In this document: piece by piece, positions 1 through 64,000 of the stretch
Layout: every line of letters begins with the position of its first letter
Position numbering within the stretch: the first letter of the stretch is position 1
Assembly (NCBI RefSeq): GCF_001705235.1
Contig: NZ_MCGV01000002.1
Span: 1 to 64,000, forward strand
Direction of reading: 5' to 3'
Length of the DNA stretch: 64,000 bases
DNA from: Clostridium pasteurianum
GTDB taxonomy: Bacteria > Bacillota > Clostridia > Clostridiales > Clostridiaceae
Program-made: the position numbers and the translations under genes
Notes under the pieces: model-generated
Seen by the model: only the letters and a program-made list of their open reading frames with translations
What the model was told of the DNA's origin: nothing
Databases searched by the model: none

Positions 1-34
1 AGAAGTATCAAAACTAAAATAATTAAATAAAAAG

Positions 35-80
35 AGTACTGGTAGAATAAAGATATTCTTATTTTACCAGTACTTTTTTT
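35..80 (+). terminator. Rho-independent terminator of an upstream gene
   Basis: Inverted repeat with arms at about 35-50 and 59-74 (AGTACTGGTA against TACCAGTACT), followed by a run of T. It most likely ends a plus-strand gene lying left of the window. Confidence 0.75.
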
Positions 81-180
81 GCTATGAGTATTTACACATT
101 TGATAACAAAAATGAATTATAATTGACATAATTAAAAATAAAGTATAATATGTATTATATTTCTTGAAAGGATGATACAT

Positions 181-1455
181 ATGAATAGCAAATTAAAAAA
201 AACAATGCTTTCGACTTTTTTAATAGCTGCTTTAATAGCTTCTGGTGTAGGAATTAACAGATATGTTTTTAGTAAAGACTTTAGTACTTATTTAGATAAA
301 AACCATAAAAGTATTAATAGTAATTCTAAGGATTTTAAAATACTCGATGATGATGCAAGGAATAGTAATGTGATTTTATGTGGTGAGGGTCATGCAATTA
401 AATATAATTACAAGCTTGAAAATAATTTAATTGAATATTTAAATAAAAAATACAATGTAAAGTATGTTTTGATGGAATATTCTTATAGTGGGTCCTGCAA
501 TATTAATAATTATCTTGAGTCAGGAAACACAGAAGAATTAAAAGATATGTTTTATAATTTTAAAAATACAGCTTCATATAATGATGATGCTTATAATTTT
601 CTAGTTAAATTAAGAAATTATAATTTGACACTTCCAAGGAATAAAAAAATAAAAGTTATAGGAATCGATATTGAGCATCAAATCCCCATAGCAATAAGGT
701 ATTTAAATTCTATTATGGAAACGAGAGGCAAAGCACCTGATGAAATATCCGCAGATGTTGATGAAATCAAAGAACAAGCCCAAGACAATGATTATAACAG
801 CTGGGAGACACTTCAGGATAGTGATTTAAAGAATGATGTTTTAAAGCTCCAAAAGGATATGAAAAAAAGTAAAAATTGTTATGAGAAATATTTAGGAAAC
901 AACTATTTCGATTTTAACTTCATTGTAAATAATATGGTTAATGCTTTTGACGCATATTCTAATTATAATTCTGATAAATTTGAAAAAATAAGGGAAAAGT
1001 CTATGTATAATAATTTTAAAACATTATATGCACGCTTACCAAAAGGAAAATATTTTGGAGAATTTGGTAGAGAGCATGTTTATCAGAATAGTTTTAAAGA
1101 TAAAACTTATGGTAAAGTAGATAAAAGACTTGCAATGTATTTAAATGATACGGAATCTCCTGTAAAGGGAAAAGTATTATCAATAGAGTACTACTATAAA
1201 AATTCTAAATTTATGTCACCAAAATATCCTTATTCTGCTCAAAAAGTAAACTATGCAATCAATGATAAAGATATAAGTAAGTACCTTAAATCAGATATTA
1301 ATATATTTAAATTAGATGGGGACAAGTCTCCTTTTTCTAAATCAATGTACTTTATGAAGGATAAAGGACTAAATGGAGTTACTACAGATTATTTTAAATA
1401 TATTGTCATTATAAAAAACTCACCAGCATCAAGTGCATATGATAAAAGAAATTAA
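181..1455 (+). CDS. Membrane-anchored or secreted erythromycin-esterase-like protein
   Basis: Protein of 424 residues starting with a Lys-rich N terminus and one hydrophobic segment (about residues 8-26), so a signal peptide or anchor. An N-terminal GEGHA motif, a later VLMEYSYSG segment and a GREHVYQ motif resemble the GE-H, E and H blocks of the erythromycin esterase / EreA-like superfamily, enzymes that hydrolyse ester or lactone bonds. I infer a hydrolase of unknown substrate; real macrolide esterase activity is not implied. An ATG nine bases upstream (172) is touched by the ribosome site GAAAGGA, so ATG 181, with normal spacing, is preferred. The gene stands alone between a terminator and a repeat element. 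Confidence 0.5.
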   Translation: MNSKLKKTMLSTFLIAALIASGVGINRYVFSKDFSTYLDKNHKSINSNSKDFKILDDDARNSNVILCGEGHAIKYNYKLENNLIEYLNKKYNVKYVLMEYSYSGSCNINNYLESGNTEELKDMFYNFKNTASYNDDAYNFLVKLRNYNLTLPRNKKIKVIGIDIEHQIPIAIRYLNSIMETRGKAPDEISADVDEIKEQAQDNDYNSWETLQDSDLKNDVLKLQKDMKKSKNCYEKYLGNNYFDFNFIVNNMVNAFDAYSNYNSDKFEKIREKSMYNNFKTLYARLPKGKYFGEFGREHVYQNSFKDKTYGKVDKRLAMYLNDTESPVKGKVLSIEYYYKNSKFMSPKYPYSAQKVNYAINDKDISKYLKSDINIFKLDGDKSPFSKSMYFMKDKGLNGVTTDYFKYIVIIKNSPASSAYDKRN

Positions 1456-1467
1456 AAACGTGAAAAC

Positions 1468-1620
1468 AATTAAGAAAGGAGAATTAAGAATGAAGGATGA
1501 TTTTCCGCCGCTCTGCTCCAGAAAATTCACTAAATTAGAAAAGAACATTGGACTGTGATGAATGGGTGTCATTATAATGTTAGAAGTTTTTCGTAGTGTA
1601 AGGGAGAAAAAGTTACCATG
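1468..1620 (+). repeat. Family A repeat, copy A1 (right end replaced by a family B element)
   Basis: Begins with the family terminus (AATTAAGAAAGGAGAATTAA), contains the GGATGATTTTCC and GGGAGAAAAAGTTACCAT blocks shared with other copies, then runs into a family B element at 1635. Non-coding. Confidence 0.7.
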
Positions 1621-1634
1621 TATTTATTCTGTAT

Positions 1635-1821
1635 GAGAAGTAACAATATTTTGGGAACGATTTAAATAAAATTGTATAAATCTTAGGGTGATATTTTGAA
1701 AAGACTTAGAAATTTCAATTTGCCTGAACGCTAGTGAGTTATTGAAATTTCTTAGGATTTTTAAAATATCACCCTTAGATTTATTAATTTTATTTAATGT
1801 TCCAAAATATTGTTACTTCTC
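1635..1821. repeat. Family B repeat, copy B1, MITE-like with 22-bp terminal inverted repeats
   Basis: Left end GAGAAGTAACAATATTTTGG and right end CCAAAATATTGTTACTTCTC are perfect inverted repeats. The interior forms a long stem with the conserved loop region CTGAACGCTAGTGAGTTATT. Lies between convergent genes, where it could also terminate transcription. No coding capacity. Confidence 0.8.
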
Positions 1822-1828
1822 TATTTTT

Positions 1829-2626
1829 TTAAATGCTGCGGATTTTATCAGCATAATAATCAGTACGTGGAATCCAGTCTAGAAACTTTTCAAAGCATAT
1901 ATTCCAGAATCTCCACTCATGGGCATATCCTTCTACTTCTTTAAAGGTCACATCAATGCCTTGCTTAACTAGGTTATTTACATAATTTTTGTTTACATCA
2001 TATAAGAAATCATTGGTTCCACAGGCAATGTACATTTTAGGAAATTGTTTTTTTGCTTCAAGTAATTTATTAGTGATTTCTAAAAGATCCATTTCTTCTT
2101 TGATTTCAGTGTCATTAGTTATATTGCCACTGCCTATAGTATAGGGATTTAAATTGAAGGCTGCTGAAAAAGCACCAATAGCATTATATCTATCTGGGTT
2201 AGATAAACCGTGAAGTGTTGCTCCATATCCTCCCATTGAAAGCCCTGCTATATATGTATCTTCCTTTCTATCGGAAATAGGGAAGGTGTTAGTTATGAAT
2301 TCTGGTAATTCTTTTTCAATAAAATCATAGAATAAATCGTGCTCACTAAAATTAACATAAGACTTATTTTCAGCTGCAATCATTACAGCAGCTATTTGCC
2401 TTTCTTCGCAGAATGCTTCAACATTGGTATAACCACAAATTTGTTTTTGATTATTGCCGAAACCGTGAAGTAAGTAAACCACTGGATGCTTAGCCGGTTT
2501 CACATGAGATGGCTTAACATCTGACATTCCAAGTGCTTCTGGAATAGTAGGAGTAGGCAGAATAACGTCTATGTCTACTGTCCTTTTTAAAATATATGAT
2601 ATTACATTACATGAAATTTTAGCCAT
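1829..2626 (-). CDS. CE1-like carboxylesterase, tributyrin-esterase / esterase D family
   Basis: Alpha/beta hydrolase of 265 residues without a signal peptide, so cytoplasmic. The nucleophile elbow is GLSMGG with Ser130; the oxyanion region is LLHGFG near residue 54; Asp206 (in ACGTNDF) and His236 (in GYAHEWRFW) complete a plausible triad. The family contains small acyl esterases such as lactococcal EstA and S-formylglutathione-hydrolase relatives, and it shares the fold of acetyl-xylan and feruloyl esterases. In this neighbourhood a role in removing acyl groups from imported sugar fragments is plausible but inferred. The start has a good TAGGAGGG site seven bases upstream. Confidence 0.75.
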   Translation of the reverse strand: MAKISCNVISYILKRTVDIDVILPTPTIPEALGMSDVKPSHVKPAKHPVVYLLHGFGNNQKQICGYTNVEAFCEERQIAAVMIAAENKSYVNFSEHDLFYDFIEKELPEFITNTFPISDRKEDTYIAGLSMGGYGATLHGLSNPDRYNAIGAFSAAFNLNPYTIGSGNITNDTEIKEEMDLLEITNKLLEAKKQFPKMYIACGTNDFLYDVNKNYVNNLVKQGIDVTFKEVEGYAHEWRFWNICFEKFLDWIPRTDYYADKIRSI

Positions 2627-2712
2627 GGTAAACCCTCCTAATTATGAATACGTTTAATAGTTGTATTTTAACATAGGAAGTTTGTATTTTCTATATAAGG
2701 ATACTTAAAAAA

Positions 2713-2882
2713 AATTAAGAATTAAGAAAGAAGAATTAAGAATGAAGGATGGTTTTCCCCCGCTTTGCTTCGGAAAATCTACTAACTTATAGAAGAACAT
2801 TCATCTGCATGAATTGGTGCATTTATAAGTTTAAAAGTTTTTCGAAGTGGAACGGAGAAAAAGTTACCATCATTCTTAATTG
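2713..2882 (+). repeat. Family A repeat, copy A2 (complete)
   Basis: Full-length copy from AATTAAGAATTAAGAAAGAA to CATCATTCTTAATT. The ends are inverted and the whole 170 bp can fold on itself; the centre holds a small hairpin ATTCAT-CTGC-ATGAAT. The open frame across it is a by-product of the repeat. Confidence 0.8.
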
Positions 2883-2885
2883 TTT

Positions 2886-4040
2886 TTACTGTATGTTTGG
2901 AAGTGGTGTATCAGGATATACAGCTTTTAGATTACCGCCTATGATTTTTGCACCAGAATATATACGGCAGTAACCTTCTGTCGTACAATTTTTAAAGGTA
3001 AATTTATGTTCTTTACCAGGATTATAAGGAAAATTAAAATTAGCCTTGGTTGAGTTTGGTTCTTCGAGAAGAAGGTTATTGTCTGCTCCATTTCTGTCAG
3101 CTGTACAATTAGTAAGAGTTAAAGAGCCTGCACTGTTATTTTGTGAAAATCCGCAGCTTCTATTATCATAGGCTTTGCAGCCATATAATATGTGAGAACC
3201 CTTTGATCTATGAGTGCCCTTTGGCGGTTTTTGATTACCTCCAAGTTTAAAACCATCCCCATTCATTTCTGAATTATTAAGAGAATTTGATGGATCACCA
3301 TGATAATATCCATTTTTCGTAGATGTACAGTTAGTTAAAGTGACAGTTTTATCTGTTCCAAGTAGATCAAAGCCATCATCTGAATTATTGTAGGAATTAC
3401 AGTTTATAAACTTGTTTCCTGCTCCTGCGCCTAGCTTGCATGCAAAGCCATCTGCATTGGAGCCTTTTGTTTTAATATCATAATTATTAAAGGAAGAACA
3501 ATCCTGTACTAAGTTATCATGAGCACCATCTGTAATTTGCAGACCAGTATCATCATTATTGTCTGTTATGCAGTTTTTAATTGTATTATTGTGGGATTTG
3601 CTGCCCTTAAGTAAAATACCGTTATCACCAGCGTGGTATACTTCTATATTTTCTATGTCCCAGTATGAGCCTTTAAGGTTGATTCCGTAAGCATTATTTT
3701 CTTCTGATTCTCCCGAAAAATCAAGTTTAACTTTATCTTTATCTTTACTGGAGCCTATTAGTTTTATGGTTCCAGATTCTCTACCATTTTTATTTAATTC
3801 AATAGGTGATTTAAATTTGTATGTAGGACTTGTAAGCATAATTGTGTCACCAGGTTTGGCCTTATGTATAACTTTCTTAAATTGATCCGAATCATCATTT
3901 GAATTTGTACTTGCCAGTTTTATGATTTTGTGTGAAATTTCTTGTGTGGAATTTTTGCGCTTAGCATGTGCTAAATAAAATCCTGAGACTAAACAAACGC
4001 AAATTGTGGCAGCGCCTGCTATAGATAATGTTTTTTTCAT
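2886..4040 (-). CDS. Secreted pectate lyase, polysaccharide lyase family 9
   Basis: Right-handed parallel beta-helix protein of 384 residues with an N-terminal signal peptide (residues 1-26, ending AHA). The calcium site typical of PL9 is visible: Asp197 in NADGFACKLG, then Asp221, Asp222 and Asp225 in NNSDDGFDLLG. Lys265 in GDGFKLGG matches the catalytic base. The spacing of the four Asp equals that known for Dickeya Pel9A. It cleaves polygalacturonate by beta-elimination outside the cell. A GTG nine bases upstream is in frame, but GGAG lies eight bases before ATG 4040, which is preferred. It is a close paralogue of the gene at 5598-6755, differing most in the N-terminal region. Confidence 0.88.
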   Translation of the reverse strand: MKKTLSIAGAATICVCLVSGFYLAHAKRKNSTQEISHKIIKLASTNSNDDSDQFKKVIHKAKPGDTIMLTSPTYKFKSPIELNKNGRESGTIKLIGSSKDKDKVKLDFSGESEENNAYGINLKGSYWDIENIEVYHAGDNGILLKGSKSHNNTIKNCITDNNDDTGLQITDGAHDNLVQDCSSFNNYDIKTKGSNADGFACKLGAGAGNKFINCNSYNNSDDGFDLLGTDKTVTLTNCTSTKNGYYHGDPSNSLNNSEMNGDGFKLGGNQKPPKGTHRSKGSHILYGCKAYDNRSCGFSQNNSAGSLTLTNCTADRNGADNNLLLEEPNSTKANFNFPYNPGKEHKFTFKNCTTEGYCRIYSGAKIIGGNLKAVYPDTPLPNIQ

Positions 4041-4212
4041 AAGTAACACTCCAGTACTTCTTTATTAGGGATAATATATATAATAAACACAATAATTAAA
4101 TAATGTAAGTAATTTTTATTAAATATGTGTTAATATTTCTTTACCTTTTTTCTGCATGAGAATGACAGATAGAAATAAAAGGCGTAATATATTTAATTTT
4201 TTACTATTATGC

Positions 4213-4261
4213 TTTACATACTAGCTAAAATGCTTTATAATTTATTTAAACTAGTATGTAA
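4213..4261 (+). promoter_or_regulatory. Promoter of the PadR operon bracketed by an 11-bp inverted repeat
   Basis: -35 TTTACA at 4213-4218 and -10 TATAAT at 4236-4241 with 17-bp spacing. TTACATACTAG (4214-4224) overlaps the -35 and its exact inverse CTAGTATGTAA (4251-4261) lies just past the -10. This arrangement fits PadR autorepression. Confidence 0.7.
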
Positions 4262-4290
4262 TACAATATAGTACCGTAGGAAGTGATAAT

Positions 4291-4629
4291 TTGAAGCAAA
4301 CACAGCTTTTAAAAGGAATACTTGAAGGATGCGTACTTCTCATTATAGGTGAAAATGAGGTGTATGGATATGAACTGGTGCAGCTTTTAAAGAAATATGG
4401 ATTCAAGCAAATAGTTGCCGGTACGGTATATCCTCTTTTACAAAAGCTTGAAAAACAAGGATATCTTTCAAGTACTATGAAGTCGTCACCTGATGGACCA
4501 GACAGAAAATACTACAAAATGACTTTGGAAGGAAAGAAACACTGCAGTGAATTTATTGATCAGTGGAATGATATAGCAGGCAATGTCAATAATATTATAA
4601 GTTTAATGGGGGGAAAATTTTATGAATAA
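4291..4629 (+). CDS. PadR-family transcriptional repressor
   Basis: Short PadR protein of 112 residues: winged helix with the family pattern LLIIGENEVYGYEL, then GTVYPLLQKLEKQGYL and a DRKYYKMTLEGK wing. Such regulators usually repress their own operon, which commonly encodes a membrane protein. Translation starts at TTG 4291 behind GTAGGAAG. The stop overlaps the start of the next gene by 8 bases, so the two are translationally coupled. The inverted repeat around the upstream promoter is the likely operator. Confidence 0.85.
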   Translation: MKQTQLLKGILEGCVLLIIGENEVYGYELVQLLKKYGFKQIVAGTVYPLLQKLEKQGYLSSTMKSSPDGPDRKYYKMTLEGKKHCSEFIDQWNDIAGNVNNIISLMGGKFYE

Positions 4630-5479
4630 AAAGAGCAGTAAAGCTAAAGAACTTATTAATAAAAATAATGAACTTAGAGAAAAATTACTTCCTGAAAATA
4701 AAGAATATTATGAGAAGCTTTTACTGTATATTCGTACTTCGGGGTTATTTTATGATGAATATGAAGTTGAAGCCCTGCTCATTCAAATTCTACAGGATAC
4801 AATTTCTGCTCAGGAAAATGGAGATTCTGCCAGAGACTTTTTTGGTAAATCGCCTCAAGAGGCGGCAGATGAATTGATTGGTAACTTCAGTCATGGAAGC
4901 AAGCCAGAAATATTAAAGTTTGCAGGTATCATTTTTGCCATTAGTGCATTTTTTCCTATTTTAAGTATGCTGAGTACAGATAAAGGAATTAATCCTATTG
5001 TATTAATATTGGATGGAATTTTAAGTTTTATTACAGTAGAAATTGTATTTAGTGTGTTACATAAGGGTATATACACAAAAATTATAAAAAACAAGATAGT
5101 TTCTTTTATGATTATATGGATATTCTTTGCTTTAATTATAGGCTTATTTGTATTAATTGATATTTTTACACCTAGTATGTGGAATCTCAATATTGCAGGA
5201 AGTATAAAAGTGCTAATAATTTCCATAGTATTATTTTTAACTATTTTTGAAGTATGTACACAAAAGCATGTTGAAAGGAGTATTTTTATACCGTTTATTC
5301 CACCAATATGGGTTTTAGGGTTATTTGCTATATGCGCCAATATTACATTAACAAAAACTTGGATATCAACTAAGAATGGTAAAATTATATCAGTTGTTTT
5401 AATTTTAGCAGCTAATTTTATTTTTTATATTCTAACGTACTTTTTAAATAGAGAGAAAAAAGCTAGCAATAAATTCTAA
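4622..5479 (+). CDS. DUF1129/HAAS-type membrane protein coupled to PadR
   Basis: Protein of 285 residues. The first ~95 residues are a charged helical domain (NKNNELREKL, then YYEKLLLYIRTSGLFYDEYE and an AADEL segment) of the kind found in DUF1129/HAAS proteins; the rest contains about six hydrophobic helices. Families like this are repeatedly paired with PadR repressors and are thought to have signalling or envelope roles, but no activity is established. The start lies within the end of the PadR gene. A hairpin terminator follows. Confidence 0.6.
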   Translation: MNKKSSKAKELINKNNELREKLLPENKEYYEKLLLYIRTSGLFYDEYEVEALLIQILQDTISAQENGDSARDFFGKSPQEAADELIGNFSHGSKPEILKFAGIIFAISAFFPILSMLSTDKGINPIVLILDGILSFITVEIVFSVLHKGIYTKIIKNKIVSFMIIWIFFALIIGLFVLIDIFTPSMWNLNIAGSIKVLIISIVLFLTIFEVCTQKHVERSIFIPFIPPIWVLGLFAICANITLTKTWISTKNGKIISVVLILAANFIFYILTYFLNREKKASNKF

Positions 5480-5489
5480 TATTATAAGG

Positions 5490-5558
5490 TAAAAGTCTAA
5501 GAAATTTCATTACTTTTTCCGAGTTAATTATTAAAATTTCTTAGACTTTTAGTTTTTT
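5490..5558 (+). terminator. Hairpin between convergent genes, related to the family B core
   Basis: Arms AAAAGTCTAAGAAATTT and AAATTTCTTAGACTTTT flank a 26-base loop containing GAGTTAATTATT, followed by AGTTTTTT. It can end both the PadR operon and the pectate lyase gene. Arm and loop resemble the core of family B repeats. Confidence 0.65.
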
Positions 5559-5597
5559 GACGTTTAGATTTGTGCTTCTTTTTTATGTTTCAAAAAG

Positions 5598-6755
5598 CTA
5601 TTTATTTGTCTTTGATTTTTTTGAAGATGTAACTGGTGATAGTGGATTATTAGGAGCTGAAGCGTATATATTACCTCCTATAACTTTTGCACCAGAATAT
5701 ATAGTACATTTTCCATTTGTTGTGCAATTTATAAATGTAAATATATGTCCATTTTCAGGATTGTAAGGGAAATTAAAATTGCTTTTAACGGTTTTAAAAT
5801 TGGCATTAAGAACGTTATCAGCACCATTTCTATCGGCATCACAGTTAGTTAAAGTTAAAGATGCACCACTGTTGTTCTGAGAAAATCCAGCAGCTTTATT
5901 GTCATAGGATTTGCAGCCGTATACTACATGATTTCCTAAGGATCTATGTGTACCCTTTGGCGGTTTTTGATTGCCACCGAGTTTAATTCCATCACCGTTC
6001 ATACTTGCGCTATTTAATTTATTTAATGGATCACCATGGTAATATCCGTTTTTAGTAGCAGTACAGCCTGTAAGGGTTACTGCTTCATCAGTTCCAAGTA
6101 GATCAAAGCCATCATCTGAATTGTTGTAGGAATTGCAGTTTAAAAACTTGTTTCCTGCTCCAGCTCCAAGTTTACATGCAAAACCATCTGCATTAGAACC
6201 CTTTGTTTTGGCATCGTAATTATTAAAAGAATCACTATCTTGAACTAAATTATCGTGAGCTCCTCCTGTAATTTGCAGGCCAGCATCACTGTTATTATCT
6301 GTTGAACAATTTGTAATAGTATTATTGCCTGATGCAGTACCTTTCATTATAATTCCATTGTCACCGGCACCATATACGTCTAGGTTTTGGAGCTCCCAGT
6401 ATGAACCTTGAAGGTTTATTCCGTAAGAACTATCACTAACTTTTTCATTAGAAAAATCAAGCTTAACTTTAGTTGTACCTGATCCCTTCAATTTTATGGT
6501 GCTGCCCTTAACTCCATTTTTATTTAATAAAATTGGTGATTTAAATTTATAAGATGAACTGGTAAGTAAAATTGTGTCACCAGGATTAGCCTTAGCTATA
6601 GCTGCCTTTAAAATTGCTGAATCGTCAGCTGAATTTGAACTTGTAATTGTTATAGTTGATGGCGCAGCTGCATAAGCTGTAGTTGTAAGTTTTGGTACAG
6701 AAAATAGTGAAAGAGAAATTAACGTTGAAGCTACTAAACATATTGTTTTTTTCAT
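5598..6755 (-). CDS. Secreted pectate lyase, polysaccharide lyase family 9 (second copy)
   Basis: Protein of 385 residues with a signal peptide ending at TTTAYAA (about residue 30). Beta-helix repeats cover residues 40-340. Calcium-binding Asp190, Asp214, Asp215 and Asp218 and catalytic Lys258 (GDGIKLGG) match family PL9. The C terminus ends in a Ser/Lys-rich tail. An upstream in-frame start at 6800 lacks a ribosome site, whereas AAAGGGG lies eight bases before ATG 6755. Likely extracellular pectate degradation, together with the paralogue at 2886-4040. A perfect palindrome lies between promoter and start. Confidence 0.88.
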   Translation of the reverse strand: MKKTICLVASTLISLSLFSVPKLTTTAYAAAPSTITITSSNSADDSAILKAAIAKANPGDTILLTSSSYKFKSPILLNKNGVKGSTIKLKGSGTTKVKLDFSNEKVSDSSYGINLQGSYWELQNLDVYGAGDNGIIMKGTASGNNTITNCSTDNNSDAGLQITGGAHDNLVQDSDSFNNYDAKTKGSNADGFACKLGAGAGNKFLNCNSYNNSDDGFDLLGTDEAVTLTGCTATKNGYYHGDPLNKLNSASMNGDGIKLGGNQKPPKGTHRSLGNHVVYGCKSYDNKAAGFSQNNSGASLTLTNCDADRNGADNVLNANFKTVKSNFNFPYNPENGHIFTFINCTTNGKCTIYSGAKVIGGNIYASAPNNPLSPVTSSKKSKTNK

Positions 6756-6784
6756 AAATAAAACCCCTTTATAATAACATGTTT

Positions 6785-6862
6785 TTGTTAACGTTAACAA
6801 ATTGTTTTACATATAATAGCTATTATAAAATATATTATAGCTTATTATGGAAATAATGTAAA
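6785..6862 (-). promoter_or_regulatory. Pectate lyase promoter with 16-bp palindromic operator
   Basis: On the minus strand, -35 TTTACA (6857-6862) and -10 TATAAT (6834-6839) are 17 bp apart. Downstream lies the perfect palindrome TTGTTAACGTTAACAA (6785-6800), CG-centred like LacI/CcpA operators and one base off the usual cre pattern. Probable sugar-responsive or catabolite control. Confidence 0.6.
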
Positions 6863-6875
6863 TACATTTTATAAC

Positions 6876-7772
6876 TTATTTGCTAATTATATCTCTTATT
6901 TTAATATGTACTTTATTGAATGCACTAACTGTATTAATGGAAGAAATAAACAAGCTAAGAAGTATTAACATAGCTCCAATATACTCCTGTAAGTTAAGCA
7001 TTTCATGTAAAAGTAAAGAAGCGAAAATTGCTGAAAATACCGGTTCCAGTGCAAAGGAAAAACCAGCAGTTTCTGGCGCAGTGTATTTTTGGGCAATAGG
7101 TTGTATTATAAAACCGTATGCACTGCAGATTAAAGCAAGTCCTAAAACTGCTATCCATCCATTTGATGTATGGGGTAATTTGGGGTTTTCAAAAACAAAC
7201 GAAAATAGACTACCTAGTAATGCTGCAAAGCCAAATTGAAAAACTCCTAATTGTAATGCATTTTCTGATTTTACAAAATAACTTGTTGTTATAACATACA
7301 GTGCATTAAAAACTGCAGCTATGAGGCATAATCCAGATCCTAGATCAATGGAAAATCCATTTTTTAAAGTTAGAAGCCCTATACCTATCATGACTATGCA
7401 AATGCTAATAATTGTCTTTGATTCTGGTATTTTATGTTTTATAAATCCATGTATTATTGGTACAAATGCAACGGTGGTACTTACAAGAAAACCTGCGGAT
7501 GAAGCTGTCGTTGTCTTGAGTCCTATTAAAAGGGGTACAAAGATGCAAAATAAAATAAAACCTAATATTGCACTGTGAATAATAGTTTTTGTACGTATCC
7601 TTTTAATTTTTCTAAATAGGAGAATAAATGTTACTAAAAATGCAGCTCCAAATCTTAATGCAATAAAATTAAATGGACTGAGCCCATTAAGTCCCATTTT
7701 CATAAACAAGTAAGAAGTTCCCCATGCCATAGAAACACTTATAAGTAATAAAGTCGCTTTTCTTTCAGTCAT
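6876..7772 (-). CDS. EamA-family (DMT) inner-membrane exporter
   Basis: Protein of 298 residues with ten predicted hydrophobic helices in two homologous EamA halves (first half starts WGTSYLFMKMGL; second half contains the ETAGFSFALEPVFSA block typical of the family). Members export amino acids, purines or small metabolites; the substrate here is unknown. It diverges from a LysR regulator at 7905, an arrangement in which the regulator commonly controls the exporter. GTGAGG precedes the ATG by nine bases. Confidence 0.8.
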   Translation of the reverse strand: MTERKATLLLISVSMAWGTSYLFMKMGLNGLSPFNFIALRFGAAFLVTFILLFRKIKRIRTKTIIHSAILGFILFCIFVPLLIGLKTTTASSAGFLVSTTVAFVPIIHGFIKHKIPESKTIISICIVMIGIGLLTLKNGFSIDLGSGLCLIAAVFNALYVITTSYFVKSENALQLGVFQFGFAALLGSLFSFVFENPKLPHTSNGWIAVLGLALICSAYGFIIQPIAQKYTAPETAGFSFALEPVFSAIFASLLLHEMLNLQEYIGAMLILLSLFISSINTVSAFNKVHIKIRDIISK

Positions 7773-7873
7773 TTCATTAACCTCACATTTATAGTTATAT
7801 TGTTTGCCTTTTTTACAGTGATATTATATAATCCAATGTGATATAAGTAAAACAAATTTATATTATATTGAGT

Positions 7874-7888
7874 ATTAGATTTTCTAAT
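7874..7888. promoter_or_regulatory. Short palindrome upstream of the LysR gene
   Basis: ATTAGA-TTT-TCTAAT in the intergenic region between the divergent EamA and LysR genes; a candidate LysR-type box for autoregulation and exporter control. Confidence 0.35.
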
Positions 7889-7904
7889 GCATGAAGGAGC
7901 AAAT

Positions 7905-8768
7905 ATGCGCATTTCAAGATATGAAGTACTTATGAAGGTTATTGAATTAGGCAGTTTGACGAAAACCGCTAGATATTTTAATTATACACAGTCTGCTGTA
8001 AGCCAGATAATTAATTCTTTAGAGACAGAACTTGGAATATCTCTTCTTAATAGAAATCATTCTGGAGTTTGGCTTACTTCTGAGGGTAAACAGCTATTAC
8101 CTTACCTTAGAAATATTAGTAACAGTTATCATGAACTATCTGAAAGAGTTTTTGAACTCCTGGGAATGGAAACTGGTTTAATTAGGATTGGAACTTTTTC
8201 AAGTGTTTCATGCCACTTATTGCCACCTCTTATTAAAGGATTTAAAACTATATATCCTAATATTAAGTTTGAATTGCTGCAAGGTGATTATGATGAAATA
8301 GAAACATGGGTAGTTGAAGGAGCTGTAGATTTTGGGTTTATATGTTTACCGTCCACAAAAAATCTTGAAACTATTTTCCTAAAGAAGGACAGAATGATGG
8401 TGATAATTTCTAAAGATCATCCTTATGCAAAAAAATCTTTTTTTCCTGTGAAAGCACTTGCAGATGAATCCTTCATTCTTCTAGAAATAGGTAACAGGCA
8501 AGAAATTTTACAGATTTTTAAGGATAGCCATATAACTCCAAATATTAATTATAGTGTTAAGGATGACTATACTATAATGTCTATGGTAGAAAATGGATTA
8601 GGCGTAAGTATATTATCCGAATTAGTTCTTACAAGAAATCCTTATAAAATATTGGTTAAAGAAACTCGTCCAGTTTTTTACCGAACATTAGGAATTGTAT
8701 TAAAAAATAAAGAAAGTTTATCACTTGCTGTTAAATATTTCATTGAGTATATTACTAGCAAGCTTTAG
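7905..8768 (+). CDS. LysR-family transcriptional regulator
   Basis: 287 residues. Winged helix at residues 1-60 (TKTARYFNYTQSAVSQIINSL is the recognition region), then a periplasmic-binding-protein-like effector domain beginning near GLIRIGTFSSVS. The usual length for the family is about 290-300. ATG 7905 has AAGGAG five bases upstream; an in-frame ATG at 7887 does not. Divergent from the EamA transporter, which is its probable target. Followed by a strong terminator. Confidence 0.85.
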   Translation: MRISRYEVLMKVIELGSLTKTARYFNYTQSAVSQIINSLETELGISLLNRNHSGVWLTSEGKQLLPYLRNISNSYHELSERVFELLGMETGLIRIGTFSSVSCHLLPPLIKGFKTIYPNIKFELLQGDYDEIETWVVEGAVDFGFICLPSTKNLETIFLKKDRMMVIISKDHPYAKKSFFPVKALADESFILLEIGNRQEILQIFKDSHITPNINYSVKDDYTIMSMVENGLGVSILSELVLTRNPYKILVKETRPVFYRTLGIVLKNKESLSLAVKYFIEYITSKL

Positions 8769-8815
8769 TAAAAAATTTCCATAACCCTTAACCCCTTATT
8801 TTGGTATTTCTAATT

Positions 8816-8870
8816 TTTCCATATGTCAAAAAGTATGCTTTTTGACATATGGAAATTCATATAGTTTTTT
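8816..8870 (+). terminator. Strong terminator after the LysR gene
   Basis: Perfect 18-bp stem (8816-8833 against 8838-8855, TTTCCATATGTCAAAAAG) with loop TATG, followed by TTCATATAGTTTTTT. Confidence 0.8.
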
Positions 8871-8871
8871 A

Positions 8872-8904
8872 ATGTCAAATATACAACAAATTTATATTTG
8901 ACAT
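8872..8904. promoter_or_regulatory. 12-bp inverted repeat upstream of the recombinase gene
   Basis: ATGTCAAATATA and its exact inverse TATATTTGACAT separated by nine bases. It lies about 120 bp before the serine recombinase start and could be its operator or a recombination site. Confidence 0.45.
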
Positions 8905-9022
8905 GTTTCAATAAACTTGTATAGTTATTGAAATAAATGTTATAATTATTTTAGTAATATTTTAGCAAATAACTATAATTAATATTAATTAAAATTTATT
9001 ATTAAATAGGAGCTATTTTAAT

Positions 9023-9679
9023 ATGAGAAGTTTTTTTTATGCAAGGGTAAGTAGTAAAGATCAATCATTAGAAAGACAAATTATTGTTGCCCAGAAATTG
9101 GGAATATCAAAAGAATATATTTTTGTTGAAAAGGCAAGTGGAAAAGATTTCAAGAGACCAGAGTATCAACTTATGAAACGCATACTTAGAGAAGAAGATA
9201 TTTTATATATTAAATCACTTGATAGACTTGGAAGAAATAAACAAATGATACTGGATGAGTGGAAGGAACTTACTCAAACAAAAAAAGTATATATAGTAGT
9301 TTTGGACATGCCTTTACTGGATACTAGAAAATATAAAGATATGAATGGTTTAGAAAATTTAATTTCTGAAATAATACTTCAATTGCTAAGCTATATGGCT
9401 GAGGATGAACGTAAAAGAATAAAGGAAAGACAGGCAGAAGGCATTAAAATTGCTTTGAAAAATGGAGTTAAATTTGGAAGAAAAAAAATACCTATTGATG
9501 AAAATTTCAAAGCCATTTATGGTGAGTGGAGAAATGGAAATATTACAGCAGTAAAAGCAATGAGTCTTGTATCCATGAAAAGTAATACTTTTTATAGAAG
9601 AGTTAAAGAATATGAAAGTGAAATTAATAAGAAGTATATAAATGATAGTAATATAAAGGGAGATAACATAAATGCCTGA
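9023..9679 (+). CDS. Serine site-specific recombinase (resolvase/invertase family)
   Basis: 218 residues. N-terminal resolvase domain with FFYARVSSKDQS, giving catalytic Ser10 and Arg8, and SLDRLGRN with Arg68 and Arg71; a long helix (LLSYMAEDERKRIKERQ) and a C-terminal helix-turn-helix (about 165-205) for site binding. Size and order match small Tn3-type resolvases/invertases, not the large transposon integrases. AGGAGCT precedes the start. No transposase or second recombinase is nearby, so it could resolve dimers, invert a segment or act as a regulator. Its stop overlaps the next gene by 8 bases, a coupled pair. Confidence 0.88.
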   Translation: MRSFFYARVSSKDQSLERQIIVAQKLGISKEYIFVEKASGKDFKRPEYQLMKRILREEDILYIKSLDRLGRNKQMILDEWKELTQTKKVYIVVLDMPLLDTRKYKDMNGLENLISEIILQLLSYMAEDERKRIKERQAEGIKIALKNGVKFGRKKIPIDENFKAIYGEWRNGNITAVKAMSLVSMKSNTFYRRVKEYESEINKKYINDSNIKGDNINA

Positions 9680-10325
9680 AAATAAGAATGCTATTAAAAT
9701 ATTAAAGCCCAAGATTCAAGAGGATCTGCCTCAATTTGATTTATTGCAAGAAGGAATATCTGACTATGATTCAATTTCATCGGCATTAATAAATAAGTGC
9801 TTAATACAAAACTTTAAGACAAGAAGAGTATCTTTTAATGAAGTAATATTTAGAAATGTAAAGTTTGTAAATATATTATTCGATAGGGCAGAATTTTTAG
9901 ATGTGAAATTTGAAAATTGTGATTTATCCAATATTGATTTAAATGGGTCCTCTTTTTGCAGGGTGGAATTAAAGAATTGTAAACTCACGGGATGTAATTT
10001 TGCAGAAGGATTTTTTGAAAATGTTACCTTTAATGAGTGCAGCGGACAATACACCTGTTTTAGATTCAGCAAATTTAAACAAACAGCTTTTGAGAATTCT
10101 GAACTTCCATATGTTGATTTTGGAGGAAGCGAGTTTTCTAAGTTAGAATTAAAAAGAACAGACATATCCGAGGGACAATTTTATAATGCCAAGCTAAGGG
10201 GAATAGATTTTACAAGCTGCAAAATTGATGGCATTGCTGCAGGTCTAGATGATATTAAAGGTGCAGTAATATCCTGCGATCAAGCTATTTCAATTATTGG
10301 ATTACTTGGAGTTGTATTAAAATAG
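9672..10325 (+). CDS. Pentapeptide-repeat protein coupled to the recombinase
   Basis: 217 residues. From about residue 55 to 190 the sequence follows the A(D/N)LxX rhythm (for example FDRAEFLDVKFENCDLSNID, then LDLKNCKLTGCNF-like units), forming a right-handed quadrilateral beta-helix. The C-terminal block ending AISIIGLLGVVLK is common in stand-alone pentapeptide proteins, including Qnr/MfpA-like DNA mimics. A DNA-mimic role protecting gyrase is only one possibility; no function is proven for this subgroup. Translation starts inside the recombinase gene, so expression is linked. A terminator follows. Confidence 0.85.
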   Translation: MPENKNAIKILKPKIQEDLPQFDLLQEGISDYDSISSALINKCLIQNFKTRRVSFNEVIFRNVKFVNILFDRAEFLDVKFENCDLSNIDLNGSSFCRVELKNCKLTGCNFAEGFFENVTFNECSGQYTCFRFSKFKQTAFENSELPYVDFGGSEFSKLELKRTDISEGQFYNAKLRGIDFTSCKIDGIAAGLDDIKGAVISCDQAISIIGLLGVVLK

Positions 10326-10369
10326 GGGCACTGCTAATATAATGTCTTAAAATATTGGTAGTACAAATA

Positions 10370-10409
10370 ACAGAGTATGAGGTGATTTTTCTCCATGCTC
10401 TGTTTTTTA
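10370..10409 (+). terminator. Terminator after the recombinase-pentapeptide operon
   Basis: ACAGAGTATGAGG pairs with CTCCATGCTCTGT (one mismatch) around loop TGATTTTT, followed by TTTTTATT. Confidence 0.75.
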
Positions 10410-10637
10410 TTAATTTATTATTTATTTTCTCTATGCTATATTTATGTCATAATAATACATTAATAAGTTATAATTGGTGATTTGCTAAATTTATATAAAA
10501 CATCATATTTATCTTATATTTTACAAAAAAGCTTTAAAAAAAGTACGCAAGTGTTAAAATAATTGTATATATGTAATTAATTTTTAATAAATAGATTATA
10601 TGTATTCTATTCAATTTAATGTAAGAACGTAGCTAGC
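10410..10637. other. Intergenic, no feature recognised
   Basis: AT-rich spacer before the MFS gene. No convincing promoter, hairpin or small gene was seen. Confidence 0.4.
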
Positions 10638-11897
10638 ATGAAGAAAAATGTTACAACAAATTATATAAAGTTACTATATAATAATTCGAATTTTAAAAAT
10701 TTATGGCTTTCTAGAGTTATTTCCTATTTTGGAGACGCATTATACAATATTACTATTTCATGGTATATTTTTTCAACCACAGGTTCGGCTTTTAAAGTTG
10801 GATTAGTACTCATTGCTAAATTTTTGCCTCAGGTAATCGTTGGTATGTTTTTAGGGGTATTAATTGATAAATATAATAAAAAATCGTTAATGCAGCTTTC
10901 AGATATTACACAAGCAATAGTCACTCTGATTTTTGCGATTTTAATTGCTGCACATGCCTTTACTTACTCATATATTTTTATTATTAATATTTTCTTATCA
11001 CTAGCAGGTGTTTTATTTGGAACGTCTCAAAGTTCATTACTGCCTGAACTGGTCCAAAAGGATGAACTGATTTCCGCTAATTCACTATTAAGTATTTCAC
11101 AGCAGACAGCTAATTTAACTGGTTCTATAATTGGAGGAGTTATTGTTTCTCTATTAGGCGAATTTTTTTCTATATTCATTGACTCAATGACATTTTTTCT
11201 TTCGTTTATCTGCATTTATTTTATTCATTATAAGATAAGTACAAGTAATATTAATGAAGGAATAACTCTAAAGGGAATGTTTATGGATGTAGGCGAAGGT
11301 ATATATTGGCTAAAGAATCAAATTGAACTAGTGTTACTTATAGTAATAGGTATGATAAGTAATATTGCATTAGGTGTAACAAATGTGCTGCCATCAATGC
11401 TTATAAAAGTAAATTTTAAGGGAAATTCATCAGCGCTAGGTATTTTTGAGTTATCTATTGGACTTGGTTTATTAATAGGAGGATTATTTATTGGGTTAAT
11501 CTCACCTAAAAGGGTTGGAAAAATGTTTCTTATAGGACTTGCTGTTGAAAGCATAGGAATGCTAGGTATATTTATTTCTCCTAATTTTGCTGCAGCTTGC
11601 ACGGGAAATTTTGTAATAGGATTTGGAGTAACTATTTTTAATATACCTATGAGTACATTATTTCAAATTATGATTCCAGCGAATATTAGGGGAAGAGTTA
11701 ATAGTATAAGTTCAATTGCTTTTAGTATATCAATACCAATAACATATGGAGCAATTGGTGCCATTGCAGATGTAATTGGTGCTAAAGTATGTTTTGCCAT
11801 TGCTTCTTTATTAACGGCTATGTGTTTATGTATTGGCGCAAGTAATAAAAAATTAGTAAAATCAAGCTTGAATTCTAGCACATATACTAATGCATAA
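10638..11897 (+). CDS. MFS exporter, MFS_3 / macrolide-efflux-like
   Basis: 419 residues with twelve hydrophobic helices. The N terminus (NLWLSRVISYFGDALYNITI) and the loop motif LGVLIDKYNKKSLM fit the MFS_3 group, which includes MefA-like drug and enterobactin exporters. Likely a proton-driven exporter of a hydrophobic compound in the cytoplasmic membrane; the substrate is not evident. The upstream ribosome site is weak. The gene is monocistronic; family A copy A3 lies downstream. Confidence 0.75.
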   Translation: MKKNVTTNYIKLLYNNSNFKNLWLSRVISYFGDALYNITISWYIFSTTGSAFKVGLVLIAKFLPQVIVGMFLGVLIDKYNKKSLMQLSDITQAIVTLIFAILIAAHAFTYSYIFIINIFLSLAGVLFGTSQSSLLPELVQKDELISANSLLSISQQTANLTGSIIGGVIVSLLGEFFSIFIDSMTFFLSFICIYFIHYKISTSNINEGITLKGMFMDVGEGIYWLKNQIELVLLIVIGMISNIALGVTNVLPSMLIKVNFKGNSSALGIFELSIGLGLLIGGLFIGLISPKRVGKMFLIGLAVESIGMLGIFISPNFAAACTGNFVIGFGVTIFNIPMSTLFQIMIPANIRGRVNSISSIAFSISIPITYGAIGAIADVIGAKVCFAIASLLTAMCLCIGASNKKLVKSSLNSSTYTNA

Positions 11898-11965
11898 ATA
11901 TAGCCGTATTTTTGTTTCAAGTTGATTTTGAAGAACGGGAAAAGAAGTTAAGAACATAAAAAGAA

Positions 11966-12140
11966 ATTAAGAATTAAGAAAGAAGAATTAAGAATGAAGG
12001 AGGATTTTTTTTCGCTTTGCTGCAGAAAATCTACTAACTTATAAAAGAACATTCGCCTGGGGAGAATGAAGGCAGTTATAAGTTAAAAAGTTTTTCCGTA
12101 ATAGAGTGGAGAAAAAATCACCATGATTCTTAATTCTTCA
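11966..12140 (+). repeat. Family A repeat, copy A3 (complete)
   Basis: Full copy from AATTAAGAATTAAGAAAGAA to CATGATTCTTAATTCTTCAT, with the central hairpin ATTCGCC-TG-GGGAGAAT. Lies between the MFS gene and the germination operon. 12141-12289 after it is AT-rich leader of gerKA with no other recognised element. Confidence 0.8.
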
Positions 12141-12289
12141 TTTTTTTTTAAGTCTTTAATTTTTTTATTTGTGTAGTGATTTTATATAAGTGGTTGTTTT
12201 AAGGATATAGGTGGCGAGTGAATAATTATTTTGAGTATTTCACACAATATTATAAATACTAATTTTAGACGTACATGGAGTTGGTCTAA

Positions 12290-13900
12290 TTGTTTAATTT
12301 CGCAAAAAGAGTACTTAAAAGGCATAAAAACATTAATAAAGAGGAAACAGATGCACCTAATAAGCCTAAAGAAAAAATTTCATCTTCATTAAATATAAAT
12401 AAAGAATACATAAAAAGCAAATTTAAGAATTGTTCTGATGTGACCATAAGGGAGATTAAATTAGCTAACAATCCTAAATTTACAGCAATGATTGTGTATA
12501 TAAGCAATATGTGTACTGCATCCATTATTGAGGATTCTATAATAAGAAAATTAACCTTTAAATATCATGATGATACATATGCAATTAACAGCCTGGAATA
12601 TTGCAAGTATTTGCTTGGAATTCAAGATAATTTTATATATGAGTATAGGGAGGATGCAGTAAAGGAAATACTAAATGGCAGCATTTGCATATTTATAGAT
12701 GGCTTAAAAGCTGCACTTACAATAGATATGAAAAATCCACCAGGTAGAAGTGTAGAAGAACCTACATCAGAATCAGTCATACGTGGACCTAAGGAGGGTT
12801 TTACAGAAGCTATAGCAACAAATTTAGTACTGCTTAGGAAAAGAATTAAAAGTACAAATTTAAAGACTGAATCTTTTGTGCTTGGGAGAGAAACAAAGAC
12901 CAATGTAACTATTGTGTATCTTTCTAATATTGCAAAGAAGAAAACTGTAGATGAGCTTAAGGGAAGAATTAAGAAGATAGATATAGATGCAGTAATTGCA
13001 AGTAATTATGTAAGAGAATACATTGAGGATGAAACTATATGGGGTATTCCTACTATTTATTCAACAGAAAGGCCAGATGTTGTAGCTACAAAAATACTTT
13101 CAGGCAGAATTGCAATTTTTGTTGATGGTACTCCTTTAGTTTTAACGGTTCCAGCAATTTTTTCTGAGTTTTTAATGAGCAATGAGGATTACTACTTGAG
13201 TTTTATCGTAGGAACTATTACTAGGTGGCTCAGATATTTATCTTTTGTATTGTCACTTATACTTCCTGGTTTTTACTTAGCAATAACAACTTTTCATCAG
13301 GAGCTGATACCAACGCCATTACTAGTTAGTTTTGTAAAAGCACGTTCTAGTGTTCCATATCCTGCTTTATTGGAATGTTTTTTACTTTTAACTGTTTACG
13401 AAATGCTGCGTGAGGCAGGACTTAGAATGCCTAAAGCAGTAGGTCAGGCAATGAGTGTAGTTGGAGCCTTAGTACTTGGTCAATCAGCTGTAGAAGCAGG
13501 TCTTGTAAGTACTCCCATGGTAATAATCGTGGCAACGACTGCAATTACCTCTTTTGCAATACCTTCTACTGATATGTACGGAGCTCTCATTCTTCCAAGA
13601 TTCATACTTTTATTGCTTGGAGGTACCATAGGGTTAGTTGGATTAATTTGTGGCATAATAATTTTTGCTATAAAACTAGTGTCGATGCGCTCTTTTGGAG
13701 TACCGTATATGGAGCCAATTGCTCCACTTATAAAGGAAGAATTACCTGAAGTATTTATGAGACGTCCTATTTGGGCTAAGCGAAAACGTTCATGGTTTAT
13801 TACAGGGAATAGATCAACCTATAGGGGAAAAAGATCCTATATTAATACAGTGACAGAGGATATAAAGAAATTATTAAATAAAATAAAAAATGGAGATTAG
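12290..13900 (+). CDS. gerKA: Spore germinant receptor subunit A
   Basis: 536 residues. The hydrophilic N-terminal half (to about residue 290) and the following membrane region with about five helices match GerA-type subunits. The family signature ESVIRGPKEGFTEAIATN is at about residues 165-182; a basic tail ends the protein. It sits in the spore inner membrane as the large subunit of an A/B/C nutrient receptor. Starts at TTG 12290 behind GGAG. First gene of a five-gene operon. Confidence 0.93.
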   Translation: MFNFAKRVLKRHKNINKEETDAPNKPKEKISSSLNINKEYIKSKFKNCSDVTIREIKLANNPKFTAMIVYISNMCTASIIEDSIIRKLTFKYHDDTYAINSLEYCKYLLGIQDNFIYEYREDAVKEILNGSICIFIDGLKAALTIDMKNPPGRSVEEPTSESVIRGPKEGFTEAIATNLVLLRKRIKSTNLKTESFVLGRETKTNVTIVYLSNIAKKKTVDELKGRIKKIDIDAVIASNYVREYIEDETIWGIPTIYSTERPDVVATKILSGRIAIFVDGTPLVLTVPAIFSEFLMSNEDYYLSFIVGTITRWLRYLSFVLSLILPGFYLAITTFHQELIPTPLLVSFVKARSSVPYPALLECFLLLTVYEMLREAGLRMPKAVGQAMSVVGALVLGQSAVEAGLVSTPMVIIVATTAITSFAIPSTDMYGALILPRFILLLLGGTIGLVGLICGIIIFAIKLVSMRSFGVPYMEPIAPLIKEELPEVFMRRPIWAKRKRSWFITGNRSTYRGKRSYINTVTEDIKKLLNKIKNGD

Positions 13901-13903
13901 ACT

Positions 13904-15055
13904 ATGAAAAAGGTTATTTCAATTGTTATGGTAATAATTTTCACACTTTTTTCAGTTGGTTGCAGCAAGACAAAGCAGGAAATTGAAAAACTTTCTGTAG
14001 TTTTAGCTGGAGGTTTTGATATTAATGAGAAAGGCGAGTATATTTATTCTGCGCAAATACTAAATGTCAACAAACCAGCTTCAAAAACTATGTCCAATAA
14101 GTCTTCTTCAAATGTAGTGGTTTTTACAAGTAAAGGAAGTACTCCTTATGATGCTATAAATCATATGTCTACAAGTGTTGGCAAAAATTTATTTTTGGGT
14201 CATAGCTCATATGTAGTCGTAGGAAGGCGCTTAGCTGAAAATGGTATCTCACTTTTACTTGATACTACTTTAAGGGTTGCTAGCACTAGACCTGATCAGC
14301 CCTTATTTGTATCAAAGGGCACTGCCTTAGACATAATAAAAACTGTATCAGCTGACGAAAAAATACCGGCAAATGCAATTGGTAATATAGTTAAATTTCA
14401 AAGAGGTAAGGGATATGCCACGATAACGTCAAGGCTTGACATGGCCAATGAGCTATCAAGTAAAACAGCAGCACCTGTGACAGGCATAATTGATATTGAA
14501 GAAAGAAAGAATGCTGATAATGTTTTTAGGCTTGCGGGTACAGGTGTATTTAAGAAGGATAAACTTATAGGTTATATGGACAAAAAAGAAACCAGAGGTA
14601 TGCAGTGGATAAAGGGAAATGTTCAAAGTGGCAGTTTAATAGCGTATACGCCAGATAATAAGGAAATAACTTTTGATATATTAAAGTCTAAAAGTACTGT
14701 AAAGCCAGTTATTAAAAATAACAAGATAACAATGCAAATCAATATAAAAGAGCAAGCAAATATAACGGAATTGACGAAAGATATAGATTTGATAAAAAAT
14801 CCAGAAAAAATAAAGTATTTAAATGAGATTCAAAATAGGGCAATAAAAAATGAGGTTCAGCTTGCACTTGATGCTGCACAAAAAAAATTAAGAGCTGATG
14901 TATTCGATTTTGGGGGAAATGTACATAGACACTATCCTAAGCTCTGGAAAAGTACTGAAAGTAAATGGCAAAATATTTTTCCAAATCTTAAGGTTGAAGT
15001 AAATGTTGATTCATCTATAAAAAGACCGGGCATTATTTCAAAGCCAATAAAGTAA
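13904..15055 (+). CDS. gerKC: Spore germinant receptor lipoprotein subunit C (first copy)
   Basis: 383 residues with a lipoprotein signal peptide; lipobox FSVGC puts the lipidated Cys at residue 20. The rest is the GerAC three-domain fold, with family blocks such as FLGHSSYVVVG, STRPDQPLFV and KETRGMQWI. It is anchored outside the spore inner membrane and works with the A and B subunits. Starts four bases after gerKA. Clearly a paralogue of the C subunit at 16172. Confidence 0.9.
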   Translation: MKKVISIVMVIIFTLFSVGCSKTKQEIEKLSVVLAGGFDINEKGEYIYSAQILNVNKPASKTMSNKSSSNVVVFTSKGSTPYDAINHMSTSVGKNLFLGHSSYVVVGRRLAENGISLLLDTTLRVASTRPDQPLFVSKGTALDIIKTVSADEKIPANAIGNIVKFQRGKGYATITSRLDMANELSSKTAAPVTGIIDIEERKNADNVFRLAGTGVFKKDKLIGYMDKKETRGMQWIKGNVQSGSLIAYTPDNKEITFDILKSKSTVKPVIKNNKITMQINIKEQANITELTKDIDLIKNPEKIKYLNEIQNRAIKNEVQLALDAAQKKLRADVFDFGGNVHRHYPKLWKSTESKWQNIFPNLKVEVNVDSSIKRPGIISKPIK

Positions 15056-15068
15056 AGGGAGATGTGTT

Positions 15069-16175
15069 ATGGAGACAAAAATATCTGTTAGGCAGCTATT
15101 TGCGGCAATTGTATTAGTTCCCTTTGGCAGTGCTGTGCTTTTTTTTATAAATCCTAAAGCAAAGCAGGATGCATGGATAGCCATATTAATTTATATAATT
15201 CCAGCAGTAATTTTGCAGCTTATATATGTGAGCTTATGGAACAAATATCCCGAAGATACTCCAGTTACTTATATGCCAAAAATTTTTGGGAAAGTAATAG
15301 GTTATACCTTAAGCATAATTTATATTGTTTTTTTTGCATATGAAGCTGCCAGAGTTTTACGTGATTTTGATGAACTCATAGCAATTGCATCAATGCAGAG
15401 ACTACATTTATATATAACTTCAATTATACTTATGATTACAGTTGCATATGCTCTTTTTAATGGAATAGAGACTCTTTCTCGAATGGTGTATATTTTTTTA
15501 TACTTATGGATTTTCTTTGTTATCTTCGAATGGATATTTCTTTACATGACCCCAGGAGATATCAAGTTTTTCAATTTACAGCCAATCTTAGAGAATGGTT
15601 TTATGCCAATTATAAAGGATAGTTGGAAGCTTATAACATTTCCATTTGGTGAAAGTATTGTACTTGCAATGTTTTTTCCGCTTGTTAAGGAGAGAGCTAA
15701 GGTAAGGAAGGCAGCAGTGTGGGCAATTATATTAGAAGGAGTTCTTTTAGCATTGAATACTATTATGTTTATAGCAGTATTAGGGGTTAATTTTGCGTCT
15801 GTCTCCCTATTCCCTTTTTTACAAACGCTGCGTACTATGCGTGTTGGGAGTGCTTTTGATAGATTAGACATATTTGTAATCTTGGTCATGGTAATAGTGG
15901 GATTTTTAAAGATAGGTTTTTTTACATATGGTGCGGCATTAGGAACCGCACAGTTAGCAAAGCTTAAAGATACAAAGTACATCTCTCTGGTATTCTGTAT
16001 AATTGTCACCATAACTTCGCTAATAATAGCTAGAAATTATCCTCAGCATATATATATTGGTCAGACCATAACTTTAACATATATTCATTTGCCACTAACT
16101 GTTATCATTCCTACTATTGCATTATTTGTGTATGGAATTAAGTACTTTATTCAAAAAATAAGGAGTAAATCATGA
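15069..16175 (+). CDS. gerKB: Spore germinant receptor permease subunit B (first copy)
   Basis: 368 residues, ten hydrophobic helices, of the GerAB spore permease family (APC superfamily). Family features are VRQLFAAIVLVPFGSAVLFF at the N terminus, KQDAWIAILIY, and RTMRVGSAFDRLDIF in the second half. This subunit binds the germinant. GGGAGAT precedes the ATG; the end overlaps the next gene by 4 bases (ATGA). Confidence 0.9.
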   Translation: METKISVRQLFAAIVLVPFGSAVLFFINPKAKQDAWIAILIYIIPAVILQLIYVSLWNKYPEDTPVTYMPKIFGKVIGYTLSIIYIVFFAYEAARVLRDFDELIAIASMQRLHLYITSIILMITVAYALFNGIETLSRMVYIFLYLWIFFVIFEWIFLYMTPGDIKFFNLQPILENGFMPIIKDSWKLITFPFGESIVLAMFFPLVKERAKVRKAAVWAIILEGVLLALNTIMFIAVLGVNFASVSLFPFLQTLRTMRVGSAFDRLDIFVILVMVIVGFLKIGFFTYGAALGTAQLAKLKDTKYISLVFCIIVTITSLIIARNYPQHIYIGQTITLTYIHLPLTVIIPTIALFVYGIKYFIQKIRSKS

Positions 16176-17332
16176 AAAAAAATATTTCCATTTTTATGAT
16201 AATTGTATTTATGACCGCATTTACAGGGTGTAAGGAGTCAAAACAGGAGATAAATCAAATGGGGACGGTACTAGCTACGGGTTTCGATTTAACTGAGGAT
16301 GGTAAATACATAATTACTGTACAAATTTTAAATCCTCAAGGGGGAGGTTCTGATACTTCTAAAAAAAGTGATACTGAAGGTAAATCTGATGTAACTGTTT
16401 TTAGCAGCGAAAGTGATACTCCTTCATCTGCTCCAGCAAATTTAGCAGAAAGTTATGGTAAACCAATATTTTTCGGTCACAGCAAATATGTTGTTTTAGG
16501 TGAAAGGTTGGCAAAAACAGGAGTAACAAAGTTTATGGATTCTGTATTTAGAATAAGAACTACAAGACCAGATGTTGCAGTATTTGTTACGAAAGGAAAT
16601 GCAAGCGATATCATTAAAGCTGATCTGCCCGATGAGAAGATTTCTGCTGATAAAGTTGAAAACTTAATAAAGTTTCAAGGAGAAAAGGGATATTCTCCAA
16701 TGACTTCAAGATTAAGATTTGCAAATGCTTTAATGGATAAAATTAGGGCTCCAATCTTAGGAGTTATTAATATAAAAAATGAGTTTAATTCAGACAATAC
16801 ATTTGATGTTTCAGGAACTGCTGTATTTAAGGAGGATAAACTTATTGGATATATGGATATGAATGAAACAAGAGGCATGCAGTGGATTAATGGAAAGGTT
16901 CAGAGTGGTAGTATTGTTGGACACTTACCAAATAATAAGGTGGCTAATTTTTATATACTAAAATCAAGAAGTAAAATAAAGCCTGTATTAAAGAATGGTT
17001 CTTTACGGGTGGAAGTTAATATATTTGAGGAAGGAAATGTAATAGAAATGTCTGCTCCTTTAAATCCAATGGAAAATTATAAGGTTATGGATAAATTAAG
17101 TGAAGTGCAGTCTAATGCCATAAAGGGAGAAGCACTTCTTGCCTTAAATACGGCACAAAAGAAATATGATGCTGATGTGTTTGGCTTCGCAAATGCAATA
17201 AACGAAACTTATCCTGATTTTTGGAATAAAATAAAATCCAATTGGCCATCGATTTTCCAAAAACTTAAAGTTGATGTTAATGTAACCTCAAGTGTTAAAA
17301 GACCTGGAATTATATCTAAACCTATAGGGTAA
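16172..17332 (+). CDS. gerKC: Spore germinant receptor lipoprotein subunit C (second copy)
   Basis: 386 residues; lipobox FTGC with lipidated Cys19. Same domain plan as the C subunit at 13904, sharing STRP/TTRPDVAVFV, TSRLRFANAL and NETRGMQWI blocks. It arose by tandem duplication of a C-B pair. A longer Ser/Gly/Lys linker follows the first beta sheet. ATGA overlap with the previous gene indicates coupled translation. Confidence 0.9.
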   Translation: MKKNISIFMIIVFMTAFTGCKESKQEINQMGTVLATGFDLTEDGKYIITVQILNPQGGGSDTSKKSDTEGKSDVTVFSSESDTPSSAPANLAESYGKPIFFGHSKYVVLGERLAKTGVTKFMDSVFRIRTTRPDVAVFVTKGNASDIIKADLPDEKISADKVENLIKFQGEKGYSPMTSRLRFANALMDKIRAPILGVINIKNEFNSDNTFDVSGTAVFKEDKLIGYMDMNETRGMQWINGKVQSGSIVGHLPNNKVANFYILKSRSKIKPVLKNGSLRVEVNIFEEGNVIEMSAPLNPMENYKVMDKLSEVQSNAIKGEALLALNTAQKKYDADVFGFANAINETYPDFWNKIKSNWPSIFQKLKVDVNVTSSVKRPGIISKPIG

Positions 17333-17344
17333 AGGAGAAGCATT

Positions 17345-18463
17345 ATGAAGACCAAAATAAGTGTTTTTCAACTATTTGCAAGTATTGTGATGTTTGAAAG
17401 TGGTACTGCTGTGTTTTTTTATTTAGCTTCAGATACAAAGCAGGATGCATGGATAACAATTCTCATTTATGTATTACCAGCCATTATTTTGCAAATTATA
17501 TATACTAGTTTGTGGAAGGATTATCCACAAGATAATGTAATGACTTATATGCCTAAGATTTTTGGGAAGTTCATAGGCTATTTTTTAAGTGTAATATATA
17601 TAATATATTTTATTTATGGAGCGTCTAGAGTGCTTCGTGACCTTTCTGAACTAATGTCCATTGCAGTACTACCAAAGATTCCATTGATATTAACTTCATT
17701 TATGCTAATTATAATTACCTGTTATGCAGTTTTTAGTGGTATTGAAAGTATATGTAGGATAGCAGCTACTTTTTTGTTCGTTTTTTTATGTTTTTTTATA
17801 TTATCATTTATATTTTTATCAACAACTCCAGATGTATTTAGAATTAGGAATTTGAAGCCAGTAATACATAGTGGATTGTTATTTTTGATTAAAAAGGGAT
17901 GGACACTTATGACCTTTCCTTTTGGTGAAAGCTTGGTATTTTCTACTCTTTATCCATTTGTAGTCGAATCGAAAAAAGTTAGGAAATATGCAATTGCTGC
18001 AAACATACTTGAAGGCATTATTCTTTCTAGTACTTCCATAATGGTTGTATCTACACTGGGAGTAAAACTTGCACAAACTTCACTGTTTCCACTTTTACAG
18101 ACCTTTAGGGTAATAAAGGTTGGCAGTGCTTTTGATAGATTAGATATACTTGTAGTAGTAATATTACTATTTGGGGTCTTTTTTAAAATGAGTTTTTTTA
18201 TATATGCTGCAATGGTTGGTACAGCTTCGCTTATTAAGTTTAATAATATTAAGTATTTATCTATACCAATTAGCATAATAGTCTTAATTGCTTCAGAGTT
18301 CATTGCTCAAAATTACCCTCAGCACATAAAAATCGGTCTTGATTTTACTGTGAAATACATACACGTGCCAATGCTTTTAATAATACCGATTTTGGCACTT
18401 ATAGTTGTTAACTTAAAGAAGTTAAAGGAACGAAAAAAGGTAAGAATGCAAAAAAGAAATTAA
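17345..18463 (+). CDS. gerKB: Spore germinant receptor permease subunit B (second copy)
   Basis: 372 residues with ten hydrophobic helices. Carries KQDAWITILIYVLPA and RVIKVGSAFDRLDI family blocks, matching the permease at 15069 over its length. Differences lie mostly in the membrane helices, which would suit different ligand specificity. AAAGGAGAAG precedes the ATG. Last gene of the operon; a family A repeat follows at once. Confidence 0.9.
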   Translation: MKTKISVFQLFASIVMFESGTAVFFYLASDTKQDAWITILIYVLPAIILQIIYTSLWKDYPQDNVMTYMPKIFGKFIGYFLSVIYIIYFIYGASRVLRDLSELMSIAVLPKIPLILTSFMLIIITCYAVFSGIESICRIAATFLFVFLCFFILSFIFLSTTPDVFRIRNLKPVIHSGLLFLIKKGWTLMTFPFGESLVFSTLYPFVVESKKVRKYAIAANILEGIILSSTSIMVVSTLGVKLAQTSLFPLLQTFRVIKVGSAFDRLDILVVVILLFGVFFKMSFFIYAAMVGTASLIKFNNIKYLSIPISIIVLIASEFIAQNYPQHIKIGLDFTVKYIHVPMLLIIPILALIVVNLKKLKERKKVRMQKRN

Positions 18464-18478
18464 GAACACGTAAAAAGA

Positions 18479-18672
18479 AAATTAAGAATTAAAAATGAAG
18501 AATTAAGAATGATGGTAACTTTTTCTCCGCTTTGCTCCGAAAAACTTTTAAACTTATGAGGGCAACTATTCACCGTGGGTGAATGTTCTCTTATAAGTTA
18601 GTAGATTTTCTGGAGCAGAGAGGAGGAAAATCATCCTTCATTCTTAATTATTCTTTCTTAATTCTTAATTTT
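18479..18672 (-). repeat. Family A repeat, copy A4 (complete, inverted)
   Basis: Full copy in reverse orientation between convergent genes, from AAATTAAGAATTAAAAATGA to TTCTTTCTTAATTCTTAATT. Central hairpin TTCACC-GTG-GGTGAA. As one long hairpin it probably ends the ger operon and the Rpn gene. Confidence 0.8.
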
Positions 18673-18683
18673 TCTTTCATGTT

Positions 18684-18986
18684 TTAGTTTTGGTATTTTT
18701 TCTTTAGTTCAATAACCCTTTCCCTTGCAAGTTCAGTAATATCAACAATATCATCAATACTATCTCCACGTTTTAGCATTTTTTCAGCCATTTTTACTTT
18801 TCCTTGAGCTATTCCCTGAACTATACCTTTGGCTATTCCTTCTTCTCTAGCAGTTTTTAGTCTAGTCATCTGGTCATGGATTTCTGCTTCTCTTGCTTCA
18901 TATGCCATTCTTGATTTTTCGTCTTTACTTATTATTTGAAGTTTATCATAAGCTTCTTTTATATCTTTATTTTTTGACGCCAGCAT
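18684..18986 (-). CDS. Candidate intragenic small protein from the Rpn gene, copy 1 (RpnS-like)
   Basis: Within the Rpn reading frame an AAGGAGG Shine-Dalgarno (complement of 18995-19001) sits eight bases before an in-frame ATG at 18986, an ideal start that would give a 100-residue protein equal to the C-terminal third. In the Rpn family, C-terminal proteins made from such internal starts have been described as antitoxins that block the full-length nuclease. The site is conserved in the second copy. Codons alone could create it by chance, since Lys-Glu-Val is read through it, so this is a prediction. Confidence 0.45.
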   Translation of the reverse strand: MLASKNKDIKEAYDKLQIISKDEKSRMAYEAREAEIHDQMTRLKTAREEGIAKGIVQGIAQGKVKMAEKMLKRGDSIDDIVDITELARERVIELKKKYQN

Positions 18987-19589
18987 TTCCATTACCTCCT
19001 TTGACTTTGCTCCTATAAATTCCATCCACTGAATTACTGCTGTATTCTCATCTTTTTTTACGTCTTTTTTATCGAGTTTTGGAAGTTCTAAATAGTGAAT
19101 TTCAAGTATATCTGTAAGTCTATATCCTGTTTCATCCTCTGTTATATGATAACTTGTATGAACTTTATTTAACGGTATACACTCAAAATCCACTATATTT
19201 ATGGTTATACATTTTTTTAGTTTGTCATAAGTATCTCCAGATTTTATCTGTGATGTATACATTTTTGACCAGTAAAAAGTTGTTCTTTCAGCCATATAGT
19301 CCGTTGATAGTACCTGAATTTCTATATCGATTTCTTTTTTGTCTTTTGTTTTTGCTCTTACATCTAAAATACCTTTTTTATCTTCTGCAAATTGTCTTGG
19401 CAGTTCATTATTTATTATTTTTAAATCATTAAGTTCTTCTTTAGATATATTTAATATGGAGCTTAATAGTGATTGCAGTAAAGCTATGTTGTTGGAATCT
19501 CCAAACAAAAGCTTAAATGCAAAATCTACTTTTGGAGACATTATAAAATTATCATCGTAAATTTCAGATCTTCTTGTTTTTCCAGCCAT
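18684..19589 (-). CDS. Rpn-type PD-(D/E)XK nuclease (recombination-promoting nuclease family), copy 1
   Basis: 301 residues. The N-terminal region has FIMSPKVDFAFKLLFGD, then ILDVRAKTKDKKEIDIEIQ, giving the nuclease residues Asp76, Glu90 and Gln92 (D...E-x-Q). A helical middle follows and a repetitive tail with EEGIAKGIVQGIAQGK. The Rpn/PDDEXK family of putative transposases has metal-dependent DNase activity, and members have been shown to be toxic antiphage proteins. It is nearly identical to the gene at 23658-24551 except over the last ~50 residues. The start has AAGGAGATG upstream. An internal start at 18986 may give a separate C-terminal protein. Confidence 0.85.
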   Translation of the reverse strand: MAGKTRRSEIYDDNFIMSPKVDFAFKLLFGDSNNIALLQSLLSSILNISKEELNDLKIINNELPRQFAEDKKGILDVRAKTKDKKEIDIEIQVLSTDYMAERTTFYWSKMYTSQIKSGDTYDKLKKCITINIVDFECIPLNKVHTSYHITEDETGYRLTDILEIHYLELPKLDKKDVKKDENTAVIQWMEFIGAKSKEVMEMLASKNKDIKEAYDKLQIISKDEKSRMAYEAREAEIHDQMTRLKTAREEGIAKGIVQGIAQGKVKMAEKMLKRGDSIDDIVDITELARERVIELKKKYQN

Positions 19590-19835
19590 TTAATCATCTC
19601 CTTATAAAAGGTCATAGTCTTAATTATTAAGTTATATATTATGACCTCTATAATTAAGCTTTAACAGATTTTTTCAATTATATTCACTTATCTTTATTCT
19701 ATCAGAAAATGCCATTATAAGATAGCTTTTTATCTGCTTATGCTGTGAAAAAAATTAAGAATGAGTATAACTTTTTTATGCTTTTCTTTTTTAATTTTAA
19801 TGCTTAAAAAATTGAACTCAGGAAATTTTAGTTAC

Positions 19836-19864
19836 TTGACAAACATTTTGCAAAAAGGGATAAT
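19836..19864 (+). promoter_or_regulatory. Promoter of the nitrogenase-like operon
   Basis: -35 TTGACA (19836-19841), 17-bp spacer, -10 GATAAT (19859-19864). It lies about 200 bp before the first start codon, leaving a long leader. Confidence 0.7.
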
Positions 19865-19869
19865 GTTTT

Positions 19870-20040
19870 TGTTAATCTGACGTCAAAATATTTTTGAGAT
19901 GGAAGTTACAGAATGTATAATATTGTATGGAACTAAGGGCTATCAGTATGAAATTTAATAGCTAATCTGATAGGCTTATATATGGGAAAATAATATTATT
20001 TTGATATAACTGCATCTTTAAGGGTGCAGTTTTTTATTTT
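19870..20040 (+). promoter_or_regulatory. Structured leader with terminator ahead of the nitrogenase-like operon; candidate riboswitch or attenuator
   Basis: A hairpin pairs CTATCAG (19940-19946) with CTGATAG (19967-19973), extended by AAG/CTT. Near the end AACTGCATC pairs with GGTGCAGTT (about 20009-20031) followed by TTTTATTTT, an intrinsic terminator inside the leader. I could not match it to a known riboswitch class. The terminator just before the ribosome site implies regulated read-through. Confidence 0.55.
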
Positions 20041-20066
20041 ACATACTTTACTTGGAGGGAATAAAA

Positions 20067-20324
20067 ATGGAAACTAGAGTTGCTATTATTGGAATAATTG
20101 TTGAAAATGAGAGTTCAGTTGAGTCATTAAATGCTTTACTTCATGAATACGGAAAGTACATAATTGGACGTATGGGTATTCCTTACCGTGTAAAGAGCAT
20201 AAATATAATAAGCATTGCTATAGATGCTCCTCAGGATGTAATTAGTGCACTATCCGGTAAGATAGGAAAATTGAATGGAATTAGCAGTAAGACCTTGTAT
20301 TCTAAGGTCATTACAAAAGAATGA
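20067..20324 (+). CDS. TM1266-family putative regulator (ACT/NikR-like small protein)
   Basis: 85 residues: ETRVAIIGIIVENESSVE, then LLHEYGKYIIGRMGIPYR and INIISIAIDAPQDVISALSGKIGKL. This is the pattern of the TM1266 family, named as a putative regulator of the iron-only hydrogenase system and with a ferredoxin-like ACT fold. It has no DNA-binding domain of its own. ATG 20067 has GGAGGG seven bases upstream; an in-frame TTG at 20052 overlaps that site and is rejected. Here it heads an operon with nitrogenase-like genes, so it may sense a ligand for, or assist, that enzyme. Confidence 0.75.
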   Translation: METRVAIIGIIVENESSVESLNALLHEYGKYIIGRMGIPYRVKSINIISIAIDAPQDVISALSGKIGKLNGISSKTLYSKVITKE

Positions 20325-20369
20325 TTTGACCATTTATAAAGGTAAAAAAGACAGGGAGGGATGAGATTT

Positions 20370-21134
20370 ATGATAAAAATAGCTGTTTACGGAAAAGGCG
20401 GAATAGGGAAGTCTACAACAGTTTCTAATATTGCTGCTGCCCTTGCAAAAAAGGGACTTAAGGTTATGCAGATTGGCTGTGATCCTAAAGCAGATTCCAC
20501 TATAAATTTACACAATGGTACGGTAATTCCTACTGTGCTTGATTTAGTTCGTGCAAAGAAAAATGACTTTGCTCTTGAGGACATGACTACAGTGGGATAT
20601 GCCGGTGTTGTCTGTGTTGAGGCAGGAGGTCCAACACCTGGACTTGGATGTGCGGGTCGTGGCATTATTGCAGCGCTAGAAAAGCTTAAGGAGAAAGGTG
20701 CATATGAAGTATATAAGCCTGATGTAGTAATTTACGATGTCCTTGGTGATGTGGTCTGCGGCGGATTTTCCATGCCAATGCGCAGTGGATACGCTAATAA
20801 AGTGTTTATTGTTACTTCAGGTGAAAATATGTCCATCCATGCAGCAGCAAATATTGCAGTTGCAGTTGAAAATTTTAAGGACAGGGGATACGCTGAGCTT
20901 GGAGGTCTCATTCTTAATCGCAGAAATGTAAAAAATGAAGAAGAAAAAGTGGCAGAACTGGCAGATGACATTAATTCAACCATTGTAGGTACACTTGACC
21001 GCAGTGAAACCGTTCAGGAGGCAGAAAACCTTAAGAAAACAGTAATTGAAGCATTTCCTGAAAGTGAAATGGCAGATCAGTATAGAAAACTTGCTGTGAG
21101 CATTATGAAGGACTGCGGAAAGGAAATATTATGA
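20370..21134 (+). CDS. NifH-like ATP-dependent reductase of a nitrogenase-like system
   Basis: 254 residues. P-loop GKGGIGKST at residues 8-16; Cys94 in GLGCAGRGI and Cys130 in [10 protein letters not shown] are the pair that holds the [4Fe-4S] cluster between two subunits. [14 protein letters not shown] and CDPKADST are close to true NifH. In the nitrogenase superfamily this protein feeds electrons, with ATP hydrolysis, to a D-K partner. The protein is shorter than nitrogen-fixing NifH (about 275-295). ATG 20361 is adjacent to the GGAGGG ribosome site, so ATG 20370 is chosen. Overlaps the next gene by 4 bases. Confidence 0.88.
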
Positions 21135-22459
21135 TAAGTATTAGTGCAGCAAAAAAAGATAAATCAAATGTATATGTAAAAATTAAAGAAGCAGAGTTTC
21201 CTTCATCTTTTGTATCGGGCTTAGAATACAGTGCGCCTGCAAGAGGTACCTGGAATATTGTCCATACCGGTATGTTAATACCTGGAGCACATCAAATTTT
21301 TGTGTGTGCCTTGGGCTGCCTCAGGGGTGTTGTACTCACAGCGGCTGAAATGAATGCTATGGATAGATTTTCATCTGTAGTTATTTATGAAAACAATGTG
21401 CTGGAAGGTGACATGGAAAGTCTTATTATTGATGGTGTAGCGGACATACTTAAAAAGCTTCCTAAGAAGCCGCCTGCTGTTCTGGTTTATACAAGCTGTA
21501 TCCATCATTTTATGGGATGTGATCTTTCAGTTGTTTACCGTACCCTACGAGAAAAATTTCCTGATGTGGCATTTGCGGACTGTTATATGAATCCAATTAT
21601 GCGTAAAAGCGGACTTAATCCGGATCAAATTATGAGCCGTCAACTCTATAGTCTTCTTGAAAAACGTCCTAAAAATGGATTATCTATTAATATTATAGGC
21701 AATAATTTTGCTACTTATGAAAGCAGTGAACTTGTCCGTATGATTCGTGAAAATGGTTTTGAACTTAAGGATATTACTCTGTGCAGGACTTATGAGGATT
21801 ATCTTAGTATGGCAGAAAGTGCAGTTAATATATCCTACAATCCAGTGGCAAAAGCAGGAGGCGATGAACTTGAAAGAAGGCTTGGACAAAAGCATTTGTA
21901 TCTGCCTCTTTGTTACGGTTATAAGGAAATAACAGAGCATTTATATGAACTGGCGGATTATCTTAATATACCAAAGCCGGATTATACTTCTGCCATTGAA
22001 GGTGCAGAGAAAGCCTTAAAAAAAGCAAAAAATGTTCTTCGCGATACACCAGTTGCCATCGATTATACTGCTACCATGCGTCCCCTTGGCCTTGCACGAC
22101 TTTTAATTGAACATGGCTTTAAAGTGGATAGAGTATATGCTGATGGATTTAATGAAGAAGAAAAGGATGATTTTTATTGGCTTAAGGAAAATAGTCCTGA
22201 GCTTAAAATATATCCTACGGTTAATGCTAGAATGCGTGTACTGCCAAGAAAAAGTAATGAAAAAATGCTTGCAATAGGGCAGAAGGCAGCATATTTTACT
22301 GGTACAGAAAACTTTGTGAATATAGTACAGGGTGGAGGAATGTATGGCTTTGATGGTATTTGCCGCATGGCTGATCTTATGATGGATGCTTATATTAATA
22401 CCAAAGATACAAGGAACTTGATACAAATAAAGGGATTGGGGTGTGATTGCTTGTTATGA
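21131..22459 (+). CDS. NifD-like catalytic subunit of a nitrogenase-like complex
   Basis: 442 residues of the nitrogenase component 1 / oxidoreductase family. Cys59 and Cys63 ([13 protein letters not shown]) and Cys123 ([12 protein letters not shown]) are placed like the cluster-ligating Cys of NifD. The C terminus ends GLGCDCLL, an unusual Cys-rich tail. The usual His ligand of the iron-molybdenum cofactor is not recognisable, so a nitrogen-fixing enzyme is unlikely. Related enzymes reduce protochlorophyllide, a nickel tetrapyrrole, or methylthio-alkanes; the substrate here is unknown. Start overlaps the NifH-like stop (ATGA). Confidence 0.8.
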
Positions 22460-23598
22460 GACAAACAGCGAGTTTTATTTCAACTTATTCGGCAGATGAA
22501 GCCGGCATTTGCTCTGCACTATATGAATTAGGCGGAATGACGGTGATACATGATCCCTCAGGATGTAATTCAACTTATACTACCCATGATGAACCTAGAT
22601 GGTATGACATGGATAGCATGATATATATATCTGGACTATCAGAAATTGAAGCTATTATGGGCGACGATGATAAGCTTATAAATGATATTTTAGAGGCAGC
22701 AAAACAACTGTCACCGCGTTTTATAGCAATTGCAGGATCACCGATTCCAATGATGGTAGGAACTGATATTGAGGCTATTGCAAAAGTTGTGGAGCACAGG
22801 GCGGGGATACCTACCTTTGGCTTTTTAACAAACGGAATGAATTCATATTTATCTGGGGCAAGTATGGCTTTTAAGGCGGTTGCAGAGAGAATGGTTGATA
22901 GAAATATTAGTAAAGACAGCAAATTGTCTTTAAATATTATAGGGGCAACGCCTCTTGATTTTTCTGTTAACGGCAGTGTGGATTCAATAAAAAAACTGCT
23001 CATAGATAATGGGCTTAATATAGTAAGTACATGGGCAATGGGTAGTACTTTAGATGAAATTAAGAAATCCGGACAGGCATCGGTTAATCTTGTTATATCA
23101 TACTCAGGATTAGCTGCTGCTGAAGAACTTAAAAAGATGTTTGGTACTCCTTATGTTGTTGGTGTACCATACGGAAAAACATTTTCAAAACAGATTATTC
23201 AAGATTTGAAAGCTGCTGTGGATACTGGAGAAAATAAAGTATGCTATACGAAAAGATTAGTTAAGGATATGTCCGATATTACGATTATTGGTGAAAGTGT
23301 AATGTCTGGTTCTATTGCAGCAGCTATTAATGCTGAATCAGGCAGAACAGTACAGGTACTTTGCCCTCTGGAAACGGAACAAAAGCTCATGGCAGACGGT
23401 GATTTTAGTGCACGTGATGAGGATGATTTAGCACCATACCTTAAAAAGTCAAAAATATTAATTGCTGATCCAATGTATCGTCCAATATGTCCCAAGAACT
23501 GTGAATTTATAGCTCTGCCACATGAAGCATTTTCAGGGAGAATATACAGCAAGGACATACCTAATTTGGTTGAGGATTTTAAGTTAAAAAGAAATTAA
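22456..23598 (+). CDS. NifK-like subunit of a nitrogenase-like complex
   Basis: 380 residues when read from ATG 22456, which overlaps the preceding TGA; a TTG nine bases earlier is less likely. The segment TVIHDPSGCNSTYTTHDEP, with Cys37, aligns with the NifK block around its second P-cluster Cys. The third NifK cluster Cys is replaced (IAGSPIPMMVGTDI has none) and Cys19 is shifted from the first. Partner of the NifD-like protein, probably as a heterotetramer. The TAA stop lies inside a small inverted-repeat element that also serves as terminator. Confidence 0.8.
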   Translation: MRQTASFISTYSADEAGICSALYELGGMTVIHDPSGCNSTYTTHDEPRWYDMDSMIYISGLSEIEAIMGDDDKLINDILEAAKQLSPRFIAIAGSPIPMMVGTDIEAIAKVVEHRAGIPTFGFLTNGMNSYLSGASMAFKAVAERMVDRNISKDSKLSLNIIGATPLDFSVNGSVDSIKKLLIDNGLNIVSTWAMGSTLDEIKKSGQASVNLVISYSGLAAAEELKKMFGTPYVVGVPYGKTFSKQIIQDLKAAVDTGENKVCYTKRLVKDMSDITIIGESVMSGSIAAAINAESGRTVQVLCPLETEQKLMADGDFSARDEDDLAPYLKKSKILIADPMYRPICPKNCEFIALPHEAFSGRIYSKDIPNLVEDFKLKRN

Positions 23599-23633
23599 GA
23601 ATGGTGGTAACTTTTTCTTCACCATTCTTAATT
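23592..23633. terminator. Minimal family A element acting as terminator (copy A5)
   Basis: AATTAAGAATGGTG and CACCATTCTTAATT are perfect 14-bp arms around 13 bases that carry the family A internal GTAACTTTTTCTT. T-rich DNA follows. It contains the stop codon of the NifK-like gene. Confidence 0.7.
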
Positions 23634-23657
23634 ATTTTTTCTTGATTTTTTCCCGTT

Positions 23658-23948
23658 CTAGTTTTGGTACTTCTTTTTAAGTTCAATTACTTTTTCTTTT
23701 GTAAGTTCTGATGCTGAAGCTACTTGTTCAACCGTGAGCCCCATTTTTAATAAATTTTCTGCTATTCTCACTGCTTTTTCGGCGGCTCCTTGAGTTATTC
23801 CTTCTTCTCTAGCAGCTTTTAGTCTAGTCATCTGGTCATGGATTTCTGCTTCTCTTGCTTCATATGCCATTCTTGATTCTTCATCTTTGCTTATTATTTG
23901 AAGTTTATCATAAGCTTCTTTTATATCTTTATTTTTTGATGCTAGCAT
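23658..23948 (-). CDS. Candidate intragenic small protein from the Rpn gene, copy 2 (RpnS-like)
   Basis: AAGGAGG (complement of 23957-23963) lies eight bases before an in-frame ATG at 23948, giving a 96-residue protein. It contains all of the tail in which the two Rpn copies differ, as expected if tail and antitoxin co-vary. Prediction only. Confidence 0.45.
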   Translation of the reverse strand: MLASKNKDIKEAYDKLQIISKDEESRMAYEAREAEIHDQMTRLKAAREEGITQGAAEKAVRIAENLLKMGLTVEQVASASELTKEKVIELKKKYQN

Positions 23949-24551
23949 TTCCATTACCTCCTTTGACTTTGCTCCTATAAATTCCATCCACTGAATTATT
24001 GCGGTATTTTCATCTTTTTTTACGTCTTTTTTATCGAGTTTTGGAAGTTCTAAATAGTGAATTTCAAGTATATCTGTAAGTTTATATCCTGTTTCATCCT
24101 CTGTTATATGATAACTTGTATGAATTTTGTTTAATGGTATACACTCAAAATCTACTATATTTATGGTTATACATTTTTTAAGCTTGTCATAAGTGTCTCC
24201 AGACTTTATTTGTGATGTATACATTTTTGACCAGTAAAAAGTGGTTCTTTCAGCCATATAGTCCGTTGATAGCACCTGAATTTCTATATCTATTTCTTTT
24301 TTGTCTTTTGTCTTTGCTCTTACATCTAGAATACCTTTTTTATCTTCTGCAAATTGCCTTGGCAGTTCATTATTTATTATTTTTAAATCATTGAGTTCTT
24401 CTTTAGATATATTTAATATGGAGCTTAATAGTGATTGCAGTAAAGCTATGTTGTTGGAATCCCCAAACAAAAGCTTAAATGCAAAATCTACTTTTGGAGA
24501 CATTATAAAATTGTCATCGTAAATTTCAGATCTTCCTGTTTTTCTAGCCAT
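23658..24551 (-). CDS. Rpn-type PD-(D/E)XK nuclease, copy 2
   Basis: 297 residues, almost identical to the gene at 18684-19589 up to the AAREEGI region, then a different tail (QGAAEKAVRIAENLLKMG, then VEQVASASELTKEKV) before the shared last residues VIELKKKYQN. Nuclease residues Asp76, Glu90, Gln92 are conserved. The upstream ~120 bp also matches copy 1, so a block of about 1 kb was duplicated. Same strand as copy 1; together they bracket the nitrogenase-like operon as direct repeats. The internal ribosome site is conserved. Confidence 0.85.
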   Translation of the reverse strand: MARKTGRSEIYDDNFIMSPKVDFAFKLLFGDSNNIALLQSLLSSILNISKEELNDLKIINNELPRQFAEDKKGILDVRAKTKDKKEIDIEIQVLSTDYMAERTTFYWSKMYTSQIKSGDTYDKLKKCITINIVDFECIPLNKIHTSYHITEDETGYKLTDILEIHYLELPKLDKKDVKKDENTAIIQWMEFIGAKSKEVMEMLASKNKDIKEAYDKLQIISKDEESRMAYEAREAEIHDQMTRLKAAREEGITQGAAEKAVRIAENLLKMGLTVEQVASASELTKEKVIELKKKYQN

Positions 24552-24704
24552 TTAATCATCTCCTTGTAAAGGCTTTTCGATTCAATTATTAAGTTATATA
24601 TTTTAAGCCCTATAATTAAGCTTTAACCTGTTTTTCTAATTATATTCACCTAACTTTATTTTATCAGAAAATATACTTAAAGCACAATTAAAAACATAAA
24701 AAAG

Positions 24705-24745
24705 AAATTAAGAAAGAAGAATTAAGAATGGTGGTAACTTTTTAT
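24705..24745 (-). repeat. Family A repeat, copy A6 (left end only)
   Basis: AATTAAGAAAGAAGAATTAA followed by GAATGGTGGTAACTTTTT, then unrelated sequence. A truncated copy between the second Rpn gene and the GH5 terminator. Confidence 0.6.
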
Positions 24746-24771
24746 CCTAGTCAAATCTTCCTTTATAGTAT

Positions 24772-24796
24772 AAGCCAGCGCATTAGGCGCTGGCTT
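24772..24796 (-). terminator. GC-rich hairpin terminator of the GH5 gene
   Basis: AAGCCAGCGC and GCGCTGGCTT form a perfect 10-bp stem with loop ATTAG, just past the stop of the minus-strand GH5 gene. The T tract is weak on the minus side. Confidence 0.65.
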
Positions 24797-24808
24797 ATTA
24801 TTAATAAG

Positions 24809-27787
24809 TTATTGTGGTTCAATACCAGAATTTAAAGTAGTACCATTATAAGAAGTTATTTTATTGGAGGTGCTGTAATTATTATCTGAAGCATCAAAGG
24901 AATAATCATTTGATTGATCATAATTTGTCCAATCAGACTTTGCAAAACGTGTCATAACTTGTATACTTTCATTTGGTGCAAGAGTTCCTGCAGCTGTTGT
25001 AAAGCCTATTTCAAGATAATAATTTGCAGTTGCAGTTGGGTTATCCATTTTAACAAAAGTTCCAGTTACATTAGAATTTCCAACTGGAGACCAGTCACAC
25101 CAGAAGCATTGAGGCTCTGTACCTTCTAATGTAAAATAATATCTTATTTTTACATCAGCAAGATTAAGAGGTGAAGAGCTAGTGTTTGTAATCTTAAATC
25201 TTGGTGCAAGTGAATTTGAAGTTGAGCTAGTAATCATATTAAAGGACTCTACTTTAAAGGTTGCCGGTGGAATAATAGTAAGAACTTGATCCTTGCCTTC
25301 ACTGAAACTAAAGGTAAGCTTTAAGGATTTAGCACTTTGCTTACTGAGATATTCCTTTTTGATTGTTACAACATTTCCATCTACAGTATAATCAGTATCT
25401 GCTGTAAGAGTTGCATCTCCATTTTTAATAGCTGAAAGAGTGTTTCCTTTAAGTGCCATTGTAACTTGAATATCCTTTGGCGCTTTGCTATCAAATACTG
25501 TACTATATGGAGTAATTGTAGAGTTTTGAGGTGTATCCTTTACGTCTATATTTAGTATTGGATTAATTCCCTCACTGAAATCAAAAGTGAGTTTTGTAGT
25601 ACCAACAGGCTGCTTTGCAAGGTATTCTTTTTTAATTGTTACAACATTTCCGTCTACAGTATAATCAGTATCTGCTTTAAGGATTGTATCTCCATTTTTA
25701 ATAGCTGAAAGAGTGTTTCCGTTAAGAGCCATTGTTACAGCAACATCCTCTGGAACTCGTTTTTCAAAAGCAGTTTTATTAGGGGTAATTGTTGAACATG
25801 GAGTAGTATCAGTTACATTTATTTTTAAAATAAAACTGTCTGCTTTATCAAAATTAAAGGATAAATCTGTTTCTCCAAGCTGCTGCTTTGCAAGATATTC
25901 CTTTGCAATTGTTACGTTATTTCCGTCAACTGTATAGTCTTTGCCAGAAACTAGAGAATAATCACCATTAGTGATTCCTGTAAGACTACTATTACCTTGG
26001 TTCATTGTAACTGTAATGTCCTTTTGCTTATTGGCAGCACTATTAAAGGATGCTGTGCGTGGACTTACATAAGGACTTGGTGTGGTATCACCAACGGCAA
26101 TTAAAAGATTAGGATTAACTCCACCACTGTAATTAAGGGTGAGTTTTGCTGTATCTACTGGTAATGTTGACAGATACTCTTTTTTAATAGTAAGCTTATT
26201 GTCATCTACAGTATAATCAGTTCCAGCTTTTAATACATAATCTCCATTTGTGATTGAGCTTAAAGTATTAGCTTTTGAATCTAGTGTAACAGTAACATCT
26301 TTTTGATTTTCTTTGGCTTTATCAAAAGTTGCTACATCAGGAGATATAGATGCACTTAAATCTGAGTCAGGTCCGTATACTCCAAGCTCGAAAATAGAGT
26401 ACCCATAGCTGCTATTAACTCTCTGCAGGCCGTAAATTCTTACATAACGTCCAGAGCCCTTAAGGCTTATATCTTCAGTTTGTCCTTTTCCGCTGTATTG
26501 AGTGTAAACATCAGTCCAAGAAGTTGCATCATCTGAAACTTGAATTTTATATTGTGCTGCATATGCAGTTTCCCAGTTTATGATTACTCTATTTATGTCT
26601 TTCTTTTCGCCAAGATCTACATAAACCCAATTTGAATCTGAAGTATTACTTGCCCATCGTGTATTTGGGTCACCATCAACGATGTTATCTGCTGAATATT
26701 CAGTGCTTTCAAGAGAAGAAGCAACAGCTTTTTTGTTAAGAGCAAGATTTCCAGCTGGCAAGCCTTCTTTAGGCATTTCAGGAGGAAGATTTGATAACAT
26801 TGATATAGGTCTTACAGCGAGATTCTTTACACTGTATTTACTTGTTACAGCAACCTCTAAGCCCCAATCGTGTAAAGTAGCATAAGTGCTGTCTGTTGTC
26901 ATATCCAAAAATGTTTGAGGTTTGTTTCCAGGACCCCATTCCCAAGCTATATAACCTATTTGGTTTTTAGCACAATTCTCCATTATGGTTTTGTATGGGA
27001 TTTGACCAGCTTCTGTAGTATCCCATTCATTACCGAATTCTCCAACTACCAAAGGTAGGTTCATATCTGCAGATTTTTTTAGTGAGTCAACTACTTCTTG
27101 ATCAGTATGTCCATACATATATGGCCACCACATGTGGACGGAGAACATAACATTTTTATCAGGGTCAGCACTGATTATGTCAGGACCGCAGCTCTGGAGA
27201 ATCTTAATATTTTGTCCCCAAGAAGTACCATCAATTAATAGAGGTACATGAATACCTGCTGTTCTCATTTTACTTACGGCTGATTCATATCCAGATTTGA
27301 AATCAGCATCTGTTACAGAAGTATCACCTACTTCATTTCCAATGTTAACTAAGAGATACTGCTGATGCTTTTGAATTACTTTTACTATATCAGGCCTTGT
27401 CCAGTAATCAACAAGTGAAGAGAGCTTGGACCATTCCCCAGTTGCATCATGAAGCTCTACAATAGGAATCATATGTTCTGCACGGCAGTTATGAATAACG
27501 GTATCCAGCTGCTCTGCTGTACCAGAAGTATTCCAAGTAATTCTTACACAGTTTGCTCCTGTTTTTGCTATTTCATGAAAAGATGGCTCACCATCTATAT
27601 CTGTCCAAATAGCCATTTTGTTTATACCGTAAAGTGTTACTTTTTCTCCCTGATTGTCATAGAGAAACCTTCCTTGAACTCTGAAACCTGGATGAGTTGT
27701 ATCAGTTGCAGCGTAGCAATTATTGAATGATAACAGCACGAAAAGTAGTGCTGCAAAAGCTGAAAACAATAAACAATGTTTTTTCAT
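24809..27787 (-). CDS. Secreted modular GH5 enzyme (mannanase-like) with F5/8C, four X2 and CBM3 modules
   Basis: 992 residues. Order: signal peptide (1-26); GH5 catalytic domain (about 30-320) with acid/base Glu152 in NIGNEVG and nucleophile Glu250 in VVGEFGNEW; discoidin-type F5/8C or CBM32 module (about 346-475); four X2 repeats (about 478-842), each with a DYTVDGN-V-TI-KEYL core; CBM3 cellulose-binding module (843-992). The catalytic part resembles GH5_8 mannanases, so beta-mannan bound to cellulose is the likely substrate, though endoglucanase remains possible. No dockerin, so free in the medium. X2 modules are common in clostridial cellulases and scaffoldins. Confidence 0.85.
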   Translation of the reverse strand: MKKHCLLFSAFAALLFVLLSFNNCYAATDTTHPGFRVQGRFLYDNQGEKVTLYGINKMAIWTDIDGEPSFHEIAKTGANCVRITWNTSGTAEQLDTVIHNCRAEHMIPIVELHDATGEWSKLSSLVDYWTRPDIVKVIQKHQQYLLVNIGNEVGDTSVTDADFKSGYESAVSKMRTAGIHVPLLIDGTSWGQNIKILQSCGPDIISADPDKNVMFSVHMWWPYMYGHTDQEVVDSLKKSADMNLPLVVGEFGNEWDTTEAGQIPYKTIMENCAKNQIGYIAWEWGPGNKPQTFLDMTTDSTYATLHDWGLEVAVTSKYSVKNLAVRPISMLSNLPPEMPKEGLPAGNLALNKKAVASSLESTEYSADNIVDGDPNTRWASNTSDSNWVYVDLGEKKDINRVIINWETAYAAQYKIQVSDDATSWTDVYTQYSGKGQTEDISLKGSGRYVRIYGLQRVNSSYGYSIFELGVYGPDSDLSASISPDVATFDKAKENQKDVTVTLDSKANTLSSITNGDYVLKAGTDYTVDDNKLTIKKEYLSTLPVDTAKLTLNYSGGVNPNLLIAVGDTTPSPYVSPRTASFNSAANKQKDITVTMNQGNSSLTGITNGDYSLVSGKDYTVDGNNVTIAKEYLAKQQLGETDLSFNFDKADSFILKINVTDTTPCSTITPNKTAFEKRVPEDVAVTMALNGNTLSAIKNGDTILKADTDYTVDGNVVTIKKEYLAKQPVGTTKLTFDFSEGINPILNIDVKDTPQNSTITPYSTVFDSKAPKDIQVTMALKGNTLSAIKNGDATLTADTDYTVDGNVVTIKKEYLSKQSAKSLKLTFSFSEGKDQVLTIIPPATFKVESFNMITSSTSNSLAPRFKITNTSSSPLNLADVKIRYYFTLEGTEPQCFWCDWSPVGNSNVTGTFVKMDNPTATANYYLEIGFTTAAGTLAPNESIQVMTRFAKSDWTNYDQSNDYSFDASDNNYSTSNKITSYNGTTLNSGIEPQ

Positions 27788-27853
27788 TATTTGTAACCCT
27801 TCTTTCTTTTTGTTAATAGAATATTTTAAGTATGGTTAAAAAACTAGAGATGT

Positions 27854-27894
27854 AATTAAATTTATACTTGCAAAATAGGAGTATGAATTTAATT
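27854..27894. promoter_or_regulatory. Imperfect 15-bp inverted repeat upstream of the GH5 gene
   Basis: AATTAAATTTATACT and AGTATGAATTTAATT (one mismatch) around 11 bases. It lies 67 bp before the GH5 start, either an operator or a leader hairpin. The rest of 27788-28277 is AT-rich with no other recognised element. Confidence 0.4.
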
Positions 27895-28277
27895 AAGCTG
27901 CTTTTTAAAGAAATGATATATGTCTTTACAGGTAAAAACAACACTTTACATTATAACATAACTATATGGTAAAAGATATATATATATAATACTAATTTAC
28001 ATTAATAGAATATTTTTTGAGGATGGATGCGGATATAAAATTTGAATTTGAAAAAATTAAAAAGTTATTATTGTCTTAACGGGTTTAGAGTGCAATAGAA
28101 TCTCAACTAAAAGCCTCATGCTATGCAGGTATGATAAAGTATAAGTAATTATTTCATAGATAAGGTTCATATATATTATTATGAAGAAGTAAAATGTAAT
28201 TTTTTTTAATTACTAATAAATATTTTACGTTAAGATATATTAAATTTAGCCCATAAATTTAATATTAGGAGGTATAT

Positions 28278-29333
28278 ATGGACGATTATGAAATCAGAAA
28301 AGATTATGTAAAAGATTATGTTGCACCCTATGGTCAGAAAATAATGCATGGCAAAGTTTCAATGGAAGAACATTTTGAGTCTCCTACTTGGGATGCTACA
28401 GGTGATCCTCAGAATGAAACAGCCAGAGACAAGGTGGATTATTTTAAAGCAGTAAAAGCTCGTTTACATTCGCCTGAACTACGCATAAAGGACATGGACA
28501 GAAATGGAGTTGAAATGTTTATCATGTCACTGACTCAGCCTGGTGTGCAAGAAGTTTTTGATACAAAGGAAGCAGTAAAAATTGCTCATGAAATGAATAT
28601 ATGGGTTTATGAAAACTATGTTAAAAAATATCCTAAACGTTTCAACGCTTTTGCTGCGGTAGCAATGCAAGATCCTGAAGTCGCATGTAAAGAACTAGAG
28701 TTTTGCGTGAAAGAACTTGGATTTGTGGGAGCACTTATCAACGGCTATACTATGAAGGATGATAAAAATCATATAGAATATTTGGATGAACCACAGAATT
28801 TTTGTTTTTGGAAAAAGTTATCTGAATTAGACGTTCCTTTGTATTTACATCCACGTGATCCAGCACCAAGTCAGCAATTGGCTTACAAAGGATATGAGGG
28901 GCTTTTAGGTTCTGCTTGGGGCTTTGGAGCTGAAACAGCTTTACATGCCATTCGTATTCTTTGCAGTGGCATATTTGATGAATTGCCAAATGCCAAATTG
29001 ATTCTAGCTCATCAAGGCGAAGGTATACCATTTGCATTATCAAGACTTCAACAACGTCTTAATAACCAAAATCCATGTGGTGCCCATAAAAAACCGCTGA
29101 CATACTACTTTGAAAATAATATCTGGTTAACTACTAGTGGACATTTTAACACTTGTGCCTTAGAAAATACTCTTTCGTCAATCGGCAGCAATAGAGTAAT
29201 GTTTTCCGCAGATACGCCTTATGAAAGTCTTGACAATGCCTGTATATGGTTTGATAATATTCCTATGAGTAGTGCAGAAAGACTGAAAATTGGACGTCAA
29301 AATGCAATTGATTTACTTAAATTAGATATCTAA
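28278..29333 (+). CDS. Amidohydrolase-superfamily decarboxylase, gamma-resorcylate decarboxylase-like
   Basis: 351 residues of the ACMSD / amidohydrolase-2 family. Metal and catalytic residues line up with gamma-resorcylate (2,6-dihydroxybenzoate) decarboxylase: Glu30 and His32 in MEEHF, His191 in YLHPRDP, His245 in AHQGEG and Asp312 in SADTPYE. Such enzymes carry out reversible, cofactor-free decarboxylation of hydroxybenzoates with a divalent metal. A cytoplasmic role in handling lignin-derived phenolic acids would fit a plant-degrading organism. AGGAGG lies six bases before the ATG. A DUF2889 gene and a PadR regulator are 0.6-1.6 kb downstream. Confidence 0.8.
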   Translation: MDDYEIRKDYVKDYVAPYGQKIMHGKVSMEEHFESPTWDATGDPQNETARDKVDYFKAVKARLHSPELRIKDMDRNGVEMFIMSLTQPGVQEVFDTKEAVKIAHEMNIWVYENYVKKYPKRFNAFAAVAMQDPEVACKELEFCVKELGFVGALINGYTMKDDKNHIEYLDEPQNFCFWKKLSELDVPLYLHPRDPAPSQQLAYKGYEGLLGSAWGFGAETALHAIRILCSGIFDELPNAKLILAHQGEGIPFALSRLQQRLNNQNPCGAHKKPLTYYFENNIWLTTSGHFNTCALENTLSSIGSNRVMFSADTPYESLDNACIWFDNIPMSSAERLKIGRQNAIDLLKLDI

Positions 29334-29372
29334 ATGATAGCCTGCCTTATACATTTTGTTTATCAATATTTC

Positions 29373-29406
29373 AAGGTAACTACTAAATGAGTGGTTGCCT
29401 TTTTTG
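29373..29406 (+). terminator. Terminator after the decarboxylase gene
   Basis: AAGGTAACTACT and AGTGGTTGCCTT form a stem around AAATG, followed by TTTTTG. Confidence 0.75.
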
Positions 29407-29485
29407 TGTATTGACTAAGTTATAAGTTAAGGGTATTATAACGGTACAAGTATTTAAGTATATATTTATAAATTGTGGAGGAGTT

Positions 29486-29809
29486 ATGGAAGATAAGGAA
29501 AAAAGTATTAAGAGTTCTAAAGATTTAGTACATGCTTTATACAATAGTATTGCACAATCAAAAAAAAGTGGATTTGAAGATATTAAAGAAGAATTATTAA
29601 AAATTTATGTAAAGCTAGATGTATCTAACGAAAAAAATATTCCTCTGATAGATAAGTTAGTTAAATATATATATTATACAGCTTATATAGAAAAACTACA
29701 TTTTTCATCTTATGAAGATAATATTATAAGAGAGTTATCAGAAATGAGTAAATATACTGGTTTAAAGGGTGTAATTAAAAGTTTAAGTAAAGCTAGGATT
29801 GTCCGATGA
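29486..29809 (+). CDS. Small helical protein of unknown function
   Basis: 107 residues, no signal peptide or membrane helix. All-alpha by appearance, with a KDLVHALYNSIAQSKKSG start, a central IDKLVKYIYYTAYIEKLHFS and a basic tail ending KARIVR. Size and helical make-up are reminiscent of bacteriocin immunity proteins, but no bacteriocin gene is near, so I do not assign it. GGAGGAG directly precedes the start, indicating a real gene. Confidence 0.6.
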   Translation: MEDKEKSIKSSKDLVHALYNSIAQSKKSGFEDIKEELLKIYVKLDVSNEKNIPLIDKLVKYIYYTAYIEKLHFSSYEDNIIRELSEMSKYTGLKGVIKSLSKARIVR

Positions 29810-29884
29810 AAAAATATATTTTAAAAGAAAAGTACAATGTATTGATTAAGTTAAAAGTCAACACATTGTACTAATATAACAATT

Positions 29885-30340
29885 TTAGGCGTTGTTACTC
29901 ATCATTGTGTGAGATATACATGCCTTGGGAAGTTTTTCTCTGCAAAAATTCCACCATTGATTTTCTGTCATTTTTCCCATTTTAATTTGATGCGGAAAAT
30001 AATTATAGATTACCCCAGGCACAGAAATTCCAAGAAGCATTCTAACATTGCCACATCCCAATTCACCACAAAACAATTCATCACATTTAGAGCGGAATTC
30101 TGAAATAATATTAGTACCTATTAGTTCTTTGGCTTTATCTTTAATTAAAATGCAATTCTTAGTCGGATAACGCAATAATTCTATTCTAACATCTAATATA
30201 ATCATATCTGGTACGGATACATCTGCTGTTACTTGAATATCATGTTGATTATCTATTAAATGTGAGGTAGTTCTCCAAATATTATCCTTTACTTCATAAT
30301 AGTTAACTTCAAAATTTCTTGAATAAAGACTCTTTTCCAT
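29885..30340 (-). CDS. DUF2889-type protein under PadR control
   Basis: 151 residues, cytoplasmic. The pattern of an N-terminal beta region, DMIILDVRIELL, then CILIKDKAKELIGTNI and CDELFCGELGCGNVRMLLG fits DUF2889, a family of unknown function often seen close to aromatic-compound genes. Three Cys (in LFCGELGCG and CDE) could bind metal, which is inference. GGAGG precedes the start. A PadR-type palindrome (TATACTCAGTACTGACTATA, 30358-30377) lies just upstream, shared with the PadR gene. Confidence 0.6.
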   Translation of the reverse strand: MEKSLYSRNFEVNYYEVKDNIWRTTSHLIDNQHDIQVTADVSVPDMIILDVRIELLRYPTKNCILIKDKAKELIGTNIISEFRSKCDELFCGELGCGNVRMLLGISVPGVIYNYFPHQIKMGKMTENQWWNFCREKLPKACISHTMMSNNA

Positions 30341-30357
30341 AAATATACCTCCATAAT

Positions 30358-30377
30358 TATACTCAGTACTGACTATA
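30358..30377. promoter_or_regulatory. PadR-type operator in front of the DUF2889 gene
   Basis: TATACTCAGTACTGACTATA, one base short of a perfect palindrome; 19 of 20 bases equal the operator before the PadR gene. Confidence 0.7.
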
Positions 30378-30397
30378 ATGATATTTTTTTGGAACTC

Positions 30398-30928
30398 TTA
30401 AGAGAGTCCCTTTAATGTCTCATTTATCCATTTTAATTCAGTTTCTAAATGATATATATGATGATTAAATATGTTAATACAATAAATTCTGCACTCAGGT
30501 AACAATTTTTTTACTGTATTATCTTTATTATTAGCTAATTCTTTCAGCTTATTTTCTATATAATCTTTTTGCCTATTTAAATTTTTAATAACAGTTTTTT
30601 TATTAACAAATTCAGAAAAATATAATACTCCATCAAAATCGAATTCTAAACTATAATTTTCAGCTAAAATTTTATTAATCAGGGAATTAAAATAAGAAAC
30701 TCCTGAATCAGTGATAGAATATACTGTCTTTTCAGGCCTATTACCATCTTTTTCAATAACATAATTTATATAGCCTTTTTCCGCAAGTTTATCTAAATGA
30801 TAATAAATTGTAGGGAGTTTGATTTTAGCAAAGTCTGCTATGTTATCTGATACTATTTGTTTAATACTGTATCCATGCTTTGAACCATATCTCATGAGAA
30901 TCCCTAGAATATATAATTGTATTTTCAT
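30398..30928 (-). CDS. PadR-family regulator with C-terminal helical domain
   Basis: 176 residues: winged helix (ILGILMRYGSKHGYSIKQI, PTIYYHLDKLAEKGYI) followed by the virulence-activator-like helical dimerisation domain. This long PadR form includes regulators of phenolic acid decarboxylases. It is preceded by a perfect 20-bp palindrome and followed by a second copy in front of the DUF2889 gene, so it most likely represses both. The inducer may be a phenolic acid, given the decarboxylase nearby; that is inference. Confidence 0.85.
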   Translation of the reverse strand: MKIQLYILGILMRYGSKHGYSIKQIVSDNIADFAKIKLPTIYYHLDKLAEKGYINYVIEKDGNRPEKTVYSITDSGVSYFNSLINKILAENYSLEFDFDGVLYFSEFVNKKTVIKNLNRQKDYIENKLKELANNKDNTVKKLLPECRIYCINIFNHHIYHLETELKWINETLKGLS

Positions 30929-30940
30929 TTATAATCTCCT

Positions 30941-30960
30941 TATACTCAGTACTGAGTATA
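30941..30960. promoter_or_regulatory. Perfect 20-bp palindromic operator of the PadR gene
   Basis: TATACTCAGTACTGAGTATA sits about 12 bp upstream of the PadR start and overlaps its ribosome-site region. Confidence 0.75.
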
Positions 30961-31034
30961 AGTATATCATATTTTTCGATACCGTCAACAATATATGCAG
31001 AATCTCAACTACAAATTTACCATTTATCCTAAAA

Positions 31035-31907
31035 TCATTTAAGTGATTGATCTAATGAAAACATTGATAGAAAATTTTGTACTCCTTTATTATTAGTTTT
31101 ATAAACAAGATAACTATTGATTTGAGGTGTGTCAAAATCAATTAATGGTATTGAAATCAAGGAGTTATTTTCTATATAGGATTTTACAATGCTTTTGGGG
31201 AGAAAACTATAACCGAAACCATCAAGCAAATACTGCACGAGTTTTGTACTGTTGTCAATCTCAAAGGGAAATTGATAATAGTTAGGAAATAAAGAACGTA
31301 TAAATTGTCCTGTTCCCTGCAGCGCAAGGTCACACATGAGATACTGTATTTTGGTGAGATCATTTTTATAGATACCATTTATAAAAGAATTGTTTTTAGG
31401 ACTAGTGACGAGAATCAGCTCGTCAGAAGCAAAGGGGACACATTGGTATCCAGGTTTTTTATAATATAGATATGAAAAAACAATATCCAGTAGTTGGTCT
31501 TCTAATAGATGCAGCAAATCCTGTGAATGATCAAGTATTACTTTAACTGAAGTGTCATGATTGGAAATTAGAAAAGAGCTGATAATGGGATATAAATAAC
31601 ATTCATAAACAGTATCGGCACTTCCAATTCGAAGTGTGTTTTTAAAAAAATTCACCTGATTCATTTCTTGCATGGCATTTTTCTCTAATTCTAAAATTCT
31701 CTTTGCATAACTCTTAAACAGAATACCTTCTCTAGTTAGTCCTATATGTTTTTTATCACGGATAAATAATTTTTTGCCAATTTCTTTTTCTAGTTCGGCA
31801 ATACGGTTTGTCACTGTGGATTGAGCTACAAATAATTTTTCAGCTGTAAGTGAAAAATTATTTAATTTTGAAAGTAGAAGAAAGGTCTTTAAAGTCTGCG
31901 TGTCCAT
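31035..31907 (-). CDS. LysR-family transcriptional regulator
   Basis: 290 residues. N-terminal winged helix (LTAEKLFVAQSTVTNRIAELEKEIGKKLF) and a two-lobed effector domain starting near NTLRIGSADTVYE. It is divergent from the MFS exporter at 32033 and probably regulates it. A box ATTCG-AAAAA-CGAAT lies in the shared intergenic region just upstream of its start. Effector unknown. Confidence 0.85.
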   Translation of the reverse strand: MDTQTLKTFLLLSKLNNFSLTAEKLFVAQSTVTNRIAELEKEIGKKLFIRDKKHIGLTREGILFKSYAKRILELEKNAMQEMNQVNFFKNTLRIGSADTVYECYLYPIISSFLISNHDTSVKVILDHSQDLLHLLEDQLLDIVFSYLYYKKPGYQCVPFASDELILVTSPKNNSFINGIYKNDLTKIQYLMCDLALQGTGQFIRSLFPNYYQFPFEIDNSTKLVQYLLDGFGYSFLPKSIVKSYIENNSLISIPLIDFDTPQINSYLVYKTNNKGVQNFLSMFSLDQSLK

Positions 31908-31925
31908 GTTAAAACTCCTTTAATT

Positions 31926-31940
31926 ATTCGAAAAACGAAT
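31926..31940. promoter_or_regulatory. LysR-type box between the divergent LysR and MFS genes
   Basis: ATTCGAAAAACGAAT, an inverted repeat with the T-N11-A form typical of LysR binding sites, 19 bp before the LysR start. Confidence 0.5.
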
Positions 31941-32032
31941 TAATAGTATCAATAAGATCCATTTAACAAATAATAGCATATGCATTATAATAAGTCAAGA
32001 TACTGAGATAGAGAAAAAGGGGTTATGCTTAA

Positions 32033-33466
32033 ATGAATAAAATTGGTGAAAATAAGTATAAAAAATGGATGATCTTTGCAGTTACTAGCATGGCAAATCT
32101 AGTTGTATGCTTTTCTATAAATAGTTTGAATCTTGCTCTTCCAACACTTACAAAGGAATTTGGCGTTAGTCAGAATAGTATTAGCTGGCTAGCACTAGTG
32201 TACTCACTTATACCATGTTGTACTCTGCTGATTTTTGGGAGGACAGCAGAACTTTATGGGTATAAGAGGCAGTTTAAAATTGGATTTTTGTTTTTCGGGG
32301 CAGTATGTATTGCAGCGCCATTATTGTCGGTAAATTTAGGAGCGCTGATTTTTTTTCGCTGCTTACAGGGAATTGGATATAGTATTATGATTTCTATTAC
32401 ACAGGCAATTGTTAGTCGAACTTTTGATTCAAATAAGCGTGGCAAGGCGCTTGGCATAAACTCTGTATTTATTTCCATAGGAATGGCTGCGGGACCTACA
32501 ATTGGGGGATTTTTATTGACTCATTTCTCGTGGCATGCTATTTTTTATTTTAATGTGCCATTTTGCATTTTAGGTTTTATTGCAACCTGCATTGTTATGC
32601 CAGATGACAAGAAAGAGGTTTCTGAATCAAAAGGTATGGATTGGCTTGGTGCCATTTTATTTTCAATGTCAATAGGTGCCATTTCAGTAGGGCTTAACTT
32701 TAGTATTAAATGGGGATGGAAATCAGTTCCGTTTTTAGGATGTGTATTTTTCAGCGTTCTTGTATTATATATATTTATCATGCGTGAAAAACGTACAGAA
32801 TTACCATTAATGCCTCTGAAGTTATTTAAAAATAAAATGTTTTCCATGGCAAATATTGTGTGTATGCTTTCTTATCTTGTACAGCAATTGATTACATACC
32901 TAGTACCATTTTACTTAGTGGACATACTGCTATTACCATCGGATCAGTCAGGGCTAATCATGCTGGCATCTCCAATTATGATGATGGTGATGTCGCCACT
33001 TGGAGGGAGTATGTGTGATAAGTATGGAACACGTTTACCGTCCGGTATTGGATTGATTTTTATATGTGGAGGATGTCTATTTATGAGTTTATTGAAAAGT
33101 TCTTCTAATTATACTATGGTCATATTTACACTAATTGCTATGGGAATTGGAAATGGACTGAGTGTTTCTTCAATCAATGCGGCTATTTTAAATTCAGCGC
33201 CTAGAAAACATGCCGGTGTTGCTTCTGGAATGTTAGCAACAATGCGTAATTTTGGACAGACATTAGGTGTTGCATCCAGTAGTGTCATTTTAACGTCACG
33301 CCAGTTAGTTTACAGTAAAAATAAAAGTTTGAGTGCGAAGGATATTTATCTATTTGCACAAAGGGATACTTATTATTTTGGAATTTTTATTTTAATAGTA
33401 GCGCTGGCTTTTGTGTTTTTACTTCCTCGTACTATTACAGAAGGGAAATTAGCAATGAAGAATTAA
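32033..33466 (+). CDS. MFS multidrug exporter, DHA2 (14-helix) family
   Basis: 477 residues with fourteen hydrophobic helices. DHA2 features are the LNLALPTLTKEFGVS motif in helix 1, FGRTAELYGYKRQF after helix 2 and GIGYSIMISITQAIV, IGMAAGPTIGGFL in helices 4-5. Proton-coupled export of drugs or small toxic compounds across the membrane; substrate unknown. AAAGGGG is upstream of the ATG. The last codons (KN, stop) fall in a family A repeat, so the C terminus may have been altered by the insertion. Confidence 0.85.
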   Translation: MNKIGENKYKKWMIFAVTSMANLVVCFSINSLNLALPTLTKEFGVSQNSISWLALVYSLIPCCTLLIFGRTAELYGYKRQFKIGFLFFGAVCIAAPLLSVNLGALIFFRCLQGIGYSIMISITQAIVSRTFDSNKRGKALGINSVFISIGMAAGPTIGGFLLTHFSWHAIFYFNVPFCILGFIATCIVMPDDKKEVSESKGMDWLGAILFSMSIGAISVGLNFSIKWGWKSVPFLGCVFFSVLVLYIFIMREKRTELPLMPLKLFKNKMFSMANIVCMLSYLVQQLITYLVPFYLVDILLLPSDQSGLIMLASPIMMMVMSPLGGSMCDKYGTRLPSGIGLIFICGGCLFMSLLKSSSNYTMVIFTLIAMGIGNGLSVSSINAAILNSAPRKHAGVASGMLATMRNFGQTLGVASSSVILTSRQLVYSKNKSLSAKDIYLFAQRDTYYFGIFILIVALAFVFLLPRTITEGKLAMKN

Positions 33467-33571
33467 GAATGATGGTAACTTTTTCTTCGCTTCACTGCGA
33501 AAAGCTTATAAAATTTAGGTTTTCCAGAGCAAAGCGGCGGAAAATCATCATTCATTCTTAATTCTTAATTC
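33459..33571 (-). repeat. Family A repeat, copy A7 (inverted, internally shortened)
   Basis: From AAGAATTAAGAATGATGGTA to ATTCATTCTTAATTCTTAAT. It lies between convergent genes and supplies the stop codon of the MFS gene; the palindromic ends can act as a two-way terminator. Confidence 0.75.
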
Positions 33572-33596
33572 TTCATTTCCTTTAAGCTCTTAGTTT

Positions 33597-35177
<1,581 letters not shown>

Positions 35178-35289
35178 CACATTAACCTATTTAAAGATTA
35201 AATAATAGGATATCAAGTTAAATAAGTTACTTATATCCAAAATTCCGTAGGTACGGAGGAATTTTTTCATTTGATTCTCCCAAAGCGAA

Positions 35290-35469
35290 TTAACATTGAT
35301 GAAGTAACAATTTAAAAAAAATCTAATAAATCTTGATAAGAAAATTGTAAAATACTTAGAATTTTAATTTGTTTGAGCAGTTTTTAGCGAGTTATTAAAA
35401 CTCTTAGGATTTTATGATTTTCTTATCTTAGATTTATAGAATTTTTTTAATGTTACAAATCAATGTTAA
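35290..35469. repeat. Family B repeat, copy B3
   Basis: Ends TTAACATTGATGAAGTAACA and TGTTACAAATCAATGTTAA are inverted repeats. Core stem with CTTAGAATTTTAAT against ATTAAAACTCTTAGG and the conserved loop AGCGAGTTATT. The right end covers the stop codon of the next gene. About 95% similar to the copy at 45221-45402, and the ~70 bp before it (GGTACGGAGGAATTTTTTC) is also duplicated. Confidence 0.75.
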
Positions 35470-37220
35470 TTGGCTGGTTCGAAAGTCCAGAATTGATTGT
35501 CTCCGCCAGTGCAGCTCCACTGACACACATTAGCACCGTCATTAGTTGCATAATTAGAATCATCTAGTGCTTTAGTCCCATTACTGCACATAGTTGTAAT
35601 AACATATGAATTTCCATTGCCTGAAGGTTTTAAAGAAAATTGCTGAGGAGTATGTCCATATGCATTGTAAATTTCAACATTTGTTCCATCGTTATTAGCG
35701 CCATTACATACATCAAGCATGAAATTACCTAATGCACTTTTTAATGTTACGCAGCCATTACCTATGTTGTTTAAATACCACTTTTGACCTGCAGCACCTG
35801 AAGATGCATCTAGCTCAACGTTTTGGGCTGCGCGTCCTGTGTTAACTGCAACCTGAAGATATTTATTAGCATGAACATTTTTAATGCGATACCATCCATT
35901 ATTTAAAGTTGTTGGATTACTAGGGTTAGTTGAATTAGAAGGAGTTATATAAACTCTATATCCGCTAGTATTATTGGTATTTGATATTGATACATTAATT
36001 GAGTTATTAGACACACTATAATTCTTTAAGGAGACTAGACTTGTGCCATTCACAGGAGTATCTTTACTTTGCCAATCTACTTTTTCTACTTTAACAGTTG
36101 CAGTCGAACCAACAAAAGCTGGGATATTTTTTAAATTAACATTAATGGTTCCATCATTAACTCCGCCTAAGAGTACGCTTATATATTTAGCATTTGAATC
36201 AACGCACGAGAAGCCATCCACTTGTTTGCTATTATCATTTGGAGGTGTAACATTAACCATATTACCTGTCATATCACCATACCATTTATAAAACCACCAT
36301 CCAGCACCTTTTTGTGTATCAGATGCCATAAGACTTCCTAATCTGCCTGGTGCATTTGTCCACCACCATGAAATACAAGCAGCATCTACTTTATTACGTT
36401 CAAATTTTGCAATAAAAGGTGCTGATGCTCCTGGCTGACCCTCGGCATAGTGATTACTGTCACTATATTCATTTATTGATATTTTCTTTTCTGGTATTCC
36501 AAATGATCTTTCTAAGTTTTTTAAATCTCTAATATTATTAGAAATATTTTGGCTTCCACCAAGTTCATGCCAACAAATTACATCTGGAACACAGTTATTT
36601 CTCCTGCAAAAGTTAAGGAAAGCATTCATATTGTAATGATTATAATATGAGTATGAAGGACCTATAATTTGAGCTGTTGGATCTTGAGAACGTATTAACT
36701 TATAAGTTTGAAGCCACATGTTATTAAAACTTACACTGTTACTTTTCCATGTGCCGTCTGGCTCGTTCCATATTTCGTAACCATAAAAGTTTGTACAACC
36801 TGAAGCTTTTTTTTGATTGATTACATTAGAAACTTTACTGAGCCAATCATTCATGTTTGTAAAAGCATAAGGCCATCCTCTAAATATATCTGCCAATCTA
36901 ATCATGACTCTACCTGTTGTGCCAGTAAGTCTTTTAGCTGTAGGTATAGCAGCTCCAGTGTATTGCTGATGGTTAAAGCCTGATAAGGCCGGATTTGTGA
37001 AAACATTTGGCTTTAGAGGTGCAACAAACTGTGCAATATAAACTGGTTTATTTTCTGTAACTCCATAGAGAGATCCACTTGCGCAGTGAGTTACGCTTCT
37101 AATTGTATTTTGGCAATCTACAGTTAGAGTGTTAGCGGCGAAAGCGGGCACTGAAGGAACTGTAGTTGCGGTCAAAGTCATTGCTAAGCTTAATGCCATA
37201 CCAATAAATTTTTTATTCAT
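35466..37220 (-). CDS. Secreted clan-A glycoside hydrolase (GH5/GH39 beta-xylosidase-like) with ricin-type trefoil
   Basis: 584 residues. Signal peptide (1-29); TIM-barrel domain (about 35-340) with acid/base Glu153 in EIWNEPDGTW and nucleophile Glu251 in KISINEYSD; a Greek-key beta domain (about 340-440); ricin-type beta-trefoil / CBM13-like module (about 450-584) with AGQKWYL, TPQQFSL and DNQFWTF repeats. The barrel is distant from well-known families, so exo- or endo-action on xylan is inferred from context. ATG 37220 has AAGGAGG seven bases upstream; a start at 37238 would lie in front of the ribosome site. Confidence 0.75.
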   Translation of the reverse strand: MNKKFIGMALSLAMTLTATTVPSVPAFAANTLTVDCQNTIRSVTHCASGSLYGVTENKPVYIAQFVAPLKPNVFTNPALSGFNHQQYTGAAIPTAKRLTGTTGRVMIRLADIFRGWPYAFTNMNDWLSKVSNVINQKKASGCTNFYGYEIWNEPDGTWKSNSVSFNNMWLQTYKLIRSQDPTAQIIGPSYSYYNHYNMNAFLNFCRRNNCVPDVICWHELGGSQNISNNIRDLKNLERSFGIPEKKISINEYSDSNHYAEGQPGASAPFIAKFERNKVDAACISWWWTNAPGRLGSLMASDTQKGAGWWFYKWYGDMTGNMVNVTPPNDNSKQVDGFSCVDSNAKYISVLLGGVNDGTINVNLKNIPAFVGSTATVKVEKVDWQSKDTPVNGTSLVSLKNYSVSNNSINVSISNTNNTSGYRVYITPSNSTNPSNPTTLNNGWYRIKNVHANKYLQVAVNTGRAAQNVELDASSGAAGQKWYLNNIGNGCVTLKSALGNFMLDVCNGANNDGTNVEIYNAYGHTPQQFSLKPSGNGNSYVITTMCSNGTKALDDSNYATNDGANVCQWSCTGGDNQFWTFEPAN

Positions 37221-37282
37221 AATTAAGCCTCCTTGCATTAAACTTTAATTAATTATTAGTTGGTTGAAACTAAAGTAAGTGA

Positions 37283-37365
37283 AGAGTTAAGAGTTAATGA
37301 AACTTTTTCTATGTTACACCGTGAAAACTCTTAAATGTATAGCTGCTTCTATCACTCTTAACTCT
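37283..37365 (-). repeat. Diverged family A repeat, copy A9
   Basis: Ends AGAGTTAAGAGT and ACTCTTAACTCT are perfect 12-bp inverted repeats; the inside retains GAAACTTTTTCT and TTACACCGTGAAAACTCTTA. Lies between two xylanase genes and may serve as a terminator. Confidence 0.5.
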
Positions 37366-37397
37366 CTTTAAGTTCTTGACTTTTTTTAGAACTAGTT

Positions 37398-39269
37398 TTA
37401 CTTTATTGTGCAGTCAACACCATTTAACTTGTAAGCAGTTGGTGCACTAAATGTTCCGTTGTAGCTTATATTGAAACCAAAGCTTTGAGTTGAGTTAGGT
37501 GCGATTACAGCATTGTAAGGCAGACTAGATACTGTTATAGCATTATTTGCCCCCATTTTATAGCTGCCATTCCACATGTTTGTTACAGTTTGACCGTTAG
37601 GTAGAGTCCATGATAAATTCCAGCCGTTTATTGGAGTTGTACCATTGTTCTTGATTGTTACATTAATTGATGCACCAGAGCCCCAATTGCTTGCAACTGA
37701 ACATGAAATTTCAACTGGTGATTGTGGTTCAGGAGAAGTTGAAATTGTATAGTCAGCAGAAGTTATATCTGAATCTGTCATTCCATTCTTTACAGCAATA
37801 GCTTTTAAAGTAGTAGTTTTTGATATTGTTATTGGTCCACTATATAATGTTGATGAAGTTGTAGGATCACTTCCGTCAGTTGTATAATATATAGCTGCGT
37901 CTGAAGTTGAGCTGCTTAAACTTACCTTTTGGGCGGTGGTATATGTGCCGGATACAACACTCATAGTTGGAGCTTCAACTTTAGTAGTAGTTGGTACAGG
38001 GGTTGGAGTATCACCATTTAAGTCTCCAACGAAAGTAGTTACACTTTGTGCTGGAAGAGACGCTGTGAAGTTTCCATTAGTTGCAGTTATGTCTGCTCCT
38101 TTAGCCATGTTAGCTGAACCTGAAGTTACATATGAAGATACTTTAGAAACACTGCCATTTTTCATACTGAAGTTTTGGTTTACTGCGTTTGTTCCTTGGT
38201 TTATTGCAACAACAACTACTTTACTATCTCCTGTATATGCTGATACATAAACATTTGATTGAGGACTGCTTGTAGCATCAATCCTATAATAGCCGTTTCT
38301 AATAAATTTAGAGAACTGTCCCATTACGTAAGTTTTTTTGTAAGTCTCATTAGTTCTAGTGTTATATAAGCCGTTTTGATCTCCAGATATCCACCAATAT
38401 ACATAAGCGTTCATGTTTCCGATTGTCATGCAATCATTAATTTCTTTAGCTAATTTAACACATGTAGCTGGATCGTTGCCTTCAAGATAGTGTTCAGTCA
38501 TCCAGATATCTTTTCCCTTATTACGTGCTGAAGGATAATCTTTAATAGTAGCTCCATATAAATGTCCTCCAATAATTGAAACATACTTAGCAGTATTAGG
38601 ATCATTAAGAATTGGATCTGAGAGTGCCTGGTTAAAGCCTAGAGATTCAGGCATAATGAGTTTAACAACGCTGGATAGACCAGCTCCATACTGTGAAATA
38701 AAATCATGGAACTGCTGTGATGTCCAGGTACAAGCATCGTAATCAGGTGCCCAATCTGGTTCATTCTGAAGAGACAGAGCATATAAAGGAGCTCCATTAT
38801 CAGACATATATTTTACAAAAGTCTTTAGGTAAGCTGCATAATCAGCATAAGAAGAAGGTTTTAAGTAACCTCTATTAGCACCAGTTGTTGTGTTATTACT
38901 TTTCATTGAAGCTGGTGGTGTCCATGGAGTTGCAAAGACAATACCTCCTCTTGCACGTACTTTTTTTGCATTAGAGAGCTCATCAGACCATGCTCTAAAG
39001 TCGCCTCTATTCCAGCCTTCATTTGGAGCAATACGCAATCTTACAATGTCTAAGCCTGCGTTTTTATAAAGAGTGTCCATGCAGGTATCGCTTAAAGCTC
39101 CACACCATGCACTTGAAGCACCAAAGCCTCTTATAACCTGATCCTTAGAAGTTACGTTTATTGTAGCAGTTGAAGCTGCTTTAACTGATGTTGCTTTGCC
39201 TGCAAAAGATAAGCAGGTCATAGAAACTGCCATTAAAGACAGTATTAATTTTTTTACTTTAATATTCAT
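37398..39269 (-). CDS. Secreted GH30 subfamily 8-type xylanase with CHB_HEX_C and CBM2 modules
   Basis: 623 residues. Signal peptide (1-31); GH30 barrel plus side beta-sandwich (about 35-420) with acid/base Glu170 in LSLQNEPDW and nucleophile Glu259 in DIWMTEHYL; CHB_HEX_C-like domain (about 430-510); CBM2 (about 520-623). The loop after YWWIS reads SGDQNGLYN, lacking the Arg that binds the glucuronate branch in classic glucuronoxylanases, so branch-independent endoxylanase action is likely. Paralogue of 45398-47158 with a different tail. AGGAGG lies upstream of the start; it begins 14 bases after the stop of the GH43 gene at 39284. Confidence 0.87.
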   Translation of the reverse strand: MNIKVKKLILSLMAVSMTCLSFAGKATSVKAASTATINVTSKDQVIRGFGASSAWCGALSDTCMDTLYKNAGLDIVRLRIAPNEGWNRGDFRAWSDELSNAKKVRARGGIVFATPWTPPASMKSNNTTTGANRGYLKPSSYADYAAYLKTFVKYMSDNGAPLYALSLQNEPDWAPDYDACTWTSQQFHDFISQYGAGLSSVVKLIMPESLGFNQALSDPILNDPNTAKYVSIIGGHLYGATIKDYPSARNKGKDIWMTEHYLEGNDPATCVKLAKEINDCMTIGNMNAYVYWWISGDQNGLYNTRTNETYKKTYVMGQFSKFIRNGYYRIDATSSPQSNVYVSAYTGDSKVVVVAINQGTNAVNQNFSMKNGSVSKVSSYVTSGSANMAKGADITATNGNFTASLPAQSVTTFVGDLNGDTPTPVPTTTKVEAPTMSVVSGTYTTAQKVSLSSSTSDAAIYYTTDGSDPTTSSTLYSGPITISKTTTLKAIAVKNGMTDSDITSADYTISTSPEPQSPVEISCSVASNWGSGASINVTIKNNGTTPINGWNLSWTLPNGQTVTNMWNGSYKMGANNAITVSSLPYNAVIAPNSTQSFGFNISYNGTFSAPTAYKLNGVDCTIK

Positions 39270-39283
39270 TTAAATTTCCTCCT

Positions 39284-41125
39284 TTAATTATTAGTTGGTT
39301 CAAATACCCAAGATTGATTGTCGCCGCCAGTGCAGCTCCACTCACATACATTAGAGCCGTCGTTAGTTGCATAATTAGCATCATCTAGTGCTTTGGTTCC
39401 ATTGCTGCACATAGTCGTAATAACATATGAATTTCCACTTGATGAAGGTTTTAAAGAAAATTGCTGTGGAGTATGTCCATATGCATTGTAAATTTCAACT
39501 TTTGTACCATCGTCATTAGCACCACCACATACATCAAGCATAAAGTTGCCTAATGCACTTTTTAGTGTTATTAAGCCATTACCTATATTGTTTAAATACC
39601 ACTTTTGACCATCAGTACCTGAAGATGAATCTATCTCAACATTTTGAGTTGCGCGTCCTATGTTATCTGCAACCTGAAGGTACTTCTCAGCATGAACATT
39701 TTTAATGCGGTACCATCCATTATTTAAAGTTGTTGGATTAGTAGGATTAGTTGGAGTAGCATTACCACCGCTAAATTGCCAGTAATCAACATTAAATAGG
39801 TAGCTATTGCTGCTTCCAGTAAATTTTAAATATAAGTCATGTATACCACTTACTTTATTTACCTTACAAGAATTAGTAACCCAAGATTGCCAACCACCTG
39901 TGTTCTTAACAGGACAAGTTCCAATTAGCGTTCCTGTGGGGCTATCAAGGTGAAGTTCAATATTTCCACCAGCATTTACTGAAGCCACTCTTGCATCAAA
40001 GGAAGTTGCTCCAGAACCAAAGTTAACACCTTTTACCTTTATCCAACTGTTATTTGTGATATTACATACATCCATTCCACCTTCACTGCAGCTTTCAGTC
40101 TTAACATTTGATTCCCAGCAAATTGTTTCAGCTTCATTTCTGACATATGGATTCAAATTACCAGTACCAGACACTCCCGTTTTAGTCATATTTATTGTTG
40201 GAAATGTGCCATCAGGATTATATTTAAATTCCTCAATACACACTGAACGTGTAAATCCTCCGCCTCCAGGTAAAGCACCATTATGATAAAAGAAATAGGA
40301 ATGTCCTTTGAAGTCAATTACACCTGGATGATTTGTAAAACTGCCACCTTGAGAAGGCATAATCACACCTCTATAAGTCCATGGACCGGTAGGGCTTTTG
40401 CTTGTAGAATAAGAAATATATTCAGGTATACCACCTGCTGCATATACCATGTAGTACATTCCATTACGCTTATAAAACCATGGGCCTTCTTCATATAAAG
40501 TAAGTCTTTTATCAGACTTTCCAGTACGTGCTCCAAAACCGGATGTAGTCAAAGGTACTTGTACAATATTTCCTGAGTAAGAAATCATATCTTGATTTAA
40601 CTTAACGTAAAAAAGATTAGGATTTCCCCAATACAAATATGCTTGGCCGTTATCATCTATAAACACTGTAGGATCAATATCACCTGTACCAGTAAAAGCT
40701 AGGGGATGTCCAAGGGCGTCTACAAAGGGTCCAGTAGGACTATTTGATACTGCAACGCCTATTGCCATGCCACCGCTTTTTTGAGTTACAGGAACATAGT
40801 AATAGAATTTACCGTTTCTAGGTATACATTGACCTGCCCAAGCATCACCTTTTGCCCAACTAAATGTCTTGTACGATAATGGTGATCCATGGTCTGTCCA
40901 ATTTACCATATCTGTTGAAGAGTAGCATCTCCAATCATTCATGGTATACCAAGTTGATTTATCTTCATCATGCCCGGTATACAAATAGCAAGTACCGTTA
41001 TAAACCATGGGAGCAGGGTCAGTAGTATACATGGTTTGTACTACCGGATTATCAGCATGACACACTCCTTGAGAAAGTAAAGAGAATGCAAGTGAAAGGG
41101 CTGCTATATAATATACTTTTTTCAT
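39284..41125 (-). CDS. Secreted GH43 arabinofuranosidase/xylosidase with CBM6 and ricin-type trefoil
   Basis: 613 residues. Signal peptide (1-24); five-bladed propeller (about 25-330) with Asp36 (TTDPAPM), Asp151 (GDIDPTVF) and Glu213 (YEEGPWF) as base, modulator and acid; CBM6-like module (about 335-460: RNEAETICW, then GNIELHLDSPTG); trefoil (about 470-613). Acts on xylan side chains or xylooligosaccharides outside the cell. The start has AGGAGGTGAT, a near-perfect ribosome site. It is followed closely by the GH30 gene, suggesting one transcript. Confidence 0.85.
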   Translation of the reverse strand: MKKVYYIAALSLAFSLLSQGVCHADNPVVQTMYTTDPAPMVYNGTCYLYTGHDEDKSTWYTMNDWRCYSSTDMVNWTDHGSPLSYKTFSWAKGDAWAGQCIPRNGKFYYYVPVTQKSGGMAIGVAVSNSPTGPFVDALGHPLAFTGTGDIDPTVFIDDNGQAYLYWGNPNLFYVKLNQDMISYSGNIVQVPLTTSGFGARTGKSDKRLTLYEEGPWFYKRNGMYYMVYAAGGIPEYISYSTSKSPTGPWTYRGVIMPSQGGSFTNHPGVIDFKGHSYFFYHNGALPGGGGFTRSVCIEEFKYNPDGTFPTINMTKTGVSGTGNLNPYVRNEAETICWESNVKTESCSEGGMDVCNITNNSWIKVKGVNFGSGATSFDARVASVNAGGNIELHLDSPTGTLIGTCPVKNTGGWQSWVTNSCKVNKVSGIHDLYLKFTGSSNSYLFNVDYWQFSGGNATPTNPTNPTTLNNGWYRIKNVHAEKYLQVADNIGRATQNVEIDSSSGTDGQKWYLNNIGNGLITLKSALGNFMLDVCGGANDDGTKVEIYNAYGHTPQQFSLKPSSSGNSYVITTMCSNGTKALDDANYATNDGSNVCEWSCTGGDNQSWVFEPTNN

Positions 41126-41142
41126 ATAATCACCTCCTAAAA

Positions 41143-41243
41143 AATTAAGAATTAAGAATGAATGAAACTTTTTCTACGTTCCACTGCGAAAAACTTCTAA
41201 ACGTATAGATACCTCCATTTCCTTAATGGAAATGCTCTTAATT
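41143..41243 (-). repeat. Family A repeat, copy A10 (diverged)
   Basis: AATTAAGAATTAAGAATGAA at the left, GAAACTTTTTCTACGTTCCA inside, and GCTCTTAATTTA at the right, with a CATTTCC-TTAAT-GGAAATG hairpin near the right end. Fills the gap between two GH43 genes. Confidence 0.6.
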
Positions 41244-41249
41244 TATTTT

Positions 41250-43331
41250 TTAGTTTGCTGGTTCGAAGCTCCACGACTGATTGTCTCCACCAGTGCAGCT
41301 CCATTCACATACATTGGCACCGTCATTAGTTGAATAATTGCAATCATCTAATGCTTTGCTTCCATTACTGCACATAGTTGTAATAACATATGAATTTCCA
41401 CTTGATGAAGGCTTTAATGAAAATTGCTGTGGAGTATGTCCATATGCATTGTAAATTTCAACTTTTGTGCCATCATCATTAGCACCACCACATACATCAA
41501 GCGTAAAGTCACCCAATGCACTTTTTAGTGTTAGTAAGCCATTACCTATATTGTTTAAATACCACTTTTGACCAGCAGCACTTGAAGATGAATCTAGCTC
41601 AACATTTTGAGTTGCGCGTCCTATGTTACCTGCAACTTGAAGGTACTTCTCAGCATGAACATTTTTAATGCGGTACCAACCATTATTTAAAACTCCTGAG
41701 CTTGGATTGGTGCCTGTACTTGTCCCTGTTGCAGTGGGGCTGAATCTAAAATAGTCAAAGTCCGCATAACCACTGGTGTCATGGCCTGTTGTGTAGTTAA
41801 ACAGAGCAAATCTATAACCTACAAACCATAATTTATAGAAAAAATTCATTTTAAGGGTACTGCCAAACTGTGTCCAATTACTGCCGTTATAGCTGTAATA
41901 GAATTTAGCTGTCTCAGCATTGCAGTCGGCGTCAACCTTTAAATATATGGTGTTATTAGTAAGGTTAATAGAGTATTCTTTTCCGTCTACATTATATTGA
42001 ACTAGCTTTTTGGTCCCATTATCATTCTTCACTGCTATATATCCATATTTACAGTGAAAGGCAGACAATCCGGAAATTTGTCCAGGTTTAAGATTCGATG
42101 CATCCAGCTTAACATAGCCCGAAGATGCTGGCCCTTGTATTCTTTGGGTTAAGGTATTTCTTGCTTGAAGAAGATCAGCAGAATAACTGGTTTTAAGTCT
42201 TAACCAACCTGGTCTTTCAGAGGTACTCCATTTTGAATTATCAGGATTGTGATTCCACTGCCACTGAGAAGATATAGAACCCTGCGCCTCAAATTCATCT
42301 GTTGTTCCAGGTGATTTTATTCCATTTCCTGCTGCGGGTTTAGTATATGTTAATGGTATCTTTCCATTTATGCCTATCATAGGCCAGTCGTTTGTCCAAG
42401 TAACTGGAGCAAGCTTTGGAATACGTCCAACTGCACCTTTATCTTCAAATAACATTGCCCAATTGTAGCTGCCATCTTCAACTACACAAACTTGATGATT
42501 TGCACCATCATCTAAAATTACTTTTTGCTCATAAGGACCTGTAAGACTTCTGGATCTCCAGGCTTTTTCTATACGCTGGTAAGGTCCATTTTCTTTTACG
42601 GGTGTTGAAAGTATATAATAGTAGCCATTCCTTTTGAAAATCCTATTACCATCATGGCTAGATCCACCATCAAAAACTTTTTTGTTTATTCCGCCGGGTT
42701 TAACAGACTTACAATCTGAAGTTAATTCTGTTACATTACATCCTCCATTAATAAGATATACTCTTCCATCAGTATCAAAGAAAAGATCTGCATCATGAGA
42801 ATAGCCTAAACCTTTAATTTCTGTAAAATCCCAGCCACCAAAGCCCATTGGAGCTTTTTTTGTACATACAAAAGTTTTTCCAAGATCAAGTGAAGAAAAG
42901 GTAGCGTAAAAAGTACCATCATGATATTTTAAGCTTGGAGCCCAACAGCCATTTGCGTAAACGTTTTTACCATTTACTAGGTTGTAGGCATCTGCATGTG
43001 CTTTATCAATACCATTCATGCCTGCATCAATACGATCAAATGCATAGGAACAGGTTTCCCAATTAACAAGATCTTCTGATTTCAGTATAGGAAGTCCTGG
43101 CATATAATTAATGCTGGAACATGCCATATAATAAGTTGTTCCTACTTTAATAACACAGTTATCTGGATAGTCCGCATACATAACGGGGTTTTGATAAGTT
43201 CCATTCCCTAAATCTGAAGTATATGCCTTAGCACTAGTAAAGGATACCGCTGTTATCAATATACATGTTATTGCTGCTATGGAACTAAGCTTTTTAAAAG
43301 AAAACTTTTTTTTACATAAACTATTTTTCAC
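41250..43331 (-). CDS. Secreted GH43 beta-xylosidase-like enzyme with trefoil; acid residue Glu replaced by Asp
   Basis: 693 residues from a GTG start with AAGGAGG upstream. Signal peptide (1-36); GH43 propeller (about 45-340); C-terminal beta-sandwich as in GH43 xylosidases (about 345-535); trefoil (about 550-693). Base Asp57 (YPDN) and modulator Asp180 (SHDADLF) are present, but where family members have EGP or EGN before YK-NGYYY, this protein has HDGNRIFKRNGYYY, so the general acid would be Asp227. Activity may be altered. Substrate inferred from neighbours as xylan. Confidence 0.8.
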   Translation of the reverse strand: MKNSLCKKKFSFKKLSSIAAITCILITAVSFTSAKAYTSDLGNGTYQNPVMYADYPDNCVIKVGTTYYMACSSINYMPGLPILKSEDLVNWETCSYAFDRIDAGMNGIDKAHADAYNLVNGKNVYANGCWAPSLKYHDGTFYATFSSLDLGKTFVCTKKAPMGFGGWDFTEIKGLGYSHDADLFFDTDGRVYLINGGCNVTELTSDCKSVKPGGINKKVFDGGSSHDGNRIFKRNGYYYILSTPVKENGPYQRIEKAWRSRSLTGPYEQKVILDDGANHQVCVVEDGSYNWAMLFEDKGAVGRIPKLAPVTWTNDWPMIGINGKIPLTYTKPAAGNGIKSPGTTDEFEAQGSISSQWQWNHNPDNSKWSTSERPGWLRLKTSYSADLLQARNTLTQRIQGPASSGYVKLDASNLKPGQISGLSAFHCKYGYIAVKNDNGTKKLVQYNVDGKEYSINLTNNTIYLKVDADCNAETAKFYYSYNGSNWTQFGSTLKMNFFYKLWFVGYRFALFNYTTGHDTSGYADFDYFRFSPTATGTSTGTNPSSGVLNNGWYRIKNVHAEKYLQVAGNIGRATQNVELDSSSSAAGQKWYLNNIGNGLLTLKSALGDFTLDVCGGANDDGTKVEIYNAYGHTPQQFSLKPSSSGNSYVITTMCSNGSKALDDCNYSTNDGANVCEWSCTGGDNQSWSFEPAN

Positions 43332-43400
43332 TATAACAAAGCCTCCTTCTTATAGAGAAATTAAGAATAAATGAAACTTTTTTCATTGCTTTTACTCTAT

Positions 43401-43671
43401 GGAAAGTAACAATATTTTGGAAGCGGTTTAAATAAAATTCAATGAATATTATCATATACGAGGTTTGGGCTTTAGCCCATTATCCTTCTTAATCTAATAC
43501 AAGCACTTTCTGTATCACACAATGTTTAATTAAATATAAATGGAAGTTACTAATAGTAAACATTAAGATAGCCTATATTTTATACAGAAGAATGATGGGT
43601 TTATGACTAAACTCCCAATGATGTTTAGATTTATGAGTTTTATTTAATGTTTCAAAATATTATTATTTTCC
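43401..43671. repeat. Family B repeat, copy B5 (enlarged, diverged interior)
   Basis: Ends GGAAAGTAACAATATTTTGG and AAAATATTATTATTTTCC match the family B termini. The 271-bp interior differs from other copies and has its own small hairpins (GGGCTTTAGCCC). Lies between the GH43 and esterase genes. A short family A fragment (AAATTAAGAATAAATGAAAC, about 43358-43380) sits just left of it. Confidence 0.6.
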
Positions 43672-43675
43672 AATG

Positions 43676-45064
<1,389 letters not shown>

Positions 45065-45091
45065 TTATTTTGTTTAAATAGAATGTGAAAA

Positions 45092-45144
45092 GAAATTAAG
45101 AATTAAGAATGATGGTAACTTTTTCTCCGCTTCACTACGAAAAG
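45092..45144 (-). repeat. Family A repeat remnant, copy A12
   Basis: AATTAAGAATTAAGAATGAT then GGTAACTTTTTCTCCGCTTC and a CGAAAAG block; the rest of the element is missing. Equivalent in position to copy A8. Confidence 0.6.
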
Positions 45145-45220
45145 AAAAATACAGTAACCTATTTATATCCAAAATTCCGTAGGTACGGAGGAATTTTTTC
45201 ATTTGATTCTCCCAAAGCAA

Positions 45221-45402
45221 ATTAACATTGATGAAGTAACAATTTAAAAAAAATCTAATAAATCTTGGTAAGAAAATCGTAAAATACTTAGAGTTTTAAT
45301 TTGTTTGAGCAGTTTTTAGCGAGTTATTAAAACTCTTAGGATTTTATGATTTTCTTACCTTAGATTTATAGAATTTTTTTAATGTTACAAATCAATGTTA
45401 AT
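45221..45402. repeat. Family B repeat, copy B4
   Basis: Ends ATTAACATTGATGAAGTAAC and GTTACAAATCAATGTTAAT. Nearly identical to B3 including the preceding flank. Covers the stop codon of the GH30 gene. Confidence 0.75.
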
Positions 45403-47158
45403 TTGCTGGTTCAAAGTTCCATGACTGATTGTCTCCGCCAGTGCAGCTCCATTCACATACATTAGCACCATCGTTAGTTGCATAATTAGAATCATCTAAT
45501 GCTTTAGTGCCGTTACTGCACATAGTTGTAATAACATATGAATTTCCAGCAGCTGAAGGCTTTAAAGAAAATTGCTGAGGAGTGTGTCCATATGCATTGT
45601 AAATTTGAACATTTGTCCCATCGTTATTGGAACCATTGCACACATCAAGCATAAAATTGCCTAATGCACTTTTTAGTGTTATGCAGCCATTACCTATATT
45701 GTTTAAATACCATTTTTGTCCGGCAACACCTGAACCTGTTCTTAGTTCAACATTTTGAGTTGCACGTCCTGTGTTACCTGCAACCTGAAGGTACTTTTGT
45801 GCATGAACATTTTTTATATAGTACCATCCATTATTTAAAGTTCCCGAAGTAGGATTAGTAGGGTTGGTTGGATTAGTAGGGTTAGTTGGATTAGTAGTAC
45901 CACCGTTTAAGTTTCCAACGAAAGTAGTTACACTTTGTGCTGGAAGTGATGCTGTGAAGTTTCCGTTATTTGCAGTAATATTTGCAGATTTAGCCATGTT
46001 AGCTGAACCTGAAGTTACATATGAAGATACGCTAGAAACGCTTCCATTTTGCATACTGAAGTTCTGATTTACTGCGTAATTTCCTTGATTTATTGCAACA
46101 ACAACAACTTTATTATCTCCTGTGTATGCTGATACATAAACATTTGATTGAGGACTGCTTGTAGCATTAACTCTATAATAGCCATTTCTAATGAATTTAG
46201 AGAATTGACCCAGTACGTAAGTTTTCTTGTAAGTCTGATTAGTTCTAGTGTTATATAAGCCGTTTTCATCGCCGCTTATCCACCAATATACATAAGCATT
46301 CATGTTACCGATTGTCATGCAATCATTAATTTCTTTAGCTAATTTAGTACATGCAGCTGGATCATTGCCCTTAATAGTATTTTCAGTCATCCAGATGTCT
46401 TTTCCTTTATTACGTGCTAAAGGGTAATCCCTAACAGTAGCTCCATATAAATGTCCTCCAATAATTGAAACATACTTAGCAGTATTAGGATCATTAAGAA
46501 TTGGATCTGATAATGCGTGATTAAAACCTAAAGATTCAGGCATAATGAGCTTAATAACACTGGATAGACCGGCTCCATATTGTGAAAGGAAATCATGGAA
46601 CTGCTGTGCTGTCCATGTACAAGCGTCGTAATCAGGTGACCAATCTGGTTCGTTCTGGAGAGATAATGCATATAAAGGTGCGCCATTATCAGACATATAT
46701 TTTACAAAAGTCTTTAAATAAGCTGCATAAGCGGCATAAGAAGAAGGTTTTAAGTAACCTCTATTAGCACCAGTTGTTGTGTTATTACTCTTCATTGAAG
46801 CTGGTGGTGTCCATGGAGTTGCAAAGACAATACCTCCTCTAGCACGTACTTTTTTTGCATTAGAAAGTTCGTCAGACCATGCTCTAAAGTCGCCTCTATT
46901 CCAGCCTTCATTTGGAGCAATACGCAATCTTACAATGTCTAAGCCTGCGTTTTTATAAAGAGTGTCCATGCAGGTATCGCTTAAAGCTCCGCACCATGCA
47001 CTTGAAGCACCAAATCCTCTTATAACCTGATTTTTACTGGCTACGTTTATTGTAGCAGTTGAAGCTGCTTTAACCGATGTTGCTCCACCTGCAAATGATA
47101 AGCAGGTCATAGAAACTGCCATTAAAGACAGTAATACTTTTTTTACTTTAATATTCAT
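45398..47158 (-). CDS. Secreted GH30 subfamily 8-type xylanase with trefoil
   Basis: 586 residues. Signal peptide and GH30 domain as in 37398-39269 (Glu170, Glu259), then a TNP-repeat linker (about 423-438) and a trefoil (about 440-586) in place of CHB_HEX_C and CBM2. Next to the nucleophile it reads MTENTIKG where the paralogue has MTEHYLEG, a change close to the active site. The loop SGDENGLYN again lacks the glucuronate-binding Arg. GGGAGGAA precedes the start, 16 bases after the GH43 stop, so it is probably cotranscribed. Confidence 0.87.
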   Translation of the reverse strand: MNIKVKKVLLSLMAVSMTCLSFAGGATSVKAASTATINVASKNQVIRGFGASSAWCGALSDTCMDTLYKNAGLDIVRLRIAPNEGWNRGDFRAWSDELSNAKKVRARGGIVFATPWTPPASMKSNNTTTGANRGYLKPSSYAAYAAYLKTFVKYMSDNGAPLYALSLQNEPDWSPDYDACTWTAQQFHDFLSQYGAGLSSVIKLIMPESLGFNHALSDPILNDPNTAKYVSIIGGHLYGATVRDYPLARNKGKDIWMTENTIKGNDPAACTKLAKEINDCMTIGNMNAYVYWWISGDENGLYNTRTNQTYKKTYVLGQFSKFIRNGYYRVNATSSPQSNVYVSAYTGDNKVVVVAINQGNYAVNQNFSMQNGSVSSVSSYVTSGSANMAKSANITANNGNFTASLPAQSVTTFVGNLNGGTTNPTNPTNPTNPTNPTSGTLNNGWYYIKNVHAQKYLQVAGNTGRATQNVELRTGSGVAGQKWYLNNIGNGCITLKSALGNFMLDVCNGSNNDGTNVQIYNAYGHTPQQFSLKPSAAGNSYVITTMCSNGTKALDDSNYATNDGANVCEWSCTGGDNQSWNFEPAN

Positions 47159-47174
47159 TTAAATATTTCCTCCC

Positions 47175-49208
47175 TTAATTATTCGTTGGTTCGAATGACC
47201 ATAGTTGATTATTGTTTCCGGTATAACTCCACTGACATACATTAGTGCCATCCGTGGTTGCAAAGTTGGAATCGTCTAATGCTTTAGTTCCATTACTGCA
47301 CATAGTTGTAATAGCGTATATACCGGATTTTGATGAAGGTTTTAAAGAAAATTGTTGGGGAGTATGTCCATATGCATTATAGATTTGAACATTTGTCCCA
47401 TCATTATTAGCACCATTACATACATCAAGCATAAAGTTACCCAATGCACTTTTTAGTGTTACGCATCCATTACCTATATTGTTTAAATACCATTTTTGAC
47501 CGGCAGCACCTGAACCTGCATCCAGCTCAACATTTTGGGTTGCTCGTCCTATGTTACCTGCAACCTGAAGGTATTTTTGAGCATTAAGGTTTTTAATGTA
47601 GTACCATCCATTATTTAAAACTACTGAACTTGGGTTGGTGCCTGGGTTTGTACCTGGATCAGTATTAGTTCCTGTAGATCCACCGCCAAATTGCCAGTAA
47701 TCAATATTAAATAGCTTTTTATTGCTGCTGCCAGTAAACTTGAAGAAAATATTATGAACGCCACTGACCTTCTTTACATTACACTGCATTTCCTTCCATT
47801 GTTGTTCGCCGCCTGTAGGATTTACATTTAAAGTACCAATAACTTGTCCATCCACACTATCCAAATGTATTTCTATTTTGCCGCCAACAGTTGATGCGAT
47901 ATTGGCTTTAAAGGAATCAGCTCCATTTCCAAAGTCAGCCTTTGACACAGCAAGCCAATTACCATCTTTTATGTTTGTAACATCCATATTGATGCTGCTT
48001 ACCATACTTCCTGGTGCTGAACATTTTTCAGTTGAAATACCAGCATTCCAGCCTATTGTTTCAGCTTCATTTCTTACATATGGATTAAGATTAGTAACCT
48101 GAGGTACACCTTTCATATCTTCCGTAACATTGTTTATACTGCCATTTGCGGAGTATGAAAGCTTATTAATCATAGGTGAACGATATCCTTTTGTAATTCC
48201 CATAGCTTTTCCTAATGTTTGAGCATGATATGTTACATACCATTGATTCTTAAACTGGAAAACAGAATGATGATTGTTTCCGCCAACGCCAAAGAATGTT
48301 CCCGGATTCTTAAGAAAAACGCCTTGATAATTGAATGGCCCCATAGGACTGTTACTTGTCATATAAGCAACATCACCTGCTGGTGGAGCTCCGTATGGGT
48401 GATTACCAGAAAAATTAGAGCAATATGAATAATAGTATTTTCCATTATATTTGTGTATTCCAGAGTCTTCAAACATAAATGGAGAATCAATTGCAGCTGC
48501 ACTGCCAACTGTGTGTGTCATATCGCTGCTTAATTTTATAACTCTAGCTGATCTTGGGTTCGCAGCTTGACTCTGTGATGGATGATTTCCGCCTGGAACA
48601 CCGCCTCCAAAATATAGATATCCTGTTCCATCATCGTCAACTAGTACTGCTGGATCAAAGAGCCATGGAGAGCCACTAGCTCCAGGAGTACTACCAGTAA
48701 TAAGAGGTCTTCCAATAGGATCTTTCCATGGTCCAATTGGACTATCTGAGGTTAATACTCCTATACCACCGCCGCTGTTTGCAAAATAAAGAAAGAACTT
48801 TTCCTTGCCGTTTATAACCTTATGTGTGACGGCTGGAGCCCAAGAATTACTTGCCCACCTTGCAGCACCACTATATCCAGCCACTGGAATCTCGCCGTGG
48901 TCTGTCCAGTTCACCATATCATCAGAAGATATAACGCTTATAGTTTTTATGTTGTTATAATCGTTATCAGCAATTTGCCCATTTTTATATTCAAAGGAGT
49001 CACTGCTCATATAAAGATACACTCTTCCGTTGTAAACCATTGCCCATGGGTCTGCACCAAATTTTTGTGTTATAAGTGGGTTAGAATATCCCGGTGTTTT
49101 TGCAAGAGCACTTGTAGTAGCTGCCTTTATGTTTGCTGTAGATGTACTCACTGAAAAACCTAAAGTTAATGCCAACGTTAACAAGAATACACTTGATTTT
49201 CTTAACAT
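47175..49208 (-). CDS. Secreted GH43 arabinoxylan arabinofuranohydrolase-like enzyme with CBM6 and trefoil
   Basis: 677 residues. Signal peptide (1-29); propeller (about 40-380) with Asp53 (GADPWAM), Asp185 (LFDPAVLVDDDG) and Glu247 (MFEDSGIHKYNGKYYYSY), a pattern like Bacillus XynD arabinoxylan arabinofuranohydrolases; CBM6 module (about 390-515); Gly/Thr/Asn/Pro linker; trefoil (about 535-677). Removes arabinose side chains. AGGAGG upstream. First gene of the eight-gene minus-strand cluster; its promoter lies in the intergenic region shared with the PucR regulator. Confidence 0.85.
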   Translation of the reverse strand: MLRKSSVFLLTLALTLGFSVSTSTANIKAATTSALAKTPGYSNPLITQKFGADPWAMVYNGRVYLYMSSDSFEYKNGQIADNDYNNIKTISVISSDDMVNWTDHGEIPVAGYSGAARWASNSWAPAVTHKVINGKEKFFLYFANSGGGIGVLTSDSPIGPWKDPIGRPLITGSTPGASGSPWLFDPAVLVDDDGTGYLYFGGGVPGGNHPSQSQAANPRSARVIKLSSDMTHTVGSAAAIDSPFMFEDSGIHKYNGKYYYSYCSNFSGNHPYGAPPAGDVAYMTSNSPMGPFNYQGVFLKNPGTFFGVGGNNHHSVFQFKNQWYVTYHAQTLGKAMGITKGYRSPMINKLSYSANGSINNVTEDMKGVPQVTNLNPYVRNEAETIGWNAGISTEKCSAPGSMVSSINMDVTNIKDGNWLAVSKADFGNGADSFKANIASTVGGKIEIHLDSVDGQVIGTLNVNPTGGEQQWKEMQCNVKKVSGVHNIFFKFTGSSNKKLFNIDYWQFGGGSTGTNTDPGTNPGTNPSSVVLNNGWYYIKNLNAQKYLQVAGNIGRATQNVELDAGSGAAGQKWYLNNIGNGCVTLKSALGNFMLDVCNGANNDGTNVQIYNAYGHTPQQFSLKPSSKSGIYAITTMCSNGTKALDDSNFATTDGTNVCQWSYTGNNNQLWSFEPTNN

Positions 49209-49660
49209 TTTATAAAAAACCTCCTTCTCAGATTCTTTGATAATTCCTTATATTTAGCAATTTTGTTATATTTGTGGGTGATATCAGCTAGAATACAAAT
49301 AAATCTTTATGCGTTTTAACAAAATTAATTAATATAGGAATTTGTTATATAATCATAGATATTTAACATTTAACCCCATTTAAGCTGAATATATCCTTTA
49401 TACATAGTTGGAACATGCACTTTCTTTAAAATACTTATTAAATTGTATATATAACTTATAATTTGAAATTAAAAATATTTTTTTACTATTTTATGCTGAT
49501 ATTGTGGTACCATTATGTTAACTATGATTATACTTATCATGTTAACGATAAAAGCGCTAAATTACAATGTGCATATACTTAAATGATGGCTTTTAATATT
49601 TATGCATGTGCACAATAAGAAAAGATTAATTAATATGATTGTTAATTTAGGAGGTTACCT
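49209..49660. promoter_or_regulatory. Divergent control region of the xylan cluster and PucR gene
   Basis: Within this 450 bp, GTTAACTATGAT (49517-49528) and ATCATGTTAAC (49536-49546) form a near-perfect inverted repeat, and GTTAACGATAAAA resembles a cre/LacI-type site. No clear single promoter could be fixed for either gene. AATGTGCATAT and ATGCATGTGCAC repeats at 49567-49610 may be further sites. Confidence 0.45.
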
Positions 49661-51292
49661 ATGAAAATATTAATTGACAGCATTATCGAAAAGCTTAAAC
49701 AATATAATCCTAAAAGTTATATTAATAACAAAAATATAACTCTTATTAAATCTATAAAATATTTAGAAAGCAATATTAAAGATTTTTATCCTAATACACT
49801 TTATATGGTGAAAACGTTAGACAATAATAAAATAAACAATCTTGTTTTGCATGAAACTAATTTTTTAATTGTTTCTAAAACACAATTATCAGGGTCAATT
49901 GAAATAAATAAAAATTCTAATATAATATTTATTTGCAGTAATTCTGCAGCATCAATATTCAATGAAGTTTTAGGCATCTTTTTTGAATATCAGACTTTAA
50001 ATGTTAATTCTTTGAAACTATTAGAAGTACTTTCGCAAAATACTGGCTTGCAAAATATTGTTAATATCGCCTCAAAGTCTATTGGAAATCCTATTTTTAT
50101 TAGCAATACAAACTTTAAAGTTTTATCTTTTACAGATAATATTAAGGTGGATGCTCCTGTATGGAAGGGCATTACTTCAAAAACTTATAAAAGGTATGAC
50201 AATTTACAGCGTATTTTAAAAGATAACATATTTGATTCAAGAATACCTATTTATTTTAAATCTACCAATAGTGCTAGTTATAATTTTGATGACTTAGATA
50301 AATTGGAGGATAGAATAACTAAAAATTCTGAGTCGGTTTTATATAAAGAAAGTGATAAATTCATCATGTCTAGAATGTGGTCAAATATATATGCTGGAAA
50401 CAAGCTTTTAGGTCAAGCTATTATACTGGAGGCATTTAAGCCTTTTACTGAAAGGGATATAAAATTAATTAATATTTTAAGTGATGCAATTTCAGTAGAA
50501 CTTCAAAAGCACAACTATTATGAAAGTACGGATATAAGCAATAAGGATTTATTGATTTTAGAGTTGCTTGATGGGAAGATAAGCTGTGAGGAGGATATTA
50601 ATGAGACTGCTAAATTCACACATTTAAATTTGAAATATCCTCTTAATGTTATAAGTGTCATCAGTAAAAAGAATATTTCATACGTTCAATTTAAGTATAT
50701 CAGGGATTTCTTTGAAAATATATTTTATAATTCTATTTGCGTGCTGTATAAGGGGAATATTGCTATAGTAACTAGTTGCATTCAGGATAAATTATTATAT
50801 GAGAATTGTTTTAAGAAATTAAATAAAGTTTTAAGTAATCTTGAAATGTTTTGCGGCGTTAGCCGGCCATTTTATAATTTAATTAGTATTAATAAATACT
50901 ACAAACAGTCACTTAAATCCATAGAACTTGGACAATGCTTAGATGATAACAAATATATATTTTTTTATGATTCATATATTTTGCAGCATATTTTTTCCGT
51001 ATGTTCTAGGGAAGGATCATTAAAGGATTTCTGTCATCCTTCAATTTTTAAACTCATTGACTATGATAATATGTATAAAACGGATTACTTAAAAAACTTA
51101 TATTTATATGTAACGAATTTTAAAAACCAATCAAAACTGGCGGAGTTAATGCATGTACATAGGAATACTTTACGATATAGAATATCAAAGATAGAAGAAA
51201 TAATGAACGTTGATTTAAACAATGTAGATGAATTTTTCAGCATCTATCTGTCATTTAAAATATTAGAATATCTCGGCGAAGATATATGTTAA
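49661..51292 (+). CDS. PucR-family transcriptional regulator
   Basis: 543 residues. No signal or membrane segments. The middle (about 125-290) is GAF-like; the C terminus has the PucR helix-turn-helix, KNQSKLAELMHVHRNTLRYRISKIEEI, at about residues 490-520. PucR-type proteins act as activators of catabolic or transport genes in answer to a small ligand. Its position divergent from the xylan cluster makes that cluster the likely target. GGAGG lies eight bases before the ATG. Confidence 0.85.
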   Translation: MKILIDSIIEKLKQYNPKSYINNKNITLIKSIKYLESNIKDFYPNTLYMVKTLDNNKINNLVLHETNFLIVSKTQLSGSIEINKNSNIIFICSNSAASIFNEVLGIFFEYQTLNVNSLKLLEVLSQNTGLQNIVNIASKSIGNPIFISNTNFKVLSFTDNIKVDAPVWKGITSKTYKRYDNLQRILKDNIFDSRIPIYFKSTNSASYNFDDLDKLEDRITKNSESVLYKESDKFIMSRMWSNIYAGNKLLGQAIILEAFKPFTERDIKLINILSDAISVELQKHNYYESTDISNKDLLILELLDGKISCEEDINETAKFTHLNLKYPLNVISVISKKNISYVQFKYIRDFFENIFYNSICVLYKGNIAIVTSCIQDKLLYENCFKKLNKVLSNLEMFCGVSRPFYNLISINKYYKQSLKSIELGQCLDDNKYIFFYDSYILQHIFSVCSREGSLKDFCHPSIFKLIDYDNMYKTDYLKNLYLYVTNFKNQSKLAELMHVHRNTLRYRISKIEEIMNVDLNNVDEFFSIYLSFKILEYLGEDIC

Positions 51293-51293
51293 A

Positions 51294-51700
51294 TTAGTTA
51301 GCTAATTTTTTCTTTACATTATCATAACTACCGCTTAAATCTTTTAATATATCTTTATTCAACATTGAATGTGGTTCTAGATGCTTATATCCATTATTGG
51401 ATTGCACTATGTTATATACCCCTTGAGTACCTCCAAAGGTTACATATGAATTGGTATTATCAGTTCCTTTTCTTATTTATACCCCTGTAGTAAGTGAGCT
51501 CATATTTATCTGTTCCTTCTGCCTCAACTATCGTATCTGACCTGTTTTTTAGTTCCTCTAACCCAGATATTTTTTCATAGGAGGCTTTTGCTTTTTCATG
51601 TTTCTCTAGCTTTTTCAACTTAAAATTCAAGAACAAAGTTTTTAATTTCTTTAAGTTTAGGAACTAAATGAAAATTCTTAACAAATACCTTCAATTTTGC
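51294..51700 (-). pseudogene. Decayed gene of unknown function
   Basis: On the minus strand three overlapping frames give protein-like pieces: KVFVKNFHLVPKLKEIKNF, then KLEKHEKAKASYEKISGLEE with TIVEAEGTDKYELTYYRG, then NSYVTFGGTQGVYNIVQSNN to a stop at 51294 after DNVKKKLAN. Frameshifts separate them, so the gene is broken. No family was recognised. The stop abuts the end of the PucR gene. Confidence 0.45.
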
Positions 51701-51787
51701 ATAGAGTATAACGAATCATAAGCTTAAAAATTGAAGCAAAGGTAAATTAATTGAAATGATTTGCCTATATAATTGGGGGTAATTTAT

Positions 51788-52606
51788 TTGAGGATGTATG
51801 AAGAACAATTACAATTGCTTAAGAAAAGAAAGGATATCCTTAATCCTAGAAACTATAATATAGTCTTTATGGGAGACAGCTGGGTGGAAAGAAACGGTCA
51901 TACTAGCATTGAAATCTTTAAAAAAGCTATGGAGGAAGCTAAAAAATACAATCCTTTGTTAATCTTACACGGGGGAGATATTGTATTTAGTGGTAGTGAA
52001 AAAGATAATTTTCAATTCTTTATAGATGCTAAAAATAGTGATGCACCTGATTTGCCACTTTTTACGGCAGTAGGAAATCATGAAATGGATATACAATTAA
52101 CAGGAGCTGCGTCTGTTGCTAATTTTGTAGAAATGATTGGTCCACTGCATTTTACGTTAAATATACCAAGATATGAATTAACACTTATTGCACTAGATTC
52201 ATTATATCATTATGTATATCATGAGTATGGACTAACTAGGGAGGAACTTCAATATTTGAGAAGAAGTTTAGATGATAGGTATCAGAATACGTTTACTTGC
52301 ATGCATGTGCCTCCAGCAACAGATAGATGGATTCCACAGCCTGGAGATGACTCGTTTTTTACAATAGGAAGCCAAGCCTTTTTTAGAGAGGTTAAAGGAA
52401 AAATAGCAGCTGCACTTGTAAGTCATGTTCACACTTTTGCAGCTACCAGGTATAGGGATACAAGATTATATTTATCAGGTGGAGGTGGAGCTGCCCTAAA
52501 TAAAAAGTCTATATTCCATATTTTTGTCATTAATATTAGAAATTATAGTGGCTGTAGAAAGATACACGTTAGTGTAGTTCCTATTGGGGACGAGTCACCA
52601 GTATGA
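51788..52606 (+). CDS. Calcineurin-like metallophosphoesterase
   Basis: About 272 residues from TTG 51788 with GGGGGT seven bases upstream; ATG 51794 is an alternative. Family motifs: MGDSWVER (block 1), HGGDIVFSG (GGD), AVGNHEMD (GNHE), MHVPPA and SHVHTF (GH-x-H-like). In block 1 the usual D-x-H is D-S-W, so one metal ligand is changed. No signal peptide. Could be a phosphodiesterase or phosphatase; substrate unknown. Confidence 0.75.
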   Translation: MRMYEEQLQLLKKRKDILNPRNYNIVFMGDSWVERNGHTSIEIFKKAMEEAKKYNPLLILHGGDIVFSGSEKDNFQFFIDAKNSDAPDLPLFTAVGNHEMDIQLTGAASVANFVEMIGPLHFTLNIPRYELTLIALDSLYHYVYHEYGLTREELQYLRRSLDDRYQNTFTCMHVPPATDRWIPQPGDDSFFTIGSQAFFREVKGKIAAALVSHVHTFAATRYRDTRLYLSGGGGAALNKKSIFHIFVINIRNYSGCRKIHVSVVPIGDESPV

Positions 52607-52666
52607 TGATTTAAAGGAGCTATTATAATAAAATTTTATTACAGTATGGGGCTATTGCATAAAGAA

Positions 52667-52808
52667 AATTAAGAATTAAGAATTAAGGAGGATTTTTCTC
52701 CGCTTTGCTCTGGAAAATCTACTAACTTGTAGAAGAACATTCGCCTGCGGTGAATGGAAGCAGTTATAAGTTTTTCGTAGTGGAACGGAGAAAAAGTTAC
52801 CATCATTG
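52667..52808 (+). repeat. Family A repeat, copy A13, interrupted by a family B element
   Basis: From AATTAAGAATTAAGAATTAA to GTTACCATCATTGC; the last bases of the element (ATCGTTCTTAATT) appear after the B element at about 52987-53000. This is the same A-then-B order as at 1468-1821. Confidence 0.75.
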
Positions 52809-52822
52809 CATTTATTCTATAT

Positions 52823-52986
52823 GAGAAGTAACAATATTTTGGGAACGATTTAAAAAAATTCTAATAAATCTTGATGAAAAAATCATAAAATCCTTAGAGT
52901 TTTGAATTTGTCTGAACGTTAGTGAGTTATTCAAAACGCTTAGGATTTTATGATTTTTTTAATGTTCCAAAATATTGTTACTTCTC
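52823..52986. repeat. Family B repeat, copy B2
   Basis: Ends GAGAAGTAACAATATTTTGG and CCAAAATATTGTTACTTCTC. Core stem AGAGTTTTGAAT against ATTCAAAACGCT with loop CTGAACGTTAGTGAGTTATT. The sequence has landed inside copy A13. Confidence 0.8.
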
Positions 52987-53203
52987 ATCGTTCTTAATTT
53001 TTTTTATATGACATACTTGTTTCAATTTTTTAGCCACTAATCACATTATTTTTGACATATGTTATTCAATTTTTAGCTAACCTATTTATTTGCAGCTTTA
53101 GAATTAGTATAATGATAACCTGAAGGGTGAAATGGATTCACTTTTAAATTTTGTACAACATTTACGAAATAAATACACTAAAAAAACTAGGAGGACAAGC
53201 ACA

Positions 53204-54049
53204 ATGAGTAAGATAAAAGTAATTATTATGGATATAGATGGTACATTAACCAATGACAAAAAGGTAATTACTAAAAAAACTAAAGATACACTAATTAAAG
53301 CACAAGAAAAGGGAATTATTTTAGTTTTAGCTTCTGGAAGACCTACATCTGGACTCATGGATTATGCTAGAGAATTAGAAATGAATAAAAATCATGGACT
53401 TTTAGTTTCCTTTAATGGATCTAAAGTTACTGATTGTGAGACTAATAAAGTATTATTCAATGAAGCTATGAGCATTAAACAAGGACAAGCAGTACTTGAA
53501 CATATGAAGAAATTTGACGTTAAACCTATGGTTGTAAAAGATGATTACATGTATGTTAATGATGCTTTTGACAATGAAATAGATTATAAGGGTGAACCTT
53601 TTAACATAATTAAATATGAAGCACGTAATTGTAAGTTCAAGGTATGCGAAAAGGATGATTTGGCGGAGTTTGCAGACTATCCTTTAAATAAAATTTTAAC
53701 TGCTGGAAATCCTGAATATTTACAGGCTCACTATAAAGAGATGTTTGAGCCATTTAAGGATACTTTAAGTGGTATGTTTACAGCAGATTTCTACTTTGAA
53801 TTTACTGCTCAGGGAATTGATAAGGCTAAAGCTTTAGATACTGCACTAATTCCTATGGGATATAAAAAGGAAGAAATGATTGCCTTTGGAGACGGACAGA
53901 ATGATGCTTCAATGGTTAAATATGTCGGTACAGGAGTAGCTATGGCAAATGCAGTAGATGAATTAAAGGATGTAGCTGATGAAATAACTCTATCTAATGA
54001 AGAAGATGGGATTGCACATACTTTAAATAAATATATTACGGATTTATAG
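53204..54049 (+). CDS. Cof-type HAD-IIB phosphatase
   Basis: 281 residues. HAD motifs: MDIDGTLT with nucleophile Asp10 and Asp12, ASGRP (motif II), a Lys in the cap region, and FGDGQNDASM (motif IV). The large cap between motifs II and III is of the Cof/YidA kind, which dephosphorylates sugar phosphates or related metabolites. AGGAGGA is eight bases before ATG 53204; the longer frame back to 53132 has no ribosome site. Forms a likely operon with the PHP phosphatase and MFS transporter that follow. Confidence 0.88.
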   Translation: MSKIKVIIMDIDGTLTNDKKVITKKTKDTLIKAQEKGIILVLASGRPTSGLMDYARELEMNKNHGLLVSFNGSKVTDCETNKVLFNEAMSIKQGQAVLEHMKKFDVKPMVVKDDYMYVNDAFDNEIDYKGEPFNIIKYEARNCKFKVCEKDDLAEFADYPLNKILTAGNPEYLQAHYKEMFEPFKDTLSGMFTADFYFEFTAQGIDKAKALDTALIPMGYKKEEMIAFGDGQNDASMVKYVGTGVAMANAVDELKDVADEITLSNEEDGIAHTLNKYITDL

Positions 54050-54080
54050 GCAAAAATAATAAAGCGAAAGGAGCGATTCT

Positions 54081-54875
54081 ATGCTTGCTGATTATCATGT
54101 ACACACAGCTTTTAGTGATGACTCGGAGTATCAAATGGAAGCTTGCGTGAAAAGAGCAATTCAGATTGGACTTGATGAACTTTGCTTTACGGAACATATA
54201 GATTATGGTGTTAAGACTGATCTAAACTGTAATATTCATGATTATATTGAGGAATATAAAAGATGCAAGGATATTTATAGCGATAGAATCACTCTGCGCT
54301 TTGGGATTGAGTTTGGCATGCAAGTGGGGACAGTAGAACGATTTCAGCAGGACTTTGATGCTTATCCATTTGATTTTGTGATTTTATCCTGCCATCAGGT
54401 GGATAATAAGGAATTTTGGAACCAGGATTTCCAAAAGGGGAAGACTCAAAAAGAATACAATGAAAAATATTATGAGGAAATCCTCAAGGTTATTAATTTA
54501 TACCATGATTATAGTGTATTAGGTCATTTAGATATGATTAAACGTTATGATGAAAAGGGTGACTACTCGTCCCCAAAAGTAAAGGATATCATTGCAGATA
54601 TTCTAAAAGTTGTTATTGCAGATGACAAAGGCATTGAGATTAACACTTCATCACATCGATATGGTTTAAATGATTTAACGCCATCTAGAGATATTTTGAC
54701 ATTATATAAAGAGCTTGGAGGCAAAATTGTAACTATTGGCAGTGATTCGCATAAGGAAGGACATCTGGGAGCTTATATTGAGTATACAAAAGAAGAATTA
54801 AAAAAATTAGGTTTCAAAGTTTATTGTACTTATGCAAATATGAAACCTATTTATCACTCATTGTATGATGAGTAG
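54081..54875 (+). CDS. PHP-domain phosphatase, histidinol-phosphatase (HisJ) family
   Basis: 264 residues. Metal-binding PHP motifs: DYHVHTAFSDDS (His6, His8), FTEHIDYG (Glu38, His39), FGIEFGM, LSCHQVD, LGHLDMI and GSDSHKEG. The HisJ family hydrolyses histidinol phosphate, but no other histidine genes are near, so a sugar-phosphate substrate is equally possible. AAAGGAGCG precedes the ATG. The next gene starts 10 bases after its stop. Confidence 0.85.
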   Translation: MLADYHVHTAFSDDSEYQMEACVKRAIQIGLDELCFTEHIDYGVKTDLNCNIHDYIEEYKRCKDIYSDRITLRFGIEFGMQVGTVERFQQDFDAYPFDFVILSCHQVDNKEFWNQDFQKGKTQKEYNEKYYEEILKVINLYHDYSVLGHLDMIKRYDEKGDYSSPKVKDIIADILKVVIADDKGIEINTSSHRYGLNDLTPSRDILTLYKELGGKIVTIGSDSHKEGHLGAYIEYTKEELKKLGFKVYCTYANMKPIYHSLYDE

Positions 54876-54885
54876 GGAGGAAAAA

Positions 54886-56082
54886 ATGAAAAGGTTATTA
54901 TCATTAGATATAAAATATTCACTAACTCAAATCTTATATTTTGGTGGATTTTGTGGTTTAATGGGCTATGCATCGGTATACTTACTGGATAGAGGAGTAT
55001 CTAATTCTGTTATTGGAATGGTTCTGGCTTTAATTAGTGTAATTTCAGTCTTTGCTCAACCTATGATTGCTTCATATGCAGATAAAAATAAACAAATTGA
55101 ATTAAGAACTATCATTGCATATATATTAGTTGCTGCAATTATATTATCTTTTATCATTTATTTCTATAAAGGAATGGTACCTATATTATTATGCCTATTT
55201 GTTGGAATATCAACTCTTATGATTACCTTACAGCCATTACTTAACTCATTAGCATTTGTATTTGAAAAGTATGGCATTACTGTTAACTATGGAGTTGCAA
55301 GAGGGCTTGGAAGTGCAGCTTATGCAATAGTTTCAATTACCTTAGGATATATGGTTGAAGACTTTGGAGCAAGTATCATTCCACTTGTATACATTGCTTT
55401 TAATATAATGTTAATAATAGTTGTATATGTTTATGTCATTCCTAAAACAGAACAAAAAGAAATATCTATTGATTCAAGGGAAGAAGCAAACAATAACGAG
55501 CTTTCTTTTATTGATTTTTGTAGGACATATAAAAAGTTTATGATTTTTATTCTAGGAGTTGTTGCTGTTTTCTTCACTCATACAATCATCAATAATTTCT
55601 TCATTCAAGTTATTAAGCCAATTGGTGGAACAAGTCATGAAATGGGAACAGCTGTGTTTTTAGCAGCGATTTTAGAATTGCCTGCAATGTCTTTATTTAA
55701 TACAGTGAGAAAAAGAGTTAATTGTACAACTTTAATTAAGATTTCTGTAATTATGTTTGCAGTTAAACATATCTTAACTTTCCTAGCCACTGGAATGGTT
55801 ATGATTTATATTGCACAGGTATTTCAAATGGGTGCTTATGCTATATTTATTCCAGCCAGTGTTTATTATGTTAATGAAATTATTGATAAAAGAGACTCTA
55901 TTAAAGGTCAATCTATGGTTACAATGGCAATTACGGGAAGCGGAATTATTGCCAATTTGTTAGGTGGAATTCTGTTGGATCTTGTTGGCGTTAAGTATGT
56001 GCTTTTAATAGGAAGTGTTGTTTCTGTTCTTGGAGCGTTTATTGTTATAGCTGCAGTTAAAAATAATAAAGTTATTGAGTAA
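54886..56082 (+). CDS. MFS transporter, LacY/nucleoside-symporter-like
   Basis: 398 residues, twelve hydrophobic helices. N terminus LSLDIKYSLTQILYFGGFCGLMGYASVYLLDRG and the SYADKNKQIELRT loop fit the MFS_1-like group of sugar or nucleoside importers. With two phosphatases upstream, uptake of a sugar or polyol is a reasonable guess. GGGAGG precedes ATG 54886; the in-frame ATG at 54865 lies within the PHP gene and has no such site. Confidence 0.78.
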   Translation: MKRLLSLDIKYSLTQILYFGGFCGLMGYASVYLLDRGVSNSVIGMVLALISVISVFAQPMIASYADKNKQIELRTIIAYILVAAIILSFIIYFYKGMVPILLCLFVGISTLMITLQPLLNSLAFVFEKYGITVNYGVARGLGSAAYAIVSITLGYMVEDFGASIIPLVYIAFNIMLIIVVYVYVIPKTEQKEISIDSREEANNNELSFIDFCRTYKKFMIFILGVVAVFFTHTIINNFFIQVIKPIGGTSHEMGTAVFLAAILELPAMSLFNTVRKRVNCTTLIKISVIMFAVKHILTFLATGMVMIYIAQVFQMGAYAIFIPASVYYVNEIIDKRDSIKGQSMVTMAITGSGIIANLLGGILLDLVGVKYVLLIGSVVSVLGAFIVIAAVKNNKVIE

Positions 56083-56108
56083 CTAGATTCTTTGTGAAAA
56101 TTAATTAT

Positions 56109-56152
56109 GGGATACCGCTAGCATTGAGTGCAATGCTGGTGGTATCCCAATT
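56109..56152 (+). terminator. Strong terminator of the HAD-PHP-MFS operon
   Basis: GGGATACCGCTAGCATTG pairs with CAATGCTGGTGGTATCCC around AGTG, followed by AATTGTTTT. Confidence 0.8.
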
Positions 56153-56271
56153 GTTTTACAGATATTACTTTAGATATATGTAATAGGAACATTTTTAATA
56201 TAATTAACTTTATGGTAGATACTAATAGATATAAAGAAATTATTAAAAAGTTTTATGGAGGAATTACATAT

Positions 56272-56994
56272 ATGGAAAGGTTCTTACTGGACGTATTAAT
56301 AAGAAGCATGGCAGTTTACATTTTAGCACTGTTTTTCACTAGACTTATGGGAAGAAAACTTATATCACAAATGACATTTTTTGATTTTGTTATGGGAGTA
56401 TCTATGGGTGCAATAATTGCAAATGCCATTGTTGGGAAAAAGTTTACATCATTATCTGCTATAACAGCCTTTGTGATTTTATCCATTCTAACAATAGCCG
56501 CGGGGTATTTAGATATTAAAAGTTTTAGATTAAGAAAGTTAATAAACTCAGAACCAGTTACTGTAGTTGAAAATGGAACTATTGTAGAAGAAAATATGAG
56601 GAAAGTAAAATTAACAATTAATGAGTTAATGATGAAGTTAAGAGAGAAGAACGCTTTTAATGTAGCTGATGTGGAATTTGCCATAATGGAAAAAGACGGA
56701 GAACTATCTGTGCTACCAAAAGCGGAAAAACAACCACTTACTCCTAAGCATATGAACATTCCAGTAACAAGTCTAGGTCTTACAAGAGACATAATAATAG
56801 ATGGAATTGTAATGAAGGAAAATCTAACCAGTGTAGGATTAGATGAAGGATGGCTAAAAGCTCAGCTCAGTAGTCAAAATATTAAAGATATTTCAGAAGT
56901 ATTTTATGCGGGATTAGATAATACTAAAAAATTATATATATCAAAGAAGGATAAAAATAGTAGAGAATCTCAAGGTAAATATGGCATTGAGTAA
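56272..56994 (+). CDS. DUF421 (YetF-type) membrane protein
   Basis: 240 residues. Three N-terminal hydrophobic helices, then a cytoplasmic domain with VTVVENGTIVEENMRKVKLT and a NAFNVADVEFAIMEKDGELS segment, which is the DUF421/YetF pattern. These proteins are widespread in Firmicutes spore formers; no biochemical activity is established. ATG 56272 has GGAGG ten bases upstream; the longer frame to 56128 runs back through a terminator and is rejected. About 60 bp of its leader is duplicated at 57689-57750. Confidence 0.8.
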   Translation: MERFLLDVLIRSMAVYILALFFTRLMGRKLISQMTFFDFVMGVSMGAIIANAIVGKKFTSLSAITAFVILSILTIAAGYLDIKSFRLRKLINSEPVTVVENGTIVEENMRKVKLTINELMMKLREKNAFNVADVEFAIMEKDGELSVLPKAEKQPLTPKHMNIPVTSLGLTRDIIIDGIVMKENLTSVGLDEGWLKAQLSSQNIKDISEVFYAGLDNTKKLYISKKDKNSRESQGKYGIE

Positions 56995-57006
56995 CACCAA
57001 AACAAA

Positions 57007-57045
57007 AAGTAGGAGCTATATAAAAGAATCATTTAGCTCCTACTT
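57007..57045 (+). terminator. Terminator after the DUF421 gene
   Basis: AAGTAGGAGCTA and TAGCTCCTACTT form a perfect 12-bp stem, followed by AGTTATTTATT. Confidence 0.7.
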
Positions 57046-57118
57046 AGTTATTTATTAACTTTTATAAATCTAAAAAATCTTATTATAAAGTGCTGAACAT
57101 CATATAATGTAAAATTTA

Positions 57119-57607
57119 TTAATAATTTGATACGGTTACACTTTGAATTACTACAGCTGCTCCACCTACAGTTTGTGCCATAACTCTATAAGTATGACCA
57201 GGAATAATGCCATCTGTTATTTCCATAGAACCATTAGCAGCGTATCCTCGACCAATATAACAGTCATCTGAGTAGCAAGTTTCTCCAGTATTAACATCAT
57301 ATGCTGCAAAGTGAATGCCAGGATAGGAAGCTCCATTACAAGTAAGACCTGTCCATGATACAGTTATTTGATTGGAATTATAAGGAGTAAATAAATAGTT
57401 ATTACTAGATGGACCATAAATTTGTGTAGAACTATCGACAGAAACACTGACATTGTTTTGAGTTATACTGTATGTAGTCAATGCATCAGCACTCAATTTA
57501 TTTGTAGGTTGTTTAGAAACTGTTTTAGCAAAAGTTGTTGTGGGAGCTACAAATGGAGCTGTTATAACTGATACAGCCAAAATCATAGATACTAATTTTC
57601 TTTTCAT
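57119..57607 (-). CDS. Small secreted protein of unknown function
   Basis: 162 residues with a clear signal peptide (1-27, ending TFA). The mature part is rich in Ser, Thr, Gly and Asn, with a beta-sandwich look (QITVSWTGLTCNGASYPGIHF, then GHTYRVMAQTVGG), similar in style to fibronectin-type domains. Cys at about residues 88, 110 and 116 may form disulphides. No family recognised. Ribosome site GGAGG is upstream of the start. Confidence 0.65.
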   Translation of the reverse strand: MKRKLVSMILAVSVITAPFVAPTTTFAKTVSKQPTNKLSADALTTYSITQNNVSVSVDSSTQIYGPSSNNYLFTPYNSNQITVSWTGLTCNGASYPGIHFAAYDVNTGETCYSDDCYIGRGYAANGSMEITDGIIPGHTYRVMAQTVGGAAVVIQSVTVSNY

Positions 57608-57688
57608 AATAATACCTCCAATGTATTTTTTTTCAATTTAAGTGCATTTATAGTATAATAAAAAACAAATTTCATGTCAAATTTATAT

Positions 57689-57750
57689 CATGGTGGATAC
57701 TAATAGATATAAAGAAATTATTAAAAAGTTTTATGGAGGAATTACATATA
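57689..57750 (+). repeat. Second copy of the DUF421 leader, no gene behind it
   Basis: Identical to 56217-56271 over 55 bases, with one change just upstream, including the TTTTATGGAGGAATTACATA ribosome-site region. Where the ATG should be, the sequence reads ATACCTGAT. An unused ribosome site remains. Confidence 0.7.
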
Positions 57751-57867
57751 CCTGATAATTTTTTTGATTTTTGTGACAAGCTAAAACAAAATAGGATACT
57801 TGATGGCGTTCAATAAACATACAAAATAATATATTACAAAGACATGTAAGAAAAGCATATATAAGCA

Positions 57868-57912
57868 ATGACAGAAACTTCATGAAATAAGGCTTCTGTC
57901 ATTTTTTTTATA
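57868..57912 (+). terminator. Terminator without a clear upstream gene
   Basis: AATGACAGAA and TTCTGTCATT arms followed by TTTTTTATA. On the plus strand the only upstream element is the orphan leader at 57689-57750. Confidence 0.65.
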
Positions 57913-57963
57913 TTATTTGTCTGACAAGTAGTACTTACCAAAATGAGTGTGAACTATACAGGT

Positions 57964-58545
57964 TTAGTTTAGAAAATGTTTTTCAAACGAATTGAAAATA
58001 TCTTGAAGCTTTATACTATAAATATTAGTATAGCCATTATCAAATGTATCTTTCACTAAATTATTAAAACTGTTGTCATGTGAATTACTGTCACCATCCC
58101 AATTCGAATAATTAAAAAATTTATTTAGACCATTAGCCTGGGTCATGATATTACTTCCAGTTTTTTGCGTATAGTCCAGGTTAAGTTTCTGTAGCTCTGC
58201 ACTTTTTGAGGTTTGCTGCTGTTTAGTATAAGCATCTATATCTGTAATTCCTTGACTTTTTGCACGCTGGGATATGCTATCGCTAGAGTAGGTATTTTCT
58301 ATCTCGGTTTTTGCTTTTTCATATGCAGTAACGGATTCAGCAAGATAATTTCCGTCTCCTCCTGGTACAGCCTCTAAATTATAAGTATATGTACCGCATC
58401 CACAGGATGGACTTGCATTTTGCTGTAAAATATAAAGATAAGACATCATGGAATCAGCTATTGGAGTTGAATACCCGTCATATTTATGTAGAGCAGTTTG
58501 ATATTCATTTATCGGTATTATGTTCGTAAGTACATGAATCAACAT
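57964..58545 (-). CDS. C-terminal part of a split gene, function unknown
   Basis: About 193 residues with no ribosome site at the first ATG. It overlaps the end of the 58505-58756 frame by 41 bases in another frame, and the two together read as one protein of about 260 residues, so a frameshift near 58505-58545 is likely. Contains a SPSCGCGTYTY segment, a long coiled helical part (YEKAKTEIENTYSS and TKQQQTSKSAELQKL) and NGLNKFFNY. No family recognised. No stop-codon decay elsewhere, so the break is recent or a sequencing error. Confidence 0.45.
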   Translation of the reverse strand: MLIHVLTNIIPINEYQTALHKYDGYSTPIADSMMSYLYILQQNASPSCGCGTYTYNLEAVPGGDGNYLAESVTAYEKAKTEIENTYSSDSISQRAKSQGITDIDAYTKQQQTSKSAELQKLNLDYTQKTGSNIMTQANGLNKFFNYSNWDGDSNSHDNSFNNLVKDTFDNGYTNIYSIKLQDIFNSFEKHFLN

Positions 58546-58756
58546 AAATTTTATTTTTATCTAAATGGGCTGATTCAAAAGTGTCAAAATGCAATGCTTT
58601 TTCCATAACTTTACCGGTAGTTGAATCAGTTTCTAGACATCCAATTCCATCTGATAAAGAGATAGGATCTTCTAAAGGTTTAGATTTTAGCTGTGTTTTA
58701 TTATAAGTATTAGGACTTTGATACTGCGACAATGAATTTATAGAATTCATAGCCAT
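58505..58756 (-). CDS. N-terminal part of a split gene, function unknown
   Basis: 83 residues from ATG 58756, AMNSINSLSQYQSPNTYNKT onward, Ser/Asn/Gln-rich, no signal peptide. A weak GAAAG ribosome site precedes it. The frame ends soon after the overlap with the downstream part. Probably the first third of one broken gene. Confidence 0.45.
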   Translation of the reverse strand: MAMNSINSLSQYQSPNTYNKTQLKSKPLEDPISLSDGIGCLETDSTTGKVMEKALHFDTFESAHLDKNKIYVDSCTYEHNTDK

Positions 58757-58874
58757 AATATAGCTTTCTTTCAATATTAATTAACATTAGTCATAGCTCT
58801 CTTTACTAAATTATCAAATACTTTATTTATAAATTTAACTACATTTTTATGCAATTTCCTAAAATTTTAGATAT

Positions 58875-59639
58875 CTATTTAGATTTAGCAGCCGTTTCAA
58901 TAGCCTTATAAGCCTTATAAAAATCTTGACCGTTATTAACATCTTGTATTAACTGCAATAGACCTTTTTGCCCTACAATGGATAACCATCTATGTACCTC
59001 ATGTTTTGCTAAAGTATAATTTAATCGTCTAGTATTTAAATCACTTGCATAAAATTGTTTATCCGAGTCTAAACTTCGCATACTAGGTACCTTTAGCCCA
59101 TTTTGAGTTCTCTTTATCCATTGCTTTTCAGAGTATCTGGGCCTATTATCTACTTGCGTTGCCATCCCTTCATTAAACCACACAGGAATATTATTGATTT
59201 TATTAATTCTATATGCCAATTCACTGTGAGTGAGTTCATGAGAAATTACATCAGTATTCATGCCATCTGGGCCTAAAACTATATAAGTACCAAAGGTAGT
59301 TTTTTCTGTAGCTCCCGTTTTATTTTTAACACCAAACCTTTTCAAAGCTGATGAATCTTTGCTAATTATAAAGATAGATTTAGCATTAAAACTTCCATAT
59401 AGCCGAGCCACATTATTCTTAGATTTAGAAATAATATTTAATATATTACTTGTATCCATGCCAGAAGCATTAGGTTTAACATAAACATTTTTAGATATCT
59501 CTTTGAAATCCGAAAAATTCACTGTATAACAATTAAATGCATTAACGGTGGATCTATCCGATAATACAAAAAATAGAGTTAACATGGTTATAAATATAAA
59601 TACTACAAAGCTTCTAATAATAATCTTCTTTTTTTTCAT
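58875..59639 (-). CDS. Membrane-anchored gluzincin metallopeptidase
   Basis: 254 residues. Short basic N terminus and one hydrophobic segment (about 8-28), so an anchored or secreted protein. HELTH at 134-138 gives zinc ligands His134 and His138 with Glu135, and VWFNEGMA gives the third ligand Glu157, the gluzincin/peptidase MA arrangement. Likely a zinc protease acting outside the cell; target unknown. Divergent from the GH5 gene at 59759. Confidence 0.75.
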   Translation of the reverse strand: MKKKKIIIRSFVVFIFITMLTLFFVLSDRSTVNAFNCYTVNFSDFKEISKNVYVKPNASGMDTSNILNIISKSKNNVARLYGSFNAKSIFIISKDSSALKRFGVKNKTGATEKTTFGTYIVLGPDGMNTDVISHELTHSELAYRINKINNIPVWFNEGMATQVDNRPRYSEKQWIKRTQNGLKVPSMRSLDSDKQFYASDLNTRRLNYTLAKHEVHRWLSIVGQKGLLQLIQDVNNGQDFYKAYKAIETAAKSK

Positions 59640-59758
59640 ATAAACACCTCCATTATTACTCTTATATTATATAATGTTGTACTTTTATTGTAAAAAATAA
59701 CATACTTTTAAAAGAAGGGAAATATTATCGTATTAATATAGTGGGGGTAAAATTGAGT

Positions 59759-61474
59759 ATGAAAAGAAAAAGCTTAATATTTACTTTATTGACCTTAATA
59801 TTTACAGCTTCAGTGTTGGTATTGATAGCGATGCCGTCAAATGCAGTAAAAGCTGCAGAGATCACTTCAAATGACTTTTTAAAGGCTAACGGAAAAGCAT
59901 TATGTAAGAATTGGGGTACTGGTAATATAGTACAACTTAGAGGGACAAATGCTGGTGGATATATGTTACAAGAATTCTGGATGACTCCTACCGAAAGTAG
60001 TTCAGGTCAGTACAACGTAACTTGCGAAATGGATATCTACAAAACCTTAACATGCCGTTTTGGTGAACAAACAATGCGAGACTTAGTTGGAGTTTATCAA
60101 AATAACTATTGGACAACAAAAGATTTTGATAACTGTCAGTCAATGGGAATTAATTGTATACGTCTTCCTTTATGGTATATGAATTTCATGGATTCTAATG
60201 GTAACTATCTCTCAAATGCCTTTAATCGTGTTGATTGGTTTGTTAATGAGGCAGGTAAAAGAGGGATTTACGTAATTTTAGATATGCATGGAGCACCAGG
60301 ATCACAAAATGGAAGCGATCATTCTGGCGTTGATGGGGGAGATGCAAAGGAAGCAGCTTCACAATTCTTCTTTGGGAACAACGCTAATAGAAATCAGCAG
60401 CTTTATTATGATCTTTGGTCTAAAATAGCAGCACATTATAAAGGCAATCCAACCGTTGCAGGCTATGACTTACTAAATGAGCCATATTGTACCTATCGTT
60501 ATAAATCAGGTGAAAGTGAAGATACGCTGCATACAACATTATGGAATATTTATAATAATGCATATAACGCAATTCGTTCAGTAGATAAAGATCACACTAT
60601 TATTATGGAGGCAACTTGGGATCCTTGTGATCTTCCAGATCCATCAAAGTATTCTTGGTCAAATATAATGTATGAATATCATAATTATAAATATGCTGAT
60701 TATAATAATGAAAACGGGGCTCAAGTTAAAAGTATTAAAGATAAAGTAAATGAAATTGTTAATCAAGGTTATAATGTACCAAGCTATATGGGTGAATTTT
60801 CACTTATGGATAATATTTCTGCATGGCAGCAAGGACTTGATTTGCTTAATAGTTCAAATTTAAGTTGGACAGAATGGACATATAAAGTAAACAATAACAA
60901 TAATAATTGGGGATTATATCGCCAAAATGTACCAAAGGCAAATGTAGCAGCAGATTCTGCTGATACAATTCGTTCCAAGTGGTCAAATGTTGGAACTTCT
61001 AGTCCTAATACTGATTTAATTAATGCAATTAAACCTTACTTTACAGCACCAGAACCTAGCAATATAACAGACGGACAATATTATTTGACAGCTATAGCAA
61101 ATAATAAAGTTGTTTGTGCTGATAACTCCGGAAAGGATCCGTTAATTGCAAACAGACCTAGTTGTAATGGAGCCTGGGAAGCCTTTACTGTCGTTAATAA
61201 TTGGGATGGAACTATTTCATTGAAGTCAAGTGCAAATGGAAAGTATGTTTGTGCTGTTATTGATTCAAAGAATGAACTAATTGCTAGAAGTTCACAGATA
61301 AATACCTGGGAGAAATTTATTCCTTATAAAATAACAGATAATCAATATGCTCTTAAATCAGTTGCAAATAATAATTATGTAAAGGCTGATTTAAATAATA
61401 ATGGTACACTTTATGCTGCTAGTTCATCTATTGCCGGAGCCTGGGAAGCATTTATTATTACGGCTATTAAGTAG
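59759..61474 (+). CDS. Secreted GH5 glucanase with C-terminal fascin-like trefoil
   Basis: 571 residues. Signal peptide (1-33); GH5 barrel (about 40-420) with acid/base Glu241 in YDLLNEPYC and nucleophile Glu346 in SYMGEFSLM; C-terminal beta-trefoil (about 440-571) with repeated LKS-ANG-YV units of the fascin/FSCN type, distinct from the ricin-type modules of the xylan cluster. The N-terminal RGTNAGGYMLQEFWMTP block resembles BglC-like exo-1,3-glucanases, so beta-glucan is likely. GGGGGT precedes ATG 59759. Confidence 0.82.
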   Translation: MKRKSLIFTLLTLIFTASVLVLIAMPSNAVKAAEITSNDFLKANGKALCKNWGTGNIVQLRGTNAGGYMLQEFWMTPTESSSGQYNVTCEMDIYKTLTCRFGEQTMRDLVGVYQNNYWTTKDFDNCQSMGINCIRLPLWYMNFMDSNGNYLSNAFNRVDWFVNEAGKRGIYVILDMHGAPGSQNGSDHSGVDGGDAKEAASQFFFGNNANRNQQLYYDLWSKIAAHYKGNPTVAGYDLLNEPYCTYRYKSGESEDTLHTTLWNIYNNAYNAIRSVDKDHTIIMEATWDPCDLPDPSKYSWSNIMYEYHNYKYADYNNENGAQVKSIKDKVNEIVNQGYNVPSYMGEFSLMDNISAWQQGLDLLNSSNLSWTEWTYKVNNNNNNWGLYRQNVPKANVAADSADTIRSKWSNVGTSSPNTDLINAIKPYFTAPEPSNITDGQYYLTAIANNKVVCADNSGKDPLIANRPSCNGAWEAFTVVNNWDGTISLKSSANGKYVCAVIDSKNELIARSSQINTWEKFIPYKITDNQYALKSVANNNYVKADLNNNGTLYAASSSIAGAWEAFIITAIK

Positions 61475-61608
61475 GTTACAGAATATTTAAGAGATTCCAA
61501 TATATGATATAATAAAATTGAGAGAAAAAAAGTTTGATTTGGTCACTCTCCAGAAATACTTCTCTTCCAGAGCCGTTACGGAATATGGACAACAGAGGGG
61601 GTGACAAT

Positions 61609-61776
61609 TTGAGTGATGATGTGATTGTAACAGCCATAGTTTGTATTACTGCAATAAGCATTGTAGGCATATTTTCTACACTAGCTTACTTAAAAGAAAA
61701 AGCTTCTCTTAAATTAAGGGAAGATGAAATATCTATTACTGTTAATGATGGTAATAAAAAAACTCAAAAAAAATAG
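61609..61776 (+). CDS. 55-residue single-helix membrane peptide, candidate type I toxin
   Basis: Starts at TTG 61609 with a strong GAGGGGGTG ribosome site. One hydrophobic helix (VIVTAIVCITAISIVGIFSTL) and a Lys-rich tail ending NKKTQKK. Upstream AGCCGTTACGG (61571-61581) can pair with downstream CCGTAATGGCT (61833-61843). Such 5'-3' pairing and small size recall type I toxins, but the assignment is inference; it could be a small membrane protein of other function. The longer frame to 61534 is not favoured because it lacks a ribosome site. Confidence 0.55.
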   Translation: MSDDVIVTAIVCITAISIVGIFSTLAYLKEKASLKLREDEISITVNDGNKKTQKK

Positions 61777-61804
61777 CAGCATATCTATGCGACTAGATAT
61801 GCTG
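61776..61804 (+). terminator. Hairpin after the small membrane peptide gene
   Basis: CAGCATATCTA and TAGATATGCTG around TGCGAC form an 11-bp stem. No strong T run follows. Confidence 0.55.
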
Positions 61805-61916
61805 ACAAACCAAACTATTTAACTAATAAAAACCGTAATGGCTTTTTACTCTATAAATATATTATAACACTTATAGGGTAAAAATAAACATATTTGAAAT
61901 TAAAAAAATTAATTGA

Positions 61917-62873
61917 TTAATGTGTTGCCAAATATGATTTTAACCATTTAAGTGCAGGACGTTCAGTACCATTTGAGTTAATTAAATGAGTATTTTGTTT
62001 CCAAGTTTGTCCCTGCATATAACCCCATAAAGTTACACCTTTAACATTAGGATTTTCCCATAGAACAGGAAATTTTTCCTTATATCTTTCAAGTTGTATA
62101 GAATCATTGCCTGTAATATCAAGTTCTGATACGTATATTGGTAATCCTGTTGAGGATAAAGTATTTAAAACTGATTTCATAGTATTTACAGAAACATAAT
62201 CCATATTAAATTGATGACATTGTATTCCTATTCCATCTATAAGGCCTTTACTTTTAAGAATGTTTATAATTCTAACGTATTGAGCTGCTGCATTAGGATC
62301 GCCGATTATTCCATATTCGTTAATTAAAAGCTTTGAATTAGGGAAAGCTTTTCTTGCTTGCTGAAAAGACCATACAATCCAGTCATAGCCTGTAGAACCA
62401 TTTCCACCTATAGCATTTTTATATGCAGGCTGTGTGTGTAAAGGTTCATTTACAACATCTACGAAAGCTGATCCTGAATATCTTCTACCTGCAGCTTGAA
62501 TCCAATTGGATACTTCTGTTTTTTGAGCTGATGGCGAAAGACTTGATAACCATTGAGGCTGCTGACTTCCCCATACTAAAGTATGAAATTTAAAAGGCAT
62601 TCCTTTGCTTCTTGCATAGTTATAAATAGTATCTGCATTACCCCAATTCATGCTTCCACGGTTTGGTTCAATAGAAGCCCATTTGGTAGCGTTTTCAGGA
62701 GTAACCTGATTCCAGTAAGTACTAAAGTTACTTGGAACGCTGTAACTAATAATATTTCCTACAAATTTATTTCGGGACATTGCTGCTTTAGCACTCCCAA
62801 CATTAGAAACTGAAAGCATAAAACCTAAGGACAATACTCCGGTACAAATTTTTAAAAGTTTTGATTTTAACAT
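61917..62873 (-). CDS. Secreted single-domain GH10 endo-xylanase
   Basis: 318 residues. Signal peptide (1-31); a GH10 TIM barrel with acid/base Glu143 in DVVNEPLH and nucleophile Glu250 in YVSELDI; substrate-binding blocks ENATKWASIEPNRG, HTLVWGSQQP and TLWGYMQGQTW are typical. No binding module. Hydrolyses internal beta-1,4 bonds of xylan, complementing the GH30 enzymes. ATG 62873 has AAGGAG nine bases upstream; a GTG at 62882 falls next to that site. Confidence 0.9.
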   Translation of the reverse strand: MLKSKLLKICTGVLSLGFMLSVSNVGSAKAAMSRNKFVGNIISYSVPSNFSTYWNQVTPENATKWASIEPNRGSMNWGNADTIYNYARSKGMPFKFHTLVWGSQQPQWLSSLSPSAQKTEVSNWIQAAGRRYSGSAFVDVVNEPLHTQPAYKNAIGGNGSTGYDWIVWSFQQARKAFPNSKLLINEYGIIGDPNAAAQYVRIINILKSKGLIDGIGIQCHQFNMDYVSVNTMKSVLNTLSSTGLPIYVSELDITGNDSIQLERYKEKFPVLWENPNVKGVTLWGYMQGQTWKQNTHLINSNGTERPALKWLKSYLATH

Positions 62874-62882
62874 AATTACCAC

Positions 62883-63290
62883 TCCTTTTCTAATCTCTCA
62901 TATTTACCATAAAAACTTATTTACAAGTGTACTTAAATTATCACTATTAAGATTGATAATAAGATGCAAGATATATTTATTGTGTCATATTAGCTAAATA
63001 GCAAAACATAGTAAATCATTATAGTAATTTTAATTTTTAACACAGTATACTAGCTAGCATATGCTATAGCAATATTATTTAACTTTAATATATTATATCA
63101 TGTAAATATATTTACTTACAAACGCATATATGTAATTGCATTGAATATATTTACATAAGAGATTTAAATATACATAATATACTTATTTTTTTGAGCTTAT
63201 AAATAGAAATAATCCTTAATTCTCATAAAAATATAGTTTTTTGCATGTTGCAAATACTATAAAGGGGTGCTAACCATTAAATAAAATTAT
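62883..63290. other. AT-rich intergenic region with palindromes
   Basis: No gene. GTAAATATATTTAC (63102-63115) is a perfect palindrome, and ATGTAAATATAT (63100-63111) recurs inverted at 63145-63156. These could be regulatory sites for the GH10 gene. Confidence 0.35.
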
Positions 63291-63293
63291 TTA

Positions 63294-63322
63294 TTGACAT
63301 AAAAAATTGTCCCTATTATAAT
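63294..63322 (+). promoter_or_regulatory. Consensus promoter of the riboswitch-controlled exchanger gene
   Basis: TTGACA (63294-63299), 17-bp spacer, TATAAT (63317-63322), both perfect. Confidence 0.85.
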
Positions 63323-63342
63323 TAACATAATTGTATATTTAC

Positions 63343-63465
63343 AAAAGGGAGTAGTTTGATAGGTATTGTCAACATAGTGGTTAAAAAAGCCTGGCAATAT
63401 CCGCAAAAATGCGAAACGAGACTTTTGGCATGTTTTTGACATGCTAGGAGTCTTTTTATTTTTTT
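63343..63465 (+). ncRNA. yybP-ykoY (manganese) riboswitch with terminator
   Basis: AAAAGGGAGTAG at 63343 and AAACGAGACTTTTGGC near 63414 are the two conserved blocks of the yybP-ykoY manganese riboswitch, with paired strands between. TGGCATG and CATGCTAGGAGTCT then form a terminator before TTTTTATTTTTTTG. Downstream is a cation exchanger gene, as expected for this class. Confidence 0.75.
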
Positions 63466-63481
63466 GTTTAGGGGGAGAAAA

Positions 63482-64000
63482 ATGATAATAACAATTTTAA
63501 TTATGTTTATTGCAGCAATTTTAATCTACCTTAGCTGTGAATTTTTTGTAAATGGGATTGAATGGGTAGGTAAGACATTTAATATTTCTCAAAGTGCAGT
63601 AGGTTCAATTTTAGCTGCCTTCGGTACAGCTTTACCTGAAAGTGTTGTAACGTTTATAGCAGTAGTTTTCGGCACCAATTCAAAGCAAAAAGATATTGGC
63701 ATTGGAGCAGCTTTAGGTGGACCTCTTGTCTTAAGCACAATTGCATATGCTGTTGTTGGTATAAGCATGTTTATTTTTAGCAAGAAAAGAAAGTACGGTG
63801 AGTGTATTAAATTTGATAGTAACAAATTAGCACGAGATCAAGTTTGGTTTATGTGCATTTTTGTATTTAAGATTGGATTAGGACTTGTAGCCTTTGCAAT
63901 AAAACCTTGGCTGGGAATTTTATTTCTAGTGGCTTATGGAGTTTACTTTTATAGAGAAATGAATGCTGAAAATGTGGAGGTTACTGAGACTTTGGAACCA
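63482..64000 (+). CDS. Calcium/cation antiporter (CaCA, YrbG-like), truncated by the window end
   Basis: First 173 codons, open to the end of the window. Starts at ATG 63482 with AGGGGGAG upstream. An alpha-1 repeat is recognisable in SAVGSILAAFGTALPESVVTF, with further hydrophobic helices and a basic loop (KKRKYGE). Members exchange calcium or other cations for protons or sodium. The manganese riboswitch in front suggests manganese export or homeostasis. Confidence 0.75.
   Translation, partial: MIITILIMFIAAILIYLSCEFFVNGIEWVGKTFNISQSAVGSILAAFGTALPESVVTFIAVVFGTNSKQKDIGIGAALGGPLVLSTIAYAVVGISMFIFSKKRKYGECIKFDSNKLARDQVWFMCIFVFKIGLGLVAFAIKPWLGILFLVAYGVYFYREMNAENVEVTETLEP

Follow-up and report, generated by a model that had tools for sequence, protein, structure and literature searches.

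A nitrogenase-like operon between transposase genes

The window, a 64,000-nucleotide stretch of Clostridium pasteurianum DNA, carries four adjacent genes on its forward strand that encode a TM1266-family protein and nitrogenase-like H, D and K proteins (H1, D1 and K1; Table 1). The gene order is as the initial annotation gave it, and the H/D and D/K pairs overlap at ATGA sequences (positions 21131-21134 and 22456-22459), but where an overlap had also been claimed for the TM1266 and H genes there is a gap of 45 nt. Relatives of D1 at 52-66% identity, in the 80 best of 394 matching stretches, argue that this is not a chance set of open reading frames. Two transposase genes flank the operon, and their regions share 94.2% identity across 865 nt. 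A megablast search of plasmids found nothing closely matching the operon. Genes for HydE, HydF and HydG are not near the operon in the window. The genome has ten PF00148 matches, and only D1 and K1 lie in the window, which bears out the earlier observation that nifE and nifN are absent there; the nifDKEN-like genes of this genome are on another contig.

Table 1. Features of the operon and its surroundings (positions in the window)
Feature	Position	Strand	Basis
Rpn/PD-(D/E)XK transposase next to the operon	18684..19589	-	PF12784, TIGR01784
Candidate sigma-70-type promoter for the operon, TTGACA-17-GATAAT	19836..19864	+	11/12 consensus matches; consensus match only
Conserved leader RNA hairpin, CUGA-NNNN-RAAA..UUGA-NNNN-RAAG	19875..19915	+	model R1, 46.3 bits (training sequence of R1); covariation
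Leader hairpin resembling an intrinsic terminator, upstream of the TM1266 gene	20008..20031	+	10-pair stem and T tract
TM1266-family protein, putative regulator/sensor	20067..20324	+	TIGR03959, 112 bits (curated cut-off 60.8); PF21699, 109.6 bits
H1, NifH-like ATP-dependent reductase	20370..21134	+	PF00142, 297 bits; P-loop, Cys94/Cys130
D1, NifD/E-like subunit	21131..22459	+	PF00148, 83 bits; alignment A1
K1, NifK/N-like subunit	22456..23598	+	PF00148, 117 bits; alignment A3
Second Rpn transposase copy, same orientation	23658..24551	-	translated sequence almost matches that of the first copy

None of H1, D1 and K1 exceeds the curated cut-off of any Nif, Vnf, Cfb or Bch model in NCBIfam. H1 scores 324.7 bits against the NifH cut-off of 394.35, K1 scores 18.5 bits against 427.3 for nifK, and D1 has no nifD match at an E value of 0.001. 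The best NCBIfam match of H1 is CfbC (331.7 bits), which is a likeness to the CfbCD system. However, this score is under the cut-off of 402, and the window set has a K subunit and another gene context. The dark-operative protochlorophyllide and chlorophyllide reductases (DPOR and COR; BchLNB and BchXYZ) are also under their cut-offs, with H1 at 205.5 bits for BchL (cut-off 345.15) and 164.4 for BchX (331.2), D1 at 23.9 for subunit N (324) and K1 at 59.6 for BchB (490.35).

Cluster ligands were predicted from alignments. Four cysteines of D1 (Cys59, Cys63, Cys123 and Cys151) are invariant among 17 sequences, and a single one in K1 (Cys37) among 16. The cofactor ligands of NifD, which we take to be Cys275 and His442, correspond in D1 to a variable Asn237 (hhalign) and to Tyr405 (by eye in A1), so that the absence of the cofactor His noted earlier holds and the cofactor Cys is absent as well. 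Cys123 of D1 and Cys37 of K1 align with P-cluster cysteines by hhalign, and Cys63 of D1 does so by motif and eye; we infer a fourth ligand for the putative cluster. Two P-cluster cysteines in D and one in K is also the pattern given, in the part of the source available to us, for the NifHEN-like ‘red clade’ of Coprococcus catus and Dorea, which has two linked copies (Dos Santos et al. 2012, PMC3464626).

In a quick tree with long reference branches, the D and K clades are separate from a Mar-like pair of the same genome, which is Mar-like by gene context only. This tree places the Sporomusa D and K proteins in neither the D1-D3 nor the K1-K3 groups, and an H tree poorly resolves H1 from H3. 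There is a weak profile match (25.3 bits) to 9fmg, presumably MarD. Methylthio-alkane reductase (MarBHDK) and isethionate reductase (IsrBHDK) are likewise encoded by group IV nitrogenase-like H-D-K operons, and according to the portion of the source at hand each has a dedicated radical SAM partner, protein B (PMC11423573). A methylthio-alkane-reductase-like cluster, assigned by gene context only, is present elsewhere in the window's genome (L092). For the window operon, no hint of a function in sulfur or tetrapyrrole metabolism turned up in passing.

Leader features upstream of the TM1266 gene

The start originally given for this region, position 19836, coincides with the near-consensus promoter. 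Another 11/12 match lies at 19894-19921, and the region holds 20 promoter-like sites compared to 16.7 in shuffled sequences; for terminator-like sites the corresponding numbers are 5 and 3.2. The predicted fold of the single sequence includes the hairpin listed in Table 1, and the whole leader folds no better than shuffled sequences (z -1.40). No Rfam family matches the leader RNA.

The hairpin covaries among related leaders. Its alignment (A4) consists of 28 rows hand-picked from 53 pattern matches, with near-duplicates, chance-looking matches and matches in coding sequence left out. Because the pattern demanded at least three of four pairs in the central stem, the first covariation counts lean towards structure, and we therefore recounted on 17 rows, comprising 16 from a similarity search that made no demand for pairing and one (L024) placed by the model. 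Covariation was kept in this recount, and reversed sequences gave no matches to the pattern. The element was not found at E <= 0.05 in L115, L121, L119, L091 or L110, with L091 giving only a cut match of 7.6 bits, and a 13.7-bit match in L096 was judged to be due to chance. A weak match precedes hydG of the window's genome, and a similar score (16.3 bits) occurs at an unrelated site in L092.

Related loci and the distribution of HydG

All locus counts below refer to the best 80 of the 394 stretches matched by D relatives. A TM1266 sequence is present in 62 of these 80 loci, as a separate gene in 57 and, in the other five, only as a domain fused to an ABC ATPase; this supports the linkage across genomes that the initial annotation proposed to check. 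HydE or HydF is encoded in 53 loci. Two arrangements were distinguished: type A (21 loci) has a second H-D-K set (H2-D2-K2) with Hyp genes, and type B (53 loci) has a FecBCD-type importer. Within the stretches read, no locus has the features of both. Detection of K2 in 77 loci was discounted as cross-detection of K1. The genes of one type A locus (L109) lie in a row on one strand in the order TM1266, HydF, HydE, a fused H1D1, K1, H2, D2, K2, HypF, HypD and HypE.

TM1266 had been considered out of place beside a nitrogenase-like set. The frequency of HydE or HydF in these loci argues otherwise, as does the fact that most tested carriers lack HydG, and the link of TM1266 to [FeFe]-hydrogenase is instead a clue to the role of the set. 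The proposal that the pairing marks an uncharacterised reductase survives to the extent that the proteins match no curated model and are tied to TM1266, but not on the ground that TM1266 is a stranger there.

In a class-level sample of 175 genomes, 121 are HydF-positive, and HydG is under its cut-off in nine of these. Eight of the nine carry D1, compared to one of the other 112 (Fisher p = 9e-11); by genus the HydG/D1 table is [[1,5],[82,1]] (p = 8.6e-7), and because the genomes are related, such p-values are optimistic. When HydF is ignored, all 175 genomes give a weaker table, [[1,8],[115,51]] (p = 8e-4). Four HydG-positive genomes whose HydF does not exceed the cut-off are outside the HydF-based table, and the carrier count leaves out G059, G088, G113 and G119, which have a weaker D family (295-347 bits), and the low-scoring G090 and G166.

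All nine D1 genomes of this sample have HydE and HydF over the cut-offs, a co-occurrence that places the set with [FeFe]-hydrogenase maturation. An [FeFe]-hydrogenase is over its cut-off in at least seven of the nine; in the other two, G125 and G165, the best E values were 5.5e-148 and 4.2e-131. Three motifs, which we take to mark the H-cluster, are kept in all six hydrogenases taken from six of these genomes. Among 50 genomes of the 80 loci, HydE is over its cut-off in 48, HydF in 45 and HydG in seven. C. carboxidivorans is an example of a HydG-less carrier. This set is non-random, comprising the odd-numbered loci L011-L089 plus L012, L014, L018, L020, L024, L040, L052, L084, L088 and L090, and it overlaps the class sample (G193, locus L047, has the same contig coordinates as G165).

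The same pattern appears within one genus, g48. One member (G069) has the order TM1266-HydE-HydG-HydF (L115) and no D1 match, and in four others (G046, G108, G125 and G158) D1 is present and HydG does not exceed the cut-off. Three of the latter loci were read, and each has H2-D2-K2-HypF..HypE followed by TM1266-D1-K1-HydF. Their sole H protein is H2, and H1 itself is therefore not constant.

It is extremely improbable that HydG is present in the carriers in a form too divergent for detection. The best matches in HydG-less carriers are below 230 bits, against a cut-off of 312 and scores of 475-540 for full-length divergent HydGs, although an atypical HydG-like radical SAM protein is proposed for most surveyed acetogens in the accessible part of one survey (PMC9431212). 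That part also describes acetogens with [FeFe]-type enzymes, HydE and HydF in which HydG is absent by the motifs of the survey, and states that there is no straightforward explanation.

A proposed role in H-cluster assembly

We propose, with a probability of about 0.72, that TM1266-H1-D1-K1 is the core of a nitrogenase-like system that takes over the task of HydG in assembly of the [FeFe]-hydrogenase H-cluster. Gene co-occurrence in ~200 bacterial genomes indicates that there is probably a way to the Fe(CO)(CN) part of this cluster that bypasses HydG. The role proposed for D1K1, supplying an Fe-CO/CN unit to HydE and HydF, is that of HydG, a radical SAM tyrosine lyase, and HydG sits between TM1266 and HydF in L115 as D1-K1 do in L113, L114 and L122. 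However, the two are unrelated in fold and chemistry, D1K1 being a nitrogenase-like two-component reductase rather than a radical SAM enzyme. In this model, ATP-dependent electron transfer from an H protein would feed a D1K1 complex in which an Fe-S cluster occupies the P-cluster site and FeMo-co is lacking. This complex would make or convert an Fe-CO/CN unit, which HydE and HydF would process further to give the 2Fe subcluster.

In type A genomes, the HypF-E and HypC-D proteins encoded with H2-D2-K2 would supply cyanide and might even provide an entire Fe(CN)(CO) unit. The same four Hyp proteins serve NiFe-hydrogenase maturation, but here they adjoin H2-D2-K2: among 36 genomes with HypD, 30 have a NiFe large subunit over the cut-off, and the remaining six are six of the seven H2-D2-K2 genomes. 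This coincidence, together with the synthesis of an Fe(CN)2CO group by Hyp proteins (PMC12130793, in the part available), also favors the idea that HypF-C-D-E alone replaces HydG, with the H-D-K sets limited to electron delivery or the reduction of HypC-D. We regard this as quite unlikely given two type B carriers (G057 and G114) in which D1 is present, HypD has no match and HydG stays under the cut-off. These genomes also weigh against a HydG replacement by D1K1, since their source of cyanide is unexplained.

For type B, the replacement model holds that an imported compound, entering through the FecBCD-type transporter, would take the place of the Hyp-derived supply. Alternatively, the substrate that D1K1 reduces could be a siderophore, haem, corrinoid or similar iron chelate or tetrapyrrole, imported as a source of H-cluster iron, with CO and CN coming from another enzyme. 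Related H-D-K sets beside FecBCD and without HydE or HydF in the stretch read (L117, L118, L130 and L129), a TonB siderophore receptor near the L129 set, and an importer permease in L111 whose closest models are BtuC/FecC (none over its cut-off) point in this direction. We nevertheless consider it improbable, as it leaves unexplained why HydG, and not an iron transporter, is missing and why type A has HypF-C-D-E.

Several other facts run against HydG replacement. A true HydG (493.8 bits, cut-off 312) with its Cys motif kept is encoded in the genome of the window itself, and seven of the 50 other carriers have a HydG over the cut-off. G127 has TM1266-HydE-HydF, yet neither HydG over the cut-off nor a D1 match. 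In G113, a sister H-D-K family occurs with FecBCD, and none of HydE, HydF and HydG is over its cut-off. It is very improbable that the set is an unrelated sulfur- or nitrogen-compound reductase merely travelling with hydrogenase genes. Group IV relatives do act on methylthio-alkanes and isethionate (PMC11423573, in part), and inspection by eye showed a sulfur-type gene close to the edge of individual loci (cysteine-synthase-like in L109, homocysteine-methyltransferase-like in L015), but the absence of HydG, the loci shared with HydE and HydF, and the separation of D and K from the Mar-like pair in the quick tree all speak against it.

If D1K1 does replace HydG, two classes of metallocofactor chemistry would be joined, a clade described in 2012 without a function would gain one, and the annotation of hydrogen metabolism in gut and syngas bacteria would change. 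TM1266, whether free-standing or joined to the transporter ATPase, may sense an intermediate, and the leader hairpin and terminator may attenuate the operon. The split between types A and B would predict a compound made by some bacteria and imported by others. A fuller scheme, which we offer tentatively and consider rather unlikely as a whole, is a second natural route to H-cluster ligands by nitrogenase-family Fe-CO/CN synthesis. In type A bacteria, HypE/F would turn carbamoyl phosphate into cyanide. Type B bacteria, whose record titles often name gut samples, would use an importer gated by TM1266 to scavenge a precursor released by neighbours, such as a ready-made iron-cyanide/carbonyl or a related compound, and the new leader RNA would sense an assembly intermediate.

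The portion of a Clostridium autoethanogenum transposon study available to us (PMC9004356) contains nothing on these genes. HydG, TM1266, a leader RNA and the Hyp/Fec alternatives go unmentioned in the corresponding portion of the red-clade account, which gives one sentence to the association of that clade with hydrogenase maturation proteins (PMC3464626).

Nitrogenase-like operon and its gene neighbourhoods

The genome comprises 4.68 Mb in two contigs, and the window covers bases 1-64000 of the smaller one. Since the larger contig accounts for 4,485,768 bases, the ~191 kb that remain by subtraction probably represent a large plasmid. The operon is bracketed by two like-oriented copies of an Rpn transposase gene (94.2% identity over 865 nt), and the G+C contents of the NifH-, NifD- and NifK-like genes (H1, D1 and K1; 37-41%) and of TM1266 (33%) compare with 32.5% for the window, which together suggest a fairly recent arrival.

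Features of the operon and its leader in the window
Feature	Position	Remarks
Promoter-like TTGACA-17-GATAAT	19836	ahead of operon
Leader hairpin and terminator	19875-20035	model R1, matches in 37/80 loci
Terminator-like hairpin	20008-20031	5' of TM1266
TM1266	20067-20324	first operon gene
H1	20370-21134	ATGA overlap with D1
D1	21131-22459	ATGA overlaps with H1 and K1
K1	22456-23598	ATGA overlap with D1

Related neighbourhoods were compared by tblastn in the best 80 of 394 genome stretches (loci) matched by D1, many of which are shortened by contig ends. The pairing with TM1266 pointed out in the initial annotation recurs across genomes: among these best 80, the gene is standalone in 57, fused to an ATPase in 33, and present in either form in 62. 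The loci also carry genes for the [FeFe]-hydrogenase maturases HydE (44) and HydF (31), with at least one of the two in 53, as well as FecB (48), FecCD (43), a Fec ATPase (45), D2 (20), HypF (20) and HypD (19). When only those 33 loci are counted that extend 6.5 kb or more upstream and 6 kb or more downstream of the K1 start, standalone TM1266 is found in 25, HydE in 19, HydF in 18, and HydE or HydF in 24. Family models identify both maturases in L109 (HydE 522.7 bits, cut-off 254.6; HydF 576.5, cut-off 325.55).

Within the locus stretches, 21 of the 80 are of type A (D2, HypF or HypD present) and 53 of type B (any Fec importer gene), with none of both types and six of neither. The window's genome has its type A part, H2-D2-K2-HypF-C-D-E, on the large contig (L091), with HydE, HydF and HydG elsewhere on that contig. 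Its sole HypD match lies in this H2-D2-K2 operon.

A frame test identified the Fec ATPase as the in-frame fusion partner of TM1266 in the 33 loci. In L111 the fused domain, verified by Pfam, is C-terminal on a FecBCD-type ABC ATPase (L111:10269-11321(-)). The arrangement is reminiscent of the sensor domain of MetN and suggests that TM1266 is a small-molecule sensor domain. A second, more divergent TM1266-like gene lies on the large contig (L093:8174-8479; 36.5 bits, cut-off 27), and no hydrogenase gene was noticed beside it.

HydG among genomes carrying D1

HydG normally supplies the CO and CN of the H-cluster. We searched a class-level sample of 175 genomes, each at least 95% complete, with seven queries, and found HydG over its curated cut-off in 116, HydF in 121, [FeFe]-hydrogenase in 149, HypD in 36 and the NiFe-hydrogenase large subunit in 30. 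D1 (at least 500 bits) occurs in nine and D2 (at least 580 bits) in seven, all of which carry D1. Among the 121 HydF genomes, one D1 carrier has HydG and eight do not, against 111 and one, respectively, of those without D1 (p = 8.9e-11). The association persists when genomes are collapsed by genus and D1 status (1 and 5 against 82 and 1; p = 8.6e-7), and is weaker across all 175 (1 and 8 against 115 and 51; p = 8e-4) because many genomes have neither D1 nor HydG. Incomplete genomes do not account for the gap, since 50 of the 80 locus genomes include 48 with HydE and 45 with HydF over cut-off, and only 7 with HydG.

Four of the nine carriers belong to a single genus (g48), whose fifth sampled genome has HydG, in a TM1266-HydE-HydG-HydF operon (L115), and no D1 match. 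By contrast, loci L113, L114 and L122 have the order H2-D2-K2-HypF..HypE-TM1266-D1-K1-HydF. H2 is the sole H protein encoded there and may therefore work with both the D1K1 and D2K2 complexes.

Clostridium carboxidivorans (L014) is another D1 carrier without HydG over cut-off. According to a survey of eight acetogens (PMC9431212), all have HydE and HydF, HydG was not found by the survey's motifs in three, HypC-D-E-F occurs without HypA-B in five, and C. carboxidivorans has two HypC-D-E copies. Its authors see no straightforward explanation and offer several, including an atypical HydG-like protein.

The NiFe large subunit is over cut-off in 30 of the 36 HypD genomes. The six that lack it all carry D2 (p = 3.6e-6), and their Hyp genes are not for a NiFe-hydrogenase. 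Only one more genome has D2, the window's own, and it encodes this subunit on the small contig to which the window belongs (G000:C2:179982-181235). [FeFe]-hydrogenases from six of the nine carriers retain the H-cluster motifs TSC(C/S)PGW, MPCxAK and GGVMEA, and should thus need the H-cluster.

We estimate a probability of about 0.75-0.8 that the D1K1 system replaces HydG. Type B genomes such as G057 and G114 have D1, HydE and HydF, but neither a HypD match nor HydG over cut-off, and D2 does not reach 580 bits in them. D1K1 with an H protein is thus the constant part of the proposed replacement, and either Hyp genes with H2D2K2 or an importer is the variable part. In the simplest reading, the variable part would provide the precursor of an Fe-CO/CN unit that the D1K1 system would hand, reduced, to HydE, although this detailed chemistry is less likely than not. 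Among the open-licence titles and abstract openings listed, none describes HydG replacement by a nitrogenase-like set.

Several observations weigh against a simple exchange. The HydG of the window's genome is genuine (493.8 bits on the HydG model), aligning over its full length to the HydG structure 4WCX and keeping the CxxC-x22-C motif. The D1K1 system in this genome is therefore extra, alternative or in transit. HydG and D1 also coexist in 7 of 50 other carriers. Moreover, G127 has a TM1266-HydE-HydF operon (L121:7047-9544), yet D1 has no match in this genome and HydG does not exceed its cut-off.

Relationship to nitrogenases and the wider family

None of H1, D1 and K1 reaches the NCBIfam Nif, Vnf, Cfb or Bch cut-offs. 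H1 keeps the P-loop and both Cys motifs; Cys59, Cys63, Cys123 and Cys151 are invariant in 17 D1 sequences, and 16 K1 sequences share one invariant Cys, Cys37. In hhalign alignments with the genome's Nif proteins, D1 Cys123 falls opposite the third P-cluster Cys of NifD, and Cys37 of K1 opposite the middle one of NifK. The third P-cluster Cys of NifK is absent from K1, and a variable Asn takes the place of the FeMo-co Cys in D1. Dos Santos et al. (2012; PMC3464626) described this pattern for a 'red clade' that includes human-microbiome members, and remarked on its association with hydrogenase maturation proteins.

A quick tree was built with BchNB and, from the window's genome, NifDKEN and the Mar-like pair as references. 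D1, D2 and four D3 proteins form one group (SH-aLRT 99), and K1, K2 and four K3 proteins another (SH-aLRT 100), both separate from these references. The long-branched D and K proteins of Sporomusa belong to neither group. By eye, a NifB-like radical SAM gene with D, K and H genes adjoins cystathionine-lyase- and cysteine-synthase-like genes (L092:6287-11530(-)), a cluster that is methylthio-alkane-reductase-like by context. H1 and D1 are fused in a single reading frame (~700 aa) in L109 (9709-11805(-)), L041 and L047; L047 and L109 are seemingly from one genome.

The third family, H3-D3-K3, occurs in L116, L117, L118 and L130, the last on a Treponema plasmid. L129, on a Sporomusa plasmid, holds a more distantly related set with a TonB siderophore receptor nearby. 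FecBCD importers adjoin all of these sets except that of L116, placing H3-D3-K3 with FecBCD in G088, in G113 and on the Treponema plasmid. No HydE or HydF lies within the stretches read at these five loci. Because G113 has none of HydE, HydF and HydG over cut-off, the wider family has another role or a shared substrate.

A leader RNA element

The leader motif, CUGA-NNNN-RAAA..UUGA-NNNN-RAAG, has a central 4-bp helix whose bases vary yet match, flanked by possible tandem G.A pairs and followed by a terminator. By eye, the 5' arm of this terminator can pair with the post-hairpin segment in loci such as L015. The predicted fold of the window leader includes hairpin and terminator, with an energy that is not unusual (z -1.40; 18/200 shuffles as low).

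In a 28-row alignment, chosen in a way that favours paired stems, pairing holds in 97.8% of cells and 29 are changed on both sides; the covariation score is 0.335 versus 0.188 in shuffles (0/500 as high), and sliding the alignment yields no more than 0.113. A 17-row alignment taken without this selection (16 rows distinct) gives 99.2%, 10 cells, and 0.295 versus 0.165 (0/500) and at most 0.116. Pairs changed on both sides (50/500 shuffles as high for 28 rows; 109/500 for 17) and further pair types (497/500; 468/500) are not above shuffles.

Searched against 1.36 Mb from 99 sources, the leader model R1 gives 41 matches at E <= 0.05, including 28 sequences on which it was trained. The 80 loci hold 39, spread over 37 loci, and the other two are in the window and L111. 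These 39 lie 59-403 nt upstream of the aligned start of TM1266 (21), HydE (11), FecCD (6) or HydF (1). Rfam has no family at the hairpin, either in the window searched to E 5 or in ten loci at gathering score; the one Rfam model that overlaps the window leader is caiA, which scores below threshold at the terminator (24.3 bits; gathering 55.5). This new leader RNA is a candidate for a riboswitch, or for an attenuator bound by protein, that controls H-cluster maturation operons.

By eye, the leader of the H2-D2-K2-Hyp operon (L091:10350-10450(-)) carries a CUGA..CUGA element and a terminator, where R1 gives only a cut 7.6-bit match. A weak copy lies 5' of the window genome's hydG (L107:8260-8301(-); 17.5 bits, E 0.09 in a search of 198 kb). 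This copy would fit a possible shared control of the HydG and D1K1 routes, although a 16.3-bit match occurs at an unrelated place. A terminator-like hairpin is visible by eye downstream of the copy.
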